A stretch of 64,000 bases of DNA, taken from NCBI RefSeq assembly GCF_016907695.1, contig NZ_JAFBCK010000001.1:248001-312000 (forward strand), given 5' to 3'. This document shows positions 1 to 64,000 of the stretch, piece by piece. How positions within the stretch are numbered: the first letter of the stretch is position 1; every line of letters starts with the position of its first letter. The position numbers and the translations under genes were made by a program. The notes under the pieces were generated by a model. The model was not told where the DNA came from, ran no database searches, and saw only the letters and a program-made list of their open reading frames with translations. The stretch comes from Actinokineospora baliensis (GTDB taxonomy: Bacteria > Actinomycetota > Actinomycetes > Mycobacteriales > Pseudonocardiaceae).

Positions 1-2
1 CG

Positions 3-353
3 GTGCACCTGACCACCGAGGCGCCGGTGGGTTTCCCCGCCGAGAAGCGGCCGTCCCGGCTGGTGCACGCCGGTCTGATGGCCGGAGCGCTGCTGCTCGG
101 TGGGGCCGCCGCGCTGCTGTCGACGGGTGACTCCAAGGCGGAGCCGTCGCCGTCGCCGGTCGCGGTCACGCCGACCACCACAGCGGCCCCGACCACGACG
201 CAGGGCATGGCGCCGCTGCCGGTCCGCGCGGCGACCGGGGTCATCGAGGTACCGACCGTGCAGACCAAGGTCGTCACCATCACCCGCCAGCAGGAACGCC
301 CCCGCTTCCCCTGGCCCCCCTACCCCGATTGGGACTGGGGCGGAAGCAACTAG
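3..353 (+). CDS. Membrane-anchored Pro/Thr-rich protein, probably missing its N-terminus
   Basis: The product is not recognised. The frame is open to the window edge, so the GTG near position 3 may be internal and the true start may lie outside. About residues 24-42 form one hydrophobic segment, preceded by basic residues, which suggests a single-pass membrane anchor with the C-terminus outside. The rest is a low-complexity linker rich in Pro, Thr and Ala, ending in a Trp/Pro/Tyr-rich tail. No enzyme motif is visible. It lies 138 bp before glgX on the same strand, and nothing suggests a functional link. Confidence 0.6.
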   Translation: MHLTTEAPVGFPAEKRPSRLVHAGLMAGALLLGGAAALLSTGDSKAEPSPSPVAVTPTTTAAPTTTQGMAPLPVRAATGVIEVPTVQTKVVTITRQQERPRFPWPPYPDWDWGGSN

Positions 354-491
354 CCGCGGTGACGGCGGGCACAACCCCGCCATCCTGCGAGCACACCCCT
401 GATCCCCATAGGCTGGGACGCGCGCGACAGCCACCCCGAGAAGTGACCGCCTCGCGCCGTACCCGCGGCCGGGCATGACCGAGGAGAACGT

Positions 492-2611
<2,120 letters not shown>

Positions 2612-2612
<1 letters not shown>

Positions 2613-4849
2613 TGCGGTCGACCTACCGCGTTCAGCTGCGGCCGGGTTTCGGGTTCGCCGAGGCCGCCGCGATCGTCGACTACCTGGCCGACCTGGGGGT
2701 GGGGGCGCTCTACACCTCACCGATCCTGACGCCGACACCCGGGTCCACGCACGGGTACGACGTGGTGGACCCGAGCCGGGCCAACCCGGAGCTGGGTGGG
2801 GAGGCCGGGCGCCGGGCGCTGGTGGACCGGTTGCGGGCCGCGGGGTTGGACGTGGTGGTCGACATCGTGCCGAACCACATGTCGGTCGAGGTGCCCTCGG
2901 CCAACGCGTGGTGGTGGGACGTGCTGGCGCACGGCCCCGAATCGCGCTACGCCAGGTACTTCGACATCGAGTCCTTCCCGGTGCTGCTGCCGGTCCTCGG
3001 GTCCGATGAGGACATCGCGAAGGCCACCGTCGATGGGGACGTGCTGCGCTACTACGACCACACGTTCCCCCTCGCCCCGGGAACAGCGGACGCGCCGGAC
3101 GTCCTCGCCAGGCAGCACTACCGGCTGATCGACTGGCGCCGGGCGGGATCGGAACTCAACTACCGCCGGTTCTTCGACGTGACAACACTGGCGGGGGTGC
3201 GGGTCGAAGACGAGGAGGTCTTCGACGCCACCCACGGCGAGGTGCTGCGCTGGGTCAGCGAGGGCGATGTCCAGGGCCTGCGGGTCGACCACCCGGACGG
3301 TCTCGCGGACCCAGGCGGGTACGCGCGGCGGCTGGCTGAGCGGGCGCGGTGCTGGATCGTGGTGGAGAAGATCCTCGAGCCGGGCGAGGAACTGCCCCAG
3401 TCGTGGCCGGTCGCGGGTACCACGGGGTACGACGCCTTGCGCGAGGTGTGCGGGGTGTTCGTCGACCAGGGCGCTGAGGGCGCCTTCACGGGTCTGGCGG
3501 ATTCGCTTGGGGTACCGACGGATTTCGATGCGGTGCGCACCGAGGCCCGACGGTTGATCACGTCCACGTCGCTGGCCGCTGAGGTGCGGCGGATCGCCTC
3601 TCATGTGTCCGATGTGGACGTTGCGGCCGCGCGCGAGGCGGTCGCCGAGGTGATGGTGGCGTTCCCGGTGTACCGGTCGTACCTGCCGGAGGGCGCCGAG
3701 TACCTCGCGGCCGCGATCGGGCGGGTGCGGCGCGAGCGCCCAGACCTCGGCCCGGCCTTGGACGCCATCGACACGCAGATGCGATCGGGCGGCGAACTGG
3801 CGACGCGACTGCAGCAGACCTCGGGCATGGTGGTGGCCAAGGGAACCGAGGACACCACGTTCTACCGCTACACCCGCTTCGCCGCCCTCAACGAAGTCGG
3901 CGGCGACCCGTCCCGCTTCGGGGTCGGCGTCGAGGAGTTCCACGCCGCGCAGGCGCAGCGGGAAGCCACACACCCACTGGCGATGACCGCACTGTCCACA
4001 CACGACACCAAGCGGTCGGAGGACGTGCGAGCACGGCTGGCCGTACTCGCCGAACTACCAGAAGACTTCGCCGACGCGGTCCAGCGGTGGACCGAGCGCC
4101 GCGGACTGCCAGAACCGTGCCTGAACCTGCTGGCCTGGCAGACCCTGCTGGGCGCCTGGCCGATCAACCCCGACCGCCTCTCGGCCTACCTGGACAAGGC
4201 CGCCAAAGAGTCGAAGATCCGAACATCCTGGACCGACCACGACGAGGAGTTCGAGGAGACCGTGCGGGCCTGGCCGCGCGCGGTACTCGGCGACCCGGGC
4301 CTACTGGCCGAGGTCGAGGCGTTCGCCGCCCGAATCGCCCCGCACGGCTGGTCGAACTCCCTCGGGCAGAAGCTGCTGCAACTGGCCGGACCGGGTGTGC
4401 CGGACGTGTACCAGGGCACCGAACTGTGGGACCTGTCCCTCGTGGACCCGGACAACCGCCGCCCGGTGGACTTCGCGGACCGAGCGGAACTGCTGGGAAA
4501 GCTCGCCTCCGGCTGGCCGCCGCCGATCGACGAGACGGGCGCGGTGAAGCTCCACGTGGTGAGAACGGCCTTGCGACTGCGACGGGAGCGACCCTCCCTG
4601 TTCACCGGGTACCAGCCGGTGTACGCGTCGGGGCCTGCGGCTGAGCACGCGGTGGCGTTCGAGAGGACGGGGCTGGTGGCAGTGGCGACCCGCTTGCCGG
4701 TGGGCCTGGATCGCCGCAACGGCTGGGGGGACACGGTATTGCGCCTCCCCGACGGGGAGTGGGTAGACCTGTTGACCGACCGACCAACGGACGGCGGGAT
4801 GGCCGAGATGCTGGCGGACTACCCGGTCGCACTACTGGTGCGTGCGTGA
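2612..4849 (+). CDS. treY: Maltooligosyl trehalose synthase TreY
   Basis: TreY is an intramolecular transglucosidase that turns the reducing-end alpha-1,4 bond of a maltodextrin into alpha-1,1, giving maltooligosyl trehalose. The ATG overlaps the glgX stop; the frame is open further upstream, but the family N-terminus STYRVQLRPGFGF begins at this ATG. Signatures seen: DIVPNHM (about residue 83), GLRVDHPDGL (about 222), VVEKIL (about 250) and STHDTKRSEDVRARL (about 461). Length, 745 residues, is normal. The C-terminus reads MLADYPVALLVRA, and this tail is the sequence copied in the tandem array just downstream. The stop overlaps the next ATG by one base. Confidence 0.95.
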
Positions 4850-5250
4850 TGGCCGAGCCCTTTGGCGTGTGTGCTTTCTCGGTCGCGAGTGCGGCACGAG
4901 ACCGCAGGCACGTGGCGAAGAGGGCGAGCGACGACCACAGGTGGAGCACGGCGTTGCAGCCGACCGACGGCGAGGCGGCCAGCCGACAGCAGCGTAGCCA
5001 CGATACTCGCGGACCGTCCGCCCGCACTATCGGTGCGTGCGTGATGGCCGGTCCCCATGGTGCGTGGCCGCCATCGCGGACCCGGGTGCGGGCGGGGCAC
5101 GAGACGACGCGAGACGACTACAGACGGGGAGCCACTGTGTTGCAGCCGTCCGGCGGAGAGCGGGTCTACAGGGCAAGCAATCAGCCGACGGACGGCGGGA
5201 TGGCCGAGATGCTGGCGGACTACCCGGTCGCCCTGCTGGTGCGTGTGTGA
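4849..5250 (+). CDS. Small chimeric ORF: TreZ-like head, TreY-like tail (array units 1-2)
   Basis: This open frame of 133 codons starts with MAEPFGV, like TreZ, and ends with MLADYPVALLVRV, like the TreY C-terminus. Its ATG overlaps the treY stop and its own stop overlaps the next ATG, both as TGATG, so ribosomes could pass through by termination-reinitiation. The interior is rich in Arg, Ser and Thr, has no known domain and contains the second unit's junction read in frame (ACVMAG). High-GC DNA often stays open by chance, so expression is uncertain. It may be a decayed duplicate kept open because it couples treY to treZ, or a real small protein. Confidence 0.35.
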   Translation: MAEPFGVCAFSVASAARDRRHVAKRASDDHRWSTALQPTDGEAASRQQRSHDTRGPSARTIGACVMAGPHGAWPPSRTRVRAGHETTRDDYRRGATVLQPSGGERVYRASNQPTDGGMAEMLADYPVALLVRV

Positions 5251-5812
5251 TGGCCGAACCGTTCAGCGTGTGGGCGCCTGCGCGGACTCGGGTGCGGCTG
5301 GACGTCGAGCGAGTGTGGCGCGACGGCCACAGATGCGTCACGGCGCTGCAGCCAGCCGACGACGAGATTGCCAACAACCGACAGCGGCGCGGCCACGATG
5401 CCCGCGGGCTGCCCGGGACACTGCGGCTGCTCGCACGGAAGGCGAACCCATGCAGCGTGTGCACATCGTCCCGGGCGAGAAGGGGCACCACCCGGTTGCG
5501 CTGCTGGTGCACACGTGATGGCCGAGACGTCGGCGGCGCGTGGCACGCGACGCCCCCCAGTCGGGACACGGTGTTGCAACCAACCGGCGGCGAGGTGGCC
5601 GACCGAAAGCGGCGCGGCCACGATGCTCGCGGACTACCTGGTCGCGCTGCTGGCGCGCGCGTGATGGCCGTGCCCATCAGCACAGCGTCGCAAGCATCAT
5701 GGACTCGGCTCGGCATCAGGGACGTTCGGTACGAGACGGCCGGCGGCGACCAAGGATGGAGCAGCATGGTGTTGTTCGCGGACTACTGGGTCACCCTGTT
5801 GGTGCGTGTGTG
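4849..5812 (+). repeat. Tandem array of five diverged treY-tail/treZ-head junction units
   Basis: Between treY and treZ the stop/start junction (GTGCGTGYGTGATGGCCG and variants) recurs, with ATGs at 4849, 5044, 5250, 5518 and 5664 and the treZ ATG at 5813. The units are 195, 206, 268, 146 and 149 bp. Each starts like treZ (ATGGCCGAACCGTTCAGCGTG in the third) and ends like the treY 3' end. Positions 4787-4844 and 5188-5245 differ at only two of 58 bases. Most copies share a GTTGCAGCC-type block that treY lacks, so they amplified from each other. This is best explained by repeated duplication of the gene junction followed by decay or reshaping. Confidence 0.85.
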
Positions 5813-5813
5813 A
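5250..5813 (+). CDS. Small chimeric ORF: TreZ-like head, TreY-like tail (array units 3-5)
   Basis: This open frame of 187 codons begins MAEPFSVWAP, identical to the TreZ start over its first 29 bases, and ends FADYWVTLLVRV, like the TreY end. Start and stop overlap the neighbouring frames by one base. Internally a pattern LQPxxxE followed by RRGHDARGLPG occurs twice; it is the treY-tail DNA read in another frame. I see no fold or catalytic motif. It could be a translated small protein, a coupling relay, or a fortuitous open frame in a decaying repeat; the last cannot be excluded. Confidence 0.35.
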   Translation: MAEPFSVWAPARTRVRLDVERVWRDGHRCVTALQPADDEIANNRQRRGHDARGLPGTLRLLARKANPCSVCTSSRARRGTTRLRCWCTRDGRDVGGAWHATPPSRDTVLQPTGGEVADRKRRGHDARGLPGRAAGARVMAVPISTASQASWTRLGIRDVRYETAGGDQGWSSMVLFADYWVTLLVRV

Positions 5814-7534
5814 TGGCCGAACCGTTCAGCGTGTGGGCGCCGTCCCGGTCGCGGGTGCGGGTGGAGACTGGGGGTGCCCGGCACGAGATGGCGCGGGATG
5901 ACCGGGGGTGGTGGCACGCCGAGGTTCCCGGCGCTGGCGCGGGATCCGACTACGCCTTCCTGCTCGATGACGACGCCACCCCGTTGCCGGATCCCAGGTC
6001 GTTGTGGCAGCCGAACGGGGTTCATCGGGCTTCTCGGGTCTACGAGCACCGGGCGTTCGAGTGGACGGACGCCAGGTGGACCGGGCGCCCTCTGGCCGGT
6101 GGAGTCGTCTACGAGCTGCACGTCGGGACGTTCACGAGCGTGGGGACGTTCGATGGGGCGGTTGAGAAGTTGGACCACCTGGTGGACCTGGGTGTCGACT
6201 TCGTGGAAGTGTTGCCGGTCAATGCTTTTGACGGGGTCGCCGGGTGGGGGTATGACGGGGTGCTGTGGGGGGCGGTGCACGAGCCCTACGGCGGGCCGGA
6301 TGGGTTCAAGAGGTTTGTGGACGCCTGTCATGGGCGTGGGATCGCCGTGATCCTCGACGTCGTGTACAACCACCTCGGGCCTTCTGGCGCCTACCTCGAC
6401 CGGTTCGGGCCGTACTTCGCGGGGAAGAACCAGTGGGGTCCGACGCTCAACCTCGACGGGCCGGAGTCCGATGAGGTCCGTCGGTACGTCATCGACAACG
6501 CCCTCGGGTGGCTGCGCGACTTCCACGTCGACGGGCTCCGGTTGGACGCCGTGCACGCGCTGGTGGACACCCGCGCGACGCACCTGTTGGAGGAGTTGGC
6601 GGTCGAGGTCGAGACCCTGTCCACCGGGCTGGGTCGGCCGTTGTCGCTGATCGCCGAGTCGGACCTGAACGATCCCCGGCACGTGACCCCCCGGGCAGCG
6701 GGCGGCTACGGCCTCGACGCCCAGTGGTGCGACGACCTGCACCACGCGTTGCACGTGACGTTGACCGGCGAGACTTCGGGCTACTACAAGGACTTCGAGC
6801 GCGCCCTGCCGGAGACGCTGCGGTCGGCGTTCTTCCACGCGGGTACGTGGTCGTCCTTCCGCAAGCGGACCCACGGCAGGCCGGTCAACACGCTGACCAC
6901 ACCCGGGCACCGATTCCTGGCCTACCTGCAGAACCACGACCAGATCGGCAACCGCGCCACCGGCGACCGCCTGACCGCGACGGTGTCCAACGACCGGCTG
7001 CTCTGCGGCGCCGCCCTGGTGCTGTGTTCCCCTTACACCCCAATGCTTTTCATGGGCGAGGAGTGGGGCGCGACGACCCCGTGGCAGTTCTTCGCGTCGT
7101 TCCCCGACCCGGAGTTGGCCGAGGCGGTGCGCACGGGCCGTCGGCGGGAGTTCGCCGAGCACGGCTGGGGCGAGACAGAAGTCCCGGACCCGATTTCGCC
7201 AGACACCGTCAAGAACTCCACTGTGGACTGGAACGAACTCGACGACCCCGAGCACCAGCGTGTGCTGCGGATCTACCGGGCGCTCATCGCGTTGCGCCGC
7301 AAGCACCCCGAGCTCACCGACCCGCGCCTCGACCGGTTCAAGGTCGAGCACGGCGGGGGCTGGCTGGTACTGCACCGCGCGTCCTTGCGCGTCGCCGTCA
7401 ACTTCGGGCCCGACCACGTGAACCTGCCCCTGCGGGCCACCTCGGTGCTGCTCGCCGCGGACCGGGTCGAAGCCAGGGGCGACGTCGCGCTACCGCCGGA
7501 GACCTTCGCGGTGGTCAGCACGGTCCGGACATAG
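5813..7534 (+). CDS. treZ: Maltooligosyl trehalose trehalohydrolase TreZ
   Basis: TreZ is a GH13 enzyme that hydrolyses the bond next to the trehalosyl end of maltooligosyl trehalose, releasing free trehalose. The start is the ATG in the last TGATG junction, giving 573 residues and the expected N-terminal sandwich domain (EPFSVWAPSRSRVRV). Signatures: DVVYNHLGP (about residue 183), GLRLDAVHAL with the nucleophile Asp (about 240), IAESDLND with the acid Glu (about 280) and LQNHDQIGNRATGDR (about 371). It closes the operon and is followed at once by a strong hairpin terminator. Its 5' end is the apparent source of the heads of the upstream array units. Confidence 0.95.
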   Translation: MAEPFSVWAPSRSRVRVETGGARHEMARDDRGWWHAEVPGAGAGSDYAFLLDDDATPLPDPRSLWQPNGVHRASRVYEHRAFEWTDARWTGRPLAGGVVYELHVGTFTSVGTFDGAVEKLDHLVDLGVDFVEVLPVNAFDGVAGWGYDGVLWGAVHEPYGGPDGFKRFVDACHGRGIAVILDVVYNHLGPSGAYLDRFGPYFAGKNQWGPTLNLDGPESDEVRRYVIDNALGWLRDFHVDGLRLDAVHALVDTRATHLLEELAVEVETLSTGLGRPLSLIAESDLNDPRHVTPRAAGGYGLDAQWCDDLHHALHVTLTGETSGYYKDFERALPETLRSAFFHAGTWSSFRKRTHGRPVNTLTTPGHRFLAYLQNHDQIGNRATGDRLTATVSNDRLLCGAALVLCSPYTPMLFMGEEWGATTPWQFFASFPDPELAEAVRTGRRREFAEHGWGETEVPDPISPDTVKNSTVDWNELDDPEHQRVLRIYRALIALRRKHPELTDPRLDRFKVEHGGGWLVLHRASLRVAVNFGPDHVNLPLRATSVLLAADRVEARGDVALPPETFAVVSTVRT

Positions 7535-7568
7535 GTCTTGGCCGTGTCGTGCGGGACACGGCCAAGAC
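7535..7568. terminator. Bidirectional hairpin terminator after treZ
   Basis: Two perfect 14-bp arms (GTCTTGGCCGTGTC and its complement) flank a 6-base loop, starting one base after the treZ stop. The next gene is convergent, so the hairpin probably ends transcription from both sides. No long T-run follows, as is usual in high-GC actinomycetes. Confidence 0.8.
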
Positions 7569-7583
7569 TCCACCCGTGGACGA

Positions 7584-8039
7584 TCACTCCACGGTGCGGC
7601 GGTACCGGACCTCCCGCCGGGGTCCGGGCAGGGCGAACTTGCGGATCAGGTAGGTCAGCGCCGCCCCGATCAGCAACCAGACGATGGCCGCGGTGCCGTA
7701 GTTGAACAGCACGGCCGCCTTCTCGGAGTCGGGGGTGAACAGGCCGTCGAAGCCCAGCGAGACACCGCCGGAGAAACCGTCCACGAACGAGGCGAAACCG
7801 TTGCGCGGGTTCGCTTCGGCGAGGACCAGGATGATCTGCGCGACCAGCACGACCGCGAACAGACCGACCACGAAGGTGATGGCCGAGCACACCATGCGCA
7901 CCGCGCGCACCCGGCTCGCGTAGCTGTCCTCGACCCGCTCGTTGACCACTTCCTCGTGCACCGGGCGGACGTACTGGTCGTCCCGGTCCACCGGTAAGGC
8001 CCGGGTCCGCCGCGGGTCAGGCTCTTGCGGAACTGTCAT
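7584..8039 (-). CDS. Small two-helix membrane protein, function unknown
   Basis: The ATG chosen starts MTVPQEPDPRR and gives 151 residues; the frame is open further upstream but lacks protein-like composition there. The N-terminal 45 residues are charged and cytosolic-looking (VVNERVEDSYASRVRAVR). A hydrophobic helix follows (about residues 46-70), then a Gly/Phe-rich extracytoplasmic stretch and a second helix (about 110-132), ending in a basic tail. No catalytic residues are evident. Such small conserved membrane proteins are common in actinomycetes and I do not recognise a characterised relative. It is convergent with treZ and 41 bp downstream of the SRPBCC gene. Confidence 0.7.
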   Translation of the reverse strand: MTVPQEPDPRRTRALPVDRDDQYVRPVHEEVVNERVEDSYASRVRAVRMVCSAITFVVGLFAVVLVAQIILVLAEANPRNGFASFVDGFSGGVSLGFDGLFTPDSEKAAVLFNYGTAAIVWLLIGAALTYLIRKFALPGPRREVRYRRTVE

Positions 8040-8080
8040 GCACCCATGGTCGCACCACCGGGTGAAGCCCGCTTGACAAC

Positions 8081-8533
8081 TCAGCGCGGCACGGGGTACC
8101 GCTCGACCAGCCGGTCCAGCGTCGCCCGGATCCCCTTGAGGTTCTTGGCGGGGAAGCGGACGAGCTCCAGCAGGAAGCCGATCCGCGCGGTCGACCAGTC
8201 GAAGGTCTCGGTCACCTCGGTGCGGCCGTCGCCGAGGTCGCGCAGCTGCCAGCGCCAGCGGTGGCCGTAGAAGTGCCGCCACGCGATGAGCGTGCCCTCC
8301 TCGAACTCGACCACGGTGTTGAGGATCTTGTAGGGCAGCCCGATCTTCATGTCCATGCCGAACCGCGACCCCAGTTCCAACCGCCGCGGCCCGCTCGACC
8401 GCGCGGCGACCACGCTGCCGGACCCGTCGATCAGCGGGTGCTGCGCCGGGTCGGCCAGCATCCCGAAGAGCACCGCGGCGGGTACGCCCACGATCCTGCT
8501 GTCACTCACCTGCCGCTTGGTCATGCCGAACAT
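8081..8533 (-). CDS. SRPBCC (START-like) ligand-binding protein
   Basis: The 150-residue product has the SRPBCC helix-grip pattern: an N-terminal strand with SRIVGVPAAVLFGMLADPAQHPLIDGSG, a central sheet (GLPYKILNTVVEFEEG), a WRHFYGHRWRWQL strand and a long C-terminal helix ending LERYPVPR. Members bind hydrophobic ligands or act as cyclases or dehydratases; no active site can be assigned here. An ATG three codons downstream (MTKRQ) is an alternative start. It shares its strand with the membrane protein downstream and the helical-repeat protein upstream, which ends 18 bp before it. Confidence 0.75.
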   Translation of the reverse strand: MFGMTKRQVSDSRIVGVPAAVLFGMLADPAQHPLIDGSGSVVAARSSGPRRLELGSRFGMDMKIGLPYKILNTVVEFEEGTLIAWRHFYGHRWRWQLRDLGDGRTEVTETFDWSTARIGFLLELVRFPAKNLKGIRATLDRLVERYPVPR

Positions 8534-8551
8534 GTTACCCGCCGGTACATG

Positions 8552-10063
8552 CTAATGGGTGAGCAACTGGGCCATGCTCTCCCGCACGGTCGGGTCCGGC
8601 TCCTGGGCCACCGCGGTGCGCAGCGCGGTCTGCACGTCGGGCTGCCAGGTCTCGGGCCCCCACCCGGTCAGCGTCCGCACCGCCATCACCCGGTTGCGGA
8701 CCACCGGGCAGCGCAGCGAGGTCAGCACGAACTCCACCCCGCGCCCCGGGAACTCGCGCAGGCCGGTGACCACGACGTCGAGCACGGCGTGGTCGTTCCA
8801 CCTCGCGCCGACCCCCGCGATGTCGCCGGGCCCGGTGCCCAGGTCCGACAGCGGCAGGACGGTCGAGGCGATGTCCAGGATCGCGGGCAGCCGCTCCTCG
8901 GTGGCCTGCGCGAACAGGCCCGCCCAGTCGGCAGGCGAGGCATCGGTGCGGACCCGGCGCAGGGAGGCGGGGAAGCGGTCGATGTCCAGGACCGCTGCCG
9001 CGTAGGCGGCGTCGTGGAACGCCCGGTCGCCCGCGGCGTCCAGGTCGCGCAGGGTCAGCTCGCGCCAGCGCGGTTCGGCCATCAGGTCCCGGCAGCGCCG
9101 GACCAGGGTGTCGTGCCTGGCCAGATCCCAGCCCCTCGCGTACCGCAGGTCCCAGCCGGGGCCGGAGAGGAACTCGGAGATCCGGGCGGTCGCGACGAAG
9201 TGCCGGAGGCTGTGCGCGCGGCGGATCAGGTGCCCGACGAGGAGTGACACGGCGACGGGGGCTTCGTCGTAGTCGTCGATGTCCTCCGCGGGCCCGCCTT
9301 CGATCAGCGCGCAGATGATGTCGGTGGCGGCGTCGAGCAGCTCGTCGTCGACGTCGGCCGCGGAGAGGGCGGGGACGAGACCGCCGACGGTGGCCGCGCG
9401 GTGGGCGAGGTAGCCGTCGAGGACGGTGTTGCGGAAACCGCCGCGCAGCAACCACTCCCGCAGCACCGGGCCGGTGGTGTCGTCGAACCGCTCGACCACG
9501 CCGATCCGGCCCCACCCCTCGACCCCGCTGGCCAAGGCGAGCAGGGCGGGCTCGGGGTCGGCTTGAGTGGCCCGCACCGCGGCGGCGGCGAAGACGGTGA
9601 ACTCCTCGTGCCTGCCCAACCGGAGCAGGACGTCCACATCGGCGGCGTCGGCGCCCAGGCCCAGCAGCGCGATGCCGAACTTCACCGGTGCGCGGTGCTC
9701 GGCCTCCGTCGCCAACTTCCTGCCGAGAGCGCGCACCCCGTCCGGCAGGCCAAGCGCCCGCACCCCGGACAGGACCTGGTCCAACTCGGCGAGGACGTCG
9801 CGGTCGCACAAGGCGGAGTAGAGCGCTTCGTGGCGCCCATCGGCGATGGCCGCCGCGACCAGGGCCGGGAGCGCGGTGGCGACCTCAGCCGGGTGGTGGG
9901 TCAGCGCGGTGCCGTCCGACCACGGGACCAGGCCGCCCCCTCGCCGGTGATCGATCTGGGCGTCGGGCAGCACGTCCCCGCCGGGGAGCAGGCCGCGGCC
10001 GCTGGGATCGAGGTGACCGGCCACGTGGTCGTGGATCGAGGGGCGGTCGTGGTTGAGGGGCAC
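8552..10063 (-). CDS. Large helical-repeat (HEAT-like) protein, function unknown
   Basis: The 503-residue product starts at a GTG (PLNHDRPSIHDHVAGHL). It is almost entirely predicted helical, rich in Ala, Leu, Arg and Asp, with short repeated helix pairs such as VKFGIALLGLGADAADVDVL and the C-terminal stretch VRNRVMAVRTLTGWG, which looks like a HEAT repeat. No signal peptide, membrane segment or catalytic motif is visible, so a cytosolic scaffold or binding role is the most that can be inferred. It is followed closely on the same strand by the SRPBCC gene. Confidence 0.65.
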   Translation of the reverse strand: MPLNHDRPSIHDHVAGHLDPSGRGLLPGGDVLPDAQIDHRRGGGLVPWSDGTALTHHPAEVATALPALVAAAIADGRHEALYSALCDRDVLAELDQVLSGVRALGLPDGVRALGRKLATEAEHRAPVKFGIALLGLGADAADVDVLLRLGRHEEFTVFAAAAVRATQADPEPALLALASGVEGWGRIGVVERFDDTTGPVLREWLLRGGFRNTVLDGYLAHRAATVGGLVPALSAADVDDELLDAATDIICALIEGGPAEDIDDYDEAPVAVSLLVGHLIRRAHSLRHFVATARISEFLSGPGWDLRYARGWDLARHDTLVRRCRDLMAEPRWRELTLRDLDAAGDRAFHDAAYAAAVLDIDRFPASLRRVRTDASPADWAGLFAQATEERLPAILDIASTVLPLSDLGTGPGDIAGVGARWNDHAVLDVVVTGLREFPGRGVEFVLTSLRCPVVRNRVMAVRTLTGWGPETWQPDVQTALRTAVAQEPDPTVRESMAQLLTH

Positions 10064-10121
10064 GCACCCATTGTCGCGCGCGCATCCGACACCCAGCGCG
10101 ACGCGTCGAACACGCGCCGGT

Positions 10122-10643
10122 TCAGCCCAGTCGCTTGACGAGGAGCTCGAAGGCGAGGTCGTCGCGGCGCGGCACGCCGAACCGGTCGTCGCCGTACGGG
10201 AAGGGGACGAGCTCGCCGGTCTGGGTGTAGCCGCGGCGGACGTACCAGGCGATCAGGTCGGCGCGGGCGGTGAGGACCTTCATCCGCATCTCCGGCAACC
10301 CCCACTCCACGGCGGCGACCCGCTCCGCCTCGGCGAGGGTGAGCCTGCCGACCCCGCCCGCCTGCCTGCCCGGGTCCACGGCGAACATCCCGAAGTACCC
10401 GGCGCCGTGCTCCTCGGCGACGTGGCAGCAGGCGACGAGCACACCGTCCTGTTCGGCGACGATCACCGCGCTCTTGGCCGCGGTGATCACCTCGGCCACC
10501 CCGGCCGCGTCGGTGCGCTGACCGTCGATCAGGTCGGCTTCGGTGGTCCACCCCCGCCTGCTCGCGTCACCGCGGTAAGCGGATTCGACCAGGGGCACCA
10601 AGGCATCGACGTCGGCGAGCGTCGCGCGGCGGAAGGAGAGCAC
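10122..10643 (-). CDS. GNAT-family N-acetyltransferase
   Basis: The 173-residue protein starts at a GTG with LSFRRATLADVDALVPLVESAYRG, a typical GNAT motif C/D region. The acetyl-CoA binding motif A is seen as YFGMFAVDPGRQAGGVGRLTLAEAER (about residues 86-111) and motif B as LIAWYVRRGYTQTGE (about 137-151). It transfers an acetyl group from acetyl-CoA to an amine, but the substrate cannot be predicted. It stands alone between a same-strand gene 58 bp downstream and a divergent gene. Confidence 0.85.
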   Translation of the reverse strand: MLSFRRATLADVDALVPLVESAYRGDASRRGWTTEADLIDGQRTDAAGVAEVITAAKSAVIVAEQDGVLVACCHVAEEHGAGYFGMFAVDPGRQAGGVGRLTLAEAERVAAVEWGLPEMRMKVLTARADLIAWYVRRGYTQTGELVPFPYGDDRFGVPRRDDLAFELLVKRLG

Positions 10644-10686
10644 GAACCGAGCCTAGCTCTCATAGGGGACTGACTACGCTGCCCGC

Positions 10687-11694
10687 ATGGGACTGTTCGG
10701 TCGCAGGAAGGCCAAGGCGGAGGCCGCCGCGCTCGCCGAGCACCTGGTCCTGGACCGGTGCTGGGACGACTTCGCGCTCGACGTCGGGGTCGACGCGGTG
10801 ACCGACGGGCACCGCAAGGCCGGGCTGGCCCTGCTCGGCGAGTGCCGCGACGACCACGAGGCGCGCACGCAGCGGGTCCGCGCGCTCGCCGACGCCGCGA
10901 TCGGGCAGTCGACCGAGATCCGGGAGTTGCTGACCACCGACGAACTCGACCAGCCCCAGGCGGCGGACGTGCTGCTGTGGCTGGGCAGCACGCTGATCGC
11001 GGAGGCGTGGGAGATCCGGGGCGGCCGGTGGGCGCGCACGGTCGGCGAGGAACGGCAGAAGCTGTTCTTCTCCCGCCTGCGCGAGGCCCGCGATCCGCTG
11101 ATGGCCTCCGCCCGGCTGGCACCGGAGGACGCGACCCCGTGGGTGGAGTTGCAGCGGTACGCGCGCGGGATGCGGCTCGACCAACCGCAGCGGGACTTCG
11201 TGTGGCTAGAGGCGATGCAGCGCTGCCCCACCTCTTACCCCGCGCACGTAGGGCGGCTCCAGACGCTCGCGTTGAAGTGGGGTGGTTCGCACGAGGAGAT
11301 GCTGTCGTTCGCGCGGGACACGGTGGCCAAGGCCGCGCCCGGCAGTCCTCTTGTGGCGATGCTGCCTATAGCGCACGCCGAGTACCTGCTCAACGAAGGC
11401 GACCGGTTCATCGCCGAAGGCAGCGCGTGGGCCTACGTGAAGCTCAACGCCAGGTACTTCACACCGCGGTTACGGGCGGAGTTGGCGGAAGCGGACGCCA
11501 AGGGGTCCGCTTCCGGCGTCTTCGCGAAAGAGGTGCACAACCTGTTCGGCTGGGCGATGTTGGAGTCCGGTGACCTCGACCGGGCGCGGTGGCACCTGGC
11601 CAAGGTCGGCAACCGGCCGTCCTCGCTGCCGTGGTCCTACAGCGGCGAGCACGCCTACGCCAGGGCCCTGGTCCGGTTGGGCGTGACGATCTAG
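10687..11694 (+). CDS. DUF4034-like helical protein, function unknown
   Basis: The 335-residue product begins MGLFGRRKAKAEAAALAEHL and is largely alpha-helical, with TPR-like pairs in the second half (EAMQRCPTSYPAHVGRLQTLAL; AHAEYLLNEGDRFIAEG). The overall pattern resembles actinobacterial DUF4034 proteins, which have no established function; this is from memory and tentative. There is no signal peptide or membrane helix. Its stop lies five bases from the stop of the convergent metallo-beta-lactamase-fold gene, leaving no room for a separate terminator. Confidence 0.6.
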   Translation: MGLFGRRKAKAEAAALAEHLVLDRCWDDFALDVGVDAVTDGHRKAGLALLGECRDDHEARTQRVRALADAAIGQSTEIRELLTTDELDQPQAADVLLWLGSTLIAEAWEIRGGRWARTVGEERQKLFFSRLREARDPLMASARLAPEDATPWVELQRYARGMRLDQPQRDFVWLEAMQRCPTSYPAHVGRLQTLALKWGGSHEEMLSFARDTVAKAAPGSPLVAMLPIAHAEYLLNEGDRFIAEGSAWAYVKLNARYFTPRLRAELAEADAKGSASGVFAKEVHNLFGWAMLESGDLDRARWHLAKVGNRPSSLPWSYSGEHAYARALVRLGVTI

Positions 11695-11699
11695 ACGAT

Positions 11700-12773
11700 C
11701 TAGCAGTCGTTCCACCAGTAGTCGAGCTTCGGCGGCGCGGACACGTCCACCCGCTCGCCCGGCTTCGGGATGGCCACCGCGACGCCCTGCTTGTCGGCCT
11801 CGACCAAGAGGCGGTCCACCGGGTCCGTCCACGGGTGCGGCGCCAAGGAGAAGGTCGCCCAGTGCACCGGGATCAGCAGCCCACCGCGCACGTCCACGTG
11901 GGAGGCCACGCCCTCTTCGGGTGTCATGTGGATGTCGGGCCAACCCGGCGCGTAGGCACCGATCTGCACGAGCGTCGCGTCGAACGGGCCGTACTGGGCG
12001 CCGATCTCGCGGTAGCCCGCGAAGTAGCCGGAGTCACCGGTGTAGAAGACCTTCTTCTCGCTGCCGTCGATCACCCAAGAGGCCCATAGAGTGCCGTCGC
12101 GCTTGAACCCCCGCCCGGAGAAGTGTTGGGCAGGAGTCGCGGTCAGGGTCACCGCGCCGATCTCGTAGGACTCGTGCCAGTCGAGTTCGATGATCCGGTT
12201 CGCGGGCACCCGCCACCGCTCTAGGTGCGCACCGATGCCGAGCGGAACAACGAACGGCGCCTCTTGCGTCCGCGTGAGCGTGCGGATGGCACCGAGGTCA
12301 AGGTGGTCGTAGTGGTCGTGCGAGATGACAATGGCGTCCAAGCGCGGCAGAGACTCGATCGGCTGCGGCGGTTGGTGCAGCCTGCGCGGCCCTACCAACC
12401 TCGACGGGGAGACCCGGTCGCTCCACACGGGGTCCAGCAGCACCCGGGAGCCGTCTAGCTCAATCAAGCTAGTGGCGTGTCCGTGCCAGGTGATGTGCAG
12501 CCCGGTGTCTATAGGCGCTAGAGGCCCGACAAGGGGGATCGGACCGGCGGGCTTGCGCCCGGCGTTCTCACGGATCAGCGTGCGCAGTGTGTTGCGCATG
12601 GCGCCCGGCTCCACTGGCGTGGGCTCGGCCTGGTTGCGGAAAGCACCATCCCGGTACTGCGGCGACCGGGTAACCCTCTCGCCGCGGGGTCGGCGCCCGA
12701 TGGCGAAAGGCACATCCCACGCGACCCAGGCAGCGGCAGCGGCTACCGCCAGCGCGGTCAGGACTCGTTTCAT
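11700..12773 (-). CDS. Membrane-anchored metallo-beta-lactamase-fold hydrolase (NAPE-PLD/UlaG-like)
   Basis: The N-terminus (MKRVLTALAVAAAAAWVAWDVPF) is an uncleaved anchor or signal peptide. The core starts at ITWHGHATSLIELDG, followed by LDPVW and the metal-binding motif ISHDHYDHLD (HxHxDH, about residue 150). Further metal-ligand segments are YTGDSGYF and IPVHWATF. This arrangement matches the NAPE-PLD/UlaG branch of the superfamily, which hydrolyses phosphodiester or lactone-like substrates with zinc; the substrate here is unknown. Length, 357 residues, is typical. It is probably a surface-facing enzyme with no obvious operon partner. Confidence 0.85.
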   Translation of the reverse strand: MKRVLTALAVAAAAAWVAWDVPFAIGRRPRGERVTRSPQYRDGAFRNQAEPTPVEPGAMRNTLRTLIRENAGRKPAGPIPLVGPLAPIDTGLHITWHGHATSLIELDGSRVLLDPVWSDRVSPSRLVGPRRLHQPPQPIESLPRLDAIVISHDHYDHLDLGAIRTLTRTQEAPFVVPLGIGAHLERWRVPANRIIELDWHESYEIGAVTLTATPAQHFSGRGFKRDGTLWASWVIDGSEKKVFYTGDSGYFAGYREIGAQYGPFDATLVQIGAYAPGWPDIHMTPEEGVASHVDVRGGLLIPVHWATFSLAPHPWTDPVDRLLVEADKQGVAVAIPKPGERVDVSAPPKLDYWWNDC

Positions 12774-12843
12774 CCTTCGATAGTGCTCGCCGCCGCCTGT
12801 GGGCGCTCTCAGACCCCGCCGCGATCCCCCTCACAGGGTGGGG

Positions 12844-13323
12844 CTACTGCTCCCTGGTGGCCAACCGCAGCCGCATCGCCCGTCGAGCGACCAAGCCGGG
12901 CCGGGGCGTGCGGATCGAGACCGCGCCCAGGAACTCGGGCTCGACGCGCAGGCCCGCCGGTGCCGGGTAGTCCTCGTGCGGGGCGTTCGGGTGCTCCGGC
13001 GGCAGCAGGTCGAGCACCGCGCGCAGCGCCCACCTGGCGTGGCCTTGGTAGGACCAGACCACGGACTCGGCGGTGAACACGTCCCAGTCCGGGACCAGCC
13101 GCGATCTCGCCGCGGTGACGTCGTGCGCGTCCTTGATGACCACGTAGTCGACGTGGGTCTCCCACGCGTAGGTGGCCACGATCGCCTCCGGCCGGTCGGC
13201 CCCGCCGCAGAGGTGGACGGTGAACCCGTCCGCGACGACCGCGCGCAGCAGGTCGTCGATCTCGCCGAGGTGCGCCGGGTCCGCTAGGTCGAACGCGTGT
13301 GACTGCTGGCAAGGCTGGCTCAT
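12844..13323 (-). CDS. Conserved hypothetical protein of actinobacterial type
   Basis: The product is not recognised. The ATG chosen gives 159 residues starting MSQPCQQSHAF; a start nine codons upstream is possible. It looks like a soluble alpha/beta protein: DDLLRAVVADGFTVHLCGG, then a strand IVATYAWETHVDYVVIKD, a Trp-rich stretch (VWSYQGHARWALRAVL) and a basic C-terminus. No signal peptide is visible. It stands alone, divergent from the surface-protein gene across about 320 bp. Confidence 0.55.
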   Translation of the reverse strand: MSQPCQQSHAFDLADPAHLGEIDDLLRAVVADGFTVHLCGGADRPEAIVATYAWETHVDYVVIKDAHDVTAARSRLVPDWDVFTAESVVWSYQGHARWALRAVLDLLPPEHPNAPHEDYPAPAGLRVEPEFLGAVSIRTPRPGLVARRAMRLRLATREQ

Positions 13324-13647
13324 CGTGATCACCCGATTGGCCGGTGCCATCGTGGGGCAGATGCCGCCAGCGATGACACGTTGTGGTCGTACCGCCTGTC
13401 TACATCACCCGAATGAGTCATGGTGTGGGAGTGATGTCACTGACACAAAGAGGACACATATCGATGCGGTTCACACCTACAGGTGATGGGAGCGAGGTAT
13501 CGCCTGGGTAACCGCGACACCAACAGTGCCTACCCGCCGAAAGTTCCACCCAAAGGGGTGACTACTCTCACGCCGCACCACCGTCGGTGGCTCGACCGTC
13601 ATGCGTTCGTGTCGTCACCGCAGGCCCCTGCTGAGGATGGAGTCCCC
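13324..13647. other. Intergenic region upstream of the surface-protein gene
   Basis: This stretch between divergent genes holds no convincing gene. It is locally A/T-richer than its surroundings. An imperfect inverted pair (GAGTCAT / TGATGTCAC) lies near 13416-13440. A GGAG about six bases before the TTG at 13648 supports that start. The promoter itself could not be assigned. Confidence 0.4.
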
Positions 13648-14289
13648 TTGCGCATGTCCCTCTCCCGCGATTGGCTCCGCTCCGCGGGCCGCGTCGCCGC
13701 CGTCACGACCCTCGCCGCCGCGGCCCTCTCGCTGTTCGCGGGCAGCGCGAGCGCGCACGTCCCGTCTTACGGGGTCAACTGCGACCGCGAGACCGGCGTG
13801 CTCACGGTCTGGATCCAGGCCGACTCCTACCAGGACTCCGAGCAGGTCGTGAACCGCGCGGTGGTGAAGGACGGCGACAAGACGCTGCTCAACACCACCT
13901 TCAAGAGCGCGCTGGAGCGCAAGACCTGGGAGCTCGACGGCACCGTCGACCACAAGCTCACCTTCGACGTCGACATCGAGCCGGACCCCAACAAGCCGAA
14001 GTGGGAACTGCACGAGGTCGAGAACGTGAAGGCGTGCAAGACCGAGACGACCAAGCCGACCACGACCACCACCACGACGGTCGCGCCCACCACGGTCTCG
14101 ACCACGCCGTCGTCCACCGCGCCGACCACGGCCAGCACGGTGATCTCGCCGACCACCACGGTCGCCCCGAACCCGAACGACCTGCCCGACACCGGCTCCA
14201 ACGTCGGCCTGCCGCTGGCCATCGGTGGCCTGCTCGTGCTGGGCGGCGGTGGCGCCCTGCTCGTCGCGCGCCGCAAGCGCAGCAATTAG
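13648..14289 (+). CDS. Secreted LPxTG-type cell-wall anchored protein
   Basis: The TTG start (ATG two codons later) has GGAG close upstream. A signal peptide with hydrophobic core VAAVTTLAAAALSLFAG ends at SASA-HVPSYG. The mature part is a beta-rich domain of about 100 residues (NCDRETGVLTVWIQADSY to WELHEVENVKACK), then a Thr/Pro/Val spacer of about 45 residues. The C-terminus has LPDTG, a hydrophobic stretch and a basic tail RRKRSN, the classic sortase sorting signal. The protein is therefore expected to be covalently attached to peptidoglycan. No sortase gene lies in this window. The ligand or role of the domain is unknown. Confidence 0.85.
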   Translation: MRMSLSRDWLRSAGRVAAVTTLAAAALSLFAGSASAHVPSYGVNCDRETGVLTVWIQADSYQDSEQVVNRAVVKDGDKTLLNTTFKSALERKTWELDGTVDHKLTFDVDIEPDPNKPKWELHEVENVKACKTETTKPTTTTTTTVAPTTVSTTPSSTAPTTASTVISPTTTVAPNPNDLPDTGSNVGLPLAIGGLLVLGGGGALLVARRKRSN

Positions 14290-14294
14290 TACGT

Positions 14295-14342
14295 AGAACG
14301 ACGAACGGCCGGACCCACGTTGGTCCGGCCGTTCGTCGTTCT
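14295..14342. terminator. Strong bidirectional hairpin terminator
   Basis: Two perfect 21-bp arms (14295-14315 and 14322-14342) flank a 6-base loop, CACGTT. It sits between the surface-protein stop and the end of the convergent Lrp gene, so it serves both. It is the longest perfect hairpin noticed in the window. Confidence 0.9.
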
Positions 14343-14356
14343 CCGAGTTCGTGGTT

Positions 14357-14830
14357 CTACGAGATGGGGGTCTGCACCGGGCTGGTGATGGCCTCGAAGA
14401 CCAGCAGCGTGTTCACCGAGACCACCTCCGTCCGGTTGAGCAGTCGGGAGATGAGCAGCTGCTGCAGGTGGGTGGTGTCCGGCACGGCCACCTGGATCAG
14501 GTAGTCGTCCGGGCCTGCCACGTGCAGCAGCGACACCGTCTCCGGCTGCTCCAGGACGAACGCCTTGAACTCCTCCACTACGCGCTGCCGGTGCGGCCTC
14601 ACCCGGACTGACAGCAGTGCGCTTATAGGCCTACCGAGCGCGGCGAGGTTGACCGTGGCGTGGAAGCCCGTGAGCACACCGCGCCGCCTAAGCGACCGAA
14701 CCCGCTCCAGTGCCGTCGACGGGGCGACGCCGACTATGGCGGCGAGCTCCTTGTTCTGCACGCGGGCGTCGCGTTGCAGTTCGCGCAGGATGGCGAGGTC
14801 CGTGGCGTCGATGTCGGCTGGCTGGCCCAT
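14357..14830 (-). CDS. Lrp/AsnC-family transcriptional regulator
   Basis: The 157-residue protein has an N-terminal helix-turn-helix (DATDLAILRELQRDARVQNKELA, recognition helix VAPSTALERVRSLRRRGVL, about residues 9-52) and a C-terminal RAM effector domain (LLSVRVRPH to HVAGPDDYLIQVAVPD). Lrp proteins bind amino acids and act as octamers. It lies 45 bp downstream of the trans-sulfuration PLP enzyme on the same strand, so it probably senses a sulfur amino acid or related compound and controls that gene; this is inference from position. Its 3' end meets a convergent gene across a terminator. Confidence 0.9.
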   Translation of the reverse strand: MGQPADIDATDLAILRELQRDARVQNKELAAIVGVAPSTALERVRSLRRRGVLTGFHATVNLAALGRPISALLSVRVRPHRQRVVEEFKAFVLEQPETVSLLHVAGPDDYLIQVAVPDTTHLQQLLISRLLNRTEVVSVNTLLVFEAITSPVQTPIS

Positions 14831-14875
14831 GGTGTCCGTGTCTCTCTGCCGCAGGTCGGTCTCTCCGAACCTATG

Positions 14876-16024
14876 TCAGCGGTGGGCGTCCTTGAGCGCG
14901 TAGTCCAGATCGGCCTGGACGTCGTCCGGGTGCTCAAGCCCAACCGATATTCGCAGTACAGCGGCATGCGGCTTGGCGTGCGCGGCGACCGGGCGGTGGG
15001 TGAGTGATGCCGGGTGCTGGATGAGGGTGTCGACGCCGCCCAGCGACACGGCGTGGGTGACCAGCCGCACGCCGCTCACCGTGCGCGCGGCCTCGTCGGG
15101 GCCCGCGACGGCGAAAGCGATCATCGCGCCGGGCCCGGACATCTGGGTGCCGACGAGCGGGCCGGACGGGAAGAAAACCTCGCGCACGTACTCGTGGCCC
15201 GATAGCCACTCTGCGAGCCTCTTGGCGTTCTCCTGCTGGGTCGACACCCGGATCGGCAGGGTCTGTAGGCCGCGGTGGAGCAAGTAGGCGGCGAGCGGGT
15301 GCATAAGCCCGCCGGTGACCGCGCGGACCTGCCTGAGCTTGGCGGCCCACTCAGCGGAGGTGGCCACTACGCCACCGATCACGTCACCGTGTCCCCCGAG
15401 GTACTTGGTCGCCGAGTGCAGGACCAGGGCCGCGCCGTGCTCTATAGGACGCTGCAGGACCGGGGTGGCGAACGTGTTGTCCACGATGACGGGCACCCCG
15501 TTGGCCTGCGCGGTGACAGAGGCCAGGTCGAACAGCTCAAGGGTGGGGTTCGCCGGGGTCTCGACGATGACGAAGCCGGTGTCCTCACGCACCGCGGCGG
15601 CGATGCCGTCCGGAGTGGCCCACGTGACCGTGGTGCCTAGAAGGCCGGAGGCCAACACGTGGTCCGAACCCCCATAGAGGGGCCTAACGGCGACGATGTG
15701 GGACTTTCCCGCCGCGACGGTGGCCGTGAGACAGGCAGCCAACGCCGCCATCCCAGAGCCAAACGCGACGGCCTGCTCCGCGCCCTCCAGCCGCGCCAGA
15801 GCCGACTCGAACCGCGCGACGGTCGGGTTCCACAGGCGCTGGTAGACGAGGCCACCCTCGGCAGGGGGTAACCCGCCGGTGGCGAGGGCCTCGTAGGCCG
15901 CCCCACCGGAGTCGACATCGGGGATCGGGTTCGTCGTGGAGAGATCGATCGGGGGCACGTGCACCCCCAGCGCGGCGAGGTCCTCGCGTCCCGCGTGCAC
16001 AGCCGTGGTGGCCAGACTGGTCAT
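14876..16024 (-). CDS. Trans-sulfuration PLP enzyme (cystathionine gamma-lyase/methionine gamma-lyase type)
   Basis: The 382-residue enzyme belongs to the Cys/Met metabolism PLP family (fold type I). Seen: the substrate loop [17 protein letters not shown]-phosphate region FGSGMAAL, the PLP-ring aspartate in [11 protein letters not shown] (about residue 180) and the Schiff-base lysine in [12 protein letters not shown] (about 205). Members eliminate or exchange the gamma substituent of cystathionine, methionine or homocysteine. Sequence alone does not separate cystathionine gamma-lyase from methionine gamma-lyase. The linked Lrp gene favours a catabolic, inducible role. MetY at 59.5-60.8 kb is a separate paralogue. 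Confidence 0.85.
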
Positions 16025-16254
16025 CCCGCACCCTCCTCAAAGGTCGGGCCCAGGATGGGTGCTGCGAAACCCCCGCGGACCGGTCACCGAAACGCGGGGG
16101 AGAAATGGCAGGCGCACCCGCCGCCAGTTCGGCCGAACACCACCGTTCAGCCCCCAAAACCGAATCCGATTCGCCGACGCCGCGGCCGCGGCGTCCCGAT
16201 TGGGAATCGATCTCGCGTTCCACCGCTGCGGTTGAGAATCGCGTTCGCCTTCGA

Positions 16255-16974
16255 TCAGCCCACGGCCGATTCCGGCGCGATCGACTCCTCGGCGATGTGG
16301 TCGGTGGTCGAGGCGGCAGCTGTGTCCGATGTGTCCTGGTGATCCGCCCCCGTGGGCTCGTGAGCGGCGACGAGGCTTTCGATGATGCCCCGGGTGCGCT
16401 CCAGGGTGTCCTGGTGGCCGGTGTGCGAGAGGCGGAAAGCCAGTCGGGTCAGGACGTCGCCGAGGGTGACGCACTGGAGCAGGGTCGTGCGCAGCGCCTG
16501 GGTGTCGGTGAAGGCGAAGTGGCGGACCAGCAGGGTCGCGAACGCTTCGGCGAGCGGGTCTTTGGCGTCGTCCTGGGGCTCCAGTTCGCCCGCGGCCAGC
16601 CCGGCGCCGCTGATCGCGCGGAACCCGTCCTCGGTGCGGCACATGTCCACATAGACCGCGTAGGCGCGGTCGAGCCCCGCGCGCCACCCGCGCACCGGCG
16701 TGCGGTCGGCGAGGACGCGTTCGTGGAATCGGCGGGTGTTGCGTTCGACGACCGCGCGCATGACGGCGGTTTTGTCCGGGAAGTACCGGTAGACCGATCC
16801 GATCGACACGGTCGCCGCCTTGGCGATGTCCGCCGTGGTGGTCGCTGCGTACCCCTTGACGGCGACGACCCTGGCCGCGGCGTCGAGGATCCGCTCGATC
16901 TGGCGGCTGGCCCGATACTGGGTGGGCGTGCGCCGGACCCGGTAGGGCGTGTCTGGAACGGTCACGCGGGCCAT
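16255..16974 (-). CDS. TetR-family transcriptional regulator
   Basis: The ATG chosen begins MARVTVPDTPYRV and gives 239 residues; an upstream in-frame ATG would run into the neighbour's promoter. The TetR helix-turn-helix is clear: RILDAAARVVAVKGYAATTTADIAKAATVSIGSVYRYFPDK (about residues 28-68). The C-terminal domain is helical with a long polar tail and binds an unknown ligand. The start is 44 bp from the divergent HIT gene, so the shared gap probably holds the operator. No efflux or metabolic partner is adjacent. Confidence 0.85.
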   Translation of the reverse strand: MARVTVPDTPYRVRRTPTQYRASRQIERILDAAARVVAVKGYAATTTADIAKAATVSIGSVYRYFPDKTAVMRAVVERNTRRFHERVLADRTPVRGWRAGLDRAYAVYVDMCRTEDGFRAISGAGLAAGELEPQDDAKDPLAEAFATLLVRHFAFTDTQALRTTLLQCVTLGDVLTRLAFRLSHTGHQDTLERTRGIIESLVAAHEPTGADHQDTSDTAAASTTDHIAEESIAPESAVG

Positions 16975-17018
16975 TGTGCCCAGAAGGATTCGGACGTTCG
17001 GCCCATGAGGAGGGATCC

Positions 17019-17435
17019 TTGTCGGAAACATGCGTGTTCTGTCGAATCGTGGCTGGGGAACTGCCTGCGGTCATGGTCCACCAGGACACTGATGTGGTCG
17101 CTTTCCTCGACCACCGGCCGCTCTTTCGCGGTCACGTCCTCTTGGTCCCGCGCACCCACGTGACCGTGCTGAGCGATCTGCCCGCCGAGCAACTCGTGCC
17201 GTTCTTCGGGATGGCGCAGCGACTGGAACGGGCCGTCGAGGACGGTCTCGGTGCGGACGGTTCGCTGGTGCTGATCAACAACATCGTCAGCCAGTCGGTG
17301 CCCCACCTGCACCTGCACGTCATCCCGCGCCACCGCAAGGACGGCCTGCGGTTCTGGCTCGGCCCGCGCCACCCCTACGACGCCGAGCACCCGGCGGAGG
17401 CGTACGCGGCCAAGATCCGCGCCCAGCTGGCCTAG
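17019..17435 (+). CDS. HIT-family nucleotide-binding hydrolase
   Basis: The TTG start is supported by a full AGGAGG five bases upstream. The 138-residue protein starts SETCVFCRIVAGELPA, the zinc-type HIT N-terminus, and carries the histidine triad SVPHLHLHVIPR (about residues 92-103). HIT proteins hydrolyse dinucleoside polyphosphates or nucleoside phosphoramidates through a histidine nucleophile. It is divergent from a TetR gene 44 bp away, which may regulate it. The exact substrate is unknown. Confidence 0.9.
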   Translation: MSETCVFCRIVAGELPAVMVHQDTDVVAFLDHRPLFRGHVLLVPRTHVTVLSDLPAEQLVPFFGMAQRLERAVEDGLGADGSLVLINNIVSQSVPHLHLHVIPRHRKDGLRFWLGPRHPYDAEHPAEAYAAKIRAQLA

Positions 17436-17642
17436 CGCGTCCCCCTCGGCGCGGGAAGCACTCACCGGGGCGCGGGAATTCGGCGCGAACGCCACCCCCG
17501 GCGTGTGACCGTCGGCTACCGTGCGTAGTGCCACCGGCGGCCCGTGGCGGGGAAAATGGGGACATCCGGGCCTTGCGCTCGGCGCCGCCGCCGGACACAT
17601 TGGTTCAGACCACTTAGTGGTTCAGACCAAAGAGGGGGCGCC

Positions 17643-18434
17643 ATGGCGATGATCAGACCGACCGAGCTGATCGCCCGGCGGTGCGTGGGGCTGCTCGGCA
17701 GCCGGGTCAGCGGCCCGCGCTGGACCGGCCGCACGCTGTCCTGGGTGGACACCGAGCGGTCGGTGCTGCAGTTGGGGCGGATGACCCCGCTGGGCCCCCG
17801 ACACATCGCGACGCTGGTGCTCGACGGCCGGGTGGTCGCCGCGGTACCCGCCACCGGCGGCTGGGTGGTCGGCGGCGACCCGGTGTTCCTGCGCCAGGAC
17901 GGCCGCGCGGTCGCGCTCGACCTGCCCGCCTGCGACGGCCTCTGGTGCGACCCGGCCGGGCGGCTGTGGCTGGGCACCGACCACGGGCTGCACCGGGTCG
18001 ACCTCGGCGGCCGCGTCCAGACCGTGCTCGACGGGCCGACCGCCGCCCTGGCCTGGAGCCCGGACACCAGGACCCTGTACCGGGTCAGCGACGGCGGCCT
18101 GGCCGCACACGACTTCGACCTCGCCAACGGCACCGCCGGTCGCGCCCGCCCGCTGGTGTCCTCCGCGCGCGGGGTCGCCGTCGACACCGACGGGTTCGCC
18201 TGGGTCGCGGGCGGCAACACCGTCCGCCGAGTCGACCACACCGGTGTGGCGTACACGATCGTCCGGCTGGAGGGCGCCCCCGCGCTCGACTGCTGCTTCG
18301 CCGGCCCCACGCTGTTGATCACCTCGGCCGACGGGGCGGTGCACTCCTGCGCCCCCGGCACCACCGGCGCCCCCTCGGTGCGCTGGACGGGCCCGCACCG
18401 ACGGGGCAAGACGGGCGCACCGGCGTTCCCCTGA
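17643..18434 (+). CDS. SMP-30/gluconolactonase-like beta-propeller protein
   Basis: The ATG follows a purine-rich AGAGGGGG. The 263-residue product has repeated blade-like motifs typical of six-bladed propellers: GLWCDPAGRLWLGTDHGLHRVD, ALAWSPDTRTLYRVSDGGLAAHDFD and GVAVDTDGFAWVAGGNTVRRVD. Two of these end in the Trp-Val/Leu-Gly/Ala pattern of SMP-30-like metal-dependent lactonases. No signal peptide is evident, so it is probably cytosolic. Whether the metal ligands are complete cannot be judged by eye. The gene is followed after about 100 bp by the membrane protein on the same strand. Confidence 0.75.
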   Translation: MAMIRPTELIARRCVGLLGSRVSGPRWTGRTLSWVDTERSVLQLGRMTPLGPRHIATLVLDGRVVAAVPATGGWVVGGDPVFLRQDGRAVALDLPACDGLWCDPAGRLWLGTDHGLHRVDLGGRVQTVLDGPTAALAWSPDTRTLYRVSDGGLAAHDFDLANGTAGRARPLVSSARGVAVDTDGFAWVAGGNTVRRVDHTGVAYTIVRLEGAPALDCCFAGPTLLITSADGAVHSCAPGTTGAPSVRWTGPHRRGKTGAPAFP

Positions 18435-18538
18435 CCAGAGCAGGGTGGTCACCGTGGGCACCCGGGCGTTCGTATGTTCGAGCGAATCCGCTTGATCGGT
18501 CTACCAACTCGGCCGCCGCAAGAGGTACCCACCTAGGT

Positions 18539-19501
18539 GTGGACTCTGCAGCGCGTTGGCGCGCGCCCGCCGTCATCCTCGGCGTGGCCGCGCTCGCCCC
18601 CCTCGCGGCAGGCCTCGCGCTCGGCTGGGCGAACTGGGTGACCGTCCCGGTCATGCTCGTCGCGCTCGCCGTCGCGGGGCTGGTGGTCAAGCAGGTGCTG
18701 TTCTACCGCGAGCAGCGCGAGCTGCGGGCGGAGGCGGCGCGCGAACGGGCCACGCCGAAGGTGGAGCAGGCACCGCACGCCGAGCACCACGTCCCGGCGA
18801 TCCCGGTCGACAGCGCGGAGCCGTACTACCGGTTCATCCTCACCTGCACGGTCTGCTGGCAGCCCAGCGCGGGCCTGCCCCAGCACGGCAACCTGCGCGG
18901 CCTGGCGGTGCACTCGATCCTCGAACGCGCCCGCGCGGTCACCGTGACCGGCTCCCCCACCGAAGCCGAGGTCGTCCAGACCCGCCTGGCCGCCGAGCTC
19001 GGCGCGATGGCCCAGGACCGCTCCGGTCAGATCATCACCTGGGCGGAGAACGTCGGGCTGACCGTGCCGGAGGAGGACGCCCGCCGCCTCGACCGGCTGA
19101 CGCAGCTGCGCAAGGAGAAGCAGGTCCGCCACCACGAGCAGGAACTGGAGCAGCGCACCCGCGCCTACCTGGCCGACGAGATCCTCGTCGACCCCGGCAC
19201 CGCCGTCGTCTGGTGGCTGGCCAGGCACCCGGAACAGGTCCGGGAAGCCGCCGACCTGATCCCCGCCTTCGCCAAGATCAGCGCAGCCGTCACCAAAACC
19301 GAAATAGCCCCCCACCACGCCGAACGCCTAGACGACCGCCCCACCCTCAGCGCCGTCAACTGGCCCCGCCTCAACACCCCCGTGGACGAGGAAAGAAAAG
19401 CCCTCCCCACCGCCGACGCCCCAGAACAACCCCTCTGGCCCCGAGGCAACCGAGACCACGGCGATTACGACGAACCAGAAGACTCCACTTCGGCCCGATA
19501 G
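18539..19501 (+). CDS. Membrane protein with long cytosolic helical domain, function unknown
   Basis: The GTG chosen starts DSAARWRAPAVILG; the frame is open upstream without protein-like sequence. Two hydrophobic helices (about residues 10-27 and 31-53) are followed by a charged region, a Cys-containing segment YYRFILTCTVCWQPS and a long helical, possibly coiled-coil stretch (RLTQLRKEKQVRHHEQELEQRT). The last 80 codons shift to C-rich, G-poor codons (CCC, ACC, GAA, AAA), unlike the first two thirds, and the skew continues past the stop. No function is recognised. The start is uncertain. Confidence 0.6.
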   Translation: MDSAARWRAPAVILGVAALAPLAAGLALGWANWVTVPVMLVALAVAGLVVKQVLFYREQRELRAEAARERATPKVEQAPHAEHHVPAIPVDSAEPYYRFILTCTVCWQPSAGLPQHGNLRGLAVHSILERARAVTVTGSPTEAEVVQTRLAAELGAMAQDRSGQIITWAENVGLTVPEEDARRLDRLTQLRKEKQVRHHEQELEQRTRAYLADEILVDPGTAVVWWLARHPEQVREAADLIPAFAKISAAVTKTEIAPHHAERLDDRPTLSAVNWPRLNTPVDEERKALPTADAPEQPLWPRGNRDHGDYDEPEDSTSAR

Positions 19502-20486
19502 TCCGAGGCCATTGTTGCCAACCCATCGAGCCACCCGCCGGGTCAGCCCACCCAGCCCGACCAACGCCCCGGAAGCCGCCGGTGCCAGACCAATCCCCTA
19601 CCCCGGCCACCCAACCCAGCCACCACGATCCGGCCCCGCCAACCCAGCCCACCGAGTCAACCCCGCCAGCCCCACCACCGCTCCCAGGAACCCTCGGTGC
19701 CAACTGCTCGATGGGGCGGACTTGTTTTGTGTGGGGTGGCGGCAGTCGTAGCCTTGCCTCGCTGCAGGGCCATGCTTTTCGGCCCCGGCTTGTGCGGTCC
19801 TGCCACGGCTGGCGCAGGGGCCCCGCGCAAAACAAGTTCGCCCCATCGAGCACACCGCACCACCCAGGGATCCAGCGCAATGCCGAAGGCGAGCCGAAAG
19901 ATCATCTAATCGAGCAGCCCCCGATATCAATCCTACCGAGGCGCACCGACAGAACAGGCGCACGAAAGAACCCTGTGCACAACCCCAGCCGTTGTGGACA
20001 ACCCGGCCAGCAAGCGCGCCGAGACCCCCGCATGCGCCCCACGCCCGCCCAAGAAGCGTGACAGGCCCCGGCGTCGGCTCCACCCGACCTCCGGGGCCCG
20101 CCGTCCCCATCGCGCGAGGGCGCGGTGCGCGGTGTCCCGGCCGCGGCGACCGCAGAGGCGATGCGGACGGACGGTGATCCGCTGCCGACCCTGCACGGCG
20201 CGGTCCACCGTTCCGACGGCAATGGTCCCCGGTTATCGGGCATCCGGCAACGACGTCCATCACTTAGCGGTCATCAAAATTCTTAACTCACCGGGCGCGA
20301 GCGGCCGACTACACTCATTCGGCCCAGCACCGGGGCCACTCGGCGGGGTCGAACCGGACGATCCGGGCGCGCGGCCGGGGGGCGACGTCCGAATCGGGAC
20401 CTGGGGGCAGTCGCGCATCCCACAAAGAAGCCTTTGCTGCGTTAAGGCCCGATCGGGGGACGCGGACCGGCCCCGGCCGTTCGCGC
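19502..20486. other. Gene-poor 1-kb region with C-rich tract and inverted-repeat element
   Basis: No frame here looks like a gene. From the preceding stop to about 19700 the + strand stays C-rich and G-poor with low-complexity ACCC/CCAC runs, the composition expected of a Rho-utilisation site. The inverted-repeat element follows. Near 19974-20001 lie TGTGCACAA and TGTGGACAA; the second is the complement of the actinobacterial DnaA box TTGTCCACA, but two boxes do not make an origin. The last 200 bp contain A/T-rich CAAAATTCTTAACTC, possibly a promoter fragment, in no clear relation to a gene. Confidence 0.5.
19706..19851. repeat. 146-bp element with 29-bp imperfect inverted ends
   Basis: The arms 19706-19734 and 19823-19851 match at 26 of 29 positions, and the three differences would be G-U pairs in RNA transcribed from the + strand. 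The arm begins GCTCGATGGGGCG and contains ACTTGTTTTG, notably A/T-richer than its surroundings. The 88-bp interior has smaller pairings (GGGCC / GGCCC). There is no reading frame and no obvious target duplication. It could be a MITE-like or REP-like element or a structured RNA at the end of a transcript. Confidence 0.6.
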
Positions 20487-21452
20487 TCACGCGTGGTGTT
20501 CGGCCCACCACTTCGGGTAGTGCGGGTTGCGGGCGACGAGGCTGTGGTAGCCCTCGACGACCGTGTCGAGCAGCACGCCGGGGTCGATGGGGCCCAGGTC
20601 CTTCCAGGCGAGCTCGAGCCGGTTGCGGATGGGGTCGCCGACCAGGGGGCGCACGACCAGGCCGCGGCCCTCGTTGGAGGTGGGCTGGGCCAGGCTGACG
20701 CACTGGCCGGTGATGACGAACTCGCGCGCGGAGCTCGAGTCGCTGATCTCGTGGGTGATCCTGGGCTCGAACCCGGCGGCCCGGCAGGCGGCGCGCAGCG
20801 GGCCGATGCCGCCGTGGTCCTCCTGCGGGTCGATCATCCAGTTCTCCTCGGCCAGGTCGGCGAGGTCGATGACGTCGCGCTCGGCCAGCCGGTGGTGCTG
20901 CGAGAGCGCGACGAACTCCGGCTCGACCTCGACCACGAGCTCGCGGCGCACCCCCTCGGCGCCGCCGATCTCGAACCCGATGACGTCGCACAGCACTGCG
21001 GCGTCCAGGCGGCCCGCCCGGACCCTGCCCTGCAGGGCGGCGGCGGACGGGTCGGTGTGCACCTGGACGCTCAGCGGCGGCGCGTCCGGCCCGTGCAGGT
21101 CGGCGTACGCGGCGATCAGCAGCGGCACGACCGCCGAGAGCAGCGGGCTCGGCCTGCCGCCGATCTTCAGCTCGACCGGGCCGGTCGGGGTGGCGCCGGT
21201 GGCCTCGCCGCGCAGGTCGGCCATCTCGTTGACCACCGACCGCGCCTTGGCCAGCACCGTGCGCCCGAACGAGGTGGGCACCACGCCGGTCCTGGCCCGT
21301 TCGAACAGGGGCGCGCCCATGGCCCGTTCGATCCGTTGAAGTTGAGAGGTCAACGACGGCTGGGACAGGCCGAGTGCCGCGGCGGCCCTGGTGATGCTGC
21401 CCTCGTCGGCCACCGCGATGACGATCCGCAGGTGTCGGAACTCCAGTTCCAT
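20487..21452 (-). CDS. LysR-family transcriptional regulator
   Basis: The N-terminal winged helix-turn-helix is typical: MELEFRHLRIVIAVADEGSITRAAAALGLSQPSLTSQLQRIE (residues 1-43 or so). The C-terminal part is a periplasmic-binding-like effector domain. An ATG three codons upstream is an alternative start. LysR proteins usually act on a divergent neighbour, but here the next gene upstream is on the same strand, so the target is not visible. The protein has 321 residues, normal for the family. Confidence 0.9.
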   Translation of the reverse strand: MELEFRHLRIVIAVADEGSITRAAAALGLSQPSLTSQLQRIERAMGAPLFERARTGVVPTSFGRTVLAKARSVVNEMADLRGEATGATPTGPVELKIGGRPSPLLSAVVPLLIAAYADLHGPDAPPLSVQVHTDPSAAALQGRVRAGRLDAAVLCDVIGFEIGGAEGVRRELVVEVEPEFVALSQHHRLAERDVIDLADLAEENWMIDPQEDHGGIGPLRAACRAAGFEPRITHEISDSSSAREFVITGQCVSLAQPTSNEGRGLVVRPLVGDPIRNRLELAWKDLGPIDPGVLLDTVVEGYHSLVARNPHYPKWWAEHHA

Positions 21453-21631
21453 GGTCCACATGTTATGGCCACGGATTATGCGGCCGACACGGGGAACGCG
21501 CGGCGGTCCCGCGGGCCGGTGGGTTCGGGAGCGGCAGGCCCCGGCTGGGGGGAGTGCCGAGGCCTGCCCGGCCGACCACCGCGCCGCCCGTGCCTGGGGG
21601 GATGGCGGGAGGGCGCTGCAGGCGGTCGGGT

Positions 21632-21650
21632 CTGTGGGGTGCTCCCACAG
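21632..21650 (-). terminator. Small hairpin after the exported-protein gene
   Basis: Seven-base perfect arms, CTGTGGG and CCCACAG, flank a 5-base loop six bases past the stop of the minus-strand gene. It is short but well placed. Confidence 0.45.
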
Positions 21651-21655
21651 GTGGT

Positions 21656-21997
21656 TTACCCCTCGCCGAGCCGGGCGAAACGGGCGTCGACCGGGACCAG
21701 CACCAGCCTGGCGCGCTCCTGCGCGACCTCGAGCAGCTGCACCCGCACGCCCTCGACCACCGCGGCGTCGCCCGGGTTCAGCGTGACGTCGACCCCGCCA
21801 CCGGCCACCCGCACCCGGTCCGGGCCGACATCGGCCTTGAACCGGATGTCGAACACCTCCAGCGTCGGCGACCCGGTGATGGTCACCTCGCAGCGGATCT
21901 CCGAGCAGGTCCCGGCGTCGCCCTCGGCCTGGCAGGCGGTACCCGCCACGAGCGCCAAGGCCACCACGAGCAGGGGCAGCGGCGGTCTTCGCACCAT
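21656..21997 (-). CDS. Small exported or lipoprotein-like protein
   Basis: The 113-residue product begins MVRRPPLPLLVVALALVAGTACQA, a signal peptide with a Cys near the cleavage site; the sequence before it (GTA-C) is a weak lipobox, so lipidation is uncertain. The mature part contains two further Cys (CSEIRC) that may form a disulfide and a beta-rich domain (VTITGSPTLEVFDIRFKADVGPDRVRVAGG). No known family is recognised. It is flanked by same-strand genes but at distances that do not suggest an operon. Confidence 0.65.
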   Translation of the reverse strand: MVRRPPLPLLVVALALVAGTACQAEGDAGTCSEIRCEVTITGSPTLEVFDIRFKADVGPDRVRVAGGGVDVTLNPGDAAVVEGVRVQLLEVAQERARLVLVPVDARFARLGEG

Positions 21998-22057
21998 GTG
22001 GTCAAGATCGCGGCGGGTCGGCGCCGCGCTACTGCGGCATCCGGGGGACGTGCCGCC

Positions 22058-22531
22058 TCACACGTGGTACTGGTCGTGCCTGGCGTAGAACTCGGTCCAG
22101 TCCTCGGCGGAGAACTCCCGGCCGGACTCCACCCGCTCGGCGAGTTCGACGAAGAAGTCCTCCCTCGGCGGGCCGGGGGCGAACAGGATCAGCATGGACG
22201 CCGGTTCGTCGGACTCGTTGCCGAAGGCGTGCACCCCGCCTTCCGGGACGTAGAGGAAATCGCCCGCGGTGGCGGTGACCCAGCGCTCGCCGTCGAAGAG
22301 CCGGACCGCGCCGTCGAGGATGTAGAACGACTCGGAGAACGTCCGGTGGAAGTGCGGCCGCGGCCCGCTCGCGCCGGGCGCCATGTCCCAGCGGAACATC
22401 CCGTACTGCCCGTTGGTGGTGCTGCCCGGCGCGACGAAGTGCGCCGAGGTCTTCGGCCGGTCGAGCACGGTGATCTCGTCGACCGGGCGCCAGCGCGCGG
22501 TGACCTCGCCGGTGGTGCCGAGGTACGACAT
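22058..22531 (-). CDS. Cupin-domain protein
   Basis: The ATG has GAGGAG at good spacing and gives 157 residues. The cupin motif 1 is seen as PRPHFHRTFSESFYILDGAVRLFDG (G-H-x-H type, about residues 59-83) and motif 2 as GDFLYVPEGGVHAFGN (about 92-107), so the metal-binding His/His/Glu/His set appears present. Such small cupins act as dioxygenases, isomerases or sensors; no substrate can be named. It lies 71 bp downstream of an unknown gene on the same strand. Confidence 0.85.
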   Translation of the reverse strand: MSYLGTTGEVTARWRPVDEITVLDRPKTSAHFVAPGSTTNGQYGMFRWDMAPGASGPRPHFHRTFSESFYILDGAVRLFDGERWVTATAGDFLYVPEGGVHAFGNESDEPASMLILFAPGPPREDFFVELAERVESGREFSAEDWTEFYARHDQYHV

Positions 22532-22602
22532 GGTTCTCCTCTCGCCGGGACACCCACTCTGCCACCACCGCGCCTGGCGCGGAGTCCTGTGAGGACAGCC
22601 GG

Positions 22603-23112
22603 TCAGTCGTCGCAGGCCAGGCGCCTGGGGCGGACCGGGCGCGGCACCCTGGTGAGCGCGCGGACCCGCCTGGTGCTGCCGTGTTCGGCAAGCAGCGCCA
22701 GCAGTTCGCCGTCTGCGGTCCTGGCGAGGCTGCGCTGCACCCACTCGGCCGCGGCGAGCACCGCGTCGCGCGAGACCGGCCTGCCCGCGAACGCGTCGTG
22801 CAGCAGGCACCACTCGGCCAGCCGCGCGGCGACCGGCTCCGCGGCGGCGACCGCGGGGCGAACCCTGGCCGCCCAGCGCGAGAACCCCGGGCCGCGCTGG
22901 GCCCGGTCGTCGATGCGCGCGATCGCGGCCGCGGTGGCGGTCGAGGGGTCGGGGTCGCGCAGGACCGCGGCGAGGAAAGCGGCTTCGTCGGCGGGATCGG
23001 CCGCGCGGTACCAGGACAACCGCAGTCCCGCGTCGGTGCTGAGGGCGCGCGGGTCGTGCCGGGTGCACTCCGCCAGATCCGCCACAGCCGCGATGTGGTC
23101 CAGCAGGTTCAC
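22603..23112 (-). CDS. Conserved helical protein, function unknown
   Basis: The GTG start chosen (NLLDHIAAVADLAECTRHD) has GGAGG seven bases upstream; the longer open frame upstream runs into the divergent gene. The 169-residue product is helical and rich in Ala, Arg and Asp, with DEAAFLAAVLRDPDPSTATAAAIARIDDRA in the middle and a very basic C-terminus (RVRALTRVPRPVRPRRL). There is no signal peptide or membrane segment. The family is not recognised. Confidence 0.55.
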   Translation of the reverse strand: MNLLDHIAAVADLAECTRHDPRALSTDAGLRLSWYRAADPADEAAFLAAVLRDPDPSTATAAAIARIDDRAQRGPGFSRWAARVRPAVAAAEPVAARLAEWCLLHDAFAGRPVSRDAVLAAAEWVQRSLARTADGELLALLAEHGSTRRVRALTRVPRPVRPRRLACDD

Positions 23113-23195
23113 CGTACGTCCTCCGCCGAGAAAGATCCGCCGCCGAGGATAGTCCGCTGGTGCCCCGTGCTGATCATCGGCGCTACCCTCACCCG

Positions 23196-23621
23196 ATGCG
23201 GTTCGGTACCGGGATTGACATCGCCGCGCCCGCGGCACGGGTGTGGGAGATCTACCGCGATGTCGAGCGGTGGCCGGAGTGGACGGCGTCGGTGACCTCG
23301 ATCACCGCGCTGGACCCGGGTCCGCTGCGGATCGGGGCCCGGGCGCGGATCCGCCAGCCCAAGCTGCCCACCACGGTCTGGACCATCACCGAACTCGACG
23401 ACGGCCGCGCCTGGACCTGGGTGGCGGGCGGCCCCGGTGCCCGCACGGTGGCCACCCACGTGGTCGAGCCGCGCGGGGACGGCGGCGCGCGGGCGGAGCT
23501 GTCGCTGACCATGACCGGCCCGCTCGGCCTGCTCGTCGCCAAGCTCACCGCGGGCCTCACCGACCGGTACCTGGCGCTGGAAGCCGAAGGCCTCAAAGCA
23601 CGCGCCGAAGGCGAGCGGTGA
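23196..23621 (+). CDS. SRPBCC/polyketide-cyclase-like protein
   Basis: The 141-residue product starts [33 protein letters not shown], the standard start of the polyketide cyclase/dehydrase SRPBCC group, and ends in the long helix [27 protein letters not shown] that closes the ligand cavity. It probably binds a small hydrophobic molecule; the ligand is unknown. The start is divergent from the helical protein gene 83 bp away. It differs clearly from the other SRPBCC protein in the window. Confidence 0.8.
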
Positions 23622-23694
23622 TAATCAATTCGTCCCCGCGTCGCGCCCGTGCGAGGCTGGGCCAACCACTCGATTCGCCGTGGAGGTCAACACC

Positions 23695-23925
23695 ATGTCC
23701 GATCAGCCCCGCCAGACCGAGGACCCCGCTGGCGAGGAAGCCCCTGGTTCGGACACCCCCACCACGTCCGAACCCGACGACGTGAAGGCCCGCTTCCGCG
23801 AGGCCCTGGCCCGCAAGCAGGCCCAGAACAAGACCGGTGAGGGCCACGCCACCACGGGCTCCAAGGTCCACGACGCCCACGGCCGCGCGGGCGCCAAGCG
23901 CCAGTTCCGCCGCAAGAGCGGCTGA
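23695..23925 (+). CDS. DUF5302-type small protein
   Basis: The ATG with GAGGT upstream gives 76 residues. The product is highly charged and disordered-looking. It begins with an acidic stretch and continues as [18 protein letters not shown]. The C-terminus [10 protein letters not shown] is the hallmark of small actinobacterial DUF5302 proteins. Their function is unknown. It is followed by a strong hairpin terminator, and the gap of 73 bp from the SRPBCC gene allows either co-transcription or its own promoter. Confidence 0.8.
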
Positions 23926-23939
23926 CCCCAGGTCACCCC

Positions 23940-23971
23940 GAGGCCCCGCGAACCCCGGTTCGCGGGGCCTC
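23940..23971. terminator. Bidirectional hairpin terminator
   Basis: Perfect 13-bp arms, GAGGCCCCGCGAA and its complement, flank a 6-base loop. It lies between the DUF5302 stop and the convergent acyltransferase stop and can serve both. Confidence 0.85.
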
Positions 23972-23978
23972 CGCCGTT

Positions 23979-25316
23979 CTAGACGCTCTTCTCCAGGGCC
24001 GTCAGCTCGGTGTCGAGGTGGGCGAGCAGGCGCTGGAGGTGGGGGACGGTGCGGCGGCAGCCGGTGAGGCCGAACTCGAGGGAGCCGTTGTAGCTGGTGA
24101 CGGTGATGTTGAGGGCTTGGCCCTCGTACGGGATCGAGACGGGGTAGACGCCGAGCATCTTGGCGCCGTTCCAGTAGAGCGGGGTGGTGGGGCCGGGGAC
24201 GTTGCTGATCATGAGGTTGAAGGCGGGTGGGGTGAGGCGGACGGCGCCGGGGAGCAGGCCGAGGGCCAGGGGGGCGAACGGGATGGCGCTCAGGGCGGTG
24301 ACCTGCAGTTGGCTCATCCCGCGGTAGACGTCCTTGCCGCGGCGGGTGGACTCGGTGATGGCGGCCAGGCGGTCGGCCGGGTCTTCGCGGTCGGTGGCGA
24401 GGGTGCACAGGATCATGCCGAGCGCGTTGCCGCCCGCGGAGTCGTCCGAGCGCAGTGACATCGGGACGGCGGCGACCAGGGGGCGCTGCGGGAGGGAGTC
24501 CAGTTCCAGCAGGTACCGGCGGAGGGCACCGGCGCACATCGCCAGCATGACGTCGTTGACCGTCGCCCCTGTCGCCTCCCCGACGGCGCGGACGCGGGCC
24601 AGCGGCCAGCCCTGGGCGGCGAAGCGCCTGGCGCCGGTGATGGGCACGTTGAGGATCGACCGGGGTGCGGCGAAGGGCAGCGTCGCGGTCTGCTCGCGGA
24701 AGACCTCGTTGGCGTACCTGGCGAACGCGGGTCCCAGCCCCACCAGGTCGCGCAGGACCGCGCCGACACCGGCGGACCGGGGGCGCGGGGTGGGGTCGAC
24801 CTCGCGCGCGGCCCACGGCGGGCGGGTGTCGCGCACAGCGGGGTCGGTGGCCAGCGAGCGCTGCAGCAGCCGCAGCGCGGACACGCCGTCGAGCAGGGCG
24901 TGGTGGACCTTGGTGTAGAGGGCGAACCTGTTGTCCCGCAAGCCTTCGACCAGGTGCGCCTCCCACAGCGGGCGGTGCCGGTCGAGCAGGGAGCCGTGCA
25001 GCCGCGACACCAGCTCCAGCAGTTCGCGGACCCGGCCGGGGGTGGGCAGCGCGGAGAGCCGGACGTGGTACTCGAGGTCGAGCCGGTCGTCGTCGGTCCA
25101 CACCCACTGGCCGACGGTGCTGACCGGGCCGCGCGGCCTGCGCCGCAGCAGCGGGTTGATCTCCCCGTTGGCCAGCAGGGCCCGGTGCAGCTCGCCGACG
25201 TAGTCGGGCCCGGCGCCCTCGGGCAGCGAGAACAGCTGCAGGCCGCCGACGTGCAGCGGGTGCTCGCGGGACTCGCCGAGCAGGAACATCGACTCCGTGA
25301 CGGGCATCAGCGACAC
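23979..25316 (-). CDS. Wax ester synthase/diacylglycerol acyltransferase (WS/DGAT)
   Basis: The enzyme acylates diacylglycerol or a fatty alcohol with acyl-CoA to make storage lipid. The catalytic motif HHxxxDG is seen as KVHHALLDGVSA (about residue 136), and the family start MPVTESMFLLGESREHPLHVGGL and the downstream NVPGP motif are present. The GTG chosen has GGAGG six bases upstream; an ATG three codons later is possible. The 445 residues fit the family. Several paralogues are usual in actinomycetes. It is preceded on the same strand by the kinase gene, with no evident link. Confidence 0.9.
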   Translation of the reverse strand: MSLMPVTESMFLLGESREHPLHVGGLQLFSLPEGAGPDYVGELHRALLANGEINPLLRRRPRGPVSTVGQWVWTDDDRLDLEYHVRLSALPTPGRVRELLELVSRLHGSLLDRHRPLWEAHLVEGLRDNRFALYTKVHHALLDGVSALRLLQRSLATDPAVRDTRPPWAAREVDPTPRPRSAGVGAVLRDLVGLGPAFARYANEVFREQTATLPFAAPRSILNVPITGARRFAAQGWPLARVRAVGEATGATVNDVMLAMCAGALRRYLLELDSLPQRPLVAAVPMSLRSDDSAGGNALGMILCTLATDREDPADRLAAITESTRRGKDVYRGMSQLQVTALSAIPFAPLALGLLPGAVRLTPPAFNLMISNVPGPTTPLYWNGAKMLGVYPVSIPYEGQALNITVTSYNGSLEFGLTGCRRTVPHLQRLLAHLDTELTALEKSV

Positions 25317-25403
25317 GGTCGGCCTCCTTCGCTCGGTGTGCAGCGGTGCCGCGCCGAACGCTGCCACCGGTGCCCGGCCCGCGCAATCAGTCCCAGGTGG
25401 ACC

Positions 25404-26828
25404 TCAGCGCGAGTCGGAGTCGATGAGGTACTTACCACCCACGAGGACGACCTTCACCATCTTCTTCCCGGCGACCTCGCCAGCCGCGCCCTTCACCGTG
25501 ACGTCGACCGGCACGGTGACCGACCCGTCCTGGTTGGAGGTGACCCCGTTGGCGTTGCGGGAGGAGATGTACTGGAACTGGCCCCAGTGCCGCTCGAACC
25601 CGGCGAAGTCGCCGAAGGCGGTCTTGCCGTTGGGGCCGAGCATGTCCCAGCGGACCTGCGCGGGGCTGTCGCTGCCGTAGTAGGCGATGACCGTGCGGCC
25701 CGCCGCGGTGTAGTCGGTCACCTTCTGCGAGACGACCGGTGCGGTCGAGGGCGTGGTCGGTGCCGGGCTCGGCGGGTCCTGGCTGACGGTGATGATCGTG
25801 GTGCTCGTGGTGTTGGTCCCGGCGCCGTTGCCGGAGTTGCCGCTGGTCAGCACCAGGGTCACCGCCGCGGCGAGTACCACGACGCCCAGCAGCAGCGCGA
25901 TGAGCACGCCGCGCGAGGGCGACGGCCGCTGCGGGTCGGGCGGAGGCGGCGGGGTGAGCGGGCGGGGTGAGCGGATCGGGTTCGGCTTGGCCGGGACCGT
26001 GCGCTGCTCGAACTGGGGCACCCGCAGCGGCGCGGTCGGCAGCGCCAGCAGGGACGCGGCGTCGTCCATGGTGGGGCGGTCGGTGGGGTCGGCGCGCAGC
26101 AGGGTCATCAGGGTCGGGGTGAGCGCGCCCGCGCCGCGCGGCGGGGTGACGTCGCCGGAGGCCACCGCGTGCAGCAGGGCGAGCGGGTTGGGGTTGAGGC
26201 CGAACGGGGGCGCGCCCTCGACCGCGTGGTAGAGGGTGGCGCCCAGGGAGAACACGTCGGAGGACTGGCTGGGGTCCTGGCCGCGGGCGATCTCGGGGGC
26301 CAGGTAGGCGGGGGTGCCCGCGAGCATGCCGGTCTCGGTGACGGTGCCGTCGTCGATGGCCCTGGAGATGCCGAAGTCGGTGATCTTCACGGTGCCGTTG
26401 TCGCCGAGCAGGATGTTGCCCGGCTTGACGTCGCGGTGCACGATGCCCGCGGCGTGCGCGGCGGCCAGCGCGGCGGCGACCTGCGAGCCGATGGCGGCGA
26501 CCTGCTCGGGCGGCAGCGTGCCGTCCTCGGCGAGCACGGCGGACAGGCTGCGCGAGGGCAGGAACTCCATCACCAGGCAGGGGTCGCCGTCGTGCTCGGC
26601 CACGTCGAGCATGGCGATGGCGTTGCGGTGCTGCAGCCGGGCGGCGATGCGGGCCTCGCGCATGGCCCGGCGCCTGGCCTCGTCGGTCTGCGCCGGGGTC
26701 AGCCCTGGCCGGATGATCAACCGCTTGAGCGCGATGACCCGCTCCAGCCGCTCGTCGCGGGCCCGCCACACCACGCCCATGGCGCCACTGCCGACGGGCT
26801 CCTCGAGCCGGTAGCGCCCGGCGAGCAA
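25404..26828 (-). CDS. Transmembrane Ser/Thr protein kinase (PknB-like)
   Basis: The kinase domain covers about residues 5-265: P-loop VGSGAMGVVWRARD, catalytic Lys in IALKRL, catalytic loop HRDVKPGNILL, DFG in KITDFGISRA and APE in YLAPEIARG. A proline-rich juxtamembrane stretch, a transmembrane helix (VLIALLLGVVVLAAAVTLVL, about 310-329), a Thr/Ser/Pro linker and an extracytoplasmic domain of about 100 residues follow, the last probably a sensor. It lacks PASTA repeats. The TTG start is the only plausible one in frame before an upstream stop, though the usual leader residues IERGE lie just upstream of it. Confidence 0.9.
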   Translation of the reverse strand: MLAGRYRLEEPVGSGAMGVVWRARDERLERVIALKRLIIRPGLTPAQTDEARRRAMREARIAARLQHRNAIAMLDVAEHDGDPCLVMEFLPSRSLSAVLAEDGTLPPEQVAAIGSQVAAALAAAHAAGIVHRDVKPGNILLGDNGTVKITDFGISRAIDDGTVTETGMLAGTPAYLAPEIARGQDPSQSSDVFSLGATLYHAVEGAPPFGLNPNPLALLHAVASGDVTPPRGAGALTPTLMTLLRADPTDRPTMDDAASLLALPTAPLRVPQFEQRTVPAKPNPIRSPRPLTPPPPPDPQRPSPSRGVLIALLLGVVVLAAAVTLVLTSGNSGNGAGTNTTSTTIITVSQDPPSPAPTTPSTAPVVSQKVTDYTAAGRTVIAYYGSDSPAQVRWDMLGPNGKTAFGDFAGFERHWGQFQYISSRNANGVTSNQDGSVTVPVDVTVKGAAGEVAGKKMVKVVLVGGKYLIDSDSR

Positions 26829-27010
26829 CTCACCCCGTTCGATGACCAGGTACTCCTCGCGTGCGTGGACCTCGGGCCCCGAGTGCAGGAGCCGAGACTA
26901 GCGAATCACACCGACGGGCGATCATCCGTCCACCGGAGGTGATTGTGAGGGGCCTGTTGGTCACAGCGAGTCCGCACCGGGCGGCTCGAACAGGTCAGTG
27001 CTCGATCGGG

Positions 27011-27208
27011 CTAGTGGGCGGGTCTGATGGCGCCGGTGGCGACGGCGCGCACGAGGTGGCCCGCCGCGGCGGCGGGGAAGCCGAGCTCGCGGTCGGGCGC
27101 GGTGCCGCGCACGGTGAGCGCCTCGGTGGACAACCGGATCAGGACGCACGCACCCGTGGTGCAGCGCGAGCCGCGGCGGAACCCCGCGGCCGACCCGCTT
27201 TCCGACAT
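27011..27208 (-). CDS. DUF397-like small protein (orphan)
   Basis: The ATG starting MSESGSAAG gives 65 residues. The layout FRRGSRCTTGACVLIRLSTEALTVRG followed by a hydrophobic C-terminal helix (HLVRAVATG) resembles a diverged DUF397 protein, a family usually encoded next to XRE/DUF5753 regulators. The WxxS start and RDSKD motif of the family are missing, so the assignment is tentative. It lies about 190 bp downstream of a typical DUF397 gene on the same strand, separated by a terminator. Confidence 0.5.
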   Translation of the reverse strand: MSESGSAAGFRRGSRCTTGACVLIRLSTEALTVRGTAPDRELGFPAAAAGHLVRAVATGAIRPAH

Positions 27209-27346
27209 GATCGCCCCCTCCCCTACCCCGGCGCCGCGCACCCGGCTGGAGGCGCGCGGAAGCGCTTCAGCTGTGCGAATGGTCCGACCACGCGGCGTCG
27301 GGCGATCTTGTCACCTCAGGTTACCGCAAGGTTACGAAGCGCGCCA

Positions 27347-27378
27347 GGACCCCCCGCGTGCGCATTCGCGGAGGGTCC
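27347..27378 (-). terminator. Hairpin terminator after the XRE/DUF397 pair
   Basis: Twelve-base arms (27347-27358, 27367-27378) match with one mismatch around an 8-base loop. The hairpin starts 19 bases past the DUF397 stop on the minus strand. Confidence 0.65.
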
Positions 27379-27397
27379 GGCGGACAGATCAAGGACG

Positions 27398-27607
27398 TCA
27401 GTTGGCCAGCAATCCACCAGGCACGAGGTCGAACTCGCCGTTCTTGACACCCGCGGTGAAGGCCACCCATTCCTCGACGGAGTAGGTGTGCGCGGGAATG
27501 GACAGGTCTTTGGAGTCGCGCAGCGAGATGGAGCCGTCGTCGAGGACGGCCACCTGGACGCAACCACCGGTGGAACAGAAGCTGCTCTGCTGGTAAATGG
27601 TGTTCAT
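27398..27607 (-). CDS. DUF397-family small protein
   Basis: The 69-residue product starts MNTIYQQSSFCSTGGCVQVAVLDD and contains the family motif ISLRDSKDLS and the C-terminal VEEWVAFTAGVKNGEFD. DUF397 proteins are small partners of XRE/DUF5753 regulators in actinomycetes; several such pairs control development or antibiotic production, and a toxin-antitoxin-like relation has been proposed. The ATG overlaps the stop of the XRE gene by four bases (ATGA), so the two are translationally coupled. Confidence 0.9.
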   Translation of the reverse strand: MNTIYQQSSFCSTGGCVQVAVLDDGSISLRDSKDLSIPAHTYSVEEWVAFTAGVKNGEFDLVPGGLLAN

Positions 27608-28485
27608 CGGGGTCTTTCTTCCTTGCTCGAATAGTGTTCCAGCATCGAACGAATCGAGTCCCGGCTCGCCTCCACGGAGAGGCACTTCCGGCTGAGGTCA
27701 TCAAAGATCCGCGTGTAGCGGGTGATGTCGCTCTCCTGCTCGAGCCACCGATCACCAGCGCTGAGTTCGATGTGGACCGAGTTGCGGTCGTATTCGCTCT
27801 CGAACGTGAAGACCACGAACGTGCACTGGATGGCGATATCGGGCCCTGCCGCGAAGGGGTAGACGCGCAGGGTGACACCTTGACGCTCACTCGCCAGCAG
27901 CAACGCGGCCAACTGGTCGGCCATCACCTTCGGCGACCCGACGACGCGGTGCAGCGTCGCCTCGTCGAGGATGACTCCGATCCTGGGCTGGTCCTCGCGC
28001 TCGACGAGAATTTCCTGGCGCTTGAGGCGCAGTCGGACCCGCTTCTCCCGTTCGATGTCGTCATCTCGGGGGTAGATCGCGCGGAACAGCTCCCGCGCGT
28101 ACTCCTCCGTCTGGAACATTCCGGGAAACGTCGATTGGACGTAATAGCGGATGTTGGACGCCTCGGACTCCAGCGAGATGAAGGTGTCCATCGCGGTGGA
28201 CACCACATCCGCCAGGTCCTGCCACCACGCCTGCCTGCGGCCGTCCCCGGCCAGCCGCAGCAACTGGTCGCGCAACTTCTGGTCACCGACCCCGTAGAGG
28301 TCGAGCAGGTCGCGCACATCCCGTGCCTTGGGCACCCCCTGTCCCGTCTCAAGCCTGCTGATCTTGGACGGCGAGCACTCCAGGTGGTCGGCAGCGTCCT
28401 CGAGGTGCAGTCCACGCAACTCGCGGAGCCTGCGCAGTTCCTGCCCCAGGCGGCGCCGCGGGATGAGCGGCGTTTGCGATGGCAT
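27604..28485 (-). CDS. XRE-family regulator with DUF5753 domain
   Basis: The ATG (PSQTPLIPRRRLGQEL) has GAGGAGG five bases upstream and gives 293 residues. The helix-turn-helix is at about residues 12-66 (LRRLRELRGLHLEDAADHLECSPSKISRLETG). The DUF5753 effector domain follows (FISLESEASNIRYYVQSTFPGMFQTEEYARELF to RDSIRSML). It forms a coupled pair with the DUF397 gene downstream. The intergenic region upstream contains inverted copies of a 13-mer that may be its operator. The family resembles WhiJ/AbaA-type regulators of Streptomyces. Confidence 0.9.
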   Translation of the reverse strand: MPSQTPLIPRRRLGQELRRLRELRGLHLEDAADHLECSPSKISRLETGQGVPKARDVRDLLDLYGVGDQKLRDQLLRLAGDGRRQAWWQDLADVVSTAMDTFISLESEASNIRYYVQSTFPGMFQTEEYARELFRAIYPRDDDIEREKRVRLRLKRQEILVEREDQPRIGVILDEATLHRVVGSPKVMADQLAALLLASERQGVTLRVYPFAAGPDIAIQCTFVVFTFESEYDRNSVHIELSAGDRWLEQESDITRYTRIFDDLSRKCLSVEASRDSIRSMLEHYSSKEERPR

Positions 28486-28836
28486 CAACGCCTCCTCGCG
28501 CCATGCAATTGCCGAACGGGATTGCTCGTTCGGACTGATGCTCGACCGTACCACTCGTTGACCTCAGCACGACCAGCGGACGGCCTGTTCGCACCCGCCC
28601 CGACCAGGCTCGCTCCACTGAGGACCGAACCACGCGGGCTTGCAGGATGCAAGTGCATGACACCCACACGGGGGTGACCCGAACGGCGTACGACGCGACG
28701 GCGAGTGGCTGAATTTCGTCGCACTTGCTCCATGCACTTGCATGGAGCCCTTGCGTGACGAGCTTGAATCTCGGAATCTGAAGGCGAACTTGCGTAGCCG
28801 CCCGGCTGGGCGGCCCGTCGCCGAGGGGAGCGCGCG
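28486..28836. promoter_or_regulatory. Intergenic region with inverted 13-mer sites
   Basis: No gene is visible. ATGCAAGTGCATG at 28647-28659 recurs as its exact complement at 28731-28743, and a partial copy (GCACTTGC) lies at 28721-28728. The second site is also part of a hairpin (CTCCATGC / GCATGGAG). The region separates the divergent XRE and OmpA-like genes, so these are candidate binding sites for the XRE protein or a regulator of the lipoprotein operon. Confidence 0.55.
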
Positions 28837-30024
28837 ATGACCAGACGACAGCAGCACGGGAGGGCCACCGGCGGACCGGGACCGAAAGCCGCGAAGGCGC
28901 TGATCATGATCACCGCGATCGGGGCGGCCTCGGTGGGCTGCGGCACCGCCACCGGGCCCGAACCCCGGGGCCCCACCCTGGTGCTGGCCGCCACCGCGGT
29001 CGCCACCGAGCAGCGCCCCGCCCTGACCTCGGCGGCGCGCGCCGAGGTCGCCGCCGCTTTGGGCACCGATCGGGCCCGATTGCGGATCGTGATCAGCGGC
29101 CCCGACCGGGCGAGGGTGCTCGAGGACGGCGATCTGCGATTGCGCCGTGGCACCCAGGTCGAGCACGACACCGCGCGCAGAGCCGAGTTGACCAGGCAAG
29201 AGGTGCTGCGGATCGATTCGGTGCTCGGCGCGGCGGCCGGCCAGGCACCCCAGCTCGACCTCGCGGGCCTGCTCGACGTGATAGCCCGCACACCGGGGCC
29301 CGGCACGGCCGTGGTGATCAGTTCCGGGGTGCAGACCGCGGGTCCGCTGGCCATCGCGGCCCTCGGCTGGGACCGGGTCGGGTCCGACGAGGTCGTCGAG
29401 CAGGCCAAGCGCGACGGGCTGGTGCCGGACCTGCGGGGCAAGCGGGTGGTGCTCAGCGGGATCGGCGAGGTCCACCAGCCGCAGGAAGCCCTACCGCCAC
29501 CGCTGCGCGACCGGCTCGCCCGGATGTGGCTGCGCTTCTGCCAGGCGGGCGGCGGTGACTGCACCCTGGACGGCGAACCCCTCGTGGGCGGCGAACCCAG
29601 GTCGACCGCCGCCGTCCCCACCGTCCCGGTGCCGCACCCTCCGGTGCTCACGGCCCAAGCGGCGGCGGGCCCGGTCGAACTCCCCAGCGACATCCTCTTC
29701 TGGCCGGACTCGGCGGATCTCCTGCCCGACGCCGACCCCCTGCTCGCGCAGGTCGCCAAAGCGCTGCCTGCCGGTTCTCGAATACGCCTCATCGGCCGCA
29801 CCGCGTCGGTCGGCCCGGCGGAGTCCGCCCGCGCGTTGAGCTTGCGACGCGCGGGCGCTGTCCGCGACGGGTTGACCGCCCGCGGTGTGCCCGCCCCGTC
29901 TCTCAGCGTCGAGGGACTCGGGTACGACCGCCCCCTGGTAGCCGACCGCGACGCGGCGGGAGCCTTCATCCCCGCCGCCGCGCAGCGCAACCGGTCCGTC
30001 GAGCTCGTTGTCACCCGCCCGTAG
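28837..30024 (+). CDS. OmpA-family lipoprotein-like protein
   Basis: A GAGGGGAG precedes the ATG. The N-terminus (AKALIMITAIGAASVGCGTA) looks like a lipoprotein signal with Cys at about residue 35. The middle 200 residues resemble a Rossmann or vWA-like fold (GPGTAVVISSGVQTAGPL; GKRVVLSGIGEVHQPQEAL). The C-terminal 120 residues are OmpA-like (ILFWPDSADLLPDADPLL, LIGRTASVGPAESARALSLRRAGAV, GLGYDRPL, NRSVELVV), which binds peptidoglycan. It is therefore predicted to be a cell-envelope protein. It is 11 bp from the next gene and probably co-transcribed with it. Confidence 0.85.
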   Translation: MTRRQQHGRATGGPGPKAAKALIMITAIGAASVGCGTATGPEPRGPTLVLAATAVATEQRPALTSAARAEVAAALGTDRARLRIVISGPDRARVLEDGDLRLRRGTQVEHDTARRAELTRQEVLRIDSVLGAAAGQAPQLDLAGLLDVIARTPGPGTAVVISSGVQTAGPLAIAALGWDRVGSDEVVEQAKRDGLVPDLRGKRVVLSGIGEVHQPQEALPPPLRDRLARMWLRFCQAGGGDCTLDGEPLVGGEPRSTAAVPTVPVPHPPVLTAQAAAGPVELPSDILFWPDSADLLPDADPLLAQVAKALPAGSRIRLIGRTASVGPAESARALSLRRAGAVRDGLTARGVPAPSLSVEGLGYDRPLVADRDAAGAFIPAAAQRNRSVELVVTRP

Positions 30025-30035
30025 GGAGACCCGCC

Positions 30036-31328
30036 ATGCGAACACGCCACCTGCCGCTGTCGATGTGGCTACGCCACCCGATCGTCTGCGCGAACGCCAC
30101 TTTCCTGTCCCAGGGCGCCGAACCCGGCGAACTCGCCCACGAGGTCCGGGGACTGACCAAGGCCACCAAGCTCGTCCACCGCCGTTCCAGGCGCATGGGG
30201 CGGTGGAGCGCCAAGGCGTGCTTGGCCGCCGCCGCGGCGATGGCCTCGTTCCGGCTCGCCGCGGCCGCGGCGGACAAGACCCGGGTCCTCGGCGGTGCGC
30301 ACCACACGACCGCCGCGAAGGGGTGGGCCATCAGCGCTCGGCAAGCCCGCCCGCTGCTGTCGGAGACGTTGCGCCGCATGGACGAAGAGGTCGCGGCGGG
30401 TGTCGCCACCCACCACCAGTCCCGGAGCAGGGTGGTGTCCGCGATCGCGTACCTCATGTTGGCCGTTGACGCGGTAGCCCTGTTCACGGTCTTCTCGCTG
30501 CTGCTCAACATCGACTGGACCTCGACGCCCGCGGTGACCACGGCCGTCGCCTTCTCGCTGTTCGGCGCCGGGATCCAGGCGAAGCTCGCCCTCGAGCTCG
30601 GCCGCAGGCTCTGGACGTGGCGGATGGCGCGGACCGGCGGCTCCGTCATCGCCTGGACGGCCCTGGCGTTGTTGGCGGTCAGTGCCTGCGCGGCAGTGTC
30701 GATCCTGTTGCGCGTGCGGTACGAGGGAGCCGAGATCGACCAAGCGGGACTCGCGACCGCCCTCGGCCTCGTCCTGGCGGGGTGCGCGTTGGCGGCTCCT
30801 TGGATCATCGTCCAGCAGGAGGCGTACGACGGCTCGCCGCTGACCAGGAGGGCGGGGGCACTCACGCGGGTGATCCGCCGTGCCTGCGCGGAATCCGACC
30901 GCGGTCTCCGCCGCGCGGAACGCTCGCTCACCAGGGCCCGCGCGCTGGAAGCCCGGCTGCGTCGCGAACACGCGCGCGTGCTGGCGCGGATCACCCGCTA
31001 CTACTTGCCCGCGCACCGCACGATCCTGCTAGCCCGCGACCTAGTGGCTCGACCGAACGACCACGGGCTGCCGATCCGGCTGCCGGTGGACCAGACCCCG
31101 CTGACCACCGCGGTCGACCAAGCGCGCGCCGCGGTGGCCCGCGCGGAGGCGGCGCGGCCGGGGTCAGGGCTTGCGGGCGACGACCGCGTAGGTCATGGAC
31201 CTGGCCGGGTCCGTGGCGGCGGGGAGATCGGGACGCCACTGGGAGGTCCACACGACACCGGGGTCGACGATCTCGAGCCCGTCGACGAGGGCAGCGACCT
31301 GCGCGCGGTCACGGGGGTGCGCCGGTGA
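30036..31328 (+). CDS. Multi-pass membrane protein of the OmpA-like operon
   Basis: The ATG has GGGAG upstream. The 430-residue product has about four or five hydrophobic helices (around residues 60-78, 135-158, 168-185, 205-228, 240-262), the later ones clear membrane segments (VIAWTALALLAVSACAAVSILL; ATALGLVLAGCALAAPWIIV). A basic coiled-coil-like region follows (RRAERSLTRARALEARLRREHARV). The last 55 codons run antisense through the 3' end of the convergent methyltransferase gene, an overlap of 165 bp. No known family is recognised; its neighbour suggests an envelope role. Confidence 0.65.
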   Translation: MRTRHLPLSMWLRHPIVCANATFLSQGAEPGELAHEVRGLTKATKLVHRRSRRMGRWSAKACLAAAAAMASFRLAAAAADKTRVLGGAHHTTAAKGWAISARQARPLLSETLRRMDEEVAAGVATHHQSRSRVVSAIAYLMLAVDAVALFTVFSLLLNIDWTSTPAVTTAVAFSLFGAGIQAKLALELGRRLWTWRMARTGGSVIAWTALALLAVSACAAVSILLRVRYEGAEIDQAGLATALGLVLAGCALAAPWIIVQQEAYDGSPLTRRAGALTRVIRRACAESDRGLRRAERSLTRARALEARLRREHARVLARITRYYLPAHRTILLARDLVARPNDHGLPIRLPVDQTPLTTAVDQARAAVARAEAARPGSGLAGDDRVGHGPGRVRGGGEIGTPLGGPHDTGVDDLEPVDEGSDLRAVTGVRR

Positions 31329-31916
31329 GCCGCTGCTGGCGTAGAGGCGCAGGACGTCCTCGCGCTTGTCCGGCTCCTCGTCCGCGGTGCCGTGGGTGAT
31401 CGCGACGAAGCTGCCGGGGACCATCGCCGACAGGTAGCGGCGCAGCGGCTCCTCCGGCTCGGCGACGAAGTGCAGCACCGCCAACATGAGCAGCCCGATC
31501 GGCCGGTCGAAGTCGAGCACCCCGGCCGCGGCGGACAGCACCGCGTCCGGGTCCCGCAGGTCGCCGAGGACGGCGGTGGCGTTGGTCGCGTCGGCGAGTT
31601 CGATCTCGCTGTGCGCGATGGCGATGGGGTCGTTGTCGACGTAGAGGACCCGCGCCTCGGGGGCGGTCTCGTGCACGTTGCCGACGGTGGGGATGCCGGA
31701 GCCGAGGTCCAGGAACTGGGTGACGCCGTTGTCGGCGCAGTGGCGCACCGCGCGGCGCAGGAAGGCGCGGTTGAGCCTGGCCGCGTCGGCCGCCCCCGGC
31801 ATGACCCGCAGGAACTGCTCGGCGAAGGCGCGGTCCGGTTCGAAGTTGCACGCGCCGCCGAGCAGGTAGTCGTAGATCCGCGCCGGGTGCGGTCGATCCG
31901 GATCGATCTCGGCCAC
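31164..31916 (-). CDS. SAM-dependent methyltransferase, DUF574 (Methyltransf_19) family
   Basis: The GTG (AEIDPDRPHPARIYDYLLGG) has GGAGGG six bases upstream and gives 250 residues. The family start ARIYDYLLGGACNFEPDR, the SAM-binding motif QFLDLGSGIPTVGNVHE (about residue 67) and YVDNDPIAIAHSE (about 93) are seen. The family is large in actinomycetes and its substrates are mostly unknown. A paralogue starts near 51.8 kb. Its 3' end overlaps the convergent membrane-protein gene by 165 bp. Confidence 0.9.
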   Translation of the reverse strand: MAEIDPDRPHPARIYDYLLGGACNFEPDRAFAEQFLRVMPGAADAARLNRAFLRRAVRHCADNGVTQFLDLGSGIPTVGNVHETAPEARVLYVDNDPIAIAHSEIELADATNATAVLGDLRDPDAVLSAAAGVLDFDRPIGLLMLAVLHFVAEPEEPLRRYLSAMVPGSFVAITHGTADEEPDKREDVLRLYASSGSPAHPRDRAQVAALVDGLEIVDPGVVWTSQWRPDLPAATDPARSMTYAVVARKP

Positions 31917-31991
31917 GTTCGCCCTCCCCTGCTGCCCTGTCCGCCCGGGGTCGATCGTAGCCGGCGGGCAACCGCGGCGCCGCGCAAACGC

Positions 31992-32025
31992 CAGCGGGCC
32001 CCGGCTACCGCGCCGGGGCCCGCTG
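31992..32025 (-). terminator. Hairpin terminator after the MFS gene
   Basis: Perfect 14-bp arms, CAGCGGGCCCCGGC and its complement, flank a 6-base loop, 21 bases past the MFS stop on the minus strand. Confidence 0.8.
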
Positions 32026-32046
32026 TGGCGGTGGGTCAGCCGACTG

Positions 32047-33558
32047 TCACATGTGGACAGCGGGTGCCGCGGTCTTGAGCTCCTCGGGGACGCCGGGGCG
32101 CAACACGAAGGCGCAGATGACACCGCCGACGGCGAACAGGATGCCGCTCCAGGTGAACGCGGCGCTGTAGCCCGACACCGCGGCCGACATCGGGTTCGCG
32201 CCGCTGACGAGCGCGTCGGTGACCGCGGAGGCGGCGATGGTGCTGAACAGCGCGGTGCCGATGGAGCCGCCGATCTGCTGCACGGCGTTGATCGCCGCCG
32301 ACGCGACCCCGGAGTCCTGGGCGTCGACGCCGAGGATGCCGACGTTCATCGCCGAGGCCATCGTCAGGCCGATGCCGAACCCGGCGATGAGCAGGGCGGG
32401 CAGCACGGAGGCGGCGTAGGTGCTGTCGGCCTCCAGCAGCGCGAGCAGGCCGATGCCCGCCCCCGCGACCAGCATGCCGACGGTGACCAGCAGCCGCGGC
32501 CCGATCTTGGGCAGCAGCACGGTGGTGGCCAGGGTGGCGCCGACCATCAGCGTGCCGATCATCGGCAGGAAGGACAGGCCGCTGGTCACCGGGGTGAAGC
32601 GCAGGTTCACCTGCATGAAGTAGGTGAGGAACAGGAAGATCACGAACATCCCCGCGCACAGCACGAAGATGGCCAGGAACGAGCCGCCCCGGTTGCGGTG
32701 CAACAGGATCCGCAGCGGCAGCAGCGGGTGCGCCGACTTGGTCTGCCAGGCGACGAACCCGATCAGCAGCACACCACCGGCGATCAGGAAGCCCCAGGTG
32801 CTCGGCGAGCTCCACGACTGCGACTCGGCGTTGCCCAGGCCGTAGACGAGGGCGAACATGCCAGCGGTCGCGCCGACCACGCCGAGCCAGTCGATCTTCG
32901 GGCGCTCGGTGGCCGATCCCTTGCTCAGCAACGAGACGCCGCCGACGAAGCCGATGCCCGCGAAGATCAGGTTGACGTACATGCACCAGCGCCAGTCGAG
33001 GTACTCGGTGAGCACGCCGCCCAGCAGCAGGCCGATCGCGCCGCCCGCACCGGAGATGGCGCCGAAGATGCCGAACGCCTTGCCGCGCTCGGCCGGGTCG
33101 GTGAACGTGGTGGTGAGCAGCGACAGCGCGGCGGGGGCCAGCAGCGCGGCGAACACGCCCTGTCCGACGCGGGCGGCGACGAGCACCTCGAAGCTGGTGG
33201 CGGCACCGCCGACCGCGGAGGCGAGCGCGAAGCCCGCGACCCCGACGAGGAAGGTGACCTTGCGGCCGAACAGGTCGGCGACGCGGCCGCCGATGAGCAG
33301 CAGGCTGCCGAAGCTCAGCGCGTAGCCGGTGATCAGCCACTGCCGCTGGTCGTCGCTGAACTGCAGCGCCTTCTGCGCCGACGGCAGCGCGATGTTGACC
33401 ACCGTGGCGTCGAGGATGACCATGACCTGGGCGATGGCGATGACCGCGAGGATCAGCCAGCGCTTGGAGTGCCCGTGGTCGGCGCCCGGGTCCGGCGGCG
33501 CGGTCGGTTGGCGGGTCGTGGGTTCGGTGTCCGGCACAGCCGGGTCCGACAGAGTCAA
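32047..33558 (-). CDS. MFS drug-efflux transporter, DHA2 (14-helix) family
   Basis: The TTG start with a GGGGAG upstream gives 503 residues with about 14 membrane helices. The family motifs are visible: ILDATVVNIALPSAQKAL in helix 1, LLIGGRVADLFGRKVTFLVG (motif A) between helices 2 and 3, and the motif C-like GAGGAIGLLLGGVLTEY in helix 5. DHA2 proteins export drugs or hydrophobic cations using the proton gradient. It is divergent from a TetR gene across 93 bp containing a palindrome, the usual layout of a repressed efflux pump. Confidence 0.92.
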   Translation of the reverse strand: MTLSDPAVPDTEPTTRQPTAPPDPGADHGHSKRWLILAVIAIAQVMVILDATVVNIALPSAQKALQFSDDQRQWLITGYALSFGSLLLIGGRVADLFGRKVTFLVGVAGFALASAVGGAATSFEVLVAARVGQGVFAALLAPAALSLLTTTFTDPAERGKAFGIFGAISGAGGAIGLLLGGVLTEYLDWRWCMYVNLIFAGIGFVGGVSLLSKGSATERPKIDWLGVVGATAGMFALVYGLGNAESQSWSSPSTWGFLIAGGVLLIGFVAWQTKSAHPLLPLRILLHRNRGGSFLAIFVLCAGMFVIFLFLTYFMQVNLRFTPVTSGLSFLPMIGTLMVGATLATTVLLPKIGPRLLVTVGMLVAGAGIGLLALLEADSTYAASVLPALLIAGFGIGLTMASAMNVGILGVDAQDSGVASAAINAVQQIGGSIGTALFSTIAASAVTDALVSGANPMSAAVSGYSAAFTWSGILFAVGGVICAFVLRPGVPEELKTAAPAVHM

Positions 33559-33610
33559 GGTCTCCCCCTGCGAAGATGTCCACTGTGGTGTCGTGGCGAC
33601 GCTAACACAG

Positions 33611-33633
33611 AAGCGGAGGTACTCCCTCCGCTT
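33611..33633. promoter_or_regulatory. Palindromic operator between MFS and TetR genes
   Basis: Perfect 9-bp arms, AAGCGGAGG and CCTCCGCTT, flank a 5-base spacer, 19 bases before the TetR start and 53 before the MFS start. The position and symmetry fit a TetR-type operator controlling both promoters. Confidence 0.7.
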
Positions 33634-33651
33634 TTAGGTTAAGCTGAGAGC

Positions 33652-34299
33652 GTGACGTCTGACACCGAGCACGGGAATCGACCGCTGCGCGCCGATGCTG
33701 AGCGAAACCGCGGCCGCATCGTGGAAGCCGCCCGCGAGGTGTTCGCCGCGCACGGTCTCGCCGCCTCGCTCGACGACGTCGCCCGCGCCGCCGGGGTCGG
33801 CATCGGCACCCTCTACCGCCGCTTCCCCACCAAGGACGCGCTGCTGTCGGCGGTGTTCGACCAGGTGGTCACCGAGATCACCGCCGAGGTCGACCGGCAC
33901 GCGGCCAACCAGGACCCCTGGCTCGGCCTGGTCGGGCTGGTGACCGACGTGCTGGAGCGCCAGTCCGGCGACCGCGGCGTGTTCGAGATCTGCACCAAGG
34001 CGGACTTCGGCCACTTGGAACGGATCTCCGCGCACTACATCCCCGCGGTGGAGGCGCTGGTCACCAGGGCCAAGGCGGCCGGGCAGGTGCGCGCCGAGGT
34101 CACCGGGACCGACATCGGCCCGGTGATCGTCATGCTCTCGGCGGTCGGCGAGGCCACCGCCTCGGCCGACCCCCAGCTGTGGCGGCGGTACCTGGCGCTG
34201 GTCCTCGACGGCATCCGCGCGCCGGGCACGACCCCGCTGCCGCCCAACGGCCTCTCGCACACCGAGCTCATGGCGGCCATCAGCTCCTCGCGGGTGTGA
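33652..34299 (+). CDS. TetR-family regulator of the divergent MFS pump
   Basis: The GTG start gives 215 residues. The DNA-binding domain is typical: NRGRIVEAAREVFAAHGLAASLDDVARAAGVGIGTLYRRFPTKDALLSAVF (about residues 19-69). The C-terminal ligand domain is helical, with no recognisable specificity. It is divergent from the DHA2 transporter and a palindrome lies between them, so it probably represses both genes until an exported compound binds. Confidence 0.9.
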   Translation: MTSDTEHGNRPLRADAERNRGRIVEAAREVFAAHGLAASLDDVARAAGVGIGTLYRRFPTKDALLSAVFDQVVTEITAEVDRHAANQDPWLGLVGLVTDVLERQSGDRGVFEICTKADFGHLERISAHYIPAVEALVTRAKAAGQVRAEVTGTDIGPVIVMLSAVGEATASADPQLWRRYLALVLDGIRAPGTTPLPPNGLSHTELMAAISSSRV

Positions 34300-34362
34300 G
34301 CCGGTGATCTCATCCGGCCAGGTGCTGGACCACCCGGCCGCGGCGGCGGCATGCTGTGCGGC

Positions 34363-34971
34363 GTGGCTACCCAGAACCCAGCGTTCGACCTGATCGGCAA
34401 GCGCTACGACGAGTCCTTCGTGGAACGGGATGTCCAGATCGCCGAGGCGGCGTGGCTGGCCGAGCAGCTCAGCCCCTCCTCGCGCGTGCTCGACCTCGGC
34501 TGCGGCAGCGGCCTGCCCACCTCGCGCCAGCTCCTCGACGCGGGCCTGTCGGTGGTCGGGGTCGACGAGTCCCCGGTCATGCTCGACCTCGCCCGCGAGC
34601 AGGCGCCCGGCGGCGACTACCGGCTCGGCGACCTGCGCGAGCTCGACGGGCTCGGCGAGTTCGACGCGGTGGTGGCGTTCTTCGCGCTGCTGATGCTGCC
34701 CAAGGCCGAGATCGAGTCCACCCTGCGCGCGATCCACTCGGTGCTGACCGGTCCGCGGCTACTGCTGGTGAGCATGGTGCAGGGCGACTTCGACGCGTTC
34801 CCGGTGAACTTCCTCGGCGCGCCGACCACGGTGTCGGCCTACCCGCCGGACCAGCTGCGCCAGGTCGTGGCCGACGCCGGGTTCACCGACGTGACCCTGC
34901 GGGAGTTCGAGGCCGAGGCGGAGCCGGGGCGCATCGAGGTCCAGCTCTACCTGCGCGCGAGGGCCGCCTGA
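34363..34971 (+). CDS. SAM-dependent class I methyltransferase
   Basis: The SAM-binding motifs are VLDLGCGSGLPTSRQLLDAG (about residue 42) and VVGVDESPVMLDLAREQAPG (about 65), followed by DAVVAFFALLMLPKAE. The 202-residue start chosen is a GTG; an ATG four codons upstream (MLCGVATQNP) is equally possible, since neither has a clear ribosome binding site. The substrate cannot be predicted. A strong terminator follows, and the sigma-factor gene is convergent. Confidence 0.8.
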   Translation: MATQNPAFDLIGKRYDESFVERDVQIAEAAWLAEQLSPSSRVLDLGCGSGLPTSRQLLDAGLSVVGVDESPVMLDLAREQAPGGDYRLGDLRELDGLGEFDAVVAFFALLMLPKAEIESTLRAIHSVLTGPRLLLVSMVQGDFDAFPVNFLGAPTTVSAYPPDQLRQVVADAGFTDVTLREFEAEAEPGRIEVQLYLRARAA

Positions 34972-34978
34972 AACCAGC

Positions 34979-35016
34979 GACCGCTGGGTCGCGGCACACA
35001 ACGCGACCCAGCGGTC
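34979..35016. terminator. Bidirectional hairpin terminator
   Basis: Perfect 14-bp arms, GACCGCTGGGTCGC and its complement, flank a 10-base loop and are followed by TTTG. It lies between the convergent methyltransferase and sigma-factor genes. Confidence 0.85.
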
Positions 35017-35061
35017 TTTGGTGAGAGGTCTACTGGGGATAGCTCGAGCGGATCGGGGTAC

Positions 35062-35730
35062 TCAGAGCCAGTCGGCGGCGGTGAGGCTGCCGCGCAGTCG
35101 GGTCAGTGCCCGGTGCTGGGCGACCCGGACGGCGGTGGCGGTGAGGCCGATGGCGGCCGCAGTCTCCTGTGCGGACAGTCCCACGACCAGGCGCAGCACG
35201 AGGATCTCGCGCTGGCGGGGGGCGAGGGTGTCGAGCAGCCCGGCGAGGCGGCCGCGCATCTCGGCGCGCAGGGTGATCTGCTCGGGGCCGAGTCCGTGGT
35301 CGACGGTGTCGGGCACGTCGGCGACGGGGTCCGAGCGGTCGCGGCCGGAGCGGCGGTAGTAGTCGGCGACCTTGTGGGAGGCGATGCCGTAGACGAACGG
35401 GAGGAAGGATTCCTTGTCGTCGCTGTAGCGCGGCAGGGCGCCGAGGACGGCGAGCAGGATCTCCTGGGCGACGTCGTCGGCGGAGGAGAAGGCGGAGCCG
35501 GTGCGGCCGATGCGGGCGCGGCAGTAGCGCACGATGGCCGGGTTGATCCAGGTGAACAGGGTGCCGATGGCGTCCTGGTCACCGGCCAGTGAGGCGGCGA
35601 CGAGCTCGTGGAAGGCGGAGCTCTTGAGCCGGGCGAACACGGCGTCGGTCGTGGGGTTCCGGGTGGGCTGGGTCCCCGTCACCTGCGGCGGCGCGGTGTC
35701 CGACGCGGGCGAGGAAGCTGTCGACGTCAC
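35062..35730 (-). CDS. ECF sigma factor of the SigD/ShbA type
   Basis: Sigma region 2 is seen as DAIGTLFTWINPAIVRYCRARIGRTG through DDVAQEILLAVLGALPRY and FVYGIASHKVADYYRR. Region 4 is LDTLAPRQREILVLRLVVGLSAQETAAAIGLTATAVRVAQHRALTRLR. The GSAFSSADDVAQE pattern and overall look match the mycobacterial SigD/Streptomyces ShbA group; ShbA drives transcription of the housekeeping sigma gene in Streptomyces. The GTG chosen gives 222 residues; the frame is open to a GTG at 35892 (276 residues). No anti-sigma gene is adjacent. Confidence 0.85.
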   Translation of the reverse strand: MTSTASSPASDTAPPQVTGTQPTRNPTTDAVFARLKSSAFHELVAASLAGDQDAIGTLFTWINPAIVRYCRARIGRTGSAFSSADDVAQEILLAVLGALPRYSDDKESFLPFVYGIASHKVADYYRRSGRDRSDPVADVPDTVDHGLGPEQITLRAEMRGRLAGLLDTLAPRQREILVLRLVVGLSAQETAAAIGLTATAVRVAQHRALTRLRGSLTAADWL

Positions 35731-36412
35731 ATGAGCCCCCAGATGTTGCGGCGCACCGAGTGGTGGAGGTACGCCGTCGAGGTCCGGAACGGCGCGGTTG
35801 TCGCGACTCACCGTCCCCTCCGCCCGTGAAACAGTCGGATTCGATGGTGGCCCTGACGCAGAGTGAGGATAGCCGGGGTAGGGGCTGTGCACCAGGGGTA
35901 TCGCTGCTGCATACGGGCGATGTTTTCGTATTCAACCTCACAGCGGTAAGAGCACAACGACCCTATCCGCCACACGTCGTACCCCGGTCCGCCGCGCAGC
36001 CGGGACCGCCGTGCACCGGGGCCGCTCGGCGGCCGCGCTCGGTGCGCGCTCTCGGTTGGGCGGGATATCCCCAGGTGGGACGTACTGTAGCCGGGGCAGC
36101 CCGATCCGGGAACCTCCAACGGGTGGTCGTTTTCCCGCCGGCGAGGCAACCTTGATCAAGGTGGGCGCGGGGGCATACTGGACGGTAACGATCACCGCTA
36201 GTCCGTTCGGGTACTCATCCTCACGAATGGAGTAAGACTGGTCTACAGAGACGAGCATGATCCACATTTTGCTTCACTCTATCGTGCAGCACAGCCCTGC
36301 TGACCTGGGCAAACGCGACTCCGGAGCGGGTCGTTTGACACCCCGCCCCGCCGGTTCCTAGCGTTGCCAACCTGTCCGGCCCGGCACCACCCGAACGGGG
36401 AACCTCACTCGA
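35731..36412. other. 680-bp intergenic region upstream of the sigma-factor gene
   Basis: No convincing gene is visible. On the minus strand TTGAAT and TATGCA, 16 bases apart (35935-35908), form a possible promoter reading toward the sigma gene. The centre around 36150-36290 is relatively A/T-rich, and TTGATC with CATACT about 17 bases downstream (36152-36182) is a weaker candidate on the plus strand. A sequence this long ahead of a sigma factor often carries several promoters, but none is certain. Confidence 0.35.
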
Positions 36413-37378
36413 ATGGACACCCGCGCACGGCCGACCGTCGTGGTCTTGCACGGCGCCGACCGCCCCCCGGGCATGGCCGCGGTCGAGGCGGTCGCGACCG
36501 TCCGCTACACCACCGCGGACCGCCTCGGCGGCGCGCTGGAGGGAGCCGACGTCCTGTTCCTCTGGGACACCCGGTCCACCGCGCTGGCCCGGGTGTGGCC
36601 CGCCGCCGAGGACCTGCGCTGGGTGCACGTGGCGGGGCCCGCCGTGGCGCACCTGCTGTTCCCGGCGCTGCGCGACAGCGCGGTGTCACTGACAAACACG
36701 GCTGGCGTGTTCGACGAGCCGATGGCCGAGTACGTGCTGGGCCTGGTGCTCGCCTTCGCCAAGGACCTGCCCGCCACGCTGCGCGACCAGTCCCGCCGCC
36801 GCTGGCAACACCGGGAGACCGACCGCGTCGCCGGGTCGCGCGCGCTGCTGATCGGCACCGGCCCGATCGCCAGGGCCATCGGCCGCAGCCTCCGGTCGGT
36901 CGGTATGCACCTTTCTTCTATAGGGCCCACCGCTCGATCAGGTGACCCCGACCTGGGCGACATAGTCCCGCTGTCTCAACTGCGAGCGACCGCCCCCGCC
37001 CAGGACTGGCTGATCCTCGCGCTCGCCCTCACCCCCCAGACCACGGGCCTGGTCAACGCCGACCTGCTGCGCAACTGCAAGCCCACCGCCCGCCTGATCA
37101 ACATCAGCCGCGCGGGCCTGGTCGTCACCCCCGACCTCATCAACGCCCTGGACACGGGCCGCCTCTCCGGCACCGCCCTCACCGTCTTCCCCGACGAGCC
37201 CCTCCCCCCGTCCTCCCCCCTCTGGGACATGCCCAACACCCTCATCACCCCCCACCTGTCCGGCGATACCCGCGCCCTCCGCGAAGAACAAGTCCGCCGC
37301 TTCACCGACAACCTCACCAACTACCGATCCGGCCACCCCCTCACCAACCTCGTAGACAAATCCCAAACCCCCCGCTGA
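36413..37378 (+). CDS. D-isomer-specific 2-hydroxyacid dehydrogenase
   Basis: The 321-residue NAD(P)-dependent oxidoreductase has the Rossmann motif ALLIGTGPIARAIGRSL (about residue 143) and the catalytic Arg in LINISRAGLV, Glu in FPDEPLP and His in LITPHLSG. Members reduce 2-keto acids or oxidise D-2-hydroxy acids; the substrate is unknown. The last 140 codons are markedly C-rich and G-poor (CCC, ACC, CTC), unlike the first half. It is followed on the opposite strand by an acyl-CoA dehydrogenase fragment. Confidence 0.9.
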   Translation: MDTRARPTVVVLHGADRPPGMAAVEAVATVRYTTADRLGGALEGADVLFLWDTRSTALARVWPAAEDLRWVHVAGPAVAHLLFPALRDSAVSLTNTAGVFDEPMAEYVLGLVLAFAKDLPATLRDQSRRRWQHRETDRVAGSRALLIGTGPIARAIGRSLRSVGMHLSSIGPTARSGDPDLGDIVPLSQLRATAPAQDWLILALALTPQTTGLVNADLLRNCKPTARLINISRAGLVVTPDLINALDTGRLSGTALTVFPDEPLPPSSPLWDMPNTLITPHLSGDTRALREEQVRRFTDNLTNYRSGHPLTNLVDKSQTPR

Positions 37379-37409
37379 GGCGGTCCAACTCGACGAGATC
37401 GCTGAAGGG

Positions 37410-37572
37410 TCACTTCAGCTCGGCTGACGACTTTCCCAGTAGGCGGCGGGCGACGATCAGCTGTTGGATCTGTTGGGTTCCTTCGAAGATGTCGAGGATC
37501 TTCGAGTCTCGGGCCCACTTCTCCAGCAGGGAGTTCTCGCTGTAGCCCAGGGATCCGGCGAGTTCCACGCAG
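37410..37572 (-). pseudogene. Orphan 3' end of an acyl-CoA dehydrogenase gene (duplicate)
   Basis: The 163 bases match the last 163 bases of the intact gene ending at 39695 with about 11 differences and no gap. It encodes CVELAGSLGYSENSLLEKW through the stop, including the catalytic-Glu motif FEGTQQIQ. Homology ends sharply at the upstream side and no other part of the enzyme is present, so it cannot be functional. Together with the intact copy it brackets the XRE cassette in direct orientation, as if the 3' end had been duplicated when the cassette arrived. Confidence 0.85.
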
Positions 37573-37629
37573 TCGAAGCGATCTGCCGAGCGCATCTCGT
37601 TGCAGCCTGAGCAATCCGCGGCGGATGAG

Positions 37630-38973
37630 TCATTTCACCGCGGTGGATCGCGTGAGCAGGTGGCCCAGGTCGGCCACTTGAGCGTCTGACGGGTGTTTGT
37701 GGGTGGCGCTGCGCAGCGTGCCCAGGCGTTCGGCGAGACGGTTGGAGCGGATGTTCGTTGCCATGTCGACCACCTGGTGGCCGATGCGGGCGCCTGATTC
37801 CGGGTCGCCGCCGGTGAGGTGGGCCGTGGCCAGGTCGGTGAGGAGGAAGGCGAGCCGCTTGGCGCGGAGGGTGTGGGATTGTGCGGTGGCGGTGGTGAGC
37901 GTATCGATGGCGCGGGTGGCGTAGGTGGGTTGTTGTGCGGCGAGAACGGTGTAGATGAGGCCGGTTTCACCGGTGAGCAGTGTCCGGGTGTACGACCGGG
38001 GTTCAGGTAGCGGCTCTTGGGGGTTGGCGAGGGCTTCTTCGGCGCGCACGAGGTTGTCAGTGGCGCGGGTCGGGTGGCCGGATTCGGCGTGGGCTCGGGC
38101 GTGTGAGGCGTAGATGAGAGCCCGGGTTTGGCCGGATTCGGTGTGGTCGGCGGACAGGGTGGCGAGCGTGAAGGCGTTGTTGGCCTCGGCGTAGTCCCGG
38201 GACTGTGTGTAAACGCGACCGATTTGGTTGAGCGCGAGCGCTGAGCGCATGTGGTCGTCGGTGTGGCGGGCGGCGGCTAGGGCTTGGCCGGTGTAGCGGA
38301 GAGCGGCGCCTGGAAGACCAACTCCGTGGGACGCCCAGCCAGCGAGGGCTAGCAGGTCGGAGAGGACGGCGTGGAGCTGGTGGTCGACGGCGTCGGTGTG
38401 GGGGGAGTTGAGCAGGGTTCGGGCCCATCCGAGTTGGGCTATGACGGCGTCTCGGACTGCTCCGCCGCCGAGTTGTTGTTCTTGGGTCCAGAGGACGCGG
38501 GTGAGTTCGCGGAGTTGGTCGACCTCGGTGGTGCCGACGCGCGATGGGGTGGGGGTGGCGACGGCGGGGCTGCTCAACAGTGCCAGGTCGGCGGTGGTGA
38601 GGGTGGCGCCCATGGCGATCTTGGCCAGCAGTCCCATGAACTCTCGACGGTCGGGCACGGTCGGTACCGGCTCTCTGGTGGCGGGTTCTGCGGTGGGGGT
38701 GTGGGCGAGGCCCATGAGGCCGCGGGGGACGCCGAGGCCGTCGGCGATGCGGGCGAGGACGTCGTAGGTCATGACCTGGCGACCGCGGGCGATGGCGGAG
38801 ACCTCGGGTTGGGCTTGGCCGGTGAGGTGCGCGATGCGGCGTTGGGAGATGCCGTGCCGCTTGAGGGTGCGGTAGACGGTGACGATGTCGCGCTCGGCGA
38901 GAGCTGCCCGCATGACGGGGTGGTCCCAGATCGCCGGGTCGGGTCTGTCGTTGGGATTGCCCCAGGTGCTCAT
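37630..38973 (-). CDS. XRE-family regulator with C-terminal TPR-like domain
   Basis: The ATG chosen (STWGNPNDRPDPAIWDHPVMR) is preceded by GGGAGCAGG and gives 447 residues. The helix-turn-helix is at about 24-66 (LKRHGISQRRIAHLTGQAQPEVSAIARG). A hydrophobic linker with LAKIAMGATLTTADLALLSSP follows, then about 250 residues of helix pairs (AGWASHGVGLPGAALRYTGQAL; ALALNQIGRVYTQSRDYAEANNAF) typical of TPR sensor domains. It lies alone on its strand inside the duplicated-end cassette and is divergent from the 138-residue protein, which it may regulate. Confidence 0.85.
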   Translation of the reverse strand: MSTWGNPNDRPDPAIWDHPVMRAALAERDIVTVYRTLKRHGISQRRIAHLTGQAQPEVSAIARGRQVMTYDVLARIADGLGVPRGLMGLAHTPTAEPATREPVPTVPDRREFMGLLAKIAMGATLTTADLALLSSPAVATPTPSRVGTTEVDQLRELTRVLWTQEQQLGGGAVRDAVIAQLGWARTLLNSPHTDAVDHQLHAVLSDLLALAGWASHGVGLPGAALRYTGQALAAARHTDDHMRSALALNQIGRVYTQSRDYAEANNAFTLATLSADHTESGQTRALIYASHARAHAESGHPTRATDNLVRAEEALANPQEPLPEPRSYTRTLLTGETGLIYTVLAAQQPTYATRAIDTLTTATAQSHTLRAKRLAFLLTDLATAHLTGGDPESGARIGHQVVDMATNIRSNRLAERLGTLRSATHKHPSDAQVADLGHLLTRSTAVK

Positions 38974-39235
38974 GCCTGCTCCCGCATCAGCGCTGGTCAC
39001 GCCGTTGGTAGCGGACCCGGTACCCACCGTAACAACGGCCGGAGCGCCCGTCACGCCACAACCGCGCCGATAAGTCCGCCCTATATGCCCGCCGTATCAC
39101 CCGGCGACGACTTCACGCCCGCATCCCCGTCAGTTGTCAGCACCAGTGCGTCGCATGGACCAGGCGCGGAGCTCGCCTCGGCACGCGGCCGGTCTCCACC
39201 CTTGGCTGCCCAGCCGTCAACCGTTTGGAGCGCAC
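38974..39235. other. Divergent promoter region inside the cassette
   Basis: The region between the divergent XRE and small-protein genes holds no gene. Around 39069-39103 three related short blocks occur in a row (CGCCGATAAG, CGCCCTATAT, CGCCGTATCA), which could be a binding array for the XRE protein or chance. No promoter could be fixed. Confidence 0.35.
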
Positions 39236-39652
39236 GTGAGCAACACCCAGGCAGTCCTGTCCCTGCGGAACGTGGACACACCCACCCCGCTGTGGGACGA
39301 ACTGACCCGCCTGAACCACGCCGTCCGCCACCACCTGCACTGGCACACCGAGCTGACCGTCAGCAGCGTCGCCCTGTTCAGCACCAATTGCCCGTCCAGC
39401 CGCGTGGAGATCCACGTCCCCGGCGACCGGGCTGAGGCGTGCGCTCGCGTCCTCGCCTGGCGCGAAAGCCTGCTCGACACCACGGTGCACCTTGAGGTCG
39501 GCCAAGAACCCAAGGTCAGCGTCTATGGCCGCTTCTTCGACGGAACCGCTGTGGCCGTCACCGCGCCGCTATCGGCGGAAGACGTGGACGACCTCGACAC
39601 CCACCAACTCGGCGACACGGTCTTCGCCTGGCTCCAGACCCACGCCGCGTAG
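39236..39652 (+). CDS. Small conserved protein of the XRE cassette, function unknown
   Basis: The GTG with GGAG six bases upstream gives 138 residues starting SNTQAVLSLRNVDTPTPLWDEL. The product is an acidic alpha/beta protein with SSRVEIHVPGDRAEACARVLAWRESL and DTTVHLEVGQEPKVSVYGRFFDGTAVAVTA. It has no signal peptide or membrane segment and no family is recognised. It is divergent from the XRE/TPR regulator and both lie within the duplicated 3' ends, so they probably moved together. Confidence 0.6.
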   Translation: MSNTQAVLSLRNVDTPTPLWDELTRLNHAVRHHLHWHTELTVSSVALFSTNCPSSRVEIHVPGDRAEACARVLAWRESLLDTTVHLEVGQEPKVSVYGRFFDGTAVAVTAPLSAEDVDDLDTHQLGDTVFAWLQTHAA

Positions 39653-39655
39653 CAA

Positions 39656-39691
39656 GGCTGGTCCCACGTCAGGTGTGGCGTGGGACCAGCC
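39656..39691. terminator. Bidirectional hairpin terminator
   Basis: Perfect 13-bp arms, GGCTGGTCCCACG and its complement, flank a 10-base loop between the convergent small-protein and acyl-CoA dehydrogenase genes. Confidence 0.85.
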
Positions 39692-39694
39692 GAC

Positions 39695-40897
39695 TCACTT
39701 CAGCTCGGCGGAGGACTTGCCGAGGAGGCGGCGAGCAACGATCAGCTGCTGGATCTGTTGGGTGCCTTCGAAGATGTCGAGGATCTTTGAGTCTCGGGCC
39801 CACTTCTCCAGCAGGGAGTTCTCGCTGTAGCCGAGGGATCCGGCGAGTTCCACGCAGCGGAGGGTGATGTCCGAGGCGCTGCGGCCCGCTTTGGCTTTGG
39901 CCATGCTGGCTTGCAGGGAGTTGGGCTTGCGGTTGTCGGCCATCCAGGCGGCTTCCAGGGACAGCAGGTACGCGGCCTCCCAGTCGGCTTCCAGTTGTAG
40001 GTAGGTGGCGGCCGCGGCGGGTTGGGTGAGGGGTGGGCGGTCGTAGTCGATCTCCACGCCTGCGGTGGACAGGATGCGGCGGGTTTCCTCCAGGGCGGCT
40101 CGGGCTACGCCGACGGCCATGGCGGCTACCAGGGGGCGGGTGTTGTCGAAGGTCTGCATGACGCCCGCGAAGCCCTGGGTGGGGTTGATCTCGGGGCTGC
40201 CGAGCAGGTTGTCGCGGTGGACGCGGACGTTGTCGAGGCGGAAGTGGGCGGTGTCGGAGGCCCGGATGCCGAGCTTGTGCTCCAGGCGCACCAGGTCGAA
40301 CCCGGGGGTGCCGCGGTCGACGACGAAGGACTTGATGGCGGCCTTGCCCAGGGAGCGGTCGAGGGTGGCCCAGACGACCACGCAGTCGGCGCGTTCGCCC
40401 GCGGTGACGAAGATCTTCTCGCCGTTGAGCACGTAGTGGTCGCCGTCGAGGACCGCCGTGGTGCGGATGGCACCGGAGTCGGACCCCGTGTCCGGCTCGG
40501 TGATCGCCATCGCGGCCCACTTGCCCTGGTAGCGCGCCAGCTGCTCGTCGTTGGCCACCGAGGCGATGGCCGCGTTGCCCAGCCCCTGGCGCGGCATCGA
40601 TAGCAGCAGACCGACATCGCCCCAACACATCTCGATGGTGCCGAGCAGCAGCCGCAGGTTCGCCCCGTTCTGGTTGCCCGCGGCGGCGGCCCCACCCCGG
40701 CGCACCCCGCCCGCGCCCGCACCCCCGCCGGAGGCCGACAGGCCGTCCAGCAGAGCTGCGAGCATGTCGAGCTCCCTGGGGTAGGTGTGTTCCGCTTGGT
40801 CGTACTTGCGCGAGTGCGGCCGGAAGAACTCCGCCGCCGCCTGGTGCGCCTGGTCGACGAGCTGGGCGAACTTCGCCGGGACCTCAAGGTTGATCAT
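39695..40897 (-). CDS. Acyl-CoA dehydrogenase, catalytic subunit type (FadE23-like)
   Basis: The 400-residue flavoprotein has the acyl-CoA dehydrogenase signatures AITEPDTGSDSGAIRT and YVLNGEKIFVTAG, and keeps the catalytic base in ILDIFEGTQQIQ near the C-terminus. A Gly/Ala-rich insertion (SGGGAGAGGVRRGGAAAAG, about residues 56-74) is unusual. Start (MINLEVPAKFAQLVDQAHQAA), size and gene order recall mycobacterial FadE23 next to FadE24. It follows its partner gene by 12 bp. Bacterial pairs like this form alpha2beta2 enzymes acting on fatty or steroid acyl-CoA; the substrate here is unknown. Its 3' end is duplicated at 37.4 kb. Confidence 0.9.
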   Translation of the reverse strand: MINLEVPAKFAQLVDQAHQAAAEFFRPHSRKYDQAEHTYPRELDMLAALLDGLSASGGGAGAGGVRRGGAAAAGNQNGANLRLLLGTIEMCWGDVGLLLSMPRQGLGNAAIASVANDEQLARYQGKWAAMAITEPDTGSDSGAIRTTAVLDGDHYVLNGEKIFVTAGERADCVVVWATLDRSLGKAAIKSFVVDRGTPGFDLVRLEHKLGIRASDTAHFRLDNVRVHRDNLLGSPEINPTQGFAGVMQTFDNTRPLVAAMAVGVARAALEETRRILSTAGVEIDYDRPPLTQPAAAATYLQLEADWEAAYLLSLEAAWMADNRKPNSLQASMAKAKAGRSASDITLRCVELAGSLGYSENSLLEKWARDSKILDIFEGTQQIQQLIVARRLLGKSSAELK

Positions 40898-40909
40898 TGT
40901 GCTCCTCCC

Positions 40910-42223
40910 TCAGACGAGGACGATTCCCTCGACCAGGCCGACCGCGCGCAGGTCGCGGTACCAGCGCTCCACCGGGTGTTCCTTGACGAAACCGTGCCCG
41001 CCCAACAACTGCACGCCGTCGTTGCCGATCCGCATGCCCTTCTCGGCGCACAGCCGACGCGCCAACGCCGCCTCCCGCGCGTACGGCTTGCCCTGCTCGG
41101 CGCGCGCGGCGGCCCGGTAGGTCAACAGCCGCATGCCTTCCAGCTCGATCCCGATGTCGGCCACCGTGAACGCGACCCCTTGCCGGTGGCTGATCGGCTC
41201 ACCGAACGCGACCCGGTCGTTGACGTACGGGATGACGTAGTCCAACACGGCCTGCGCGGTGCCCACAGCCAAGGCGCACCAACCGATCCGCGCCAACCGC
41301 ACGCACTCGGCATAGGTGCCGCCCAGCAGTGCCTCCGCGGGGACCTTGACCTGGTCGAGGTGCACCTTTCCCAGTCCAGCCGCGCGAAGCCCCATCGCCG
41401 GTTCGGACTCCACGGTCAAGCCCGCCGACCCAGACTCCACAATGAACAGTGCGGGACCACGACCGTCCACATCGGCCGCGACAATGAACAGCTCGGCCTG
41501 CGCCGCCCGGGGCACTATCGCCTTCACGCCGTCGAGCACGAAGCCGGTGGCGGTTCGATACGCCTTGGTGCGCAAGGAGAACGGGTCGAAGAGCGGGTGC
41601 GGCTCCTGGATCGCCAGGGCGGCCGCCGGGACGTTGGAACCGACGAACGAAGGGAGGTAGGTGGCCTGCTGCTGCTCGTCACCCCACAACACCAGCGCGG
41701 TGCTGACCGCCGATGGTGCGAGGCACGCCACCGCCAACCCCATGTCACCGTGCGCCATCGCCTCCGCCACGAGCACATTCGTCACAGCCGAGCGCTCATC
41801 ACCCACACCGCCGAGCGACTCGGGGATCCCCACCAGCCCGACCCCCATGTCGGCGACCGTCGCCAGGACATCCTCCGGAGCCGCGCACCGGGTATCCGCC
41901 TCGGCCGCCGCCGGACGCAACCGCTCAGCCGCGAACTCGGCCACGGTGTCGCGGATCATGGCCTGCTCGTCGGTGGGAGTCAGGTCGAACAGGCCGGGGT
42001 CGGACGCGGGCTTGGGCCGCTGCGGACTCGCGTTCCGAGCGACCGAGAAGCCCCGGCTCGCGGCGCCAGCAGCCGTGAATCCCGCCTTGGTCGCCTGGTA
42101 GACGGCCTGTTCGACGGGTTTGCGCAGCTTGAGCCGGTCGAGCGCGGCCGCGCTGGCCAGCCGGTTCAACACCCGCAACGCCACCCCCATGGCATTGCGC
42201 CGATGCCCGTTCCCGCCCGCCAT
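40910..42223 (-). CDS. Acyl-CoA dehydrogenase-like partner subunit (FadE24-like)
   Basis: The 437-residue protein has a basic N-terminal extension of about 85 residues and then the family fold (LTPTDEQAMIRDTVAEFAAERL; ALAIQEPHPLFDP; FGEPISHRQGVAFTVADIGIELEGMRLL). The substrate-binding motif with Glu is lost: it ends AVGLVEGIVLV instead of an EGTxxIQ segment, and the TEPGGGSD motif is replaced by IQEPHPLFD. It is therefore probably the non-catalytic half of a heteromeric dehydrogenase with the gene 12 bp downstream. A 14-bp palindrome lies 33 bp upstream of the start. Confidence 0.85.
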   Translation of the reverse strand: MAGGNGHRRNAMGVALRVLNRLASAAALDRLKLRKPVEQAVYQATKAGFTAAGAASRGFSVARNASPQRPKPASDPGLFDLTPTDEQAMIRDTVAEFAAERLRPAAAEADTRCAAPEDVLATVADMGVGLVGIPESLGGVGDERSAVTNVLVAEAMAHGDMGLAVACLAPSAVSTALVLWGDEQQQATYLPSFVGSNVPAAALAIQEPHPLFDPFSLRTKAYRTATGFVLDGVKAIVPRAAQAELFIVAADVDGRGPALFIVESGSAGLTVESEPAMGLRAAGLGKVHLDQVKVPAEALLGGTYAECVRLARIGWCALAVGTAQAVLDYVIPYVNDRVAFGEPISHRQGVAFTVADIGIELEGMRLLTYRAAARAEQGKPYAREAALARRLCAEKGMRIGNDGVQLLGGHGFVKEHPVERWYRDLRAVGLVEGIVLV

Positions 42224-42256
42224 GGCACTCCTCCCGAACCCGTCCGACGTCCCTAT

Positions 42257-42270
42257 CTACTCTAGAGTAG
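42257..42270. promoter_or_regulatory. Perfect palindrome upstream of the acyl-CoA dehydrogenase pair
   Basis: CTACTCTAGAGTAG is a perfect 14-bp palindrome 33 bp before the start of the pair and A/T-rich for this genome. It fits an operator of a TetR-type lipid regulator. No adjacent regulator gene explains it. Confidence 0.55.
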
Positions 42271-42365
42271 GTAAGGCGGGGCGGTGCGTCCAGAGGTAGT
42301 TGCGCACGCCTCAGCGGCGGGACAGCCCCACCCAGCGACCAACGAACACCGAGAGGCCCGCCCCC

Positions 42366-42758
42366 TCAAGGCCAGGTTCGCCGAATGCTGTCCTCGCGAA
42401 CCGCGTACGCCGCCGGCCCTCCGCGATCCACCGCACGGATCATGGCCGCACGCGAACGGTGGAAACGGTCAACCATGGCGGAAACAACCAGGCGTTGATT
42501 GTCCAGGTAGAACAGCACCGCGCCGAATCTTTCAATAGGTGCGCGTTCGACCTCACGCCCCCTGATGCGCCCGTCTTTGCACAGCGGTGACCAGCCGCGA
42601 TCCAGACCATAGGCCAGCCAGTCCTCATCCGGCACGTCCTGGGCGTCATTGGGGAAGTGGTCGGTCGCACGGTGAACCACCCAGCCGAGTTCTTGGAGCC
42701 CTTCGGCTACGCGGCGCCCCAGGCCGCGATCGAGGAAGAACTCAGGCTGCGCCGTCAT
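42366..42758 (-). CDS. VapC45-like toxin (PIN-like domain)
   Basis: The 130-residue protein matches the layout of Mycobacterium tuberculosis VapC45 (Rv2019): FFLDRGLGRRVAEGLQELGW at the N-terminus with a conserved Asp, VPDEDWLAYGLDRGW with acidic residues in the middle and FGAVLFYLDNQRLVVSAMVDRF in the second half. These Asp/Glu residues would bind the Mg2+ of a PIN ribonuclease. The start overlaps the antitoxin stop by 17 bp, so translation is coupled. The identification rests on pattern memory, not on a search. Confidence 0.75.
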   Translation of the reverse strand: MTAQPEFFLDRGLGRRVAEGLQELGWVVHRATDHFPNDAQDVPDEDWLAYGLDRGWSPLCKDGRIRGREVERAPIERFGAVLFYLDNQRLVVSAMVDRFHRSRAAMIRAVDRGGPAAYAVREDSIRRTWP

Positions 42759-43395
42759 ATACTCGGCAGATCGCTTCGACTTGTTCGGTGGTCAGGCCGT
42801 ACTCGTAGGCGACATCGGTGAACGACTCGCCGGCGCGCCAGAGGTCGACGACGGTCTTCACCGGGACCTTCGCGGATCGGACGATCGGGGCTCCCCAGCC
42901 GAACCTCGGGTCCAGGACTACCGGGGCGACGTCGGGGTACTGGCGCAGGCGCAGGCTGCTGGCGAACCCGTCCTCGACGTCCCATTCGATGTAGCGCAGG
43001 TAGCCCTCGATGACGTCGCGGAACGGGCGTTGGTTGTCACCGGCCCTCGCCAGGTCGTCGTCCGCGTAGTGCACGAACACGTCGACGCCGTCGGTGGTGA
43101 TCTTGTGGGTGGCCAGCGCGTACGGCGAGTCGATCACCCGCCGCACCTCGGCGGCGGCGTCCTTGATCTTGGGCATGCTCAGGCCCAGGCTCCGCAGGGA
43201 GCGCAGCACGTAGGCCTCGACCACGGCCACGAAGGGGACCGATGGCCGCCCGCGCTTCTCCGGGGCGACGTGGTGCACCAGCGGAGCGCCGTTGGCCTTC
43301 TCGCTGAGCCAGTGGTAGACGGTCGTGGGCGGGATGACCAGGTGACGGGCCACTTCCCTGGGGGTGAGCATCGGGTCGCGGAACTTGTCGACCAT
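42742..43395 (-). CDS. VapB45-like antitoxin with DUF433 domain
   Basis: The protein has an N-terminal MerR-like or winged helix-turn-helix (MLTPREVARHLVIPPTTVYHWLSE) and a C-terminal DUF433 domain (VRSAKVPVKTVVDLWRAGESFTDVAYEYGLTTEQVEAICRVY). Size, order and domain match M. tuberculosis VapB45 (Rv2018, about 239 residues). It is expected to bind and neutralise the PIN-like protein and repress its own operon. A start 13 codons upstream (GTG, 230 residues) is possible. Confidence 0.75.
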   Translation of the reverse strand: MVDKFRDPMLTPREVARHLVIPPTTVYHWLSEKANGAPLVHHVAPEKRGRPSVPFVAVVEAYVLRSLRSLGLSMPKIKDAAAEVRRVIDSPYALATHKITTDGVDVFVHYADDDLARAGDNQRPFRDVIEGYLRYIEWDVEDGFASSLRLRQYPDVAPVVLDPRFGWGAPIVRSAKVPVKTVVDLWRAGESFTDVAYEYGLTTEQVEAICRVYDGAA

Positions 43396-43500
43396 GGACC
43401 GCCGCACCCCCGTTCGCCTCTCGAAGCCGACCACGCGCCAGCATAGCCGCAGCCGGGGGTGGCTTCAGCCTTACCGACTGCGGCGCGCCGACGGCGGGGA

Positions 43501-44655
43501 CTAGACGAGGCCCAGTTCGCGGGCGATGAGCATGCGTTGGACTTCGCTGGTGCCTTCGCCGATTTCGAGGATCTTGGCGTCGCGGTAGAAGCGGCCTACG
43601 GGGAAGTCGTTCATGAAGCCGTAGCCGCCGTGGATTTGGGTGGCTTCTCGGGAGTTGTCCATGGCGGCGTTGGAGGCGACGAGCTTCGCGATGGCGGCTT
43701 CGCGCTTGAAGGGCTGGCCGCGCAGCATTTTGGCGGCCGCGGCGTAGTAGGCGAGGCGGGCGGTGTGGACGCGGGTCTCCATGTCGGCGATCTTGAACTG
43801 GATGGCCTGGTACTCGCCGATCTTGCGGCCGAAGGCCTCGCGCTCGCGGACGTACTTGAGCGACTCGTCGACGCAGCCCTGGGCGAGACCGACCGACAGC
43901 GCGGCGATCGCGACCCGACCCTCGTCCAAAGTGGACAGGAACTGGGCGTACCCGCGGCCGCGCTCGCCGAGGGTGTTGACCGCGGGCACCCGCGCGTCCG
44001 AGAACGCCAGTTCGTGGGTGTCCGAGGCGTTCCAGCCGACCTTGGAGTACTTCTTGGCCACCGTGAAGCCCGGCGTGCCCGACGGCACGATGATCGCCGA
44101 GATCTCCTTGCGGCCGTTGTCGCGCACCCCGGTCACCGCGGTGACGGTGACGTGCGAGGTGATGTCGGTGCCGGAGTTGGTGATGAACGCCTTGGAGCCG
44201 TTGATCACCCACTCGTCGCCGTCGAGGCGGGCGGTGGTGCGGGTGGCGCCCGCGTCGGAGCCGCCGCCCGGCTCGGTCAGGCCGAACGCGCCCAAGCGCT
44301 CACCGGCGGCCAGCGCGGGCAGCCAGCGCTGCTTCTGCTCGTCGCTGCCGAAGCGGTACAGCGGCATGGCGCCGAGGGAGACCCCGGCTTCCAGGGTGAT
44401 CGCGACCGACGAGTCGACCCTCGCCAGTTCTTCCAGCGCCAGGCACAGCGCGAAGTAGTCGCCGCCCATGCCGCCGTACTCCTCGCCGATGGGCAGGCCG
44501 AACAGGCCCATCGCGCCCATCTTGGCGACGATCTCGTACGGGAACTCCTCGCGCTCGTAGAAGTCGCCGATAACCGGGGCGACCTCCTCGCGGGCGAACT
44601 CCTGCACGGTCTTGCGCAGCGCCTCGTGCTCCTCGGGAAGGGTCAGGTCGATCAC
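43501..44655 (-). CDS. Acyl-CoA dehydrogenase of the leucine-catabolism operon (FadE19/AcdA type)
   Basis: The 384-residue flavoenzyme carries LTEPGGGSDAGATRTTA and the C-terminal catalytic Glu motif EIGEGTSEVQRMLIAREL. It is the last gene of the operon with MccB and MccA and starts one base after the MccA stop, an arrangement found with isovaleryl- or 2-methylbutyryl-CoA dehydrogenases. The Glu is at the MCAD-type position rather than the isovaleryl-CoA dehydrogenase position, so a broader branched short-chain substrate is possible. It oxidises acyl-CoA to enoyl-CoA with ETF as electron acceptor. Confidence 0.9.
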   Translation of the reverse strand: MIDLTLPEEHEALRKTVQEFAREEVAPVIGDFYEREEFPYEIVAKMGAMGLFGLPIGEEYGGMGGDYFALCLALEELARVDSSVAITLEAGVSLGAMPLYRFGSDEQKQRWLPALAAGERLGAFGLTEPGGGSDAGATRTTARLDGDEWVINGSKAFITNSGTDITSHVTVTAVTGVRDNGRKEISAIIVPSGTPGFTVAKKYSKVGWNASDTHELAFSDARVPAVNTLGERGRGYAQFLSTLDEGRVAIAALSVGLAQGCVDESLKYVREREAFGRKIGEYQAIQFKIADMETRVHTARLAYYAAAAKMLRGQPFKREAAIAKLVASNAAMDNSREATQIHGGYGFMNDFPVGRFYRDAKILEIGEGTSEVQRMLIARELGLV

Positions 44656-44656
44656 G

Positions 44657-46636
44657 TCAGTCCTCCGATGGGGTTACCACGGCAAGGGTCTGGTTCAGCG
44701 CGACCTGGTTGCCCGCCTGGACCAGCAGTTCGGAGACGACACCGTCGACCTTCGCGGTGATGGTGTGCTCCATCTTCATCGCCTCGACGACCAGCAGCGG
44801 CGCACCCGCCACCACCCGGTCCCCTGCCGAGACCTTCACGACCAGCACGGTGCCGGGCATCGGGCTGGTCACCGGACCGCCACCACCCGCCGCGGCAGCC
44901 GCACCCTCGAGCGCGGAGTGCTCGGCGACCGCCCAGGTCCGGCCGTCTGCGGCCAGCCACAGCGTGTCGCCGTCCAACGCCCTGGCGTACCGGGAGTTCC
45001 GGCCACCGAGGGACACCAGCAGCTCATCGTCCACAAGCGACACCGAAGCGTCCACAACGGACCCGTCGCCGACCTGGACCCGAGCCGAGGAGGGCGATCC
45101 GCTCACCAGCACGGTCACGTCGCGGTCGCCGCAGGTCAGCCGGAACGGGGTGGCCGCTGGCCTGCCGACCCGCCACCCGTTGGGCACCGACCACGGGTCC
45201 ACCACACCCGGTTCTGGCTGCAGCGAAAGGAACTCGTCCAGCGCAGCCGCCGCGAACACCTCGTCCGGCACCGGTTCGGCCTTGGTCAGCTCGTCGAGCC
45301 TGCGCTCCACCAACTGCGTGTCCAGCCGCCCCGCGCGCACGTCCGCGTCGGCAAGCAGGGCCCGCAGGAACGCGATGTTCGTGCCGACCCCGAGCACCGC
45401 GGTCGACGCCAGCGCCGCGGACAGCCGGTCGATCGCCTGCGCGCGGTCGGCGCCCCAGGTGATCACCTTGGCCAGCATCGGGTCGTAGTCGGACCCGACG
45501 ACCGACCCGACGAGCAGACCGGAGTCCAGTCGCGCCCAGTCCGCTGTGGACGATCGGACCCCGAGGACCCGGCCACCGGTGGGCAGGAAGCCGGTGGCCG
45601 GGTCTTCGGCGTACACGCGGGCCTCGATCGAGTGCCCGCGCAGGACCACGTCGTCCTGTTCCAGCGCCAGCCGCTGGCCCGCGGCAACGCGGATCTGCTG
45701 CTCGACCAGGTCTAGGCCGGTGACCTGCTCGGTGACCGGGTGCTCGACCTGCAGCCGGGTGTTCATCTCCATGAAGAAGAACTCGTCCGGCCGGTCGGCG
45801 GAGACGATGAACTCGACCGTACCGGCGCCGCTGTAGTCGACCGCCTTGGCCGCCTCCACCGCCGCCGCGCCCATCCGCGCCCGCGTGGCCGGGTCCAGAA
45901 GCGGCGACGGCGCCTCTTCGATGATCTTCTGGTGCCGCCGCTGCAGGCTGCACTCGCGCTCACCGAGGTGGATCGCGTGCCCGTGCGAGTCGGCCAGCAC
46001 CTGGATCTCGATGTGCCGCGGCCGCAGCACGAACCGCTCGATCAGCAGCGTCTCGTCGCCGAAGGAGCCGCGGGCCTCGCGCCGCGCCGACTCGATCGCC
46101 GCGCGCAGCCCGTCGGCGGCCTCGACCAGCCGCATGCCCTTGCCACCGCCACCAGCGGACGGCTTGAGCAGCACCGGGAAGCCGATCTCCTCGGCCGCGG
46201 CCACCAGGTCGTCGTCCGACATCCCCGGTTCGGTGCGCCCGGGCACGACGGGGACCCCCGCGGCGCTGACGGTCAGCTTCGCCCGGATCTTGTCGCCCAT
46301 GGCGTCGATCGCCGAAGCGGGCGGCCCGATGAACACCAGACCCGCCGCGGCGCAGGCCCGCGCGAACTCGACGTTCTCCGCGAGGAAGCCGTACCCGGGG
46401 TGCACAGCCTCGGCGCCGGTCTCCAGCGCGGCCGCGACGACCTTGTCGATGGCCAGGTAGCTCTCCCGCGCGGCGGCGGGCCCGATGCGCACGGCCACGT
46501 CGGCCTCGCGCACGTGCCTGGCGCCCGCGTCGGCGTCGCTGTAGACGGCCACCGAGCGGATGCCCAGGCGGCGCAGGGTGGTGATGACCCGGACGGCGAT
46601 CTCGCCCCGGTTGGCGATCAGAACGCTGGAGAACAT
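44657..46636 (-). CDS. accA1: Biotin carboxylase/BCCP subunit of methylcrotonyl-CoA carboxylase (AccA1/MccA)
   Basis: The ATG ([17 protein letters not shown]) gives 659 residues; the frame is open far upstream in the neighbour but the family start is unambiguous. Seen: biotin carboxylase ATP-grasp motifs [10 protein letters not shown] (about 160) and [14 protein letters not shown] (about 285), and the C-terminal biotinyl domain with EAMKMEH (about residue 625). It carboxylates its biotin arm, which then serves the carboxyltransferase encoded two bases upstream. Together they convert 3-methylcrotonyl-CoA to 3-methylglutaconyl-CoA in leucine breakdown. Confidence 0.92.
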
Positions 46637-46638
46637 GC

Positions 46639-48252
<1,614 letters not shown>

Positions 48253-48268
48253 CCCGCTCCTCGACCTA

Positions 48269-48284
48269 GTTAGTCACCGTTAAC
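48269..48284. promoter_or_regulatory. Degenerate copy of the GTTAGYGnnCGCTAAC operator
   Basis: GTTAGTCACCGTTAAC matches the core at all but two specified positions and lies 17 bp before the accD1 start. Its centre is 28 bp from the better copy. Confidence 0.5.
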
Positions 48285-48295
48285 CACACCACCGA

Positions 48296-48313
48296 TGTTA
48301 GCGCTCGCTAACA
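48296..48313. promoter_or_regulatory. Perfect palindromic operator candidate upstream of accD1
   Basis: TGTTAGCGCTCGCTAACA is fully symmetric and lies 44 bp before the accD1 start. The same core (GTTAGYGnnCGCTAAC) occurs once more in front of the TetR gene at 51059, which makes it a strong candidate for that regulator's site. Confidence 0.7.
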
Positions 48314-48415
48314 CGCGCGGTCCAGCGGAGGGCCGCCACCACCGGTGGTCGACCCGTCCATCGTCGGACGGCGAACCCAGGACCACCCGGCGCGGACACG
48401 AACGGAGGAGCCCTC

Positions 48416-48449
48416 TTGACTTGTGCGAATTTCGCACGAAAATGGGCGC
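48416..48449 (+). promoter_or_regulatory. Promoter with embedded palindrome, leaderless XRE-ImmA transcript
   Basis: TTGACT at 48416-48421 and GAAAAT at 48438-48443 form -35 and -10 boxes 16 bases apart. A perfect palindrome, GTGCGAATTTCGCAC (48423-48437), fills the spacer, an ideal site for autorepression. The ATG at 48450 is about where transcription should begin, so the mRNA is probably leaderless. Confidence 0.65.
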
Positions 48450-49517
48450 ATGGGCTGGTCGGAGGTCGGGGAGCGGGTACGGCAATGCCGCCTCGCGGCG
48501 AACCTGTCGCAAGACGACCTGGGACGGGCGGTCGGCCTCGAACGCAGCAAGATCGCCAAGGTCGAAGCGGGAGACCGAAGAGTAGACGCCATGGAGTTGG
48601 CCCGCCTGGCTGACGCGTTGGGCGTGCCGATGAGCCACTTCCTCACCTCACAGCCGCACGTGCTGTCCCAGCGCACACCGCTGACCGAGGACAGCGGCAC
48701 GGAGACCGCCCGGCACCGGTACCGCGTCGAAGCGCAGATCTCCTCCTGGCTGCGGGACGTACGCCAGTTGATCGACCTTGGCGTGCTCCAACGGAGCAGG
48801 CCACTGTTCTACGGCGCGGCCGCCGCGACGCCGACCGAGGCCAGAGCTGCCGCGCTGTGGACCCGCGACCAACTGGGCTTGGGCGAAGAGCCCATCGACA
48901 CGGTCATGGCGGTCTGCGAACAAGCCGGACAACTCATGTTGGTCACCGACCTGCCCGGGGACGGCGCATCGCTGATCGATGACGACATCGCGGTCGCGGT
49001 GGTCGGCCGCGCCCCTGAGCCGGGCAGGCGTCGAGCGACGGCGGCACACGAACTGGGCCACCTCGTGCTCGGCGACGCCTATTCCGCAGAACTCGGCCTC
49101 GCGACCGACCGCGAGCAGATCATCGACGCCTTCGCCGCCGAACTGCTCCTGCCCCGCAGCGTCGTCCGACGCGTGGACGGAGAGCCCCGGCGTGCCACCC
49201 TGACGAGGCTGGCGGCCACCTACCGGACGTCGTGGTCGCTAGCGGTCCGCCAAGCGATCTCCGCGGGCATCGCGTCACCAGCGGAGTTCGCAAGACTCTC
49301 AGCGGTGGCACCCACCAGAGCGGAACTGCGTGACGCGGTGGGCTGGGCCCCGCAACCGGACCTGGAGCACGTGCTGGTCCCGCCGAGCTTCGCGCACGCG
49401 GTGATGACAGCGTGGCAACGGGACATGATCACCTCCGCCCGCGCGGTGGAGCTGATGCACGGTCAGATCACCGAGGACGACCTACCGGCCAGGCCGGTCA
49501 GCTGGTCGGATGAGTGA
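48450..49517 (+). CDS. XRE regulator fused to ImmA/IrrE metallopeptidase domain
   Basis: The 355-residue protein starts MGWSEVGERVRQCRLAANLSQDDLGRAVGLERSKIAKVEAG, a XRE helix-turn-helix. The C-terminal half contains the zinc-protease motif AAHELGHLVLGD (HEXXH, about residue 202) and the downstream Glu in EQIIDAFAAELLLP. Such COG2856-type fusions act as antitoxins or as damage-responsive repressors that are cleaved or cleave partners. Its stop overlaps the PIN gene start by eight bases, so the two form a coupled toxin-antitoxin-like unit. The ATG appears to be at the transcript 5' end. Confidence 0.88.
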   Translation: MGWSEVGERVRQCRLAANLSQDDLGRAVGLERSKIAKVEAGDRRVDAMELARLADALGVPMSHFLTSQPHVLSQRTPLTEDSGTETARHRYRVEAQISSWLRDVRQLIDLGVLQRSRPLFYGAAAATPTEARAAALWTRDQLGLGEEPIDTVMAVCEQAGQLMLVTDLPGDGASLIDDDIAVAVVGRAPEPGRRRATAAHELGHLVLGDAYSAELGLATDREQIIDAFAAELLLPRSVVRRVDGEPRRATLTRLAATYRTSWSLAVRQAISAGIASPAEFARLSAVAPTRAELRDAVGWAPQPDLEHVLVPPSFAHAVMTAWQRDMITSARAVELMHGQITEDDLPARPVSWSDE

Positions 49518-50060
49518 GGCCACGGCGGGTTCGCGGTTGGTGATCGACGCGATGTGCTTGATCCACTTCGCCAGGGCGGACCGGCTGGACGTGCTCCGGG
49601 ACCTGTTGATCGAGGACGATTGCACGACGACCTACGTCGTGTTGGACGAGCTGAACGATCGCAAGGCAGCACACAGCGAGCTGACGGAAGCGGAACTCGG
49701 CTGGCTGGCACCGCACCGCTTGGACTCCATCGCGGAACTCGAGGCGTTCATCCGGTGGTGGAGCGGACCGGTGCGAGCCAGAGGAACCGGGGCGAGGCGA
49801 GCGTCTTCGCGGCGGCCGAGATCCACAACCGGATCGCGATCACCGACGACCGGAACGCGACCCGCGTCGCCAGGCACTACGGACTCACCGTCCACGGCAC
49901 CGTGTGGCTGCTGGCGAGGGCGTGCCGAACGGGGAAGCTGACCGTCTTCGGAGCGAGCGGCGTGGTGGACATGCTGCGCGATACCGGCATGCGCCTCCCG
50001 TGCACCGGGCCGGAGTTCGAGGAGTGGTGCCAGGCGCGCGGGCTGCTGCCGCCGACGTGA
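49510..50060 (+). pseudogene. PIN-domain nuclease gene split by a frameshift
   Basis: The first part (ATG to about 49770) encodes SRLVIDAMCLIHFARADRLDVL, the acidic PIN start, and continues through ELNDRKAAHSELTEAELGWLAP. From about 49770 the protein continues in the -1 frame as NRGEASVFAAAEIHNRIAITDDRNATRVARHYG to the stop at 50060, with the second and third acidic sites of a PIN nuclease. One missing base near CCGGTG (49768-49773) would restore one frame of 183 codons. Both halves look intact otherwise. It may be a recent null mutation, a programmed shift or a sequencing error. Confidence 0.75.
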
Positions 50061-50062
50061 AA

Positions 50063-50093
50063 CGGGCCGTCCCCCCGGTGGGGGGACGGCCCG
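50063..50093. terminator. Bidirectional hairpin terminator
   Basis: Perfect 13-bp arms, CGGGCCGTCCCCC and its complement, flank a 5-base loop just after the PIN stop. The SGNH gene is convergent and ends 15 bases further on. Confidence 0.85.
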
Positions 50094-50107
50094 CTCGATG
50101 AGGTGGG

Positions 50108-50896
50108 TCAGCCGGTGACGGCGCGCAGCGCTGTGTAGTAGCCGCTGGCCTGGCCTGCGACGTTGGGGTGGTAGGACTCCTCGACCGGCCAGGTGATGCT
50201 GTTGAGCCAGCGGGCGCCGGAGGCGCAGATCTCGTGGCCGGAGAACGAGGTGCGGGCGTCGACGTAGCTGAAGCCGAAGGCGGCGGCTCGGCCCGCGGTG
50301 ACGGTGGACAGCACGTCGGCGGACTGGTTGATCGCGGCGCGCTTGGTCTCGCTGAGCCCGACCACGCAGGAGCCACCGGTCTTGTAGATGCGGGGGTAGC
50401 CGAGCACGACGACCTTGGCCGAGGGGGCGCGGTCGCGGATGGCCCGGTAGACGTTGTCGAGGCGGGTGGGCAGGGTCGTGCGGGCGAAGTTCTGCGCGGT
50501 CTGGTTGCGGCTCACGCAGGCCGAGTCGGAGCTCAGGTTGCACTCGGTCATGACGTTGGCGAAGCCGGCGTCGTTGCCGCCGATGGACACCGTCACCAGG
50601 GCAGTGTCGGCGGTGATCGCGCCGACCTGGCTGTTGAGCACGTCCTGGGTCACCGCGCCGGAGCAGGCGACGAAGGCGAAGGCGGAGGGCCCGTGGGCGT
50701 TGGCCCACAGCTGCGGGTAGGCGTTGGCGCTGCGCTTGCAGGAGCCGCTGCTGCCGTAGCTCCCGGCGCCGAGGCCGGAGGAGTAGGAGTCACCGAGGGC
50801 GACGTACTTGCCGACCGCGGCCGAGGCGGGGGTCGCGAGACCGATTGCCGCCAGTGCGGCGAGCAGGACCAGGGAGAGGGGCTTGGGGACACGCAT
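50108..50896 (-). CDS. Secreted SGNH/GDSL hydrolase (lipase/esterase)
   Basis: A signal peptide (LSLVLLAALAAIGLATPASA) precedes a 235-residue SGNH domain. Block I is GDSYSSGLGAG with the nucleophile Ser, block III is VSIGGNDAGF with the oxyanion Asn, and block V is SYHPNVAGQ with the catalytic His. Cysteines (CKRSANAY, CSGAV, ECNLSSDSAC, CVVG, EICASG) could form the disulfides found in Streptomyces secreted phospholipase/esterase homologues. It probably acts outside the cell on lipid esters. The gene is divergent from the BkaR-like TetR gene. Confidence 0.9.
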   Translation of the reverse strand: MRVPKPLSLVLLAALAAIGLATPASAAVGKYVALGDSYSSGLGAGSYGSSGSCKRSANAYPQLWANAHGPSAFAFVACSGAVTQDVLNSQVGAITADTALVTVSIGGNDAGFANVMTECNLSSDSACVSRNQTAQNFARTTLPTRLDNVYRAIRDRAPSAKVVVLGYPRIYKTGGSCVVGLSETKRAAINQSADVLSTVTAGRAAAFGFSYVDARTSFSGHEICASGARWLNSITWPVEESYHPNVAGQASGYYTALRAVTG

Positions 50897-51010
50897 GGCA
50901 CAGCCTCCGGGGCAGGAGGGATTCCCGACAGGACCATCACTACCAGCAACAACGCGAACACGGAACTGCTCGGTAACTTGTTCCCGCTTACCAGTTGGCC
51001 CGCCGCGCCC

Positions 51011-51028
51011 GGTTAGTGGCCGCTAACC
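51011..51028. promoter_or_regulatory. Operator candidate upstream of the TetR gene
   Basis: GGTTAGTGGCCGCTAACC is symmetric except for one pair and lies 30 bp before the TetR start and 114 bp before the divergent SGNH gene. It carries the same core as the site before accD1, pointing to autoregulation. Confidence 0.65.
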
Positions 51029-51058
51029 CCCTACGCACCCCTGCCATACGATGTAACC

Positions 51059-51646
51059 GTGTCACCTGCAGCGGAGCCCGTCGCCGACAAGCCGAGCAGG
51101 CGGGAGCAGATCCTCGCCGCGGCGGCCGAGCTGTTCGCAAGACACGGGTTCCACGGGGTGGGGATCGACGACATCGGCTCGGCCGTCGGCATCTCCGGCC
51201 CGGCGCTCTACCGGCACTTCCGGTCCAAGGACGCCATGCTCGGCGAGATGCTCACCGCGATCAGCGAGGTGCTGCTCGACGGCGGCCAGGCCAGGATCGG
51301 CGCCGGGGGCTCGGCGGGGGCGGTGCTGGAGGACCTGGTGCGCTTCCACGTCGACTTCGCGCTGGACAACCCGGCGCTGATCACCGTGCAGGAGCGCAAC
51401 CTGGGCAACCTGACCGACCCGGACCGGCGCAAGGTGCGCGGGCTGCAGCGCCGCTACGTCGAGCTGTGGGTCGAGGTCATCCGCGGCGCGGTCCCGGCGA
51501 CCGAGGAGCCCTCCGCGCGGGCCGCGGCGCACGCGGTCTTCGGCTTGATCAACTCCACCCCGCACTCGCGGCACCTGGACAGGGCGCAGATGGCCGACCT
51601 GCTCGCTGGCATGGCGCTCGGCGCCCTCGGGCACGGCCCCCGATAA
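51059..51646 (+). CDS. TetR-family regulator, BkaR-like candidate for leucine catabolism
   Basis: The GTG start gives 195 residues. The helix-turn-helix is clear: RREQILAAAAELFARHGFHGVGIDDIGSAVGISGPALYRHFRSKDAML (about residues 13-61). The C-terminal domain has a conserved pattern RFHVDFALDNPALITVQERNL. In M. tuberculosis the TetR BkaR (Rv2506) regulates branched-chain keto-acid genes close to accA1-accD1-fadE19. The similar size, locus and shared palindrome here suggest the same role, but orthology was not tested. Confidence 0.8.
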   Translation: MSPAAEPVADKPSRREQILAAAAELFARHGFHGVGIDDIGSAVGISGPALYRHFRSKDAMLGEMLTAISEVLLDGGQARIGAGGSAGAVLEDLVRFHVDFALDNPALITVQERNLGNLTDPDRRKVRGLQRRYVELWVEVIRGAVPATEEPSARAAAHAVFGLINSTPHSRHLDRAQMADLLAGMALGALGHGPR

Positions 51647-51841
51647 GTCCGGGGTCCCTCCCCGATAACTCGAATAGGTCCAGACCAGTTGCCCGCACGG
51701 GCACGGTCGGGTGCACGTGCGGACGCCGCCGCCACAGCCGAACGTCCCGGTCAGCGCACGACGTTCGGCTCCTGTCGCGCACTCTCGCGGGGTGAGTAAC
51801 CTTCCGATCACCGAGCGAAAAGACCGACGTGGACTAGACCG

Positions 51842-52687
51842 ATGGGACGGGGCGACGTGAGCGTGCCTGGCATGGGCCGGTCGGACGCGACCAGTTGGGT
51901 ACCGGACGGGATCGACCTGGAACGACCGAGCGCCGCCCGGCTCTACGACTACCTGCTCGGCGGGGCGCACAACTTCGCCCACGACCGGGAGCTGGCGGAG
52001 CGGTTCATCAAGGCGCAGCCCAACGCCAGGGAGATCGCCAGGCACAACCGCTCGTTCCTGCGCCGCTCGGTGCTGTTCATGGTCGAGCGCGGCGTGCGCC
52101 AGTTCCTCGACCTCGGCTCGGGCATCCCGACCGTGGGCAACGTGCACGAGATCGCCCAGACCGCCGACCCCGGCGCCAAGGTGGTCTACGTGGACTACGA
52201 GGAGGTCGCCTACGCGCACAGCACGCTGATGCTGGTCGACAACCCGCTGGCCACCATCGTGCAGGCGGACCTGACCCGCCCCGACGACATCCTCGACGCG
52301 CCGCAGACCCGCGAACTGCTCGACTTCGACCAGCCGATCGGGTTGCTGATGGCGGGCGTGTTCCACTTCGTGCCCCCCGGCAAGGACCCGGGGCGGCTGG
52401 TCGCGCACTACCGCGACGCCATCCCGGTCGGGTCGTACCTGGCGTTCTCCCAGTTCACCAGGGACCTGATGCCCTCGGAGATGGACCGCATCGTCGAGGT
52501 GATGAAGTCGAGCCGGGACCCGATGTACCCGCGCTCGCACGCCGAGATCACCGCGCTGTTCGCCGGGTTCGACCTGGTGGAGCCGGGGATCGTGCCGACA
52601 GCGAAGTGGCGGCCGGACCCGGGCTTCGACGACGGCGGTGACCCGGACCGGGCGGGCATCTACGCGGGCGTCGGACGCAAGCACTGA
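51842..52687 (+). CDS. SAM-dependent methyltransferase, DUF574 family
   Basis: The 281-residue protein has ARLYDYLLGGAHNFAHDRELAERF, the SAM motif QFLDLGSGIPTVGNVHE (about residue 94) and a YVDYEEVAYAHS motif, as in its paralogue at 31.2 kb. Alternative starts lie at GTG 51857 and ATG 51872. It lies 11 bp upstream of the diguanylate-cyclase gene and is probably co-transcribed with it. The substrate is unknown. Confidence 0.88.
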   Translation: MGRGDVSVPGMGRSDATSWVPDGIDLERPSAARLYDYLLGGAHNFAHDRELAERFIKAQPNAREIARHNRSFLRRSVLFMVERGVRQFLDLGSGIPTVGNVHEIAQTADPGAKVVYVDYEEVAYAHSTLMLVDNPLATIVQADLTRPDDILDAPQTRELLDFDQPIGLLMAGVFHFVPPGKDPGRLVAHYRDAIPVGSYLAFSQFTRDLMPSEMDRIVEVMKSSRDPMYPRSHAEITALFAGFDLVEPGIVPTAKWRPDPGFDDGGDPDRAGIYAGVGRKH

Positions 52688-52698
52688 CGCCGTGAACC

Positions 52699-54753
52699 AT
52701 GTCTGAACCGCCGCCCGACCCGGAAGGCGACCAAGCGGAGCTCGTCGCGCCCTGGTTGCGCGTGGTCGCCGCCACCGCTTACGTCCCGCGGTCGTCCACC
52801 GAGGTGCGCGGCCTGCTCACCGCGCTGCTCGACCGCCTCACCACCGCGCTCACCGCCGACCCGCCCGACGTCGCGGCCGGGCTGCGGGTCGGCGAGCTGA
52901 TGGTCGAGGGCGCCCTGACCGGCGAGACCACGCTGGAGGGCTCGCTCGGGGTGCTCGCCGACGGGTTCGCGGTCGCCGGGTACGGGGCGCGGCCGGTGGC
53001 GGCCCTGCTCGGCTACGTCGCCGCCGGGTACGCCGCCGCGCTGCGCAAGCGGACGCTGGCGCAGCAGGAGAACATGAAGCTGGCGCTGCTGACCGCCAAG
53101 CAGCGCGCCGAACGCGACCGCAGGGCCACCGAGAACCGGTTCCGCGAGGTGTTCGACGCCTCCGCGGTGGGCATCGCGATCACCGAACTGGACGGGACCT
53201 TCGTCGAGACGAACCCGGCGCTGGCCACGATCCTGGGTCGACCGACCGAGGACCTGCGCGGGCGCACCCTGGCCGAGTTCATCGCCGACGACGACGAGCC
53301 GCCGCTGGTGGTCGGCGAGGCCGACCGGCGCCGGGTGGTCAGACCCGGCGGCGACACCGCGTGGGTCTACCTGACGACGTCGATGCTGCGCGACGACAGC
53401 GGGGTCGCGCGCTACCGGGTGACGATGGTGCAGGACCTGTCCGAGCTGCAGCTGCTGGGCAACCAGCTCAGCCACCAGAGCCTGCACGACGCGCTGACCG
53501 GCCTGCCGAACCGGCTGCACTTCGAGTCGCGGTTGGAGGCCATGCACGCGCAGACCCCGCCGCACCGCCCGTTCACCCTGCTCTGCCTGGACCTGGACGC
53601 GTTCTCGCTGGTGAACACCACCTACGGGCACGCGACCGGCGACCGGGTGCTGCGGACCACCGCCAACCGGCTCACCGCCGCGGTCGCGGGCAAGGAGGCG
53701 CTGGTCGCCAGGATCGGCGGCGACGAGTTCGCGGTGCTCATCGCCCACGACACGCAGGCGCCACCGGTGTCCACCCTGGTCGGCGCGCTGACCGCGGAAC
53801 TGGCCGAACCGGACTACGACGCGGGCGTCGGCCTCGCGGTCAGCGCCACCGTCGGCGCCGTGCGCTGCACCCCGGCGGAGATGACGAGCGCGGAGATGTT
53901 CCGGGCCGCCGACGCCGCCCACCAGCACGCCCGCTCGCTGGGCCGCCACCAGTGGGCCGAGTTCGACGGGCACGCCGACCGGGCGACCCGCAAGGTCGGC
54001 ACGCTGGCCACCGGGCTGCCCGCGGCCTGGGAGAACGGCGAGCTGCGGGTCGCCTACCAACCGGTGGTGCGGCTGGCCGACCTGGTCCAGGTGCGCGTGC
54101 GGGCCCTGGTGCACCTGCCGACCGACCGCGACACCGCCGAACTCGCCGAGTCGACCGGCCTGTCGGTGCCGCTGGGCCCGTGGCTGCTGACGCAGTCGGG
54201 CACGCACCTGGACCGGTGGCTGTCGCTGTTCGGCCCGGTCGCCGACGAGGGCGAGGCGGTGCACCGGGTGCTGCTGTCGGCGCTGCAGTCGGCCGACGCG
54301 GACCTGTCGGCGACGGTGAACGACGTGCTGAGCGCGACCGGCGCCCCGGCCGGGTCGCTGGAGATCGGCCTGGACACCCGCGCGGTATTGACCTGCCGGG
54401 GCGACGCGCAGGACAACCTGCGCACGCTCAGCGACATCGGCGTGGTCACCGCACTGCACGGGTTCACCGGTGGACCGCGCGAGGTCGCGATGGTGGAGCG
54501 CTTCAGCGTGCGCACCGTCGTGCTGTCGGACCCGTTCGAGGGCTGGCGACCGGACTGGCTGCCGCGCGAGGCGGTCCCGGTGCGGGCCACGCTGGAGCTG
54601 ATCGCGGCCCTGCGCTCCGTCGGCGCGTCGGTGGGGGTGCTCGGCGTGCGCGACCACGCGGAGGCCACCTGGTGGGCCGAACAGGGCGTCCGAACGGCCG
54701 AGGGCCAGGCGTTCGGCCGTCCGGGTGGCGTCGCGGACGTCACCGGGCGATGA
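52699..54753 (+). CDS. PAS-GGDEF-(degenerate EAL) c-di-GMP signalling protein
   Basis: Order of domains: an unassigned helical N-terminus of about 140 residues, a PAS domain (FREVFDASAVGIAITELDGTFVETNPAL, about 147-255), a GGDEF domain with the intact motif ARIGGDEFAVL (about residue 340), and a C-terminal EAL-like domain. In the latter the EAL motif is replaced (YQPVVRLADLVQVRVRALVHLP), so phosphodiesterase activity is unlikely. The inhibitory RxxD site before GGDEF is also absent. It probably makes c-di-GMP, with PAS and EAL-like parts sensing or binding ligands. Cytosolic, 684 residues. Confidence 0.88.
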   Translation: MSEPPPDPEGDQAELVAPWLRVVAATAYVPRSSTEVRGLLTALLDRLTTALTADPPDVAAGLRVGELMVEGALTGETTLEGSLGVLADGFAVAGYGARPVAALLGYVAAGYAAALRKRTLAQQENMKLALLTAKQRAERDRRATENRFREVFDASAVGIAITELDGTFVETNPALATILGRPTEDLRGRTLAEFIADDDEPPLVVGEADRRRVVRPGGDTAWVYLTTSMLRDDSGVARYRVTMVQDLSELQLLGNQLSHQSLHDALTGLPNRLHFESRLEAMHAQTPPHRPFTLLCLDLDAFSLVNTTYGHATGDRVLRTTANRLTAAVAGKEALVARIGGDEFAVLIAHDTQAPPVSTLVGALTAELAEPDYDAGVGLAVSATVGAVRCTPAEMTSAEMFRAADAAHQHARSLGRHQWAEFDGHADRATRKVGTLATGLPAAWENGELRVAYQPVVRLADLVQVRVRALVHLPTDRDTAELAESTGLSVPLGPWLLTQSGTHLDRWLSLFGPVADEGEAVHRVLLSALQSADADLSATVNDVLSATGAPAGSLEIGLDTRAVLTCRGDAQDNLRTLSDIGVVTALHGFTGGPREVAMVERFSVRTVVLSDPFEGWRPDWLPREAVPVRATLELIAALRSVGASVGVLGVRDHAEATWWAEQGVRTAEGQAFGRPGGVADVTGR

Positions 54754-54820
54754 CCGCTCGCCGCCAACTGAGCGAATCGAGCACGGGTGATCTCCCCGCG
54801 CGAGCGCCCGCTGTTGCAGG

Positions 54821-55318
54821 ATGAGGGACGTGGACGAGTCCGACCCGGCGCGCACGCGGCGCCTCACCGAGGCCGCCGCGGGCGCGTTGGCCGCCATGCG
54901 CGCCGGTGAGGACGACGGCGCCCTCGACCGGGTCGCCGCCGCCGTCCGCTCCACCCCCAACAGCCACGTCGACGCCCGCGAGCTCATGCTGATGCTGTTC
55001 CACGAGTGCAGCGCCATGGTCTCCGCCCTGGGCTCCGGCGGCACCACCCCCGTCAAGATGCAGGTCTACGACGACGACGGCCACGAAGTCCCCATCGACG
55101 AAGCCGACCCTCCCGTCCGAACAGCCGTCCGCACCCTCCTGGCCCAAGTCCACGGCGACACCGACGGGGCGAAGGCGCAGATCGAGATCGCCCTGACCAA
55201 CGCGGCCCCTGAGGAGATGGCGACGCTGATGGTGCAGGCGCTTCGCTGGACCCTGCGTCTGTCGGACGAGTGCTTGAGCCGAGGGCTACCGGTGCCAGCG
55301 TGGGTACGGGAGACCTGA
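54821..55318 (+). CDS. Conserved hypothetical protein
   Basis: The ATG gives 165 residues; a GTG three codons later (VDESDPARTRR) is an equal start. The product is helical and acidic, with HVDARELMLMLFHECSAMVSAL and EEMATLMVQALRWTLRLSDECL. No family is recognised. Codons in the middle (about 55050-55160) turn C-rich and G-poor. It is 67 bp after the c-di-GMP protein on the same strand, so it may belong to that transcript. Confidence 0.55.
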   Translation: MRDVDESDPARTRRLTEAAAGALAAMRAGEDDGALDRVAAAVRSTPNSHVDARELMLMLFHECSAMVSALGSGGTTPVKMQVYDDDGHEVPIDEADPPVRTAVRTLLAQVHGDTDGAKAQIEIALTNAAPEEMATLMVQALRWTLRLSDECLSRGLPVPAWVRET

Positions 55319-55620
55319 CGGGCTTATCGCACGGCGGTCGCGCTCATCCTGGTCGGCGGGTCTCGTGGAATCGGTACCTGTCGCCACGTTTCCCCGCGGA
55401 GTTGTCCACAACGGTCTCGCCCATCCACAGGTCAGTCGAGAACCCCTTGACAGGAAGGGGAAAGCAGTAGGCTGGAAGCGGGTGGCCCCCGGGTGGGTGG
55501 GAGTCTGCCGTCCGCCAGGGTGGATGTCGACGGGAGCTGTCGACGGGGTGATCGTCGGCGGGTGCTTGTCGCGGGCGCTTGTCGCGGGTGCGCAGGTCGT
55601 GGTGGAGTAGCGTCGCCGGG
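55319..55620. other. Intergenic region upstream of the NUDIX gene
   Basis: No gene is seen. TTGTCCACA at 55402-55410 equals the actinobacterial DnaA box, but it stands alone. TTGACA near 55447 with TAGGCT 15 bases downstream may be a promoter. Short direct repeats follow: GTCGACGGG twice and GCTTGTCGCGGG twice. Confidence 0.4.
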
Positions 55621-56163
55621 GTGAGAGATCAGCCGTCGCGATGGACGATCCACGAGGAGCGGCTCGTGGACGACACCCGCAGGCTGCACGTGGCGATCGC
55701 GCACGTGGAACTGCCGGACGGGGTGCGGTTCGAGCAGTACGTGCTGCGGATGCCCAGGGCGAGCATGACCGTGGTCCTCGACGATGACGGCGACCGGGTG
55801 TTGATGATCTACCGGCACCGGTTCATCCCCGACCGCTGGACCTGGGAACTTCCCGGCGGTTACGTCGACCCGGCCGAGGACCCCGCTCGTGCGGCCGCTC
55901 GGGAGGTCGAGGAGGAAACCGGCTGGCGACCCCGGTCCATCCGTCTGCTCACCAGCTTCCAACCCTTGGCGGGCACGGCCGACTTCGAAAACCTCGTGTA
56001 CCTCGCCGAGGGAGCCGTGGACACCGGGAACGCGCCGGACATCAACGAAGCCGCCCGCGTCGAGTGGCTGCCGCTGGCCGAGGTCCGGGACATGATCAGT
56101 CGCGGCGAGATCATCGGGGCCGGGGCACAACTCGGGTTGATGTTCGCCTTAGCGAGCGGGTAG
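55621..56163 (+). CDS. NUDIX hydrolase (ADP-sugar pyrophosphatase type)
   Basis: The GTG start gives 180 residues. The Nudix box is complete: [23 protein letters not shown] (about residues 80-102). The preceding WTWELPGG and the HRFIPDR strand match ADP-ribose/ADP-sugar pyrophosphatases. It hydrolyses a nucleoside diphosphate linked to another moiety. The last 15 bp overlap the convergent XRE gene. Confidence 0.9.
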
Positions 56164-57612
56164 CGGGATCGCGGAGGCCCGCATCCGCTTGAACAGGTCG
56201 GACACCGTCGCGCTCCTCCGGTACCGGTTGAGCCTGCGACCGACATCGGCCAGGTAGGCGACAGTGCGGACCGATCGCACACTGCCCGCCAGGTCGACCG
56301 CAGCCGCCGCTGTCGCGCACGCCTCCTCGACCCGAGCTTGGTCGGCCAACGCCGAAGCCAACACCGACAGGTTGAACAGCCTGCCCCGGTCGTACCCGGC
56401 CGACATGCGCAGCGACTCCCGCGCGTACCTCTCGGACTCCACCGGCTGCCCAAGATCGCGGAAGCAGTGGGCGGACTTGGCCGCGAGGTACGCCGAATCG
56501 AAATAGGTCAACCAATCCGGCCGGTCCCGTGATTCCGCGGCGGCCAGGGCTCGTTCGGCATGCCCGAGGGCGCCGAGGCAGGCACTCCGATGCCCCTGCA
56601 GGGCGTATCCGTGGGCCGTCATGACCGCGGCCTCCGACTCCAGGGCAGCCAAACCGGAGCGTGCCGCGAGGGACTGGGCCGCCAACCCCAGGTCAACCGC
56701 GATGACACCTGACCGGAAGAACGCGGCTTGGTGACTCATACCGGCCAACATCTCGGCGGACAGCGCGTCATCGTCAACCTGCTGGCACAGTCGGAGTGCT
56801 TGTTTGAGGTGTTTACCGCCGGTGTCAGCATCGCCTGTGTCATAAGCCATCCAGCCGGCGAGTTGATTCAGCTCCGCGACGGCGGCGTGCAAGCTCACGC
56901 GAACCGAATCCGTTGCTCGCGCGGTCCGGAGCAGTGGTGCGACCTGGGAGGTCAGGTAGTCGGTCACCGCGGATCGCGCGTGCCCGCCACCAAATCGGTT
57001 GTCCAGGCTGCGGAACGTCCGAGTCATGTCGCGGATCATCGTGACCTCCGTCGGAACGACCGACTTCCTGGGGGTGGCTGCCGCGACGGGCGCTGAGAAC
57101 CACCCGAACCCGGAAGCGGTCAACCCGATGACCTTGAACAACTCTCGTCGACGCACGTCGTCCTCTCTCTCGTAGCCCAAGGCCACGCTAGAGGCAGGCG
57201 CACTTGCCGAATATGCACCGAGTGGTTGTTCCGAGAAACGGAACCACAGGTGTTGCTCGGGGATCCGGAGCACCCGCGCCCAGAGTTCGAGCTTGTAGAG
57301 GTCGTAGACCGCCGACCTTGCCCTCTCAATCCTGCTCACCTGCCCCTGGGTCATCGACAGCCAGTTGCCGATGCGGCCCTGTGTGAGCACCGGGCGGTGT
57401 TCATAGCGGTAGGCGTACAGGACCTGGCCGAAATGCCGCCCGCGGAAGGCGTCCTGGATCGCAGGTCGTCGCCAGAACTCATCCGGCAACTCGGGCGGGG
57501 TCATCGCTGTAGCTATACGCCTGCCGCAAGGACTGCACATGGCGGTGCGGTTGTAGCTGGCCAGGCGTGCACCGCAACTGACGCACGACCTGCCCTCGAT
57601 CTGAGTGCCCAC
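56149..57612 (-). CDS. XRE/TPR regulator with N-terminal zinc-ribbon
   Basis: The GTG start gives 487 residues. The first 35 contain CVSCGARL and CSPCGRRI, a two-CxxC zinc site. The DNA-binding part is [23 protein letters not shown] (about 78-100). The rest is helical TPR-like repeats ([47 protein letters not shown]), as in many actinomycete XRE sensors. A 21-bp palindrome lies 39 bp upstream in the divergent intergenic region. It overlaps the convergent NUDIX gene by 15 bp. Confidence 0.85.
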
Positions 57613-57650
57613 TCAACCACTGTAGCCAGCAAGAGCGGCTACAAGCTGCG

Positions 57651-57671
57651 GATATGCGTCGCACGCATATC
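57651..57671. promoter_or_regulatory. Palindromic operator between divergent genes
   Basis: Perfect 9-bp arms, GATATGCGT and ACGCATATC, flank a 3-base spacer, 39 bp before the XRE/TPR start and 71 bp before the gene at 57742. It is A/T-rich for this genome and well placed for autoregulation by the XRE protein. Confidence 0.65.
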
Positions 57672-57741
57672 TCAACTCACCTGCTCGTGGAGCCCGGACC
57701 GCCGAGTTCCGATGGTGGAAACAGACGTCGAAGGAGCTGGC

Positions 57742-58356
57742 ATGACTGAACACCCCGGACGAACAGGTTCACGGGTCGACGGAGTCCGTCCGATGATTCA
57801 CGTTCCCTACATCACGAAGTGGAGTACCGAGGTACCGCTCCGCGCCAACCTGATCCGTCAGCACGGTGGCGGGCTGGCCTACACGGACGAGGGAGCCAAC
57901 GACCGCGACTCACACGGTGCTTTGTGGGTTCGGATGTCCTCCTCACCGGGAGAGGGGCGTCCTGACTTCGGAATCGTCCACACACCCCGGCAGCGCCGTG
58001 CGATGCGAGAACTGCTGTGCCAGGTGTGCGGCGGAGGTGCGGACGTGGCAGACGATGGGGTGCTGTGGCTGCTCAAAGATCACCGCGGCGACTGGCCCGG
58101 CTGGCCCGACGGCATGGGGGTCACAGAACCACCGGTGTGCTCGACCTGCGTGGATCTGTCAACCCGAGCCTGCCCTGCGCTACGCAGGGGGTACGCGCTA
58201 ATCCGCGCCAAGACCTGTCCGATCGCCGGTGTTCTCGGGATCAAGCCGAGGGGGCAGAGCGGCCCAGAACTCGTCCCCTTCGGCGACCCGCGCATATCCG
58301 GGGTCCTCGCGCTCGAACTGATCCGCGAACTGAGTCAGTGCACAATCCTCAACTAG
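57742..58356 (+). CDS. Cys-rich hypothetical protein next to the XRE regulator
   Basis: The ATG chosen has AAGGAG five bases upstream and gives 204 residues (MTEHPGRTGSRVDG). A CxxC pair (CQVCGG, about residue 93) and CSTC (about 133) plus a further Cys (RACPALRR) suggest a structural zinc site, with WLLKDHRGDWPGWPDG between. No function is recognised. It is divergent from the zinc-ribbon XRE regulator with a palindrome between them, so the regulator probably controls it. It is convergent with metX, 20 bp apart. Confidence 0.65.
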   Translation: MTEHPGRTGSRVDGVRPMIHVPYITKWSTEVPLRANLIRQHGGGLAYTDEGANDRDSHGALWVRMSSSPGEGRPDFGIVHTPRQRRAMRELLCQVCGGGADVADDGVLWLLKDHRGDWPGWPDGMGVTEPPVCSTCVDLSTRACPALRRGYALIRAKTCPIAGVLGIKPRGQSGPELVPFGDPRISGVLALELIRELSQCTILN

Positions 58357-58376
58357 TAGCCGCGTGACGACACTTG

Positions 58377-59456
58377 CTAGAGGAGTTCCTTGAGCAGGGC
58401 CGACAACTGGCTTGTCTCGGTGAGGAAGCCGTCGTGGCCGGAAGGGGATGTTATTACTCTCAGGCCGTCCGCGGTGGGGATGTGGGTGGCCAGGACTTCT
58501 TGCTGCGCCAAGGGGTAGAGGCGGTCGCTGTCCACTCCGGCCACTACGGTGCGGGCGGTTACGCGGGACAGGGCCGCTTCCACGCCGCCTCTGCCTTTGC
58601 CCACGTCGTGGCCGTTCATGGCTTCGGTGAGCAGGATGTAGCTGGCGGCGTCGAAGCGGTGGGCGAGTTTCGCGGCGTGGTGGTCCAAATAGGACTCGAC
58701 AGAGAACCGCCCATCCGGCTGCACATCCCGGCCGAAGCGGGTGGCCAGTTCGGGTTCGCTGCGGTAGGTCACGTGGGCGATGCGGCGGGCAACGCCCAGG
58801 CCGTCCCAGGGGCCGGTGGGGGTGTCGTGGTAGTCGCCGCCTTGCCAGCCGGGGTCGGCGCGGATGGCGTGCAGTTGGGGGCTGGCCCAGGCGATCTGCT
58901 CGGCCGAGGCGGCGGCGGGGCAGGCGAGCAGCAGCAGCGCGGCGACCCGGTCGGGGGTCGCGACCGCCCACTCCAGGGCGCGCATGCCGCCCATCGACCC
59001 GCCGAGCACCGCGGCCCAGCGGGTGATCCCCAGCGCGTCCGCGAGGGCGACCTCGGCGGCCACCTGTTCCCGGATCCCCACCGACGGGAAGCGGCTACCC
59101 CAAGCCCGCCCGTCCGGTGCGGTGGACGCGGGCCCGGTCGTCCCCTGGCAGCCGCCCAAGACGTTGGGGCACACCACGAAGTACCGGTCGGTGTCGACCG
59201 CGCGGCCGGGGCCGATCAGCCCGTCCCACCACCCCGGCGTGGGGTGGCCGGGACCGGCGGGGCCGACAACGTGGCTGTCGCCGGTCAGCGCGTGCTCCAC
59301 CAGGACGGCGTTGGACCCGCCCGGCGCGAGTGTTCCCCATGTCTCGTAAGCGATCCGCGCCCCGGGGACGGGCCCTTCCAGCTGGACCCACCGGCGGCCG
59401 CCGAGGGGGTCCCCCTCCCGCCACGCACCGGTGGCGGGAGGGGGAGCCGTGCTCAC
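58377..59456 (-). CDS. metX: Homoserine O-acetyltransferase MetX
   Basis: MetX transfers an acetyl group from acetyl-CoA to homoserine, the first step of methionine synthesis by direct sulfhydrylation. It is an alpha/beta hydrolase: nucleophile Ser in VLGGSMGGMRALEW (about residue 158), the family motif NAVLVEHALTGDSHV, and the catalytic Asp and His in VDSDRLYP and SPSGHDGFL near the end. The GTG overlaps the metY stop by four bases (GTGA), giving 359 residues and translational coupling. Confidence 0.95.
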   Translation of the reverse strand: MSTAPPPATGAWREGDPLGGRRWVQLEGPVPGARIAYETWGTLAPGGSNAVLVEHALTGDSHVVGPAGPGHPTPGWWDGLIGPGRAVDTDRYFVVCPNVLGGCQGTTGPASTAPDGRAWGSRFPSVGIREQVAAEVALADALGITRWAAVLGGSMGGMRALEWAVATPDRVAALLLLACPAAASAEQIAWASPQLHAIRADPGWQGGDYHDTPTGPWDGLGVARRIAHVTYRSEPELATRFGRDVQPDGRFSVESYLDHHAAKLAHRFDAASYILLTEAMNGHDVGKGRGGVEAALSRVTARTVVAGVDSDRLYPLAQQEVLATHIPTADGLRVITSPSGHDGFLTETSQLSALLKELL

Positions 59457-60760
59457 AGTTCGGCCTTGGCGGCCCGGAAGCCCGCCTCCAGGTCGGCCTT
59501 GAGGTCCTCGACGTTCTCGATGCCGATCGACAGCCGGACCAGGCCGGGGGTGACCCCGGAGGACAGCTGCTCCTCCTCGACCAGCTGGCTGTGCGTGGTG
59601 CTGGCCGGGTGCACGATCAGGCTGCGCACGTCGCCGATGTTGACCAGCTGGCTGAACAGCTCGGTGCCGTCGACGAACTTGCGGCCCGCCTCGACGCCGC
59701 CGCGCAGGTCGAACGAGACGATCGCGCCCGCGCCGCGCGGCAGGTACTTCTGCGCCGAGGCGTGGAACGGGCTCGACGGCAGACCGGCGTAGTAGACCTT
59801 CTCGACCTCGTCGCGCTGCTCGAGCCACTCGGCGATCGCCTGCGCGTTGGCCACGTGCCGCTCGATGCGCAGCGACAGGGTCTCGATGCCCTGCAGGATC
59901 AGGAAAGCGCTGAACGGCGAGATCGCCGCACCGGTGTCGCGCAGGCCCTGGATGCGGGCCTTGGCGGCGTAGGCGCCCGGGCCGAGGGCCTCCCAGTACT
60001 TGAGGCCGTGGTAGCTCGGGTCCGGCTCGTTGAAGCCGGGGAAGCGGGCCGGGTCCTTGCCGAAGTCGAAGGTGCCGCCGTCGACGAGCACGCCCGCGAT
60101 GGTGGTGCCGTGGCCGCCCAGGTACTTGGTGGCGGAGTGGACCACGATGTCGGCGCCGTGCTCGATCGGGCGCAGCAGGTACGGGGTGGGCACGGTGTTG
60201 TCCACGACCAGCGGCACGCCGACCTCGTGCGCCACGTCGGCGACGGTGCGGATGTCGAGGACGTTGCTGCCCGGGTTGGCCAGCGTCTCGGCGAAGAACG
60301 CCTTGGTGTTGGGCCGCGCCGCCGCGCGCCACTGCTCGGGGTCGTCCTGGTTGTCCACGAAGCTGACCTCGATGCCGAGCTTGGGCAGCGTGTAGTGGAA
60401 CAGGTTGTACGTGCCGCCGTAGAGCGACGGGCTGGACACGATGTGGTCGCCAGCCTCGGCCAGGTTGAGGATGGCCGCGGTGGTGGCCGCCGAGCCGGAG
60501 GCGAAGGCGAGACCGGCGACGCCGCCCTCCAGCGCCGCGACGCGCTGCTCGAGCACGTCCTGGGTCGGGTTCATGATCCGGGTGTAGATGTTGCCCGGCT
60601 CGGCGAGGGCGAACAGGTCGGCGCCGTGCTGGCTGTCGCGGAAGACGTAGGAGGTGGTCTGGTAGATCGGGGTCGCCCTGGCACCGGTGGCCGGGTCCGG
60701 CGCGGCGCCTGCGTGCACCTGCTTGGTCTCGAACGACCAGGCGGCGGCGGGGTCGGTCAT
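59453..60760 (-). CDS. metY: O-acetylhomoserine sulfhydrylase MetY
   Basis: MetY is a PLP enzyme that replaces the acetyl group of O-acetylhomoserine by sulfide, giving homocysteine. The ATG ([17 protein letters not shown]) with GAGGAG upstream gives 435 residues. The family start [25 protein letters not shown] and the PLP lysine in [12 protein letters not shown] (about residue 212) are seen, as is the longer middle section typical of MetY. It is the first gene of metY-metX. I looked for a SAM riboswitch in the 144 bp upstream and saw none. Confidence 0.95.
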
Positions 60761-60903
60761 GTGCGGTCTCCTCGGGGTGCTCGTCTGGCGGACAGCCGTA
60801 CGGAGGAAGCTAGCTGCGCCGACCGGATCACCGGCAGACCGTCCACAGTCTGGAATATCCGAAACGGTTGCCGATTCCACCCGCTCGGGTGAGGATCGGG
60901 ATC

Positions 60904-61773
60904 ATGCGCGCCGCTGCCCTGGCTCTGACGCTCTTGTTGGTCGGTGCCGCCGCTACTCCTGCGACGGCAACTGCCTATAGGCCAAGCTTCCAGCACTACG
61001 TCGCACTCGGCGACTCTTACGCCGCAGGCCCCGGAATCCCGGACCAGAACGGAACTCCGCCCGGTTGTGGACGTTCCTCAGCGAACTACGCGGGCAAGCT
61101 GGCCCGGTGGCTGCGCGTCGCCCGCTTCACCGATGTCTCCTGCGGCGGCGCGACCACTGTGCACATGACCCGCCCACAAACGGTGCAAGATGGGCAGAAC
61201 CCACCGCAGCTGGACGCGTTGAAGCCCGACACCGACCTGGTGACGATCACCATCGGCGGCAACGACATGGGGTTCGGCGAGATCCTGGGCACCTGTGCCC
61301 AACTCGGCGCGCAGGACCCGGCTGGCGCGCCGTGCCGCGAGCACTACACCGCGGGCGGTGGTGACGAACTGCTCGACCGGATCGCCCGCGCGGGCACGCT
61401 GGTGGACCGGGTGCTGGCGCAGATCCGCGAACGGTCCCCGCGCGCGACCGTCATCGTGGTCGGGTACCTGCGGATCCTGCCGCCGACCAAGGGCTGCTGG
61501 CCGCAGGTGCCGTTCGCCGCCGGGGACACCGCGTACTTCGACCGCACCGAGAAGGCGCTCAACCAGGCGCTCGGCGAGCGGGCCAGGGCGGCGGGCGCGC
61601 GGTTCGTGAACCCGTACCTGTTCTCGATCACCCACGACGCCTGCCAGCCGGAGCACCGCCGCTGGGTCGAGCCGCTGCGCCCGGCGGCGCCGTCGGTGCC
61701 GATGCACCCGAACGAGGCGGGCATGGCCGCCGTGGCCGGGCTGACCTGGCTCTCGGCGGCCACCGTCCGCTGA
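60904..61773 (+). CDS. Secreted SGNH/GDSL hydrolase
   Basis: A signal peptide (AAALALTLLLVGAAATPATATA) precedes an SGNH domain: GDSYAAGPGIPDQN with the nucleophile Ser, the Asn block ITIGGNDMGF and the His block VPMHPNEAGM. Several Cys pairs (GCGRS, SCGGA, CAQLGA, CREH, GCWPQ, ACQPEH) suggest disulfides. It shares its fold with the enzyme at 50.1 kb but is only distantly similar. Probable extracellular lipase or esterase; 289 residues. Divergent from metY. Confidence 0.9.
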   Translation: MRAAALALTLLLVGAAATPATATAYRPSFQHYVALGDSYAAGPGIPDQNGTPPGCGRSSANYAGKLARWLRVARFTDVSCGGATTVHMTRPQTVQDGQNPPQLDALKPDTDLVTITIGGNDMGFGEILGTCAQLGAQDPAGAPCREHYTAGGGDELLDRIARAGTLVDRVLAQIRERSPRATVIVVGYLRILPPTKGCWPQVPFAAGDTAYFDRTEKALNQALGERARAAGARFVNPYLFSITHDACQPEHRRWVEPLRPAAPSVPMHPNEAGMAAVAGLTWLSAATVR

Positions 61774-61827
61774 GGAGTCCACAGTCGACCGGCGCGGGCG
61801 GCTACCGTGGCGCCAGGAGGTGGCGCG

Positions 61828-63363
61828 ATGATCACGGTGCTCGGTGTGGTCGACCGGATGGGCCCCACGCTGCTGCGCACCGCGCACGTCCTGGACCCGG
61901 CGCCGACGGTGACCGACGTGGTGATCGCCGAGACGGTCAAGCGGACCCAGGTGTCCTCGGGCGACCTGGTGCTCGGCGTCGCGGTCGCCTCGACGGCCGA
62001 CGCGGTCGAACTGGTCGGCCACTGCGGGGCGCACGGGGCGGCCGCGGTCCTGCTCAAGCCGCCGCACGCCGCGCGCACCGCGGTGCGCGCCGCCGCGCAG
62101 AAAGCCGGGACCGCGCTGGTCGAGGTGCACGCGGCGACGGCGTGGGCGCAGTTGGTGTGGCTGCTGCGGTCGGTGCTCGACGCCGCGGCCGACGAGGCGA
62201 CCGACGCGCTCAACCCCGGGCCGTTCGGCGACCTGTTCCGGCTCGCCGACGCCGCTGCCGCCGTGGTGGACGCGCCGGTGACCGTCGAGGACGCCAACTC
62301 GCGGGTGCTGGCCTACTCCGCGCGCCAGGACCGCACCGACTCGGCCAGGGTGTCGACGATCATGGGTCGCCGGGTGCCGGACGACGTGCTGGCCCGGTTC
62401 CGCTCCCGCGGCGTGTTCCGCGAGCTGAGCCGGGGCCGGACCGCGATCTTCGTGCCCGCGCAGAAGGACGGCACGCTGCCCCGGCTGATCGTGCCGGTGC
62501 GGATGGGCGGCGAGCTGCTGGGGTCGATGTGGGCGGTCGTGCCGGGGCCGGTGTCCGACGAGCGCGCCGCCGCGTTCGCCGACATCGCGCCGGTGGTGGC
62601 GCTGCACCTGCTGCGGCGCCGGGCCCGCGAGGACACCGACCGGGGGCGGTCGGCGGAGCTGGTCCGCTCGGTGCTCGACGGCACCGGCAGCGCGCGGCTG
62701 GTCGCCGCCGAACTCGACCTTTCCGACGAGCCGCACCGGGTGGTGGCGATCGATGCGCAGTCCGACGACCCCTTGTCCGAGGGCGTGCGGCTGGCGTTAC
62801 TAGAGCGACTGACCGAGGGCGTAGGGCGGCGTCCGGCGGTCGCGGACCTGCACGGCGTGCTCTACGCGATCGTGCCGGACTGCAGTGGACGCGGCGGGTG
62901 GCCCGCGCTGCGGGAGGCCTTGGCGGAGCTCGCGGGCCCTCTTGCGGCCGCAGGCAGCGCGGTGCCGGTGAACGACCTAGCGCGGTCGCGAGCCGAGGCC
63001 GACGAGGCGCTGAGCTTGCTGCGCGCGGGCCTGGTCCCCGGGCCCGTGGCCGCGCACGACGAGGTGTGGACCGTGCTCGTGCTGCACCGCACCGCAGTCG
63101 TGTCCACCGGAGCGGGGGTCGCCCACGTGGGTCCCTTGGCCTACCTGCGCTCCCGCGAGGACGCCGACTGGTACCTCGACACGCTCTACGAATGGCTGCG
63201 CCACCCCGGCGACCCGCGCGCCGCGGCCGCCGCGTTGACCATCCACCCGAACACGCTGCGGTACCGGATGGCCCGCATCACCGCCGCGATCGACGCCGAT
63301 CTGGGTGACCCGAACACCCGGCTGGCGCTGCTCATCCAGCTCGTCGCGCTCCGCTGGGGATGA
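61828..63363 (+). CDS. PucR-family transcriptional regulator
   Basis: The ATG with AGGAGG seven bases upstream gives 511 residues. The N-terminal PucR-type domain (ITVLGVVDRMGPTLLRTAHVL onwards), a central GGDEF-like/GAF region with ANSRVLAYS and a C-terminal helix-turn-helix of the HTH_30 type (LTIHPNTLRYRMARITAAIDADL) are seen. PucR proteins control purine or amino-acid use. It lies 157 bp upstream of alanine dehydrogenase on the same strand, so it may regulate that gene. Confidence 0.9.
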   Translation: MITVLGVVDRMGPTLLRTAHVLDPAPTVTDVVIAETVKRTQVSSGDLVLGVAVASTADAVELVGHCGAHGAAAVLLKPPHAARTAVRAAAQKAGTALVEVHAATAWAQLVWLLRSVLDAAADEATDALNPGPFGDLFRLADAAAAVVDAPVTVEDANSRVLAYSARQDRTDSARVSTIMGRRVPDDVLARFRSRGVFRELSRGRTAIFVPAQKDGTLPRLIVPVRMGGELLGSMWAVVPGPVSDERAAAFADIAPVVALHLLRRRAREDTDRGRSAELVRSVLDGTGSARLVAAELDLSDEPHRVVAIDAQSDDPLSEGVRLALLERLTEGVGRRPAVADLHGVLYAIVPDCSGRGGWPALREALAELAGPLAAAGSAVPVNDLARSRAEADEALSLLRAGLVPGPVAAHDEVWTVLVLHRTAVVSTGAGVAHVGPLAYLRSREDADWYLDTLYEWLRHPGDPRAAAAALTIHPNTLRYRMARITAAIDADLGDPNTRLALLIQLVALRWG

Positions 63364-63520
63364 CCCGACCAGTCGGGGTAGCCCGTCGGTGACTGTGCTG
63401 CGGGCACAACGGAGCACGAATACTCTCGGTGTGGCAGAACGATGACAGTCGCTCTGCGCTGCACGACCGTGGTACACGACACCCCAGATGGCCTAGCCAC
63501 GGACCCGAGAGGACAGCCCG

Positions 63521-64000
63521 GTGAAGATCGCCGTTCCCCGTGAGATCAAGAACCACGAGTACCGGGTGGCGCTGACCCCCGCCGGGGCGCACGAGCTGAC
63601 CTCCCGCGGCCACGACGTGTTCGTCGAGGCGGGCGCGGGCCTTGGCTCCGCGATCACCGACGAGGAGTACCTCGCCGCGGGCGCGAAGGTCCTGGCCACC
63701 GCGGACGACGTGTGGTCCGAGGGCGAGCTGGTGCTCAAGGTCAAGGAGCCGATCGCGGTCGAGTACCCGCGCCTGCGCGCCGGTCAGACCCTGTTCACCT
63801 ACCTGCACCTGGCCGCCGACGAGGCGCTGACCAAGGCGCTGCTGGCCGCGGGCACCACCGCGATCGCCTACGAGACCGTGCAGACCGCCAACGGCGCGCT
63901 GCCGCTGCTGGCCCCGATGTCCGAGGTGGCGGGTCGGCTGGCCCCGCAGGTCGGCGCGTTCGCGCTGATGAAGCCCTCCGGTGGCCGCGGCGTGCTGCCC
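63521..64000 (+). CDS. ald: Alanine dehydrogenase, N-terminal part (runs off the window)
   Basis: The GTG start (MKIAVPREIKNHEYRVALTPAGAHEL) begins a protein open to the window edge, of which 160 codons are present. The pattern matches the N-terminus of NAD-dependent L-alanine dehydrogenase: substrate-binding Arg in NHEYRVALTP, Lys in LVLKVKEP (about residue 75) and His in TYLHLAADEAL (about 96). It interconverts alanine and pyruvate plus ammonia. The upstream PucR gene is a possible regulator. The NAD-binding domain lies outside the window. Confidence 0.93.
   Translation, partial: MKIAVPREIKNHEYRVALTPAGAHELTSRGHDVFVEAGAGLGSAITDEEYLAAGAKVLATADDVWSEGELVLKVKEPIAVEYPRLRAGQTLFTYLHLAADEALTKALLAAGTTAIAYETVQTANGALPLLAPMSEVAGRLAPQVGAFALMKPSGGRGVLP

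What the first reader, a model, noticed from the sequence alone, without database searches (positions are those of the whole stretch)
4787..5830. Tandem array built from the treY-treZ gene junction
Seen: between treY and treZ, normally adjacent, lie 963 bp made of five units whose borders all read TGATGGCC after a GTGCGTG-type sequence (ATGs at 4849, 5044, 5250, 5518, 5664; treZ at 5813). Unit heads resemble the treZ 5' end and unit tails the treY 3' end; 58-base segments at 4787 and 5188 differ at two positions. Most copies share a GTTGCAGCC-type block absent from treY, so they amplified among themselves. Inference: repeated slippage or recombination at a stop/start overlap has produced a gene-junction satellite. 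I know of no described array of this kind.
Basis: partly seen in the sequence, partly recalled or inferred. Interest (0 to 1): 0.78.

Follow-up and report, generated by a model that had tools for sequence, protein, structure and literature searches.

The report
Echo repeats at coupled gene junctions
Between two trehalose genes of an Actinokineospora bacterium sits a stack of decayed copies of the gene-to-gene boundary itself, each joining the start of the second gene to the end of the first, and similar 'echo' units turn up at a few other tightly coupled gene pairs in this genus.

Summary
The array is real. Between treY (stop 4847-4849) and treZ (ATG 5813) lie 963 bp made of six units, not five. 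Each is a piece of the treZ start joined to a piece of the treY end. The 'GTTGCAGCC block' is treY-derived, not foreign. Fourteen congeners with treYZ lack the insert. Likeliest origin: tandem duplication across the TGATG stop/start overlap, then amplification and decay.

Two further results. First, ribosomes could still be handed from treY to treZ: ATG4849 to TGA5250, ATG5250 to TGA5813, each through TGATG. The sense strand has one non-junction stop; simulated decay gives 11-17. Second, it is not alone. A 1.2-Mb sample (16%) of the same genome holds three more such loci (Baseplate_J|Tail_P2_I, FAD hydroxylase|luciferase-like, Inositol_P|SDR); 0.4 Mb of the nearest relative holds one, and a third congener one. 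All six keep an unbroken stop/start relay (null 22-32% each); two of the six have only a short or weak match on one side. Relatives mostly have the two genes directly adjoining.

Best reading: short tandem duplications are tolerated at gene junctions and kept when they preserve translational coupling. Nine full-text searches found no description.

The parts
492..2612 (+). glgX-like glycogen debranching gene, open frame
   Evidence: TIGR02100, 1027.5 bits
2612..4849 (+). treY, maltooligosyltrehalose synthase, 745 aa; its stop TGA 4847-4849 overlaps ATG 4849
   Evidence: TIGR02401, 849.1 bits; start taken at MRSTYRVQL
4736..4848 (+). treY 3' end that supplied the unit tails
4849..5043 (+). unit U1, 195 nt: decayed treZ head + treY tail, frameshifted inside
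   Evidence: tail z 9.6, head z 8.1; alignment
5044..5249 (+). unit U2, 206 nt: most complete unit, tail nearly identical to treY
   Evidence: tail z 40.9, head z 5.3; 58/61 identities
5250..5438 (+). unit U3a, 189 nt: head nearly treZ, tail decayed
   Evidence: head z 22.6, tail z 4.5; 46/52 identities
5439..5517 (+). unit U3b, 79 nt: deleted unit; its 5' border has lost stop and ATG
   Evidence: tail z 6.4, head z 4.4; family D6
5518..5663 (+). unit U4, 146 nt
   Evidence: tail z 16.3, head z 0.0
5664..5812 (+). unit U5, 149 nt
   Evidence: tail z 8.9, head z 0.4
4849..5250 (+). relay frame 1: ATG 4849 to TGA 5248-5250, 133 codons, crosses U1 and U2
5250..5813 (+). relay frame 2: ATG 5250 to TGA 5811-5813, 187 codons, crosses U3a to U5 and ends on the treZ start
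4995..4997 (+). TAG, the only sense-strand stop codon in the insert, in any frame, apart from the junction TGAs; not in the relay frame
5813..7534 (+). treZ, maltooligosyltrehalose trehalohydrolase, 573 aa
   Evidence: TIGR02402, 737 bits

Best explanation
The insert is a decayed array of junction-spanning tandem duplications ('echoes'). A stretch reaching from inside the treY end across the TGATG overlap into the treZ start was duplicated in tandem. Such a duplication leaves both genes whole and puts between them a mini-ORF with the start of the second gene and the end of the first, with a stop/start overlap at each end. It is therefore one of the few kinds of short tandem duplication that an operon can carry without breaking a gene. 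If the unit length suits the frame, a ribosome finishing treY restarts on the echo, finishes it and restarts on treZ, so coupling survives. Further unequal exchange and decay made six unlike units. The same event happened independently at other overlapped junctions in this genome and in congeners. Shown: units, sources, absence in relatives, intact relay, recurrence. Inferred: duplication as the event, selection for an open relay, use of the relay by ribosomes.
For: Both sources identified and colinear. No insert in 14 of 14 congeners with treYZ, spacing -1 to 41 nt. Relay intact; it survives in 31 of 5000 Markov simulations and in 0.75-2.45% of 2000 decay simulations for each of four founder sequences, which expect 11.1-17.2 non-junction sense stops against 1 seen (at or below 1 in at most 0.05%), while antisense stops fit (13 seen, 13.1-14.8 expected). 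Recurrence: a detector blind to frame found 4 loci in 1.2 Mb of this genome (one is the given array) and 1 in 0.4 Mb of G015; one more in G008. Relatives of each locus mostly have the two genes adjoining. 6 of 6 loci have intact relays against 460 of 1435 detected simulated duplications (32%), or 22.5-27.2% with decay.
Against: GC-rich DNA has few stops: 6.8% of 11,520 windows of 964 nt from this genome hold as few stops as the whole insert (5, junction TGAs counted); 0.19% hold at most 1. The decay simulation treats units as independent, though they share history, and the deficit of stops is not confined to the relay frame, which coupling alone does not predict. One of the inner borders (5439) has decayed. 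The third-position excess of differences (126 of 304 against 82 of 310 and 80 of 309, summed) is confounded by silent change in treY and treZ. Four of six loci are one-sided or weak by plain local score: L188 tail z -0.1, L272 head z 0.8, L227 tail z 2.9, and in treYZ two unit heads. The relay null was built for single units. No expression data.
Confidence: 0.7

Rival explanations
1. Pure relic: the junction was tandemly duplicated and has decayed with no selection; frames look open because the DNA is 70% GC and came from coding DNA.
For: U1 and U3 carry frameshifts and one border is lost; units differ from the treYZ references by about 20-43% in head and tail, similar to four-fold sites between G000 and G015 (109/291 and 85/252); the stop deficit also covers frames the relay does not use; no hit for either ORF in the protein collection, Pfam or NCBIfam.
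Against: Sense-strand stop deficit against simulated decay while the antisense strand fits; 6 of 6 loci in frame against 22-32%.
Confidence: 0.2
2. The 133- and 187-codon frames are new chimeric genes whose peptides have a function.
For: Frames open, third-position GC 0.79-0.81 against 0.89-0.90 in treY and treZ.
Against: No homologue at E 0.01, no family; absent from congeners; second-position GC 0.62 against 0.48-0.49 in the genes, so composition is not that of normal genes here; internal frameshifts mix treZ and treY frames.
Confidence: 0.06
3. A targeted process (a mobile element or a mechanism acting on stop/start overlaps) makes the echoes.
For: Recurrence, twice at the same Baseplate_J|Tail_P2_I junction in G000 and G008.
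Against: No shared element between loci: each echo derives from its own two genes; end points vary; the same genome also carries gene-internal and intergenic tandem repeats, as an untargeted rate would give.
Confidence: 0.05
4. Assembly artefact.
For: Repeats are prone to misassembly; reads were not available.
Against: Units differ by 25-49% from each other, so no assembler would have made them by duplication; the genome is one contig.
Confidence: 0.01

Closest known systems
Translationally coupled gene pairs with stop/start overlap (TGATG or ATGA; termination-reinitiation; PMC6728339, abstract and section list seen; PMC12548453, passages seen)
   Same: treY|treZ in four close congeners (G015, G011, G005, G008) and every live border of the array use the -1 TGATG overlap; other echo loci use the -4 form GTGA or ATGA.
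   Different: Here the overlap itself is repeated, with chimeric mini-ORFs between the two genes.
Tandem duplications that make chimeric genes (described for Drosophila and Oryza: listings of PMC4503668 and PMC9199173 seen only)
   Same: A tandem duplication with ends inside two neighbouring genes makes a chimeric ORF at the new joint.
   Different: Here about 100-400 bp, inside bacterial operons, the chimera being start of the second gene plus end of the first, with both parents intact.
Bacterial tandem repeats (VNTR, intergenic satellites)
   Same: Head-to-tail units differing in number between species.
   Different: Unit is a coding gene junction, and units are strongly diverged; Tandem Repeats Finder misses the array.
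Origin of unidirectional overlapping genes by start or stop codon change (PMC3887535, passages for three terms seen)
   Same: Concerns how coupled junctions arise.
   Different: That paper models point mutations; 'duplication' and 'repeat' do not occur in its main text.

Membership tests
Junction-spanning tandem duplication ('echo') | unit head derives from the start of the downstream gene | tested here: met
   46/52 to treZ, z 18.6-19.1; U4 and U5 heads not significant singly
Junction-spanning tandem duplication ('echo') | unit tail derives from the end of the upstream gene | tested here: met
   58/61 to treY, z 34.7-36.8; six of six unit tails z 4.5-40.9
Junction-spanning tandem duplication ('echo') | both parent genes stay whole | tested here: met
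   TIGR02401 residues 2-744 of 745, TIGR02402 residues 5-538 of 573
Junction-spanning tandem duplication ('echo') | relatives have the junction without the insert | tested here: met
   14 of 14 congeners with treYZ; G006 had only distant paralogue matches
Translationally coupled gene pair | stop/start overlap | tested here: met
   TGATG at 4847, 5042, 5248, 5516, 5662, 5811
Translationally coupled gene pair | translation of the second gene depends on the first | not testable with these tools
   needs a reporter or profiling
Dispersed intergenic repeat or mobile element | copies elsewhere in the genome | tested here: not met
   only one other match in the genome, 58 bases at 78%, E 6.5e-4
VNTR / satellite | copy number varies between strains | not testable with these tools
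   one genome per species held
New functional gene | conserved or recognisable protein | tested here: not met
Structured RNA of a known family | Rfam match at gathering score | tested here: not met
   0 matches in 4600-6000

The most novel reading that the evidence does not exclude
In Actinokineospora short tandem duplications land repeatedly on overlapped gene junctions, and translational coupling acts as the sieve: only in-frame echoes persist, so operons gain chains of coupled chimeric mini-ORFs. That would be a continuing route by which bacteria grow new translated ORFs inside operons, with overlapped junctions as its nursery.
Probability: 0.3. Interest if true: 0.8.

Novelty: new variant of a known kind. 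Interest (0 to 1): 0.6.

Why it matters
Short tandem duplications inside operons are normally thought of as gene-breaking. Here a class survives because it spans the boundary between two coupled genes: both genes remain whole and a translated chimeric ORF appears between them. If the in-frame excess holds in a full survey, it measures from sequence alone how strongly natural selection depends on translational coupling, junction by junction, and it names a simple source of small lineage-specific ORFs in operons. Annotation pipelines would tend to call such echoes spacers, small hypothetical proteins or wrong gene starts.

Tried and rejected
Mobile or dispersed repeat: rejected, single locus in the genome. 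Foreign block: rejected, treY-derived. Known protein or RNA: none; promoter or terminator pattern: none. Same array in other genera: of 80 named treZ loci, 60 had treY upstream on the same strand; of the 11 with a gap over 46 nt I tested eight, plus one with 44 nt, and left three (L080, L093, L075) untested; best z 3.8, 3.4 and 3.4 (L058, L085, L068) against 36.8 and 18.6 here, two of those just above the top of 100 shuffles. In 150 family genomes 83 matched; the row list was cut short and I picked wide gaps by eye; of 11 gaps tested none was array-like (best z 3.8, L197). Codon-position test for coding constraint: confounded. Wider dating: units are about as diverged as four-fold sites between G000 and G015, so the array is either about as old as that split or evolves fast; not resolved.

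Detector limits: the first version printed 52 passing pairs in 1.2 Mb, mostly repeats inside genes or in spacers, against 0.5 expected from random pairs; on the 80 named loci its random-pair control was inflated because those loci are homologous, and the script then stopped with an error on a single-locus set. The later version asks for coding-like flanks: 4 of 22 clusters in this genome, 1 of 3 in G015, 0 of 10 in G014, 0 of 7 in G031, 0 of 2 in the 80 loci, none in 50 kb of E. coli. Five loci in 1.6 Mb against none in 1.31 Mb (G014, G031, the 80 loci) is not a significant difference, all the less as one of the five was the given finding and its stretch was put in on purpose. L138 was left out of the six because its unit heads do not match its downstream gene. 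The G008 locus was a by-product with a looser flank limit (60 codons), not part of a planned scan.
Full report
WHAT IS THERE. The window lies in a one-contig 7.68-Mb genome. The close named relatives of its TreZ are Actinokineospora (A. terrae 84%, A. pegani 75%, A. auranticolor 73%), so I treat it as a member of that genus. The genes are glgX, treY and treZ. Aligned to the treZ start and the treY end of this genome and of four congeners, the insert resolves into six units of 195, 206, 189, 79, 146 and 149 nt. Each unit is treZ start then treY end. U2 is the most complete; its tail is 58/61 identical to treY, and the next unit's head is 46/52 identical to treZ, so the U2|U3a border is the freshest copy of the true junction. 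Other units differ from the references by about 20-43% in head and tail.

ONLY HERE. In 14 of 14 congeners with both genes the estimated spacing from treY stop to treZ start is -1 to 41 nt; the fifteenth, G006, gave only distant paralogue matches. In the closest four, the junction is the same TGATG overlap. Wider sets of treYZ spacers gave no comparable array, within the limits given under Tried and rejected; some hold unrelated open frames. Four-fold sites differ by 109/291 and 85/252 between G000 and G015.

THE RELAY. From ATG 4849 the frame is open to the TGA at 5248-5250, which overlaps ATG 5250; from there it is open to the TGA at 5811-5813, which overlaps the treZ ATG. U4 and U5 are also small closed frames of their own (48 and 49 codons). 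The sense strand has one stop codon beyond the junction TGAs, at 4995 and outside the relay frame; the antisense strand has 13. Simulated neutral decay from four founder reconstructions expects 11.1-17.2 such sense stops and 13.1-14.8 antisense stops, and keeps the relay in 0.75-2.45% of runs. Cautions: shared history of the units is ignored, the deficit is not limited to the frame in use, and counting junction stops the insert is not extreme for this genome (6.8% of 11,520 windows; 0.19% have at most one). No protein, family, RNA, promoter or terminator match was found.

IT RECURS. In 60 stretches of 20 kb (1.2 Mb, 16% of the genome, the array's own stretch included on purpose) a detector that looks for stop/start overlaps duplicated in register between two coding frames, without asking for frame, returned four loci: treYZ and three more, read and named by Pfam. 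L177 (Baseplate_J | Tail_P2_I): 63-codon echo, tail 104/135, head 37/42. L178 (FAD_binding_3 with Rng_hyd_C | Bac_luciferase): 66-codon echo, tail 60/73, head 28/34. L188 (Inositol_P | short-chain dehydrogenase): three echoes of 62, 72 and 89 codons, best head 93/96, tail only a short stretch at the junction. In 0.4 Mb of G015 one locus, L227 (histidine-kinase-like ATPase | unnamed): 70 codons, head 52/72, tail weak. In G008 the L177 junction has an echo array of its own, L272: tail 144/149, head 15/16 anchored at the start, relay of 134 codons.

EMPTY SITES, measured among fetched loci where both gene ends were found. L177: 13 of 14 congeners have a spacing of -4 to 44 nt; the fourteenth is G008. 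L178: six of six congeners (nine loci), -4 to 14. L188: two of two, -1 and 2. L227: this genome -1, three others -19 to 11, and G005 has a 625-nt spacer without a detected echo. So the gains are lineage-specific, and at one junction they happened twice, since G015, G005 and G011 have the empty form.

FRAME TEST. Simulated tandem duplications over real overlapped junctions of this genome (136 in 1.2 Mb) are detected in 1435 of 1500 cases and keep the relay in 460 (32%); with 10-30% decay, 22.5-27.2% of the detected keep it. Observed: 6 of 6, or 5 of 5 without the by-product G008 locus. At 0.32 each that is about 0.001 and 0.003. The sample is small, and the null is for single units.

READING. 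A tandem duplication that spans a gene boundary is the kind an operon can survive: both genes stay whole. If its length suits the frame, translation passes through. I take the array as an old, repeatedly amplified case of this. Duplication and recurrence are well supported; selection for the relay is likely; use of the relay by ribosomes is inference. That stop/start overlaps couple translation is established: 13 of 14 tested pairs were strictly coupled (abstract of PMC6728339), coupling is most efficient at spacings of -4 to +3 nt, and untranslated RNA invites Rho (passages of PMC12548453).

NOVELTY. Nine full-text searches of the held library gave no listing that describes such echoes; I opened three papers, in part. 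The library lacks most subscription journals. I file this as a new variant of tandem duplication; whether the genus is special is open.

Noticed in passing
L138 18318-18759 (G000:C1:678318-678759): Three 146-bp units, 99% alike, each a 49-codon ATGA-coupled frame, between EccE and the next gene; 14 of 14 nt at the border match the EccE end but the unit heads do not match the downstream gene. In 15 congeners the spacing is -1 to 76 nt.
   Followed up: partly
L157 10311-11578, L181 7476-8566, L185 6867-7621: Tandem repeats, apparently in spacers of this genome; frames in L157 and L181 share 'DLFCVG' and 'ARWGGPVLCGGAAPVA', so a dispersed repeat may be involved.
   Followed up: no
L335 (G005), between its homologues of the L227 gene pair: A 625-nt spacer at a junction that is tight in the four other relatives measured; no echo detected.
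   Followed up: partly
L116 (Micromonospora sp. PLK6-60) 5096-6248: Tandem array with spacings that are multiples of 144 nt, downstream of treZ; flanks did not pass as coding.
   Followed up: no
L083, L109, L068 treY-treZ spacers: Unrelated open frames sit between treY and treZ in other actinomycetes (by look and recall: a LysM-bearing secreted protein, a PPK2-like kinase on the opposite strand, a methyltransferase), so this junction takes inserts of several kinds.
   Followed up: partly
window 4849-5812: The units have diverged about as much as four-fold sites between this species and its nearest relative, though that relative lacks the array: old array lost there, or fast change.
   Followed up: partly
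window 5540-7534: The treZ frame is open upstream through U4 and U5 to a GTG at 5540 (664 codons), so a gene caller may place the treZ start too early.
   Followed up: no
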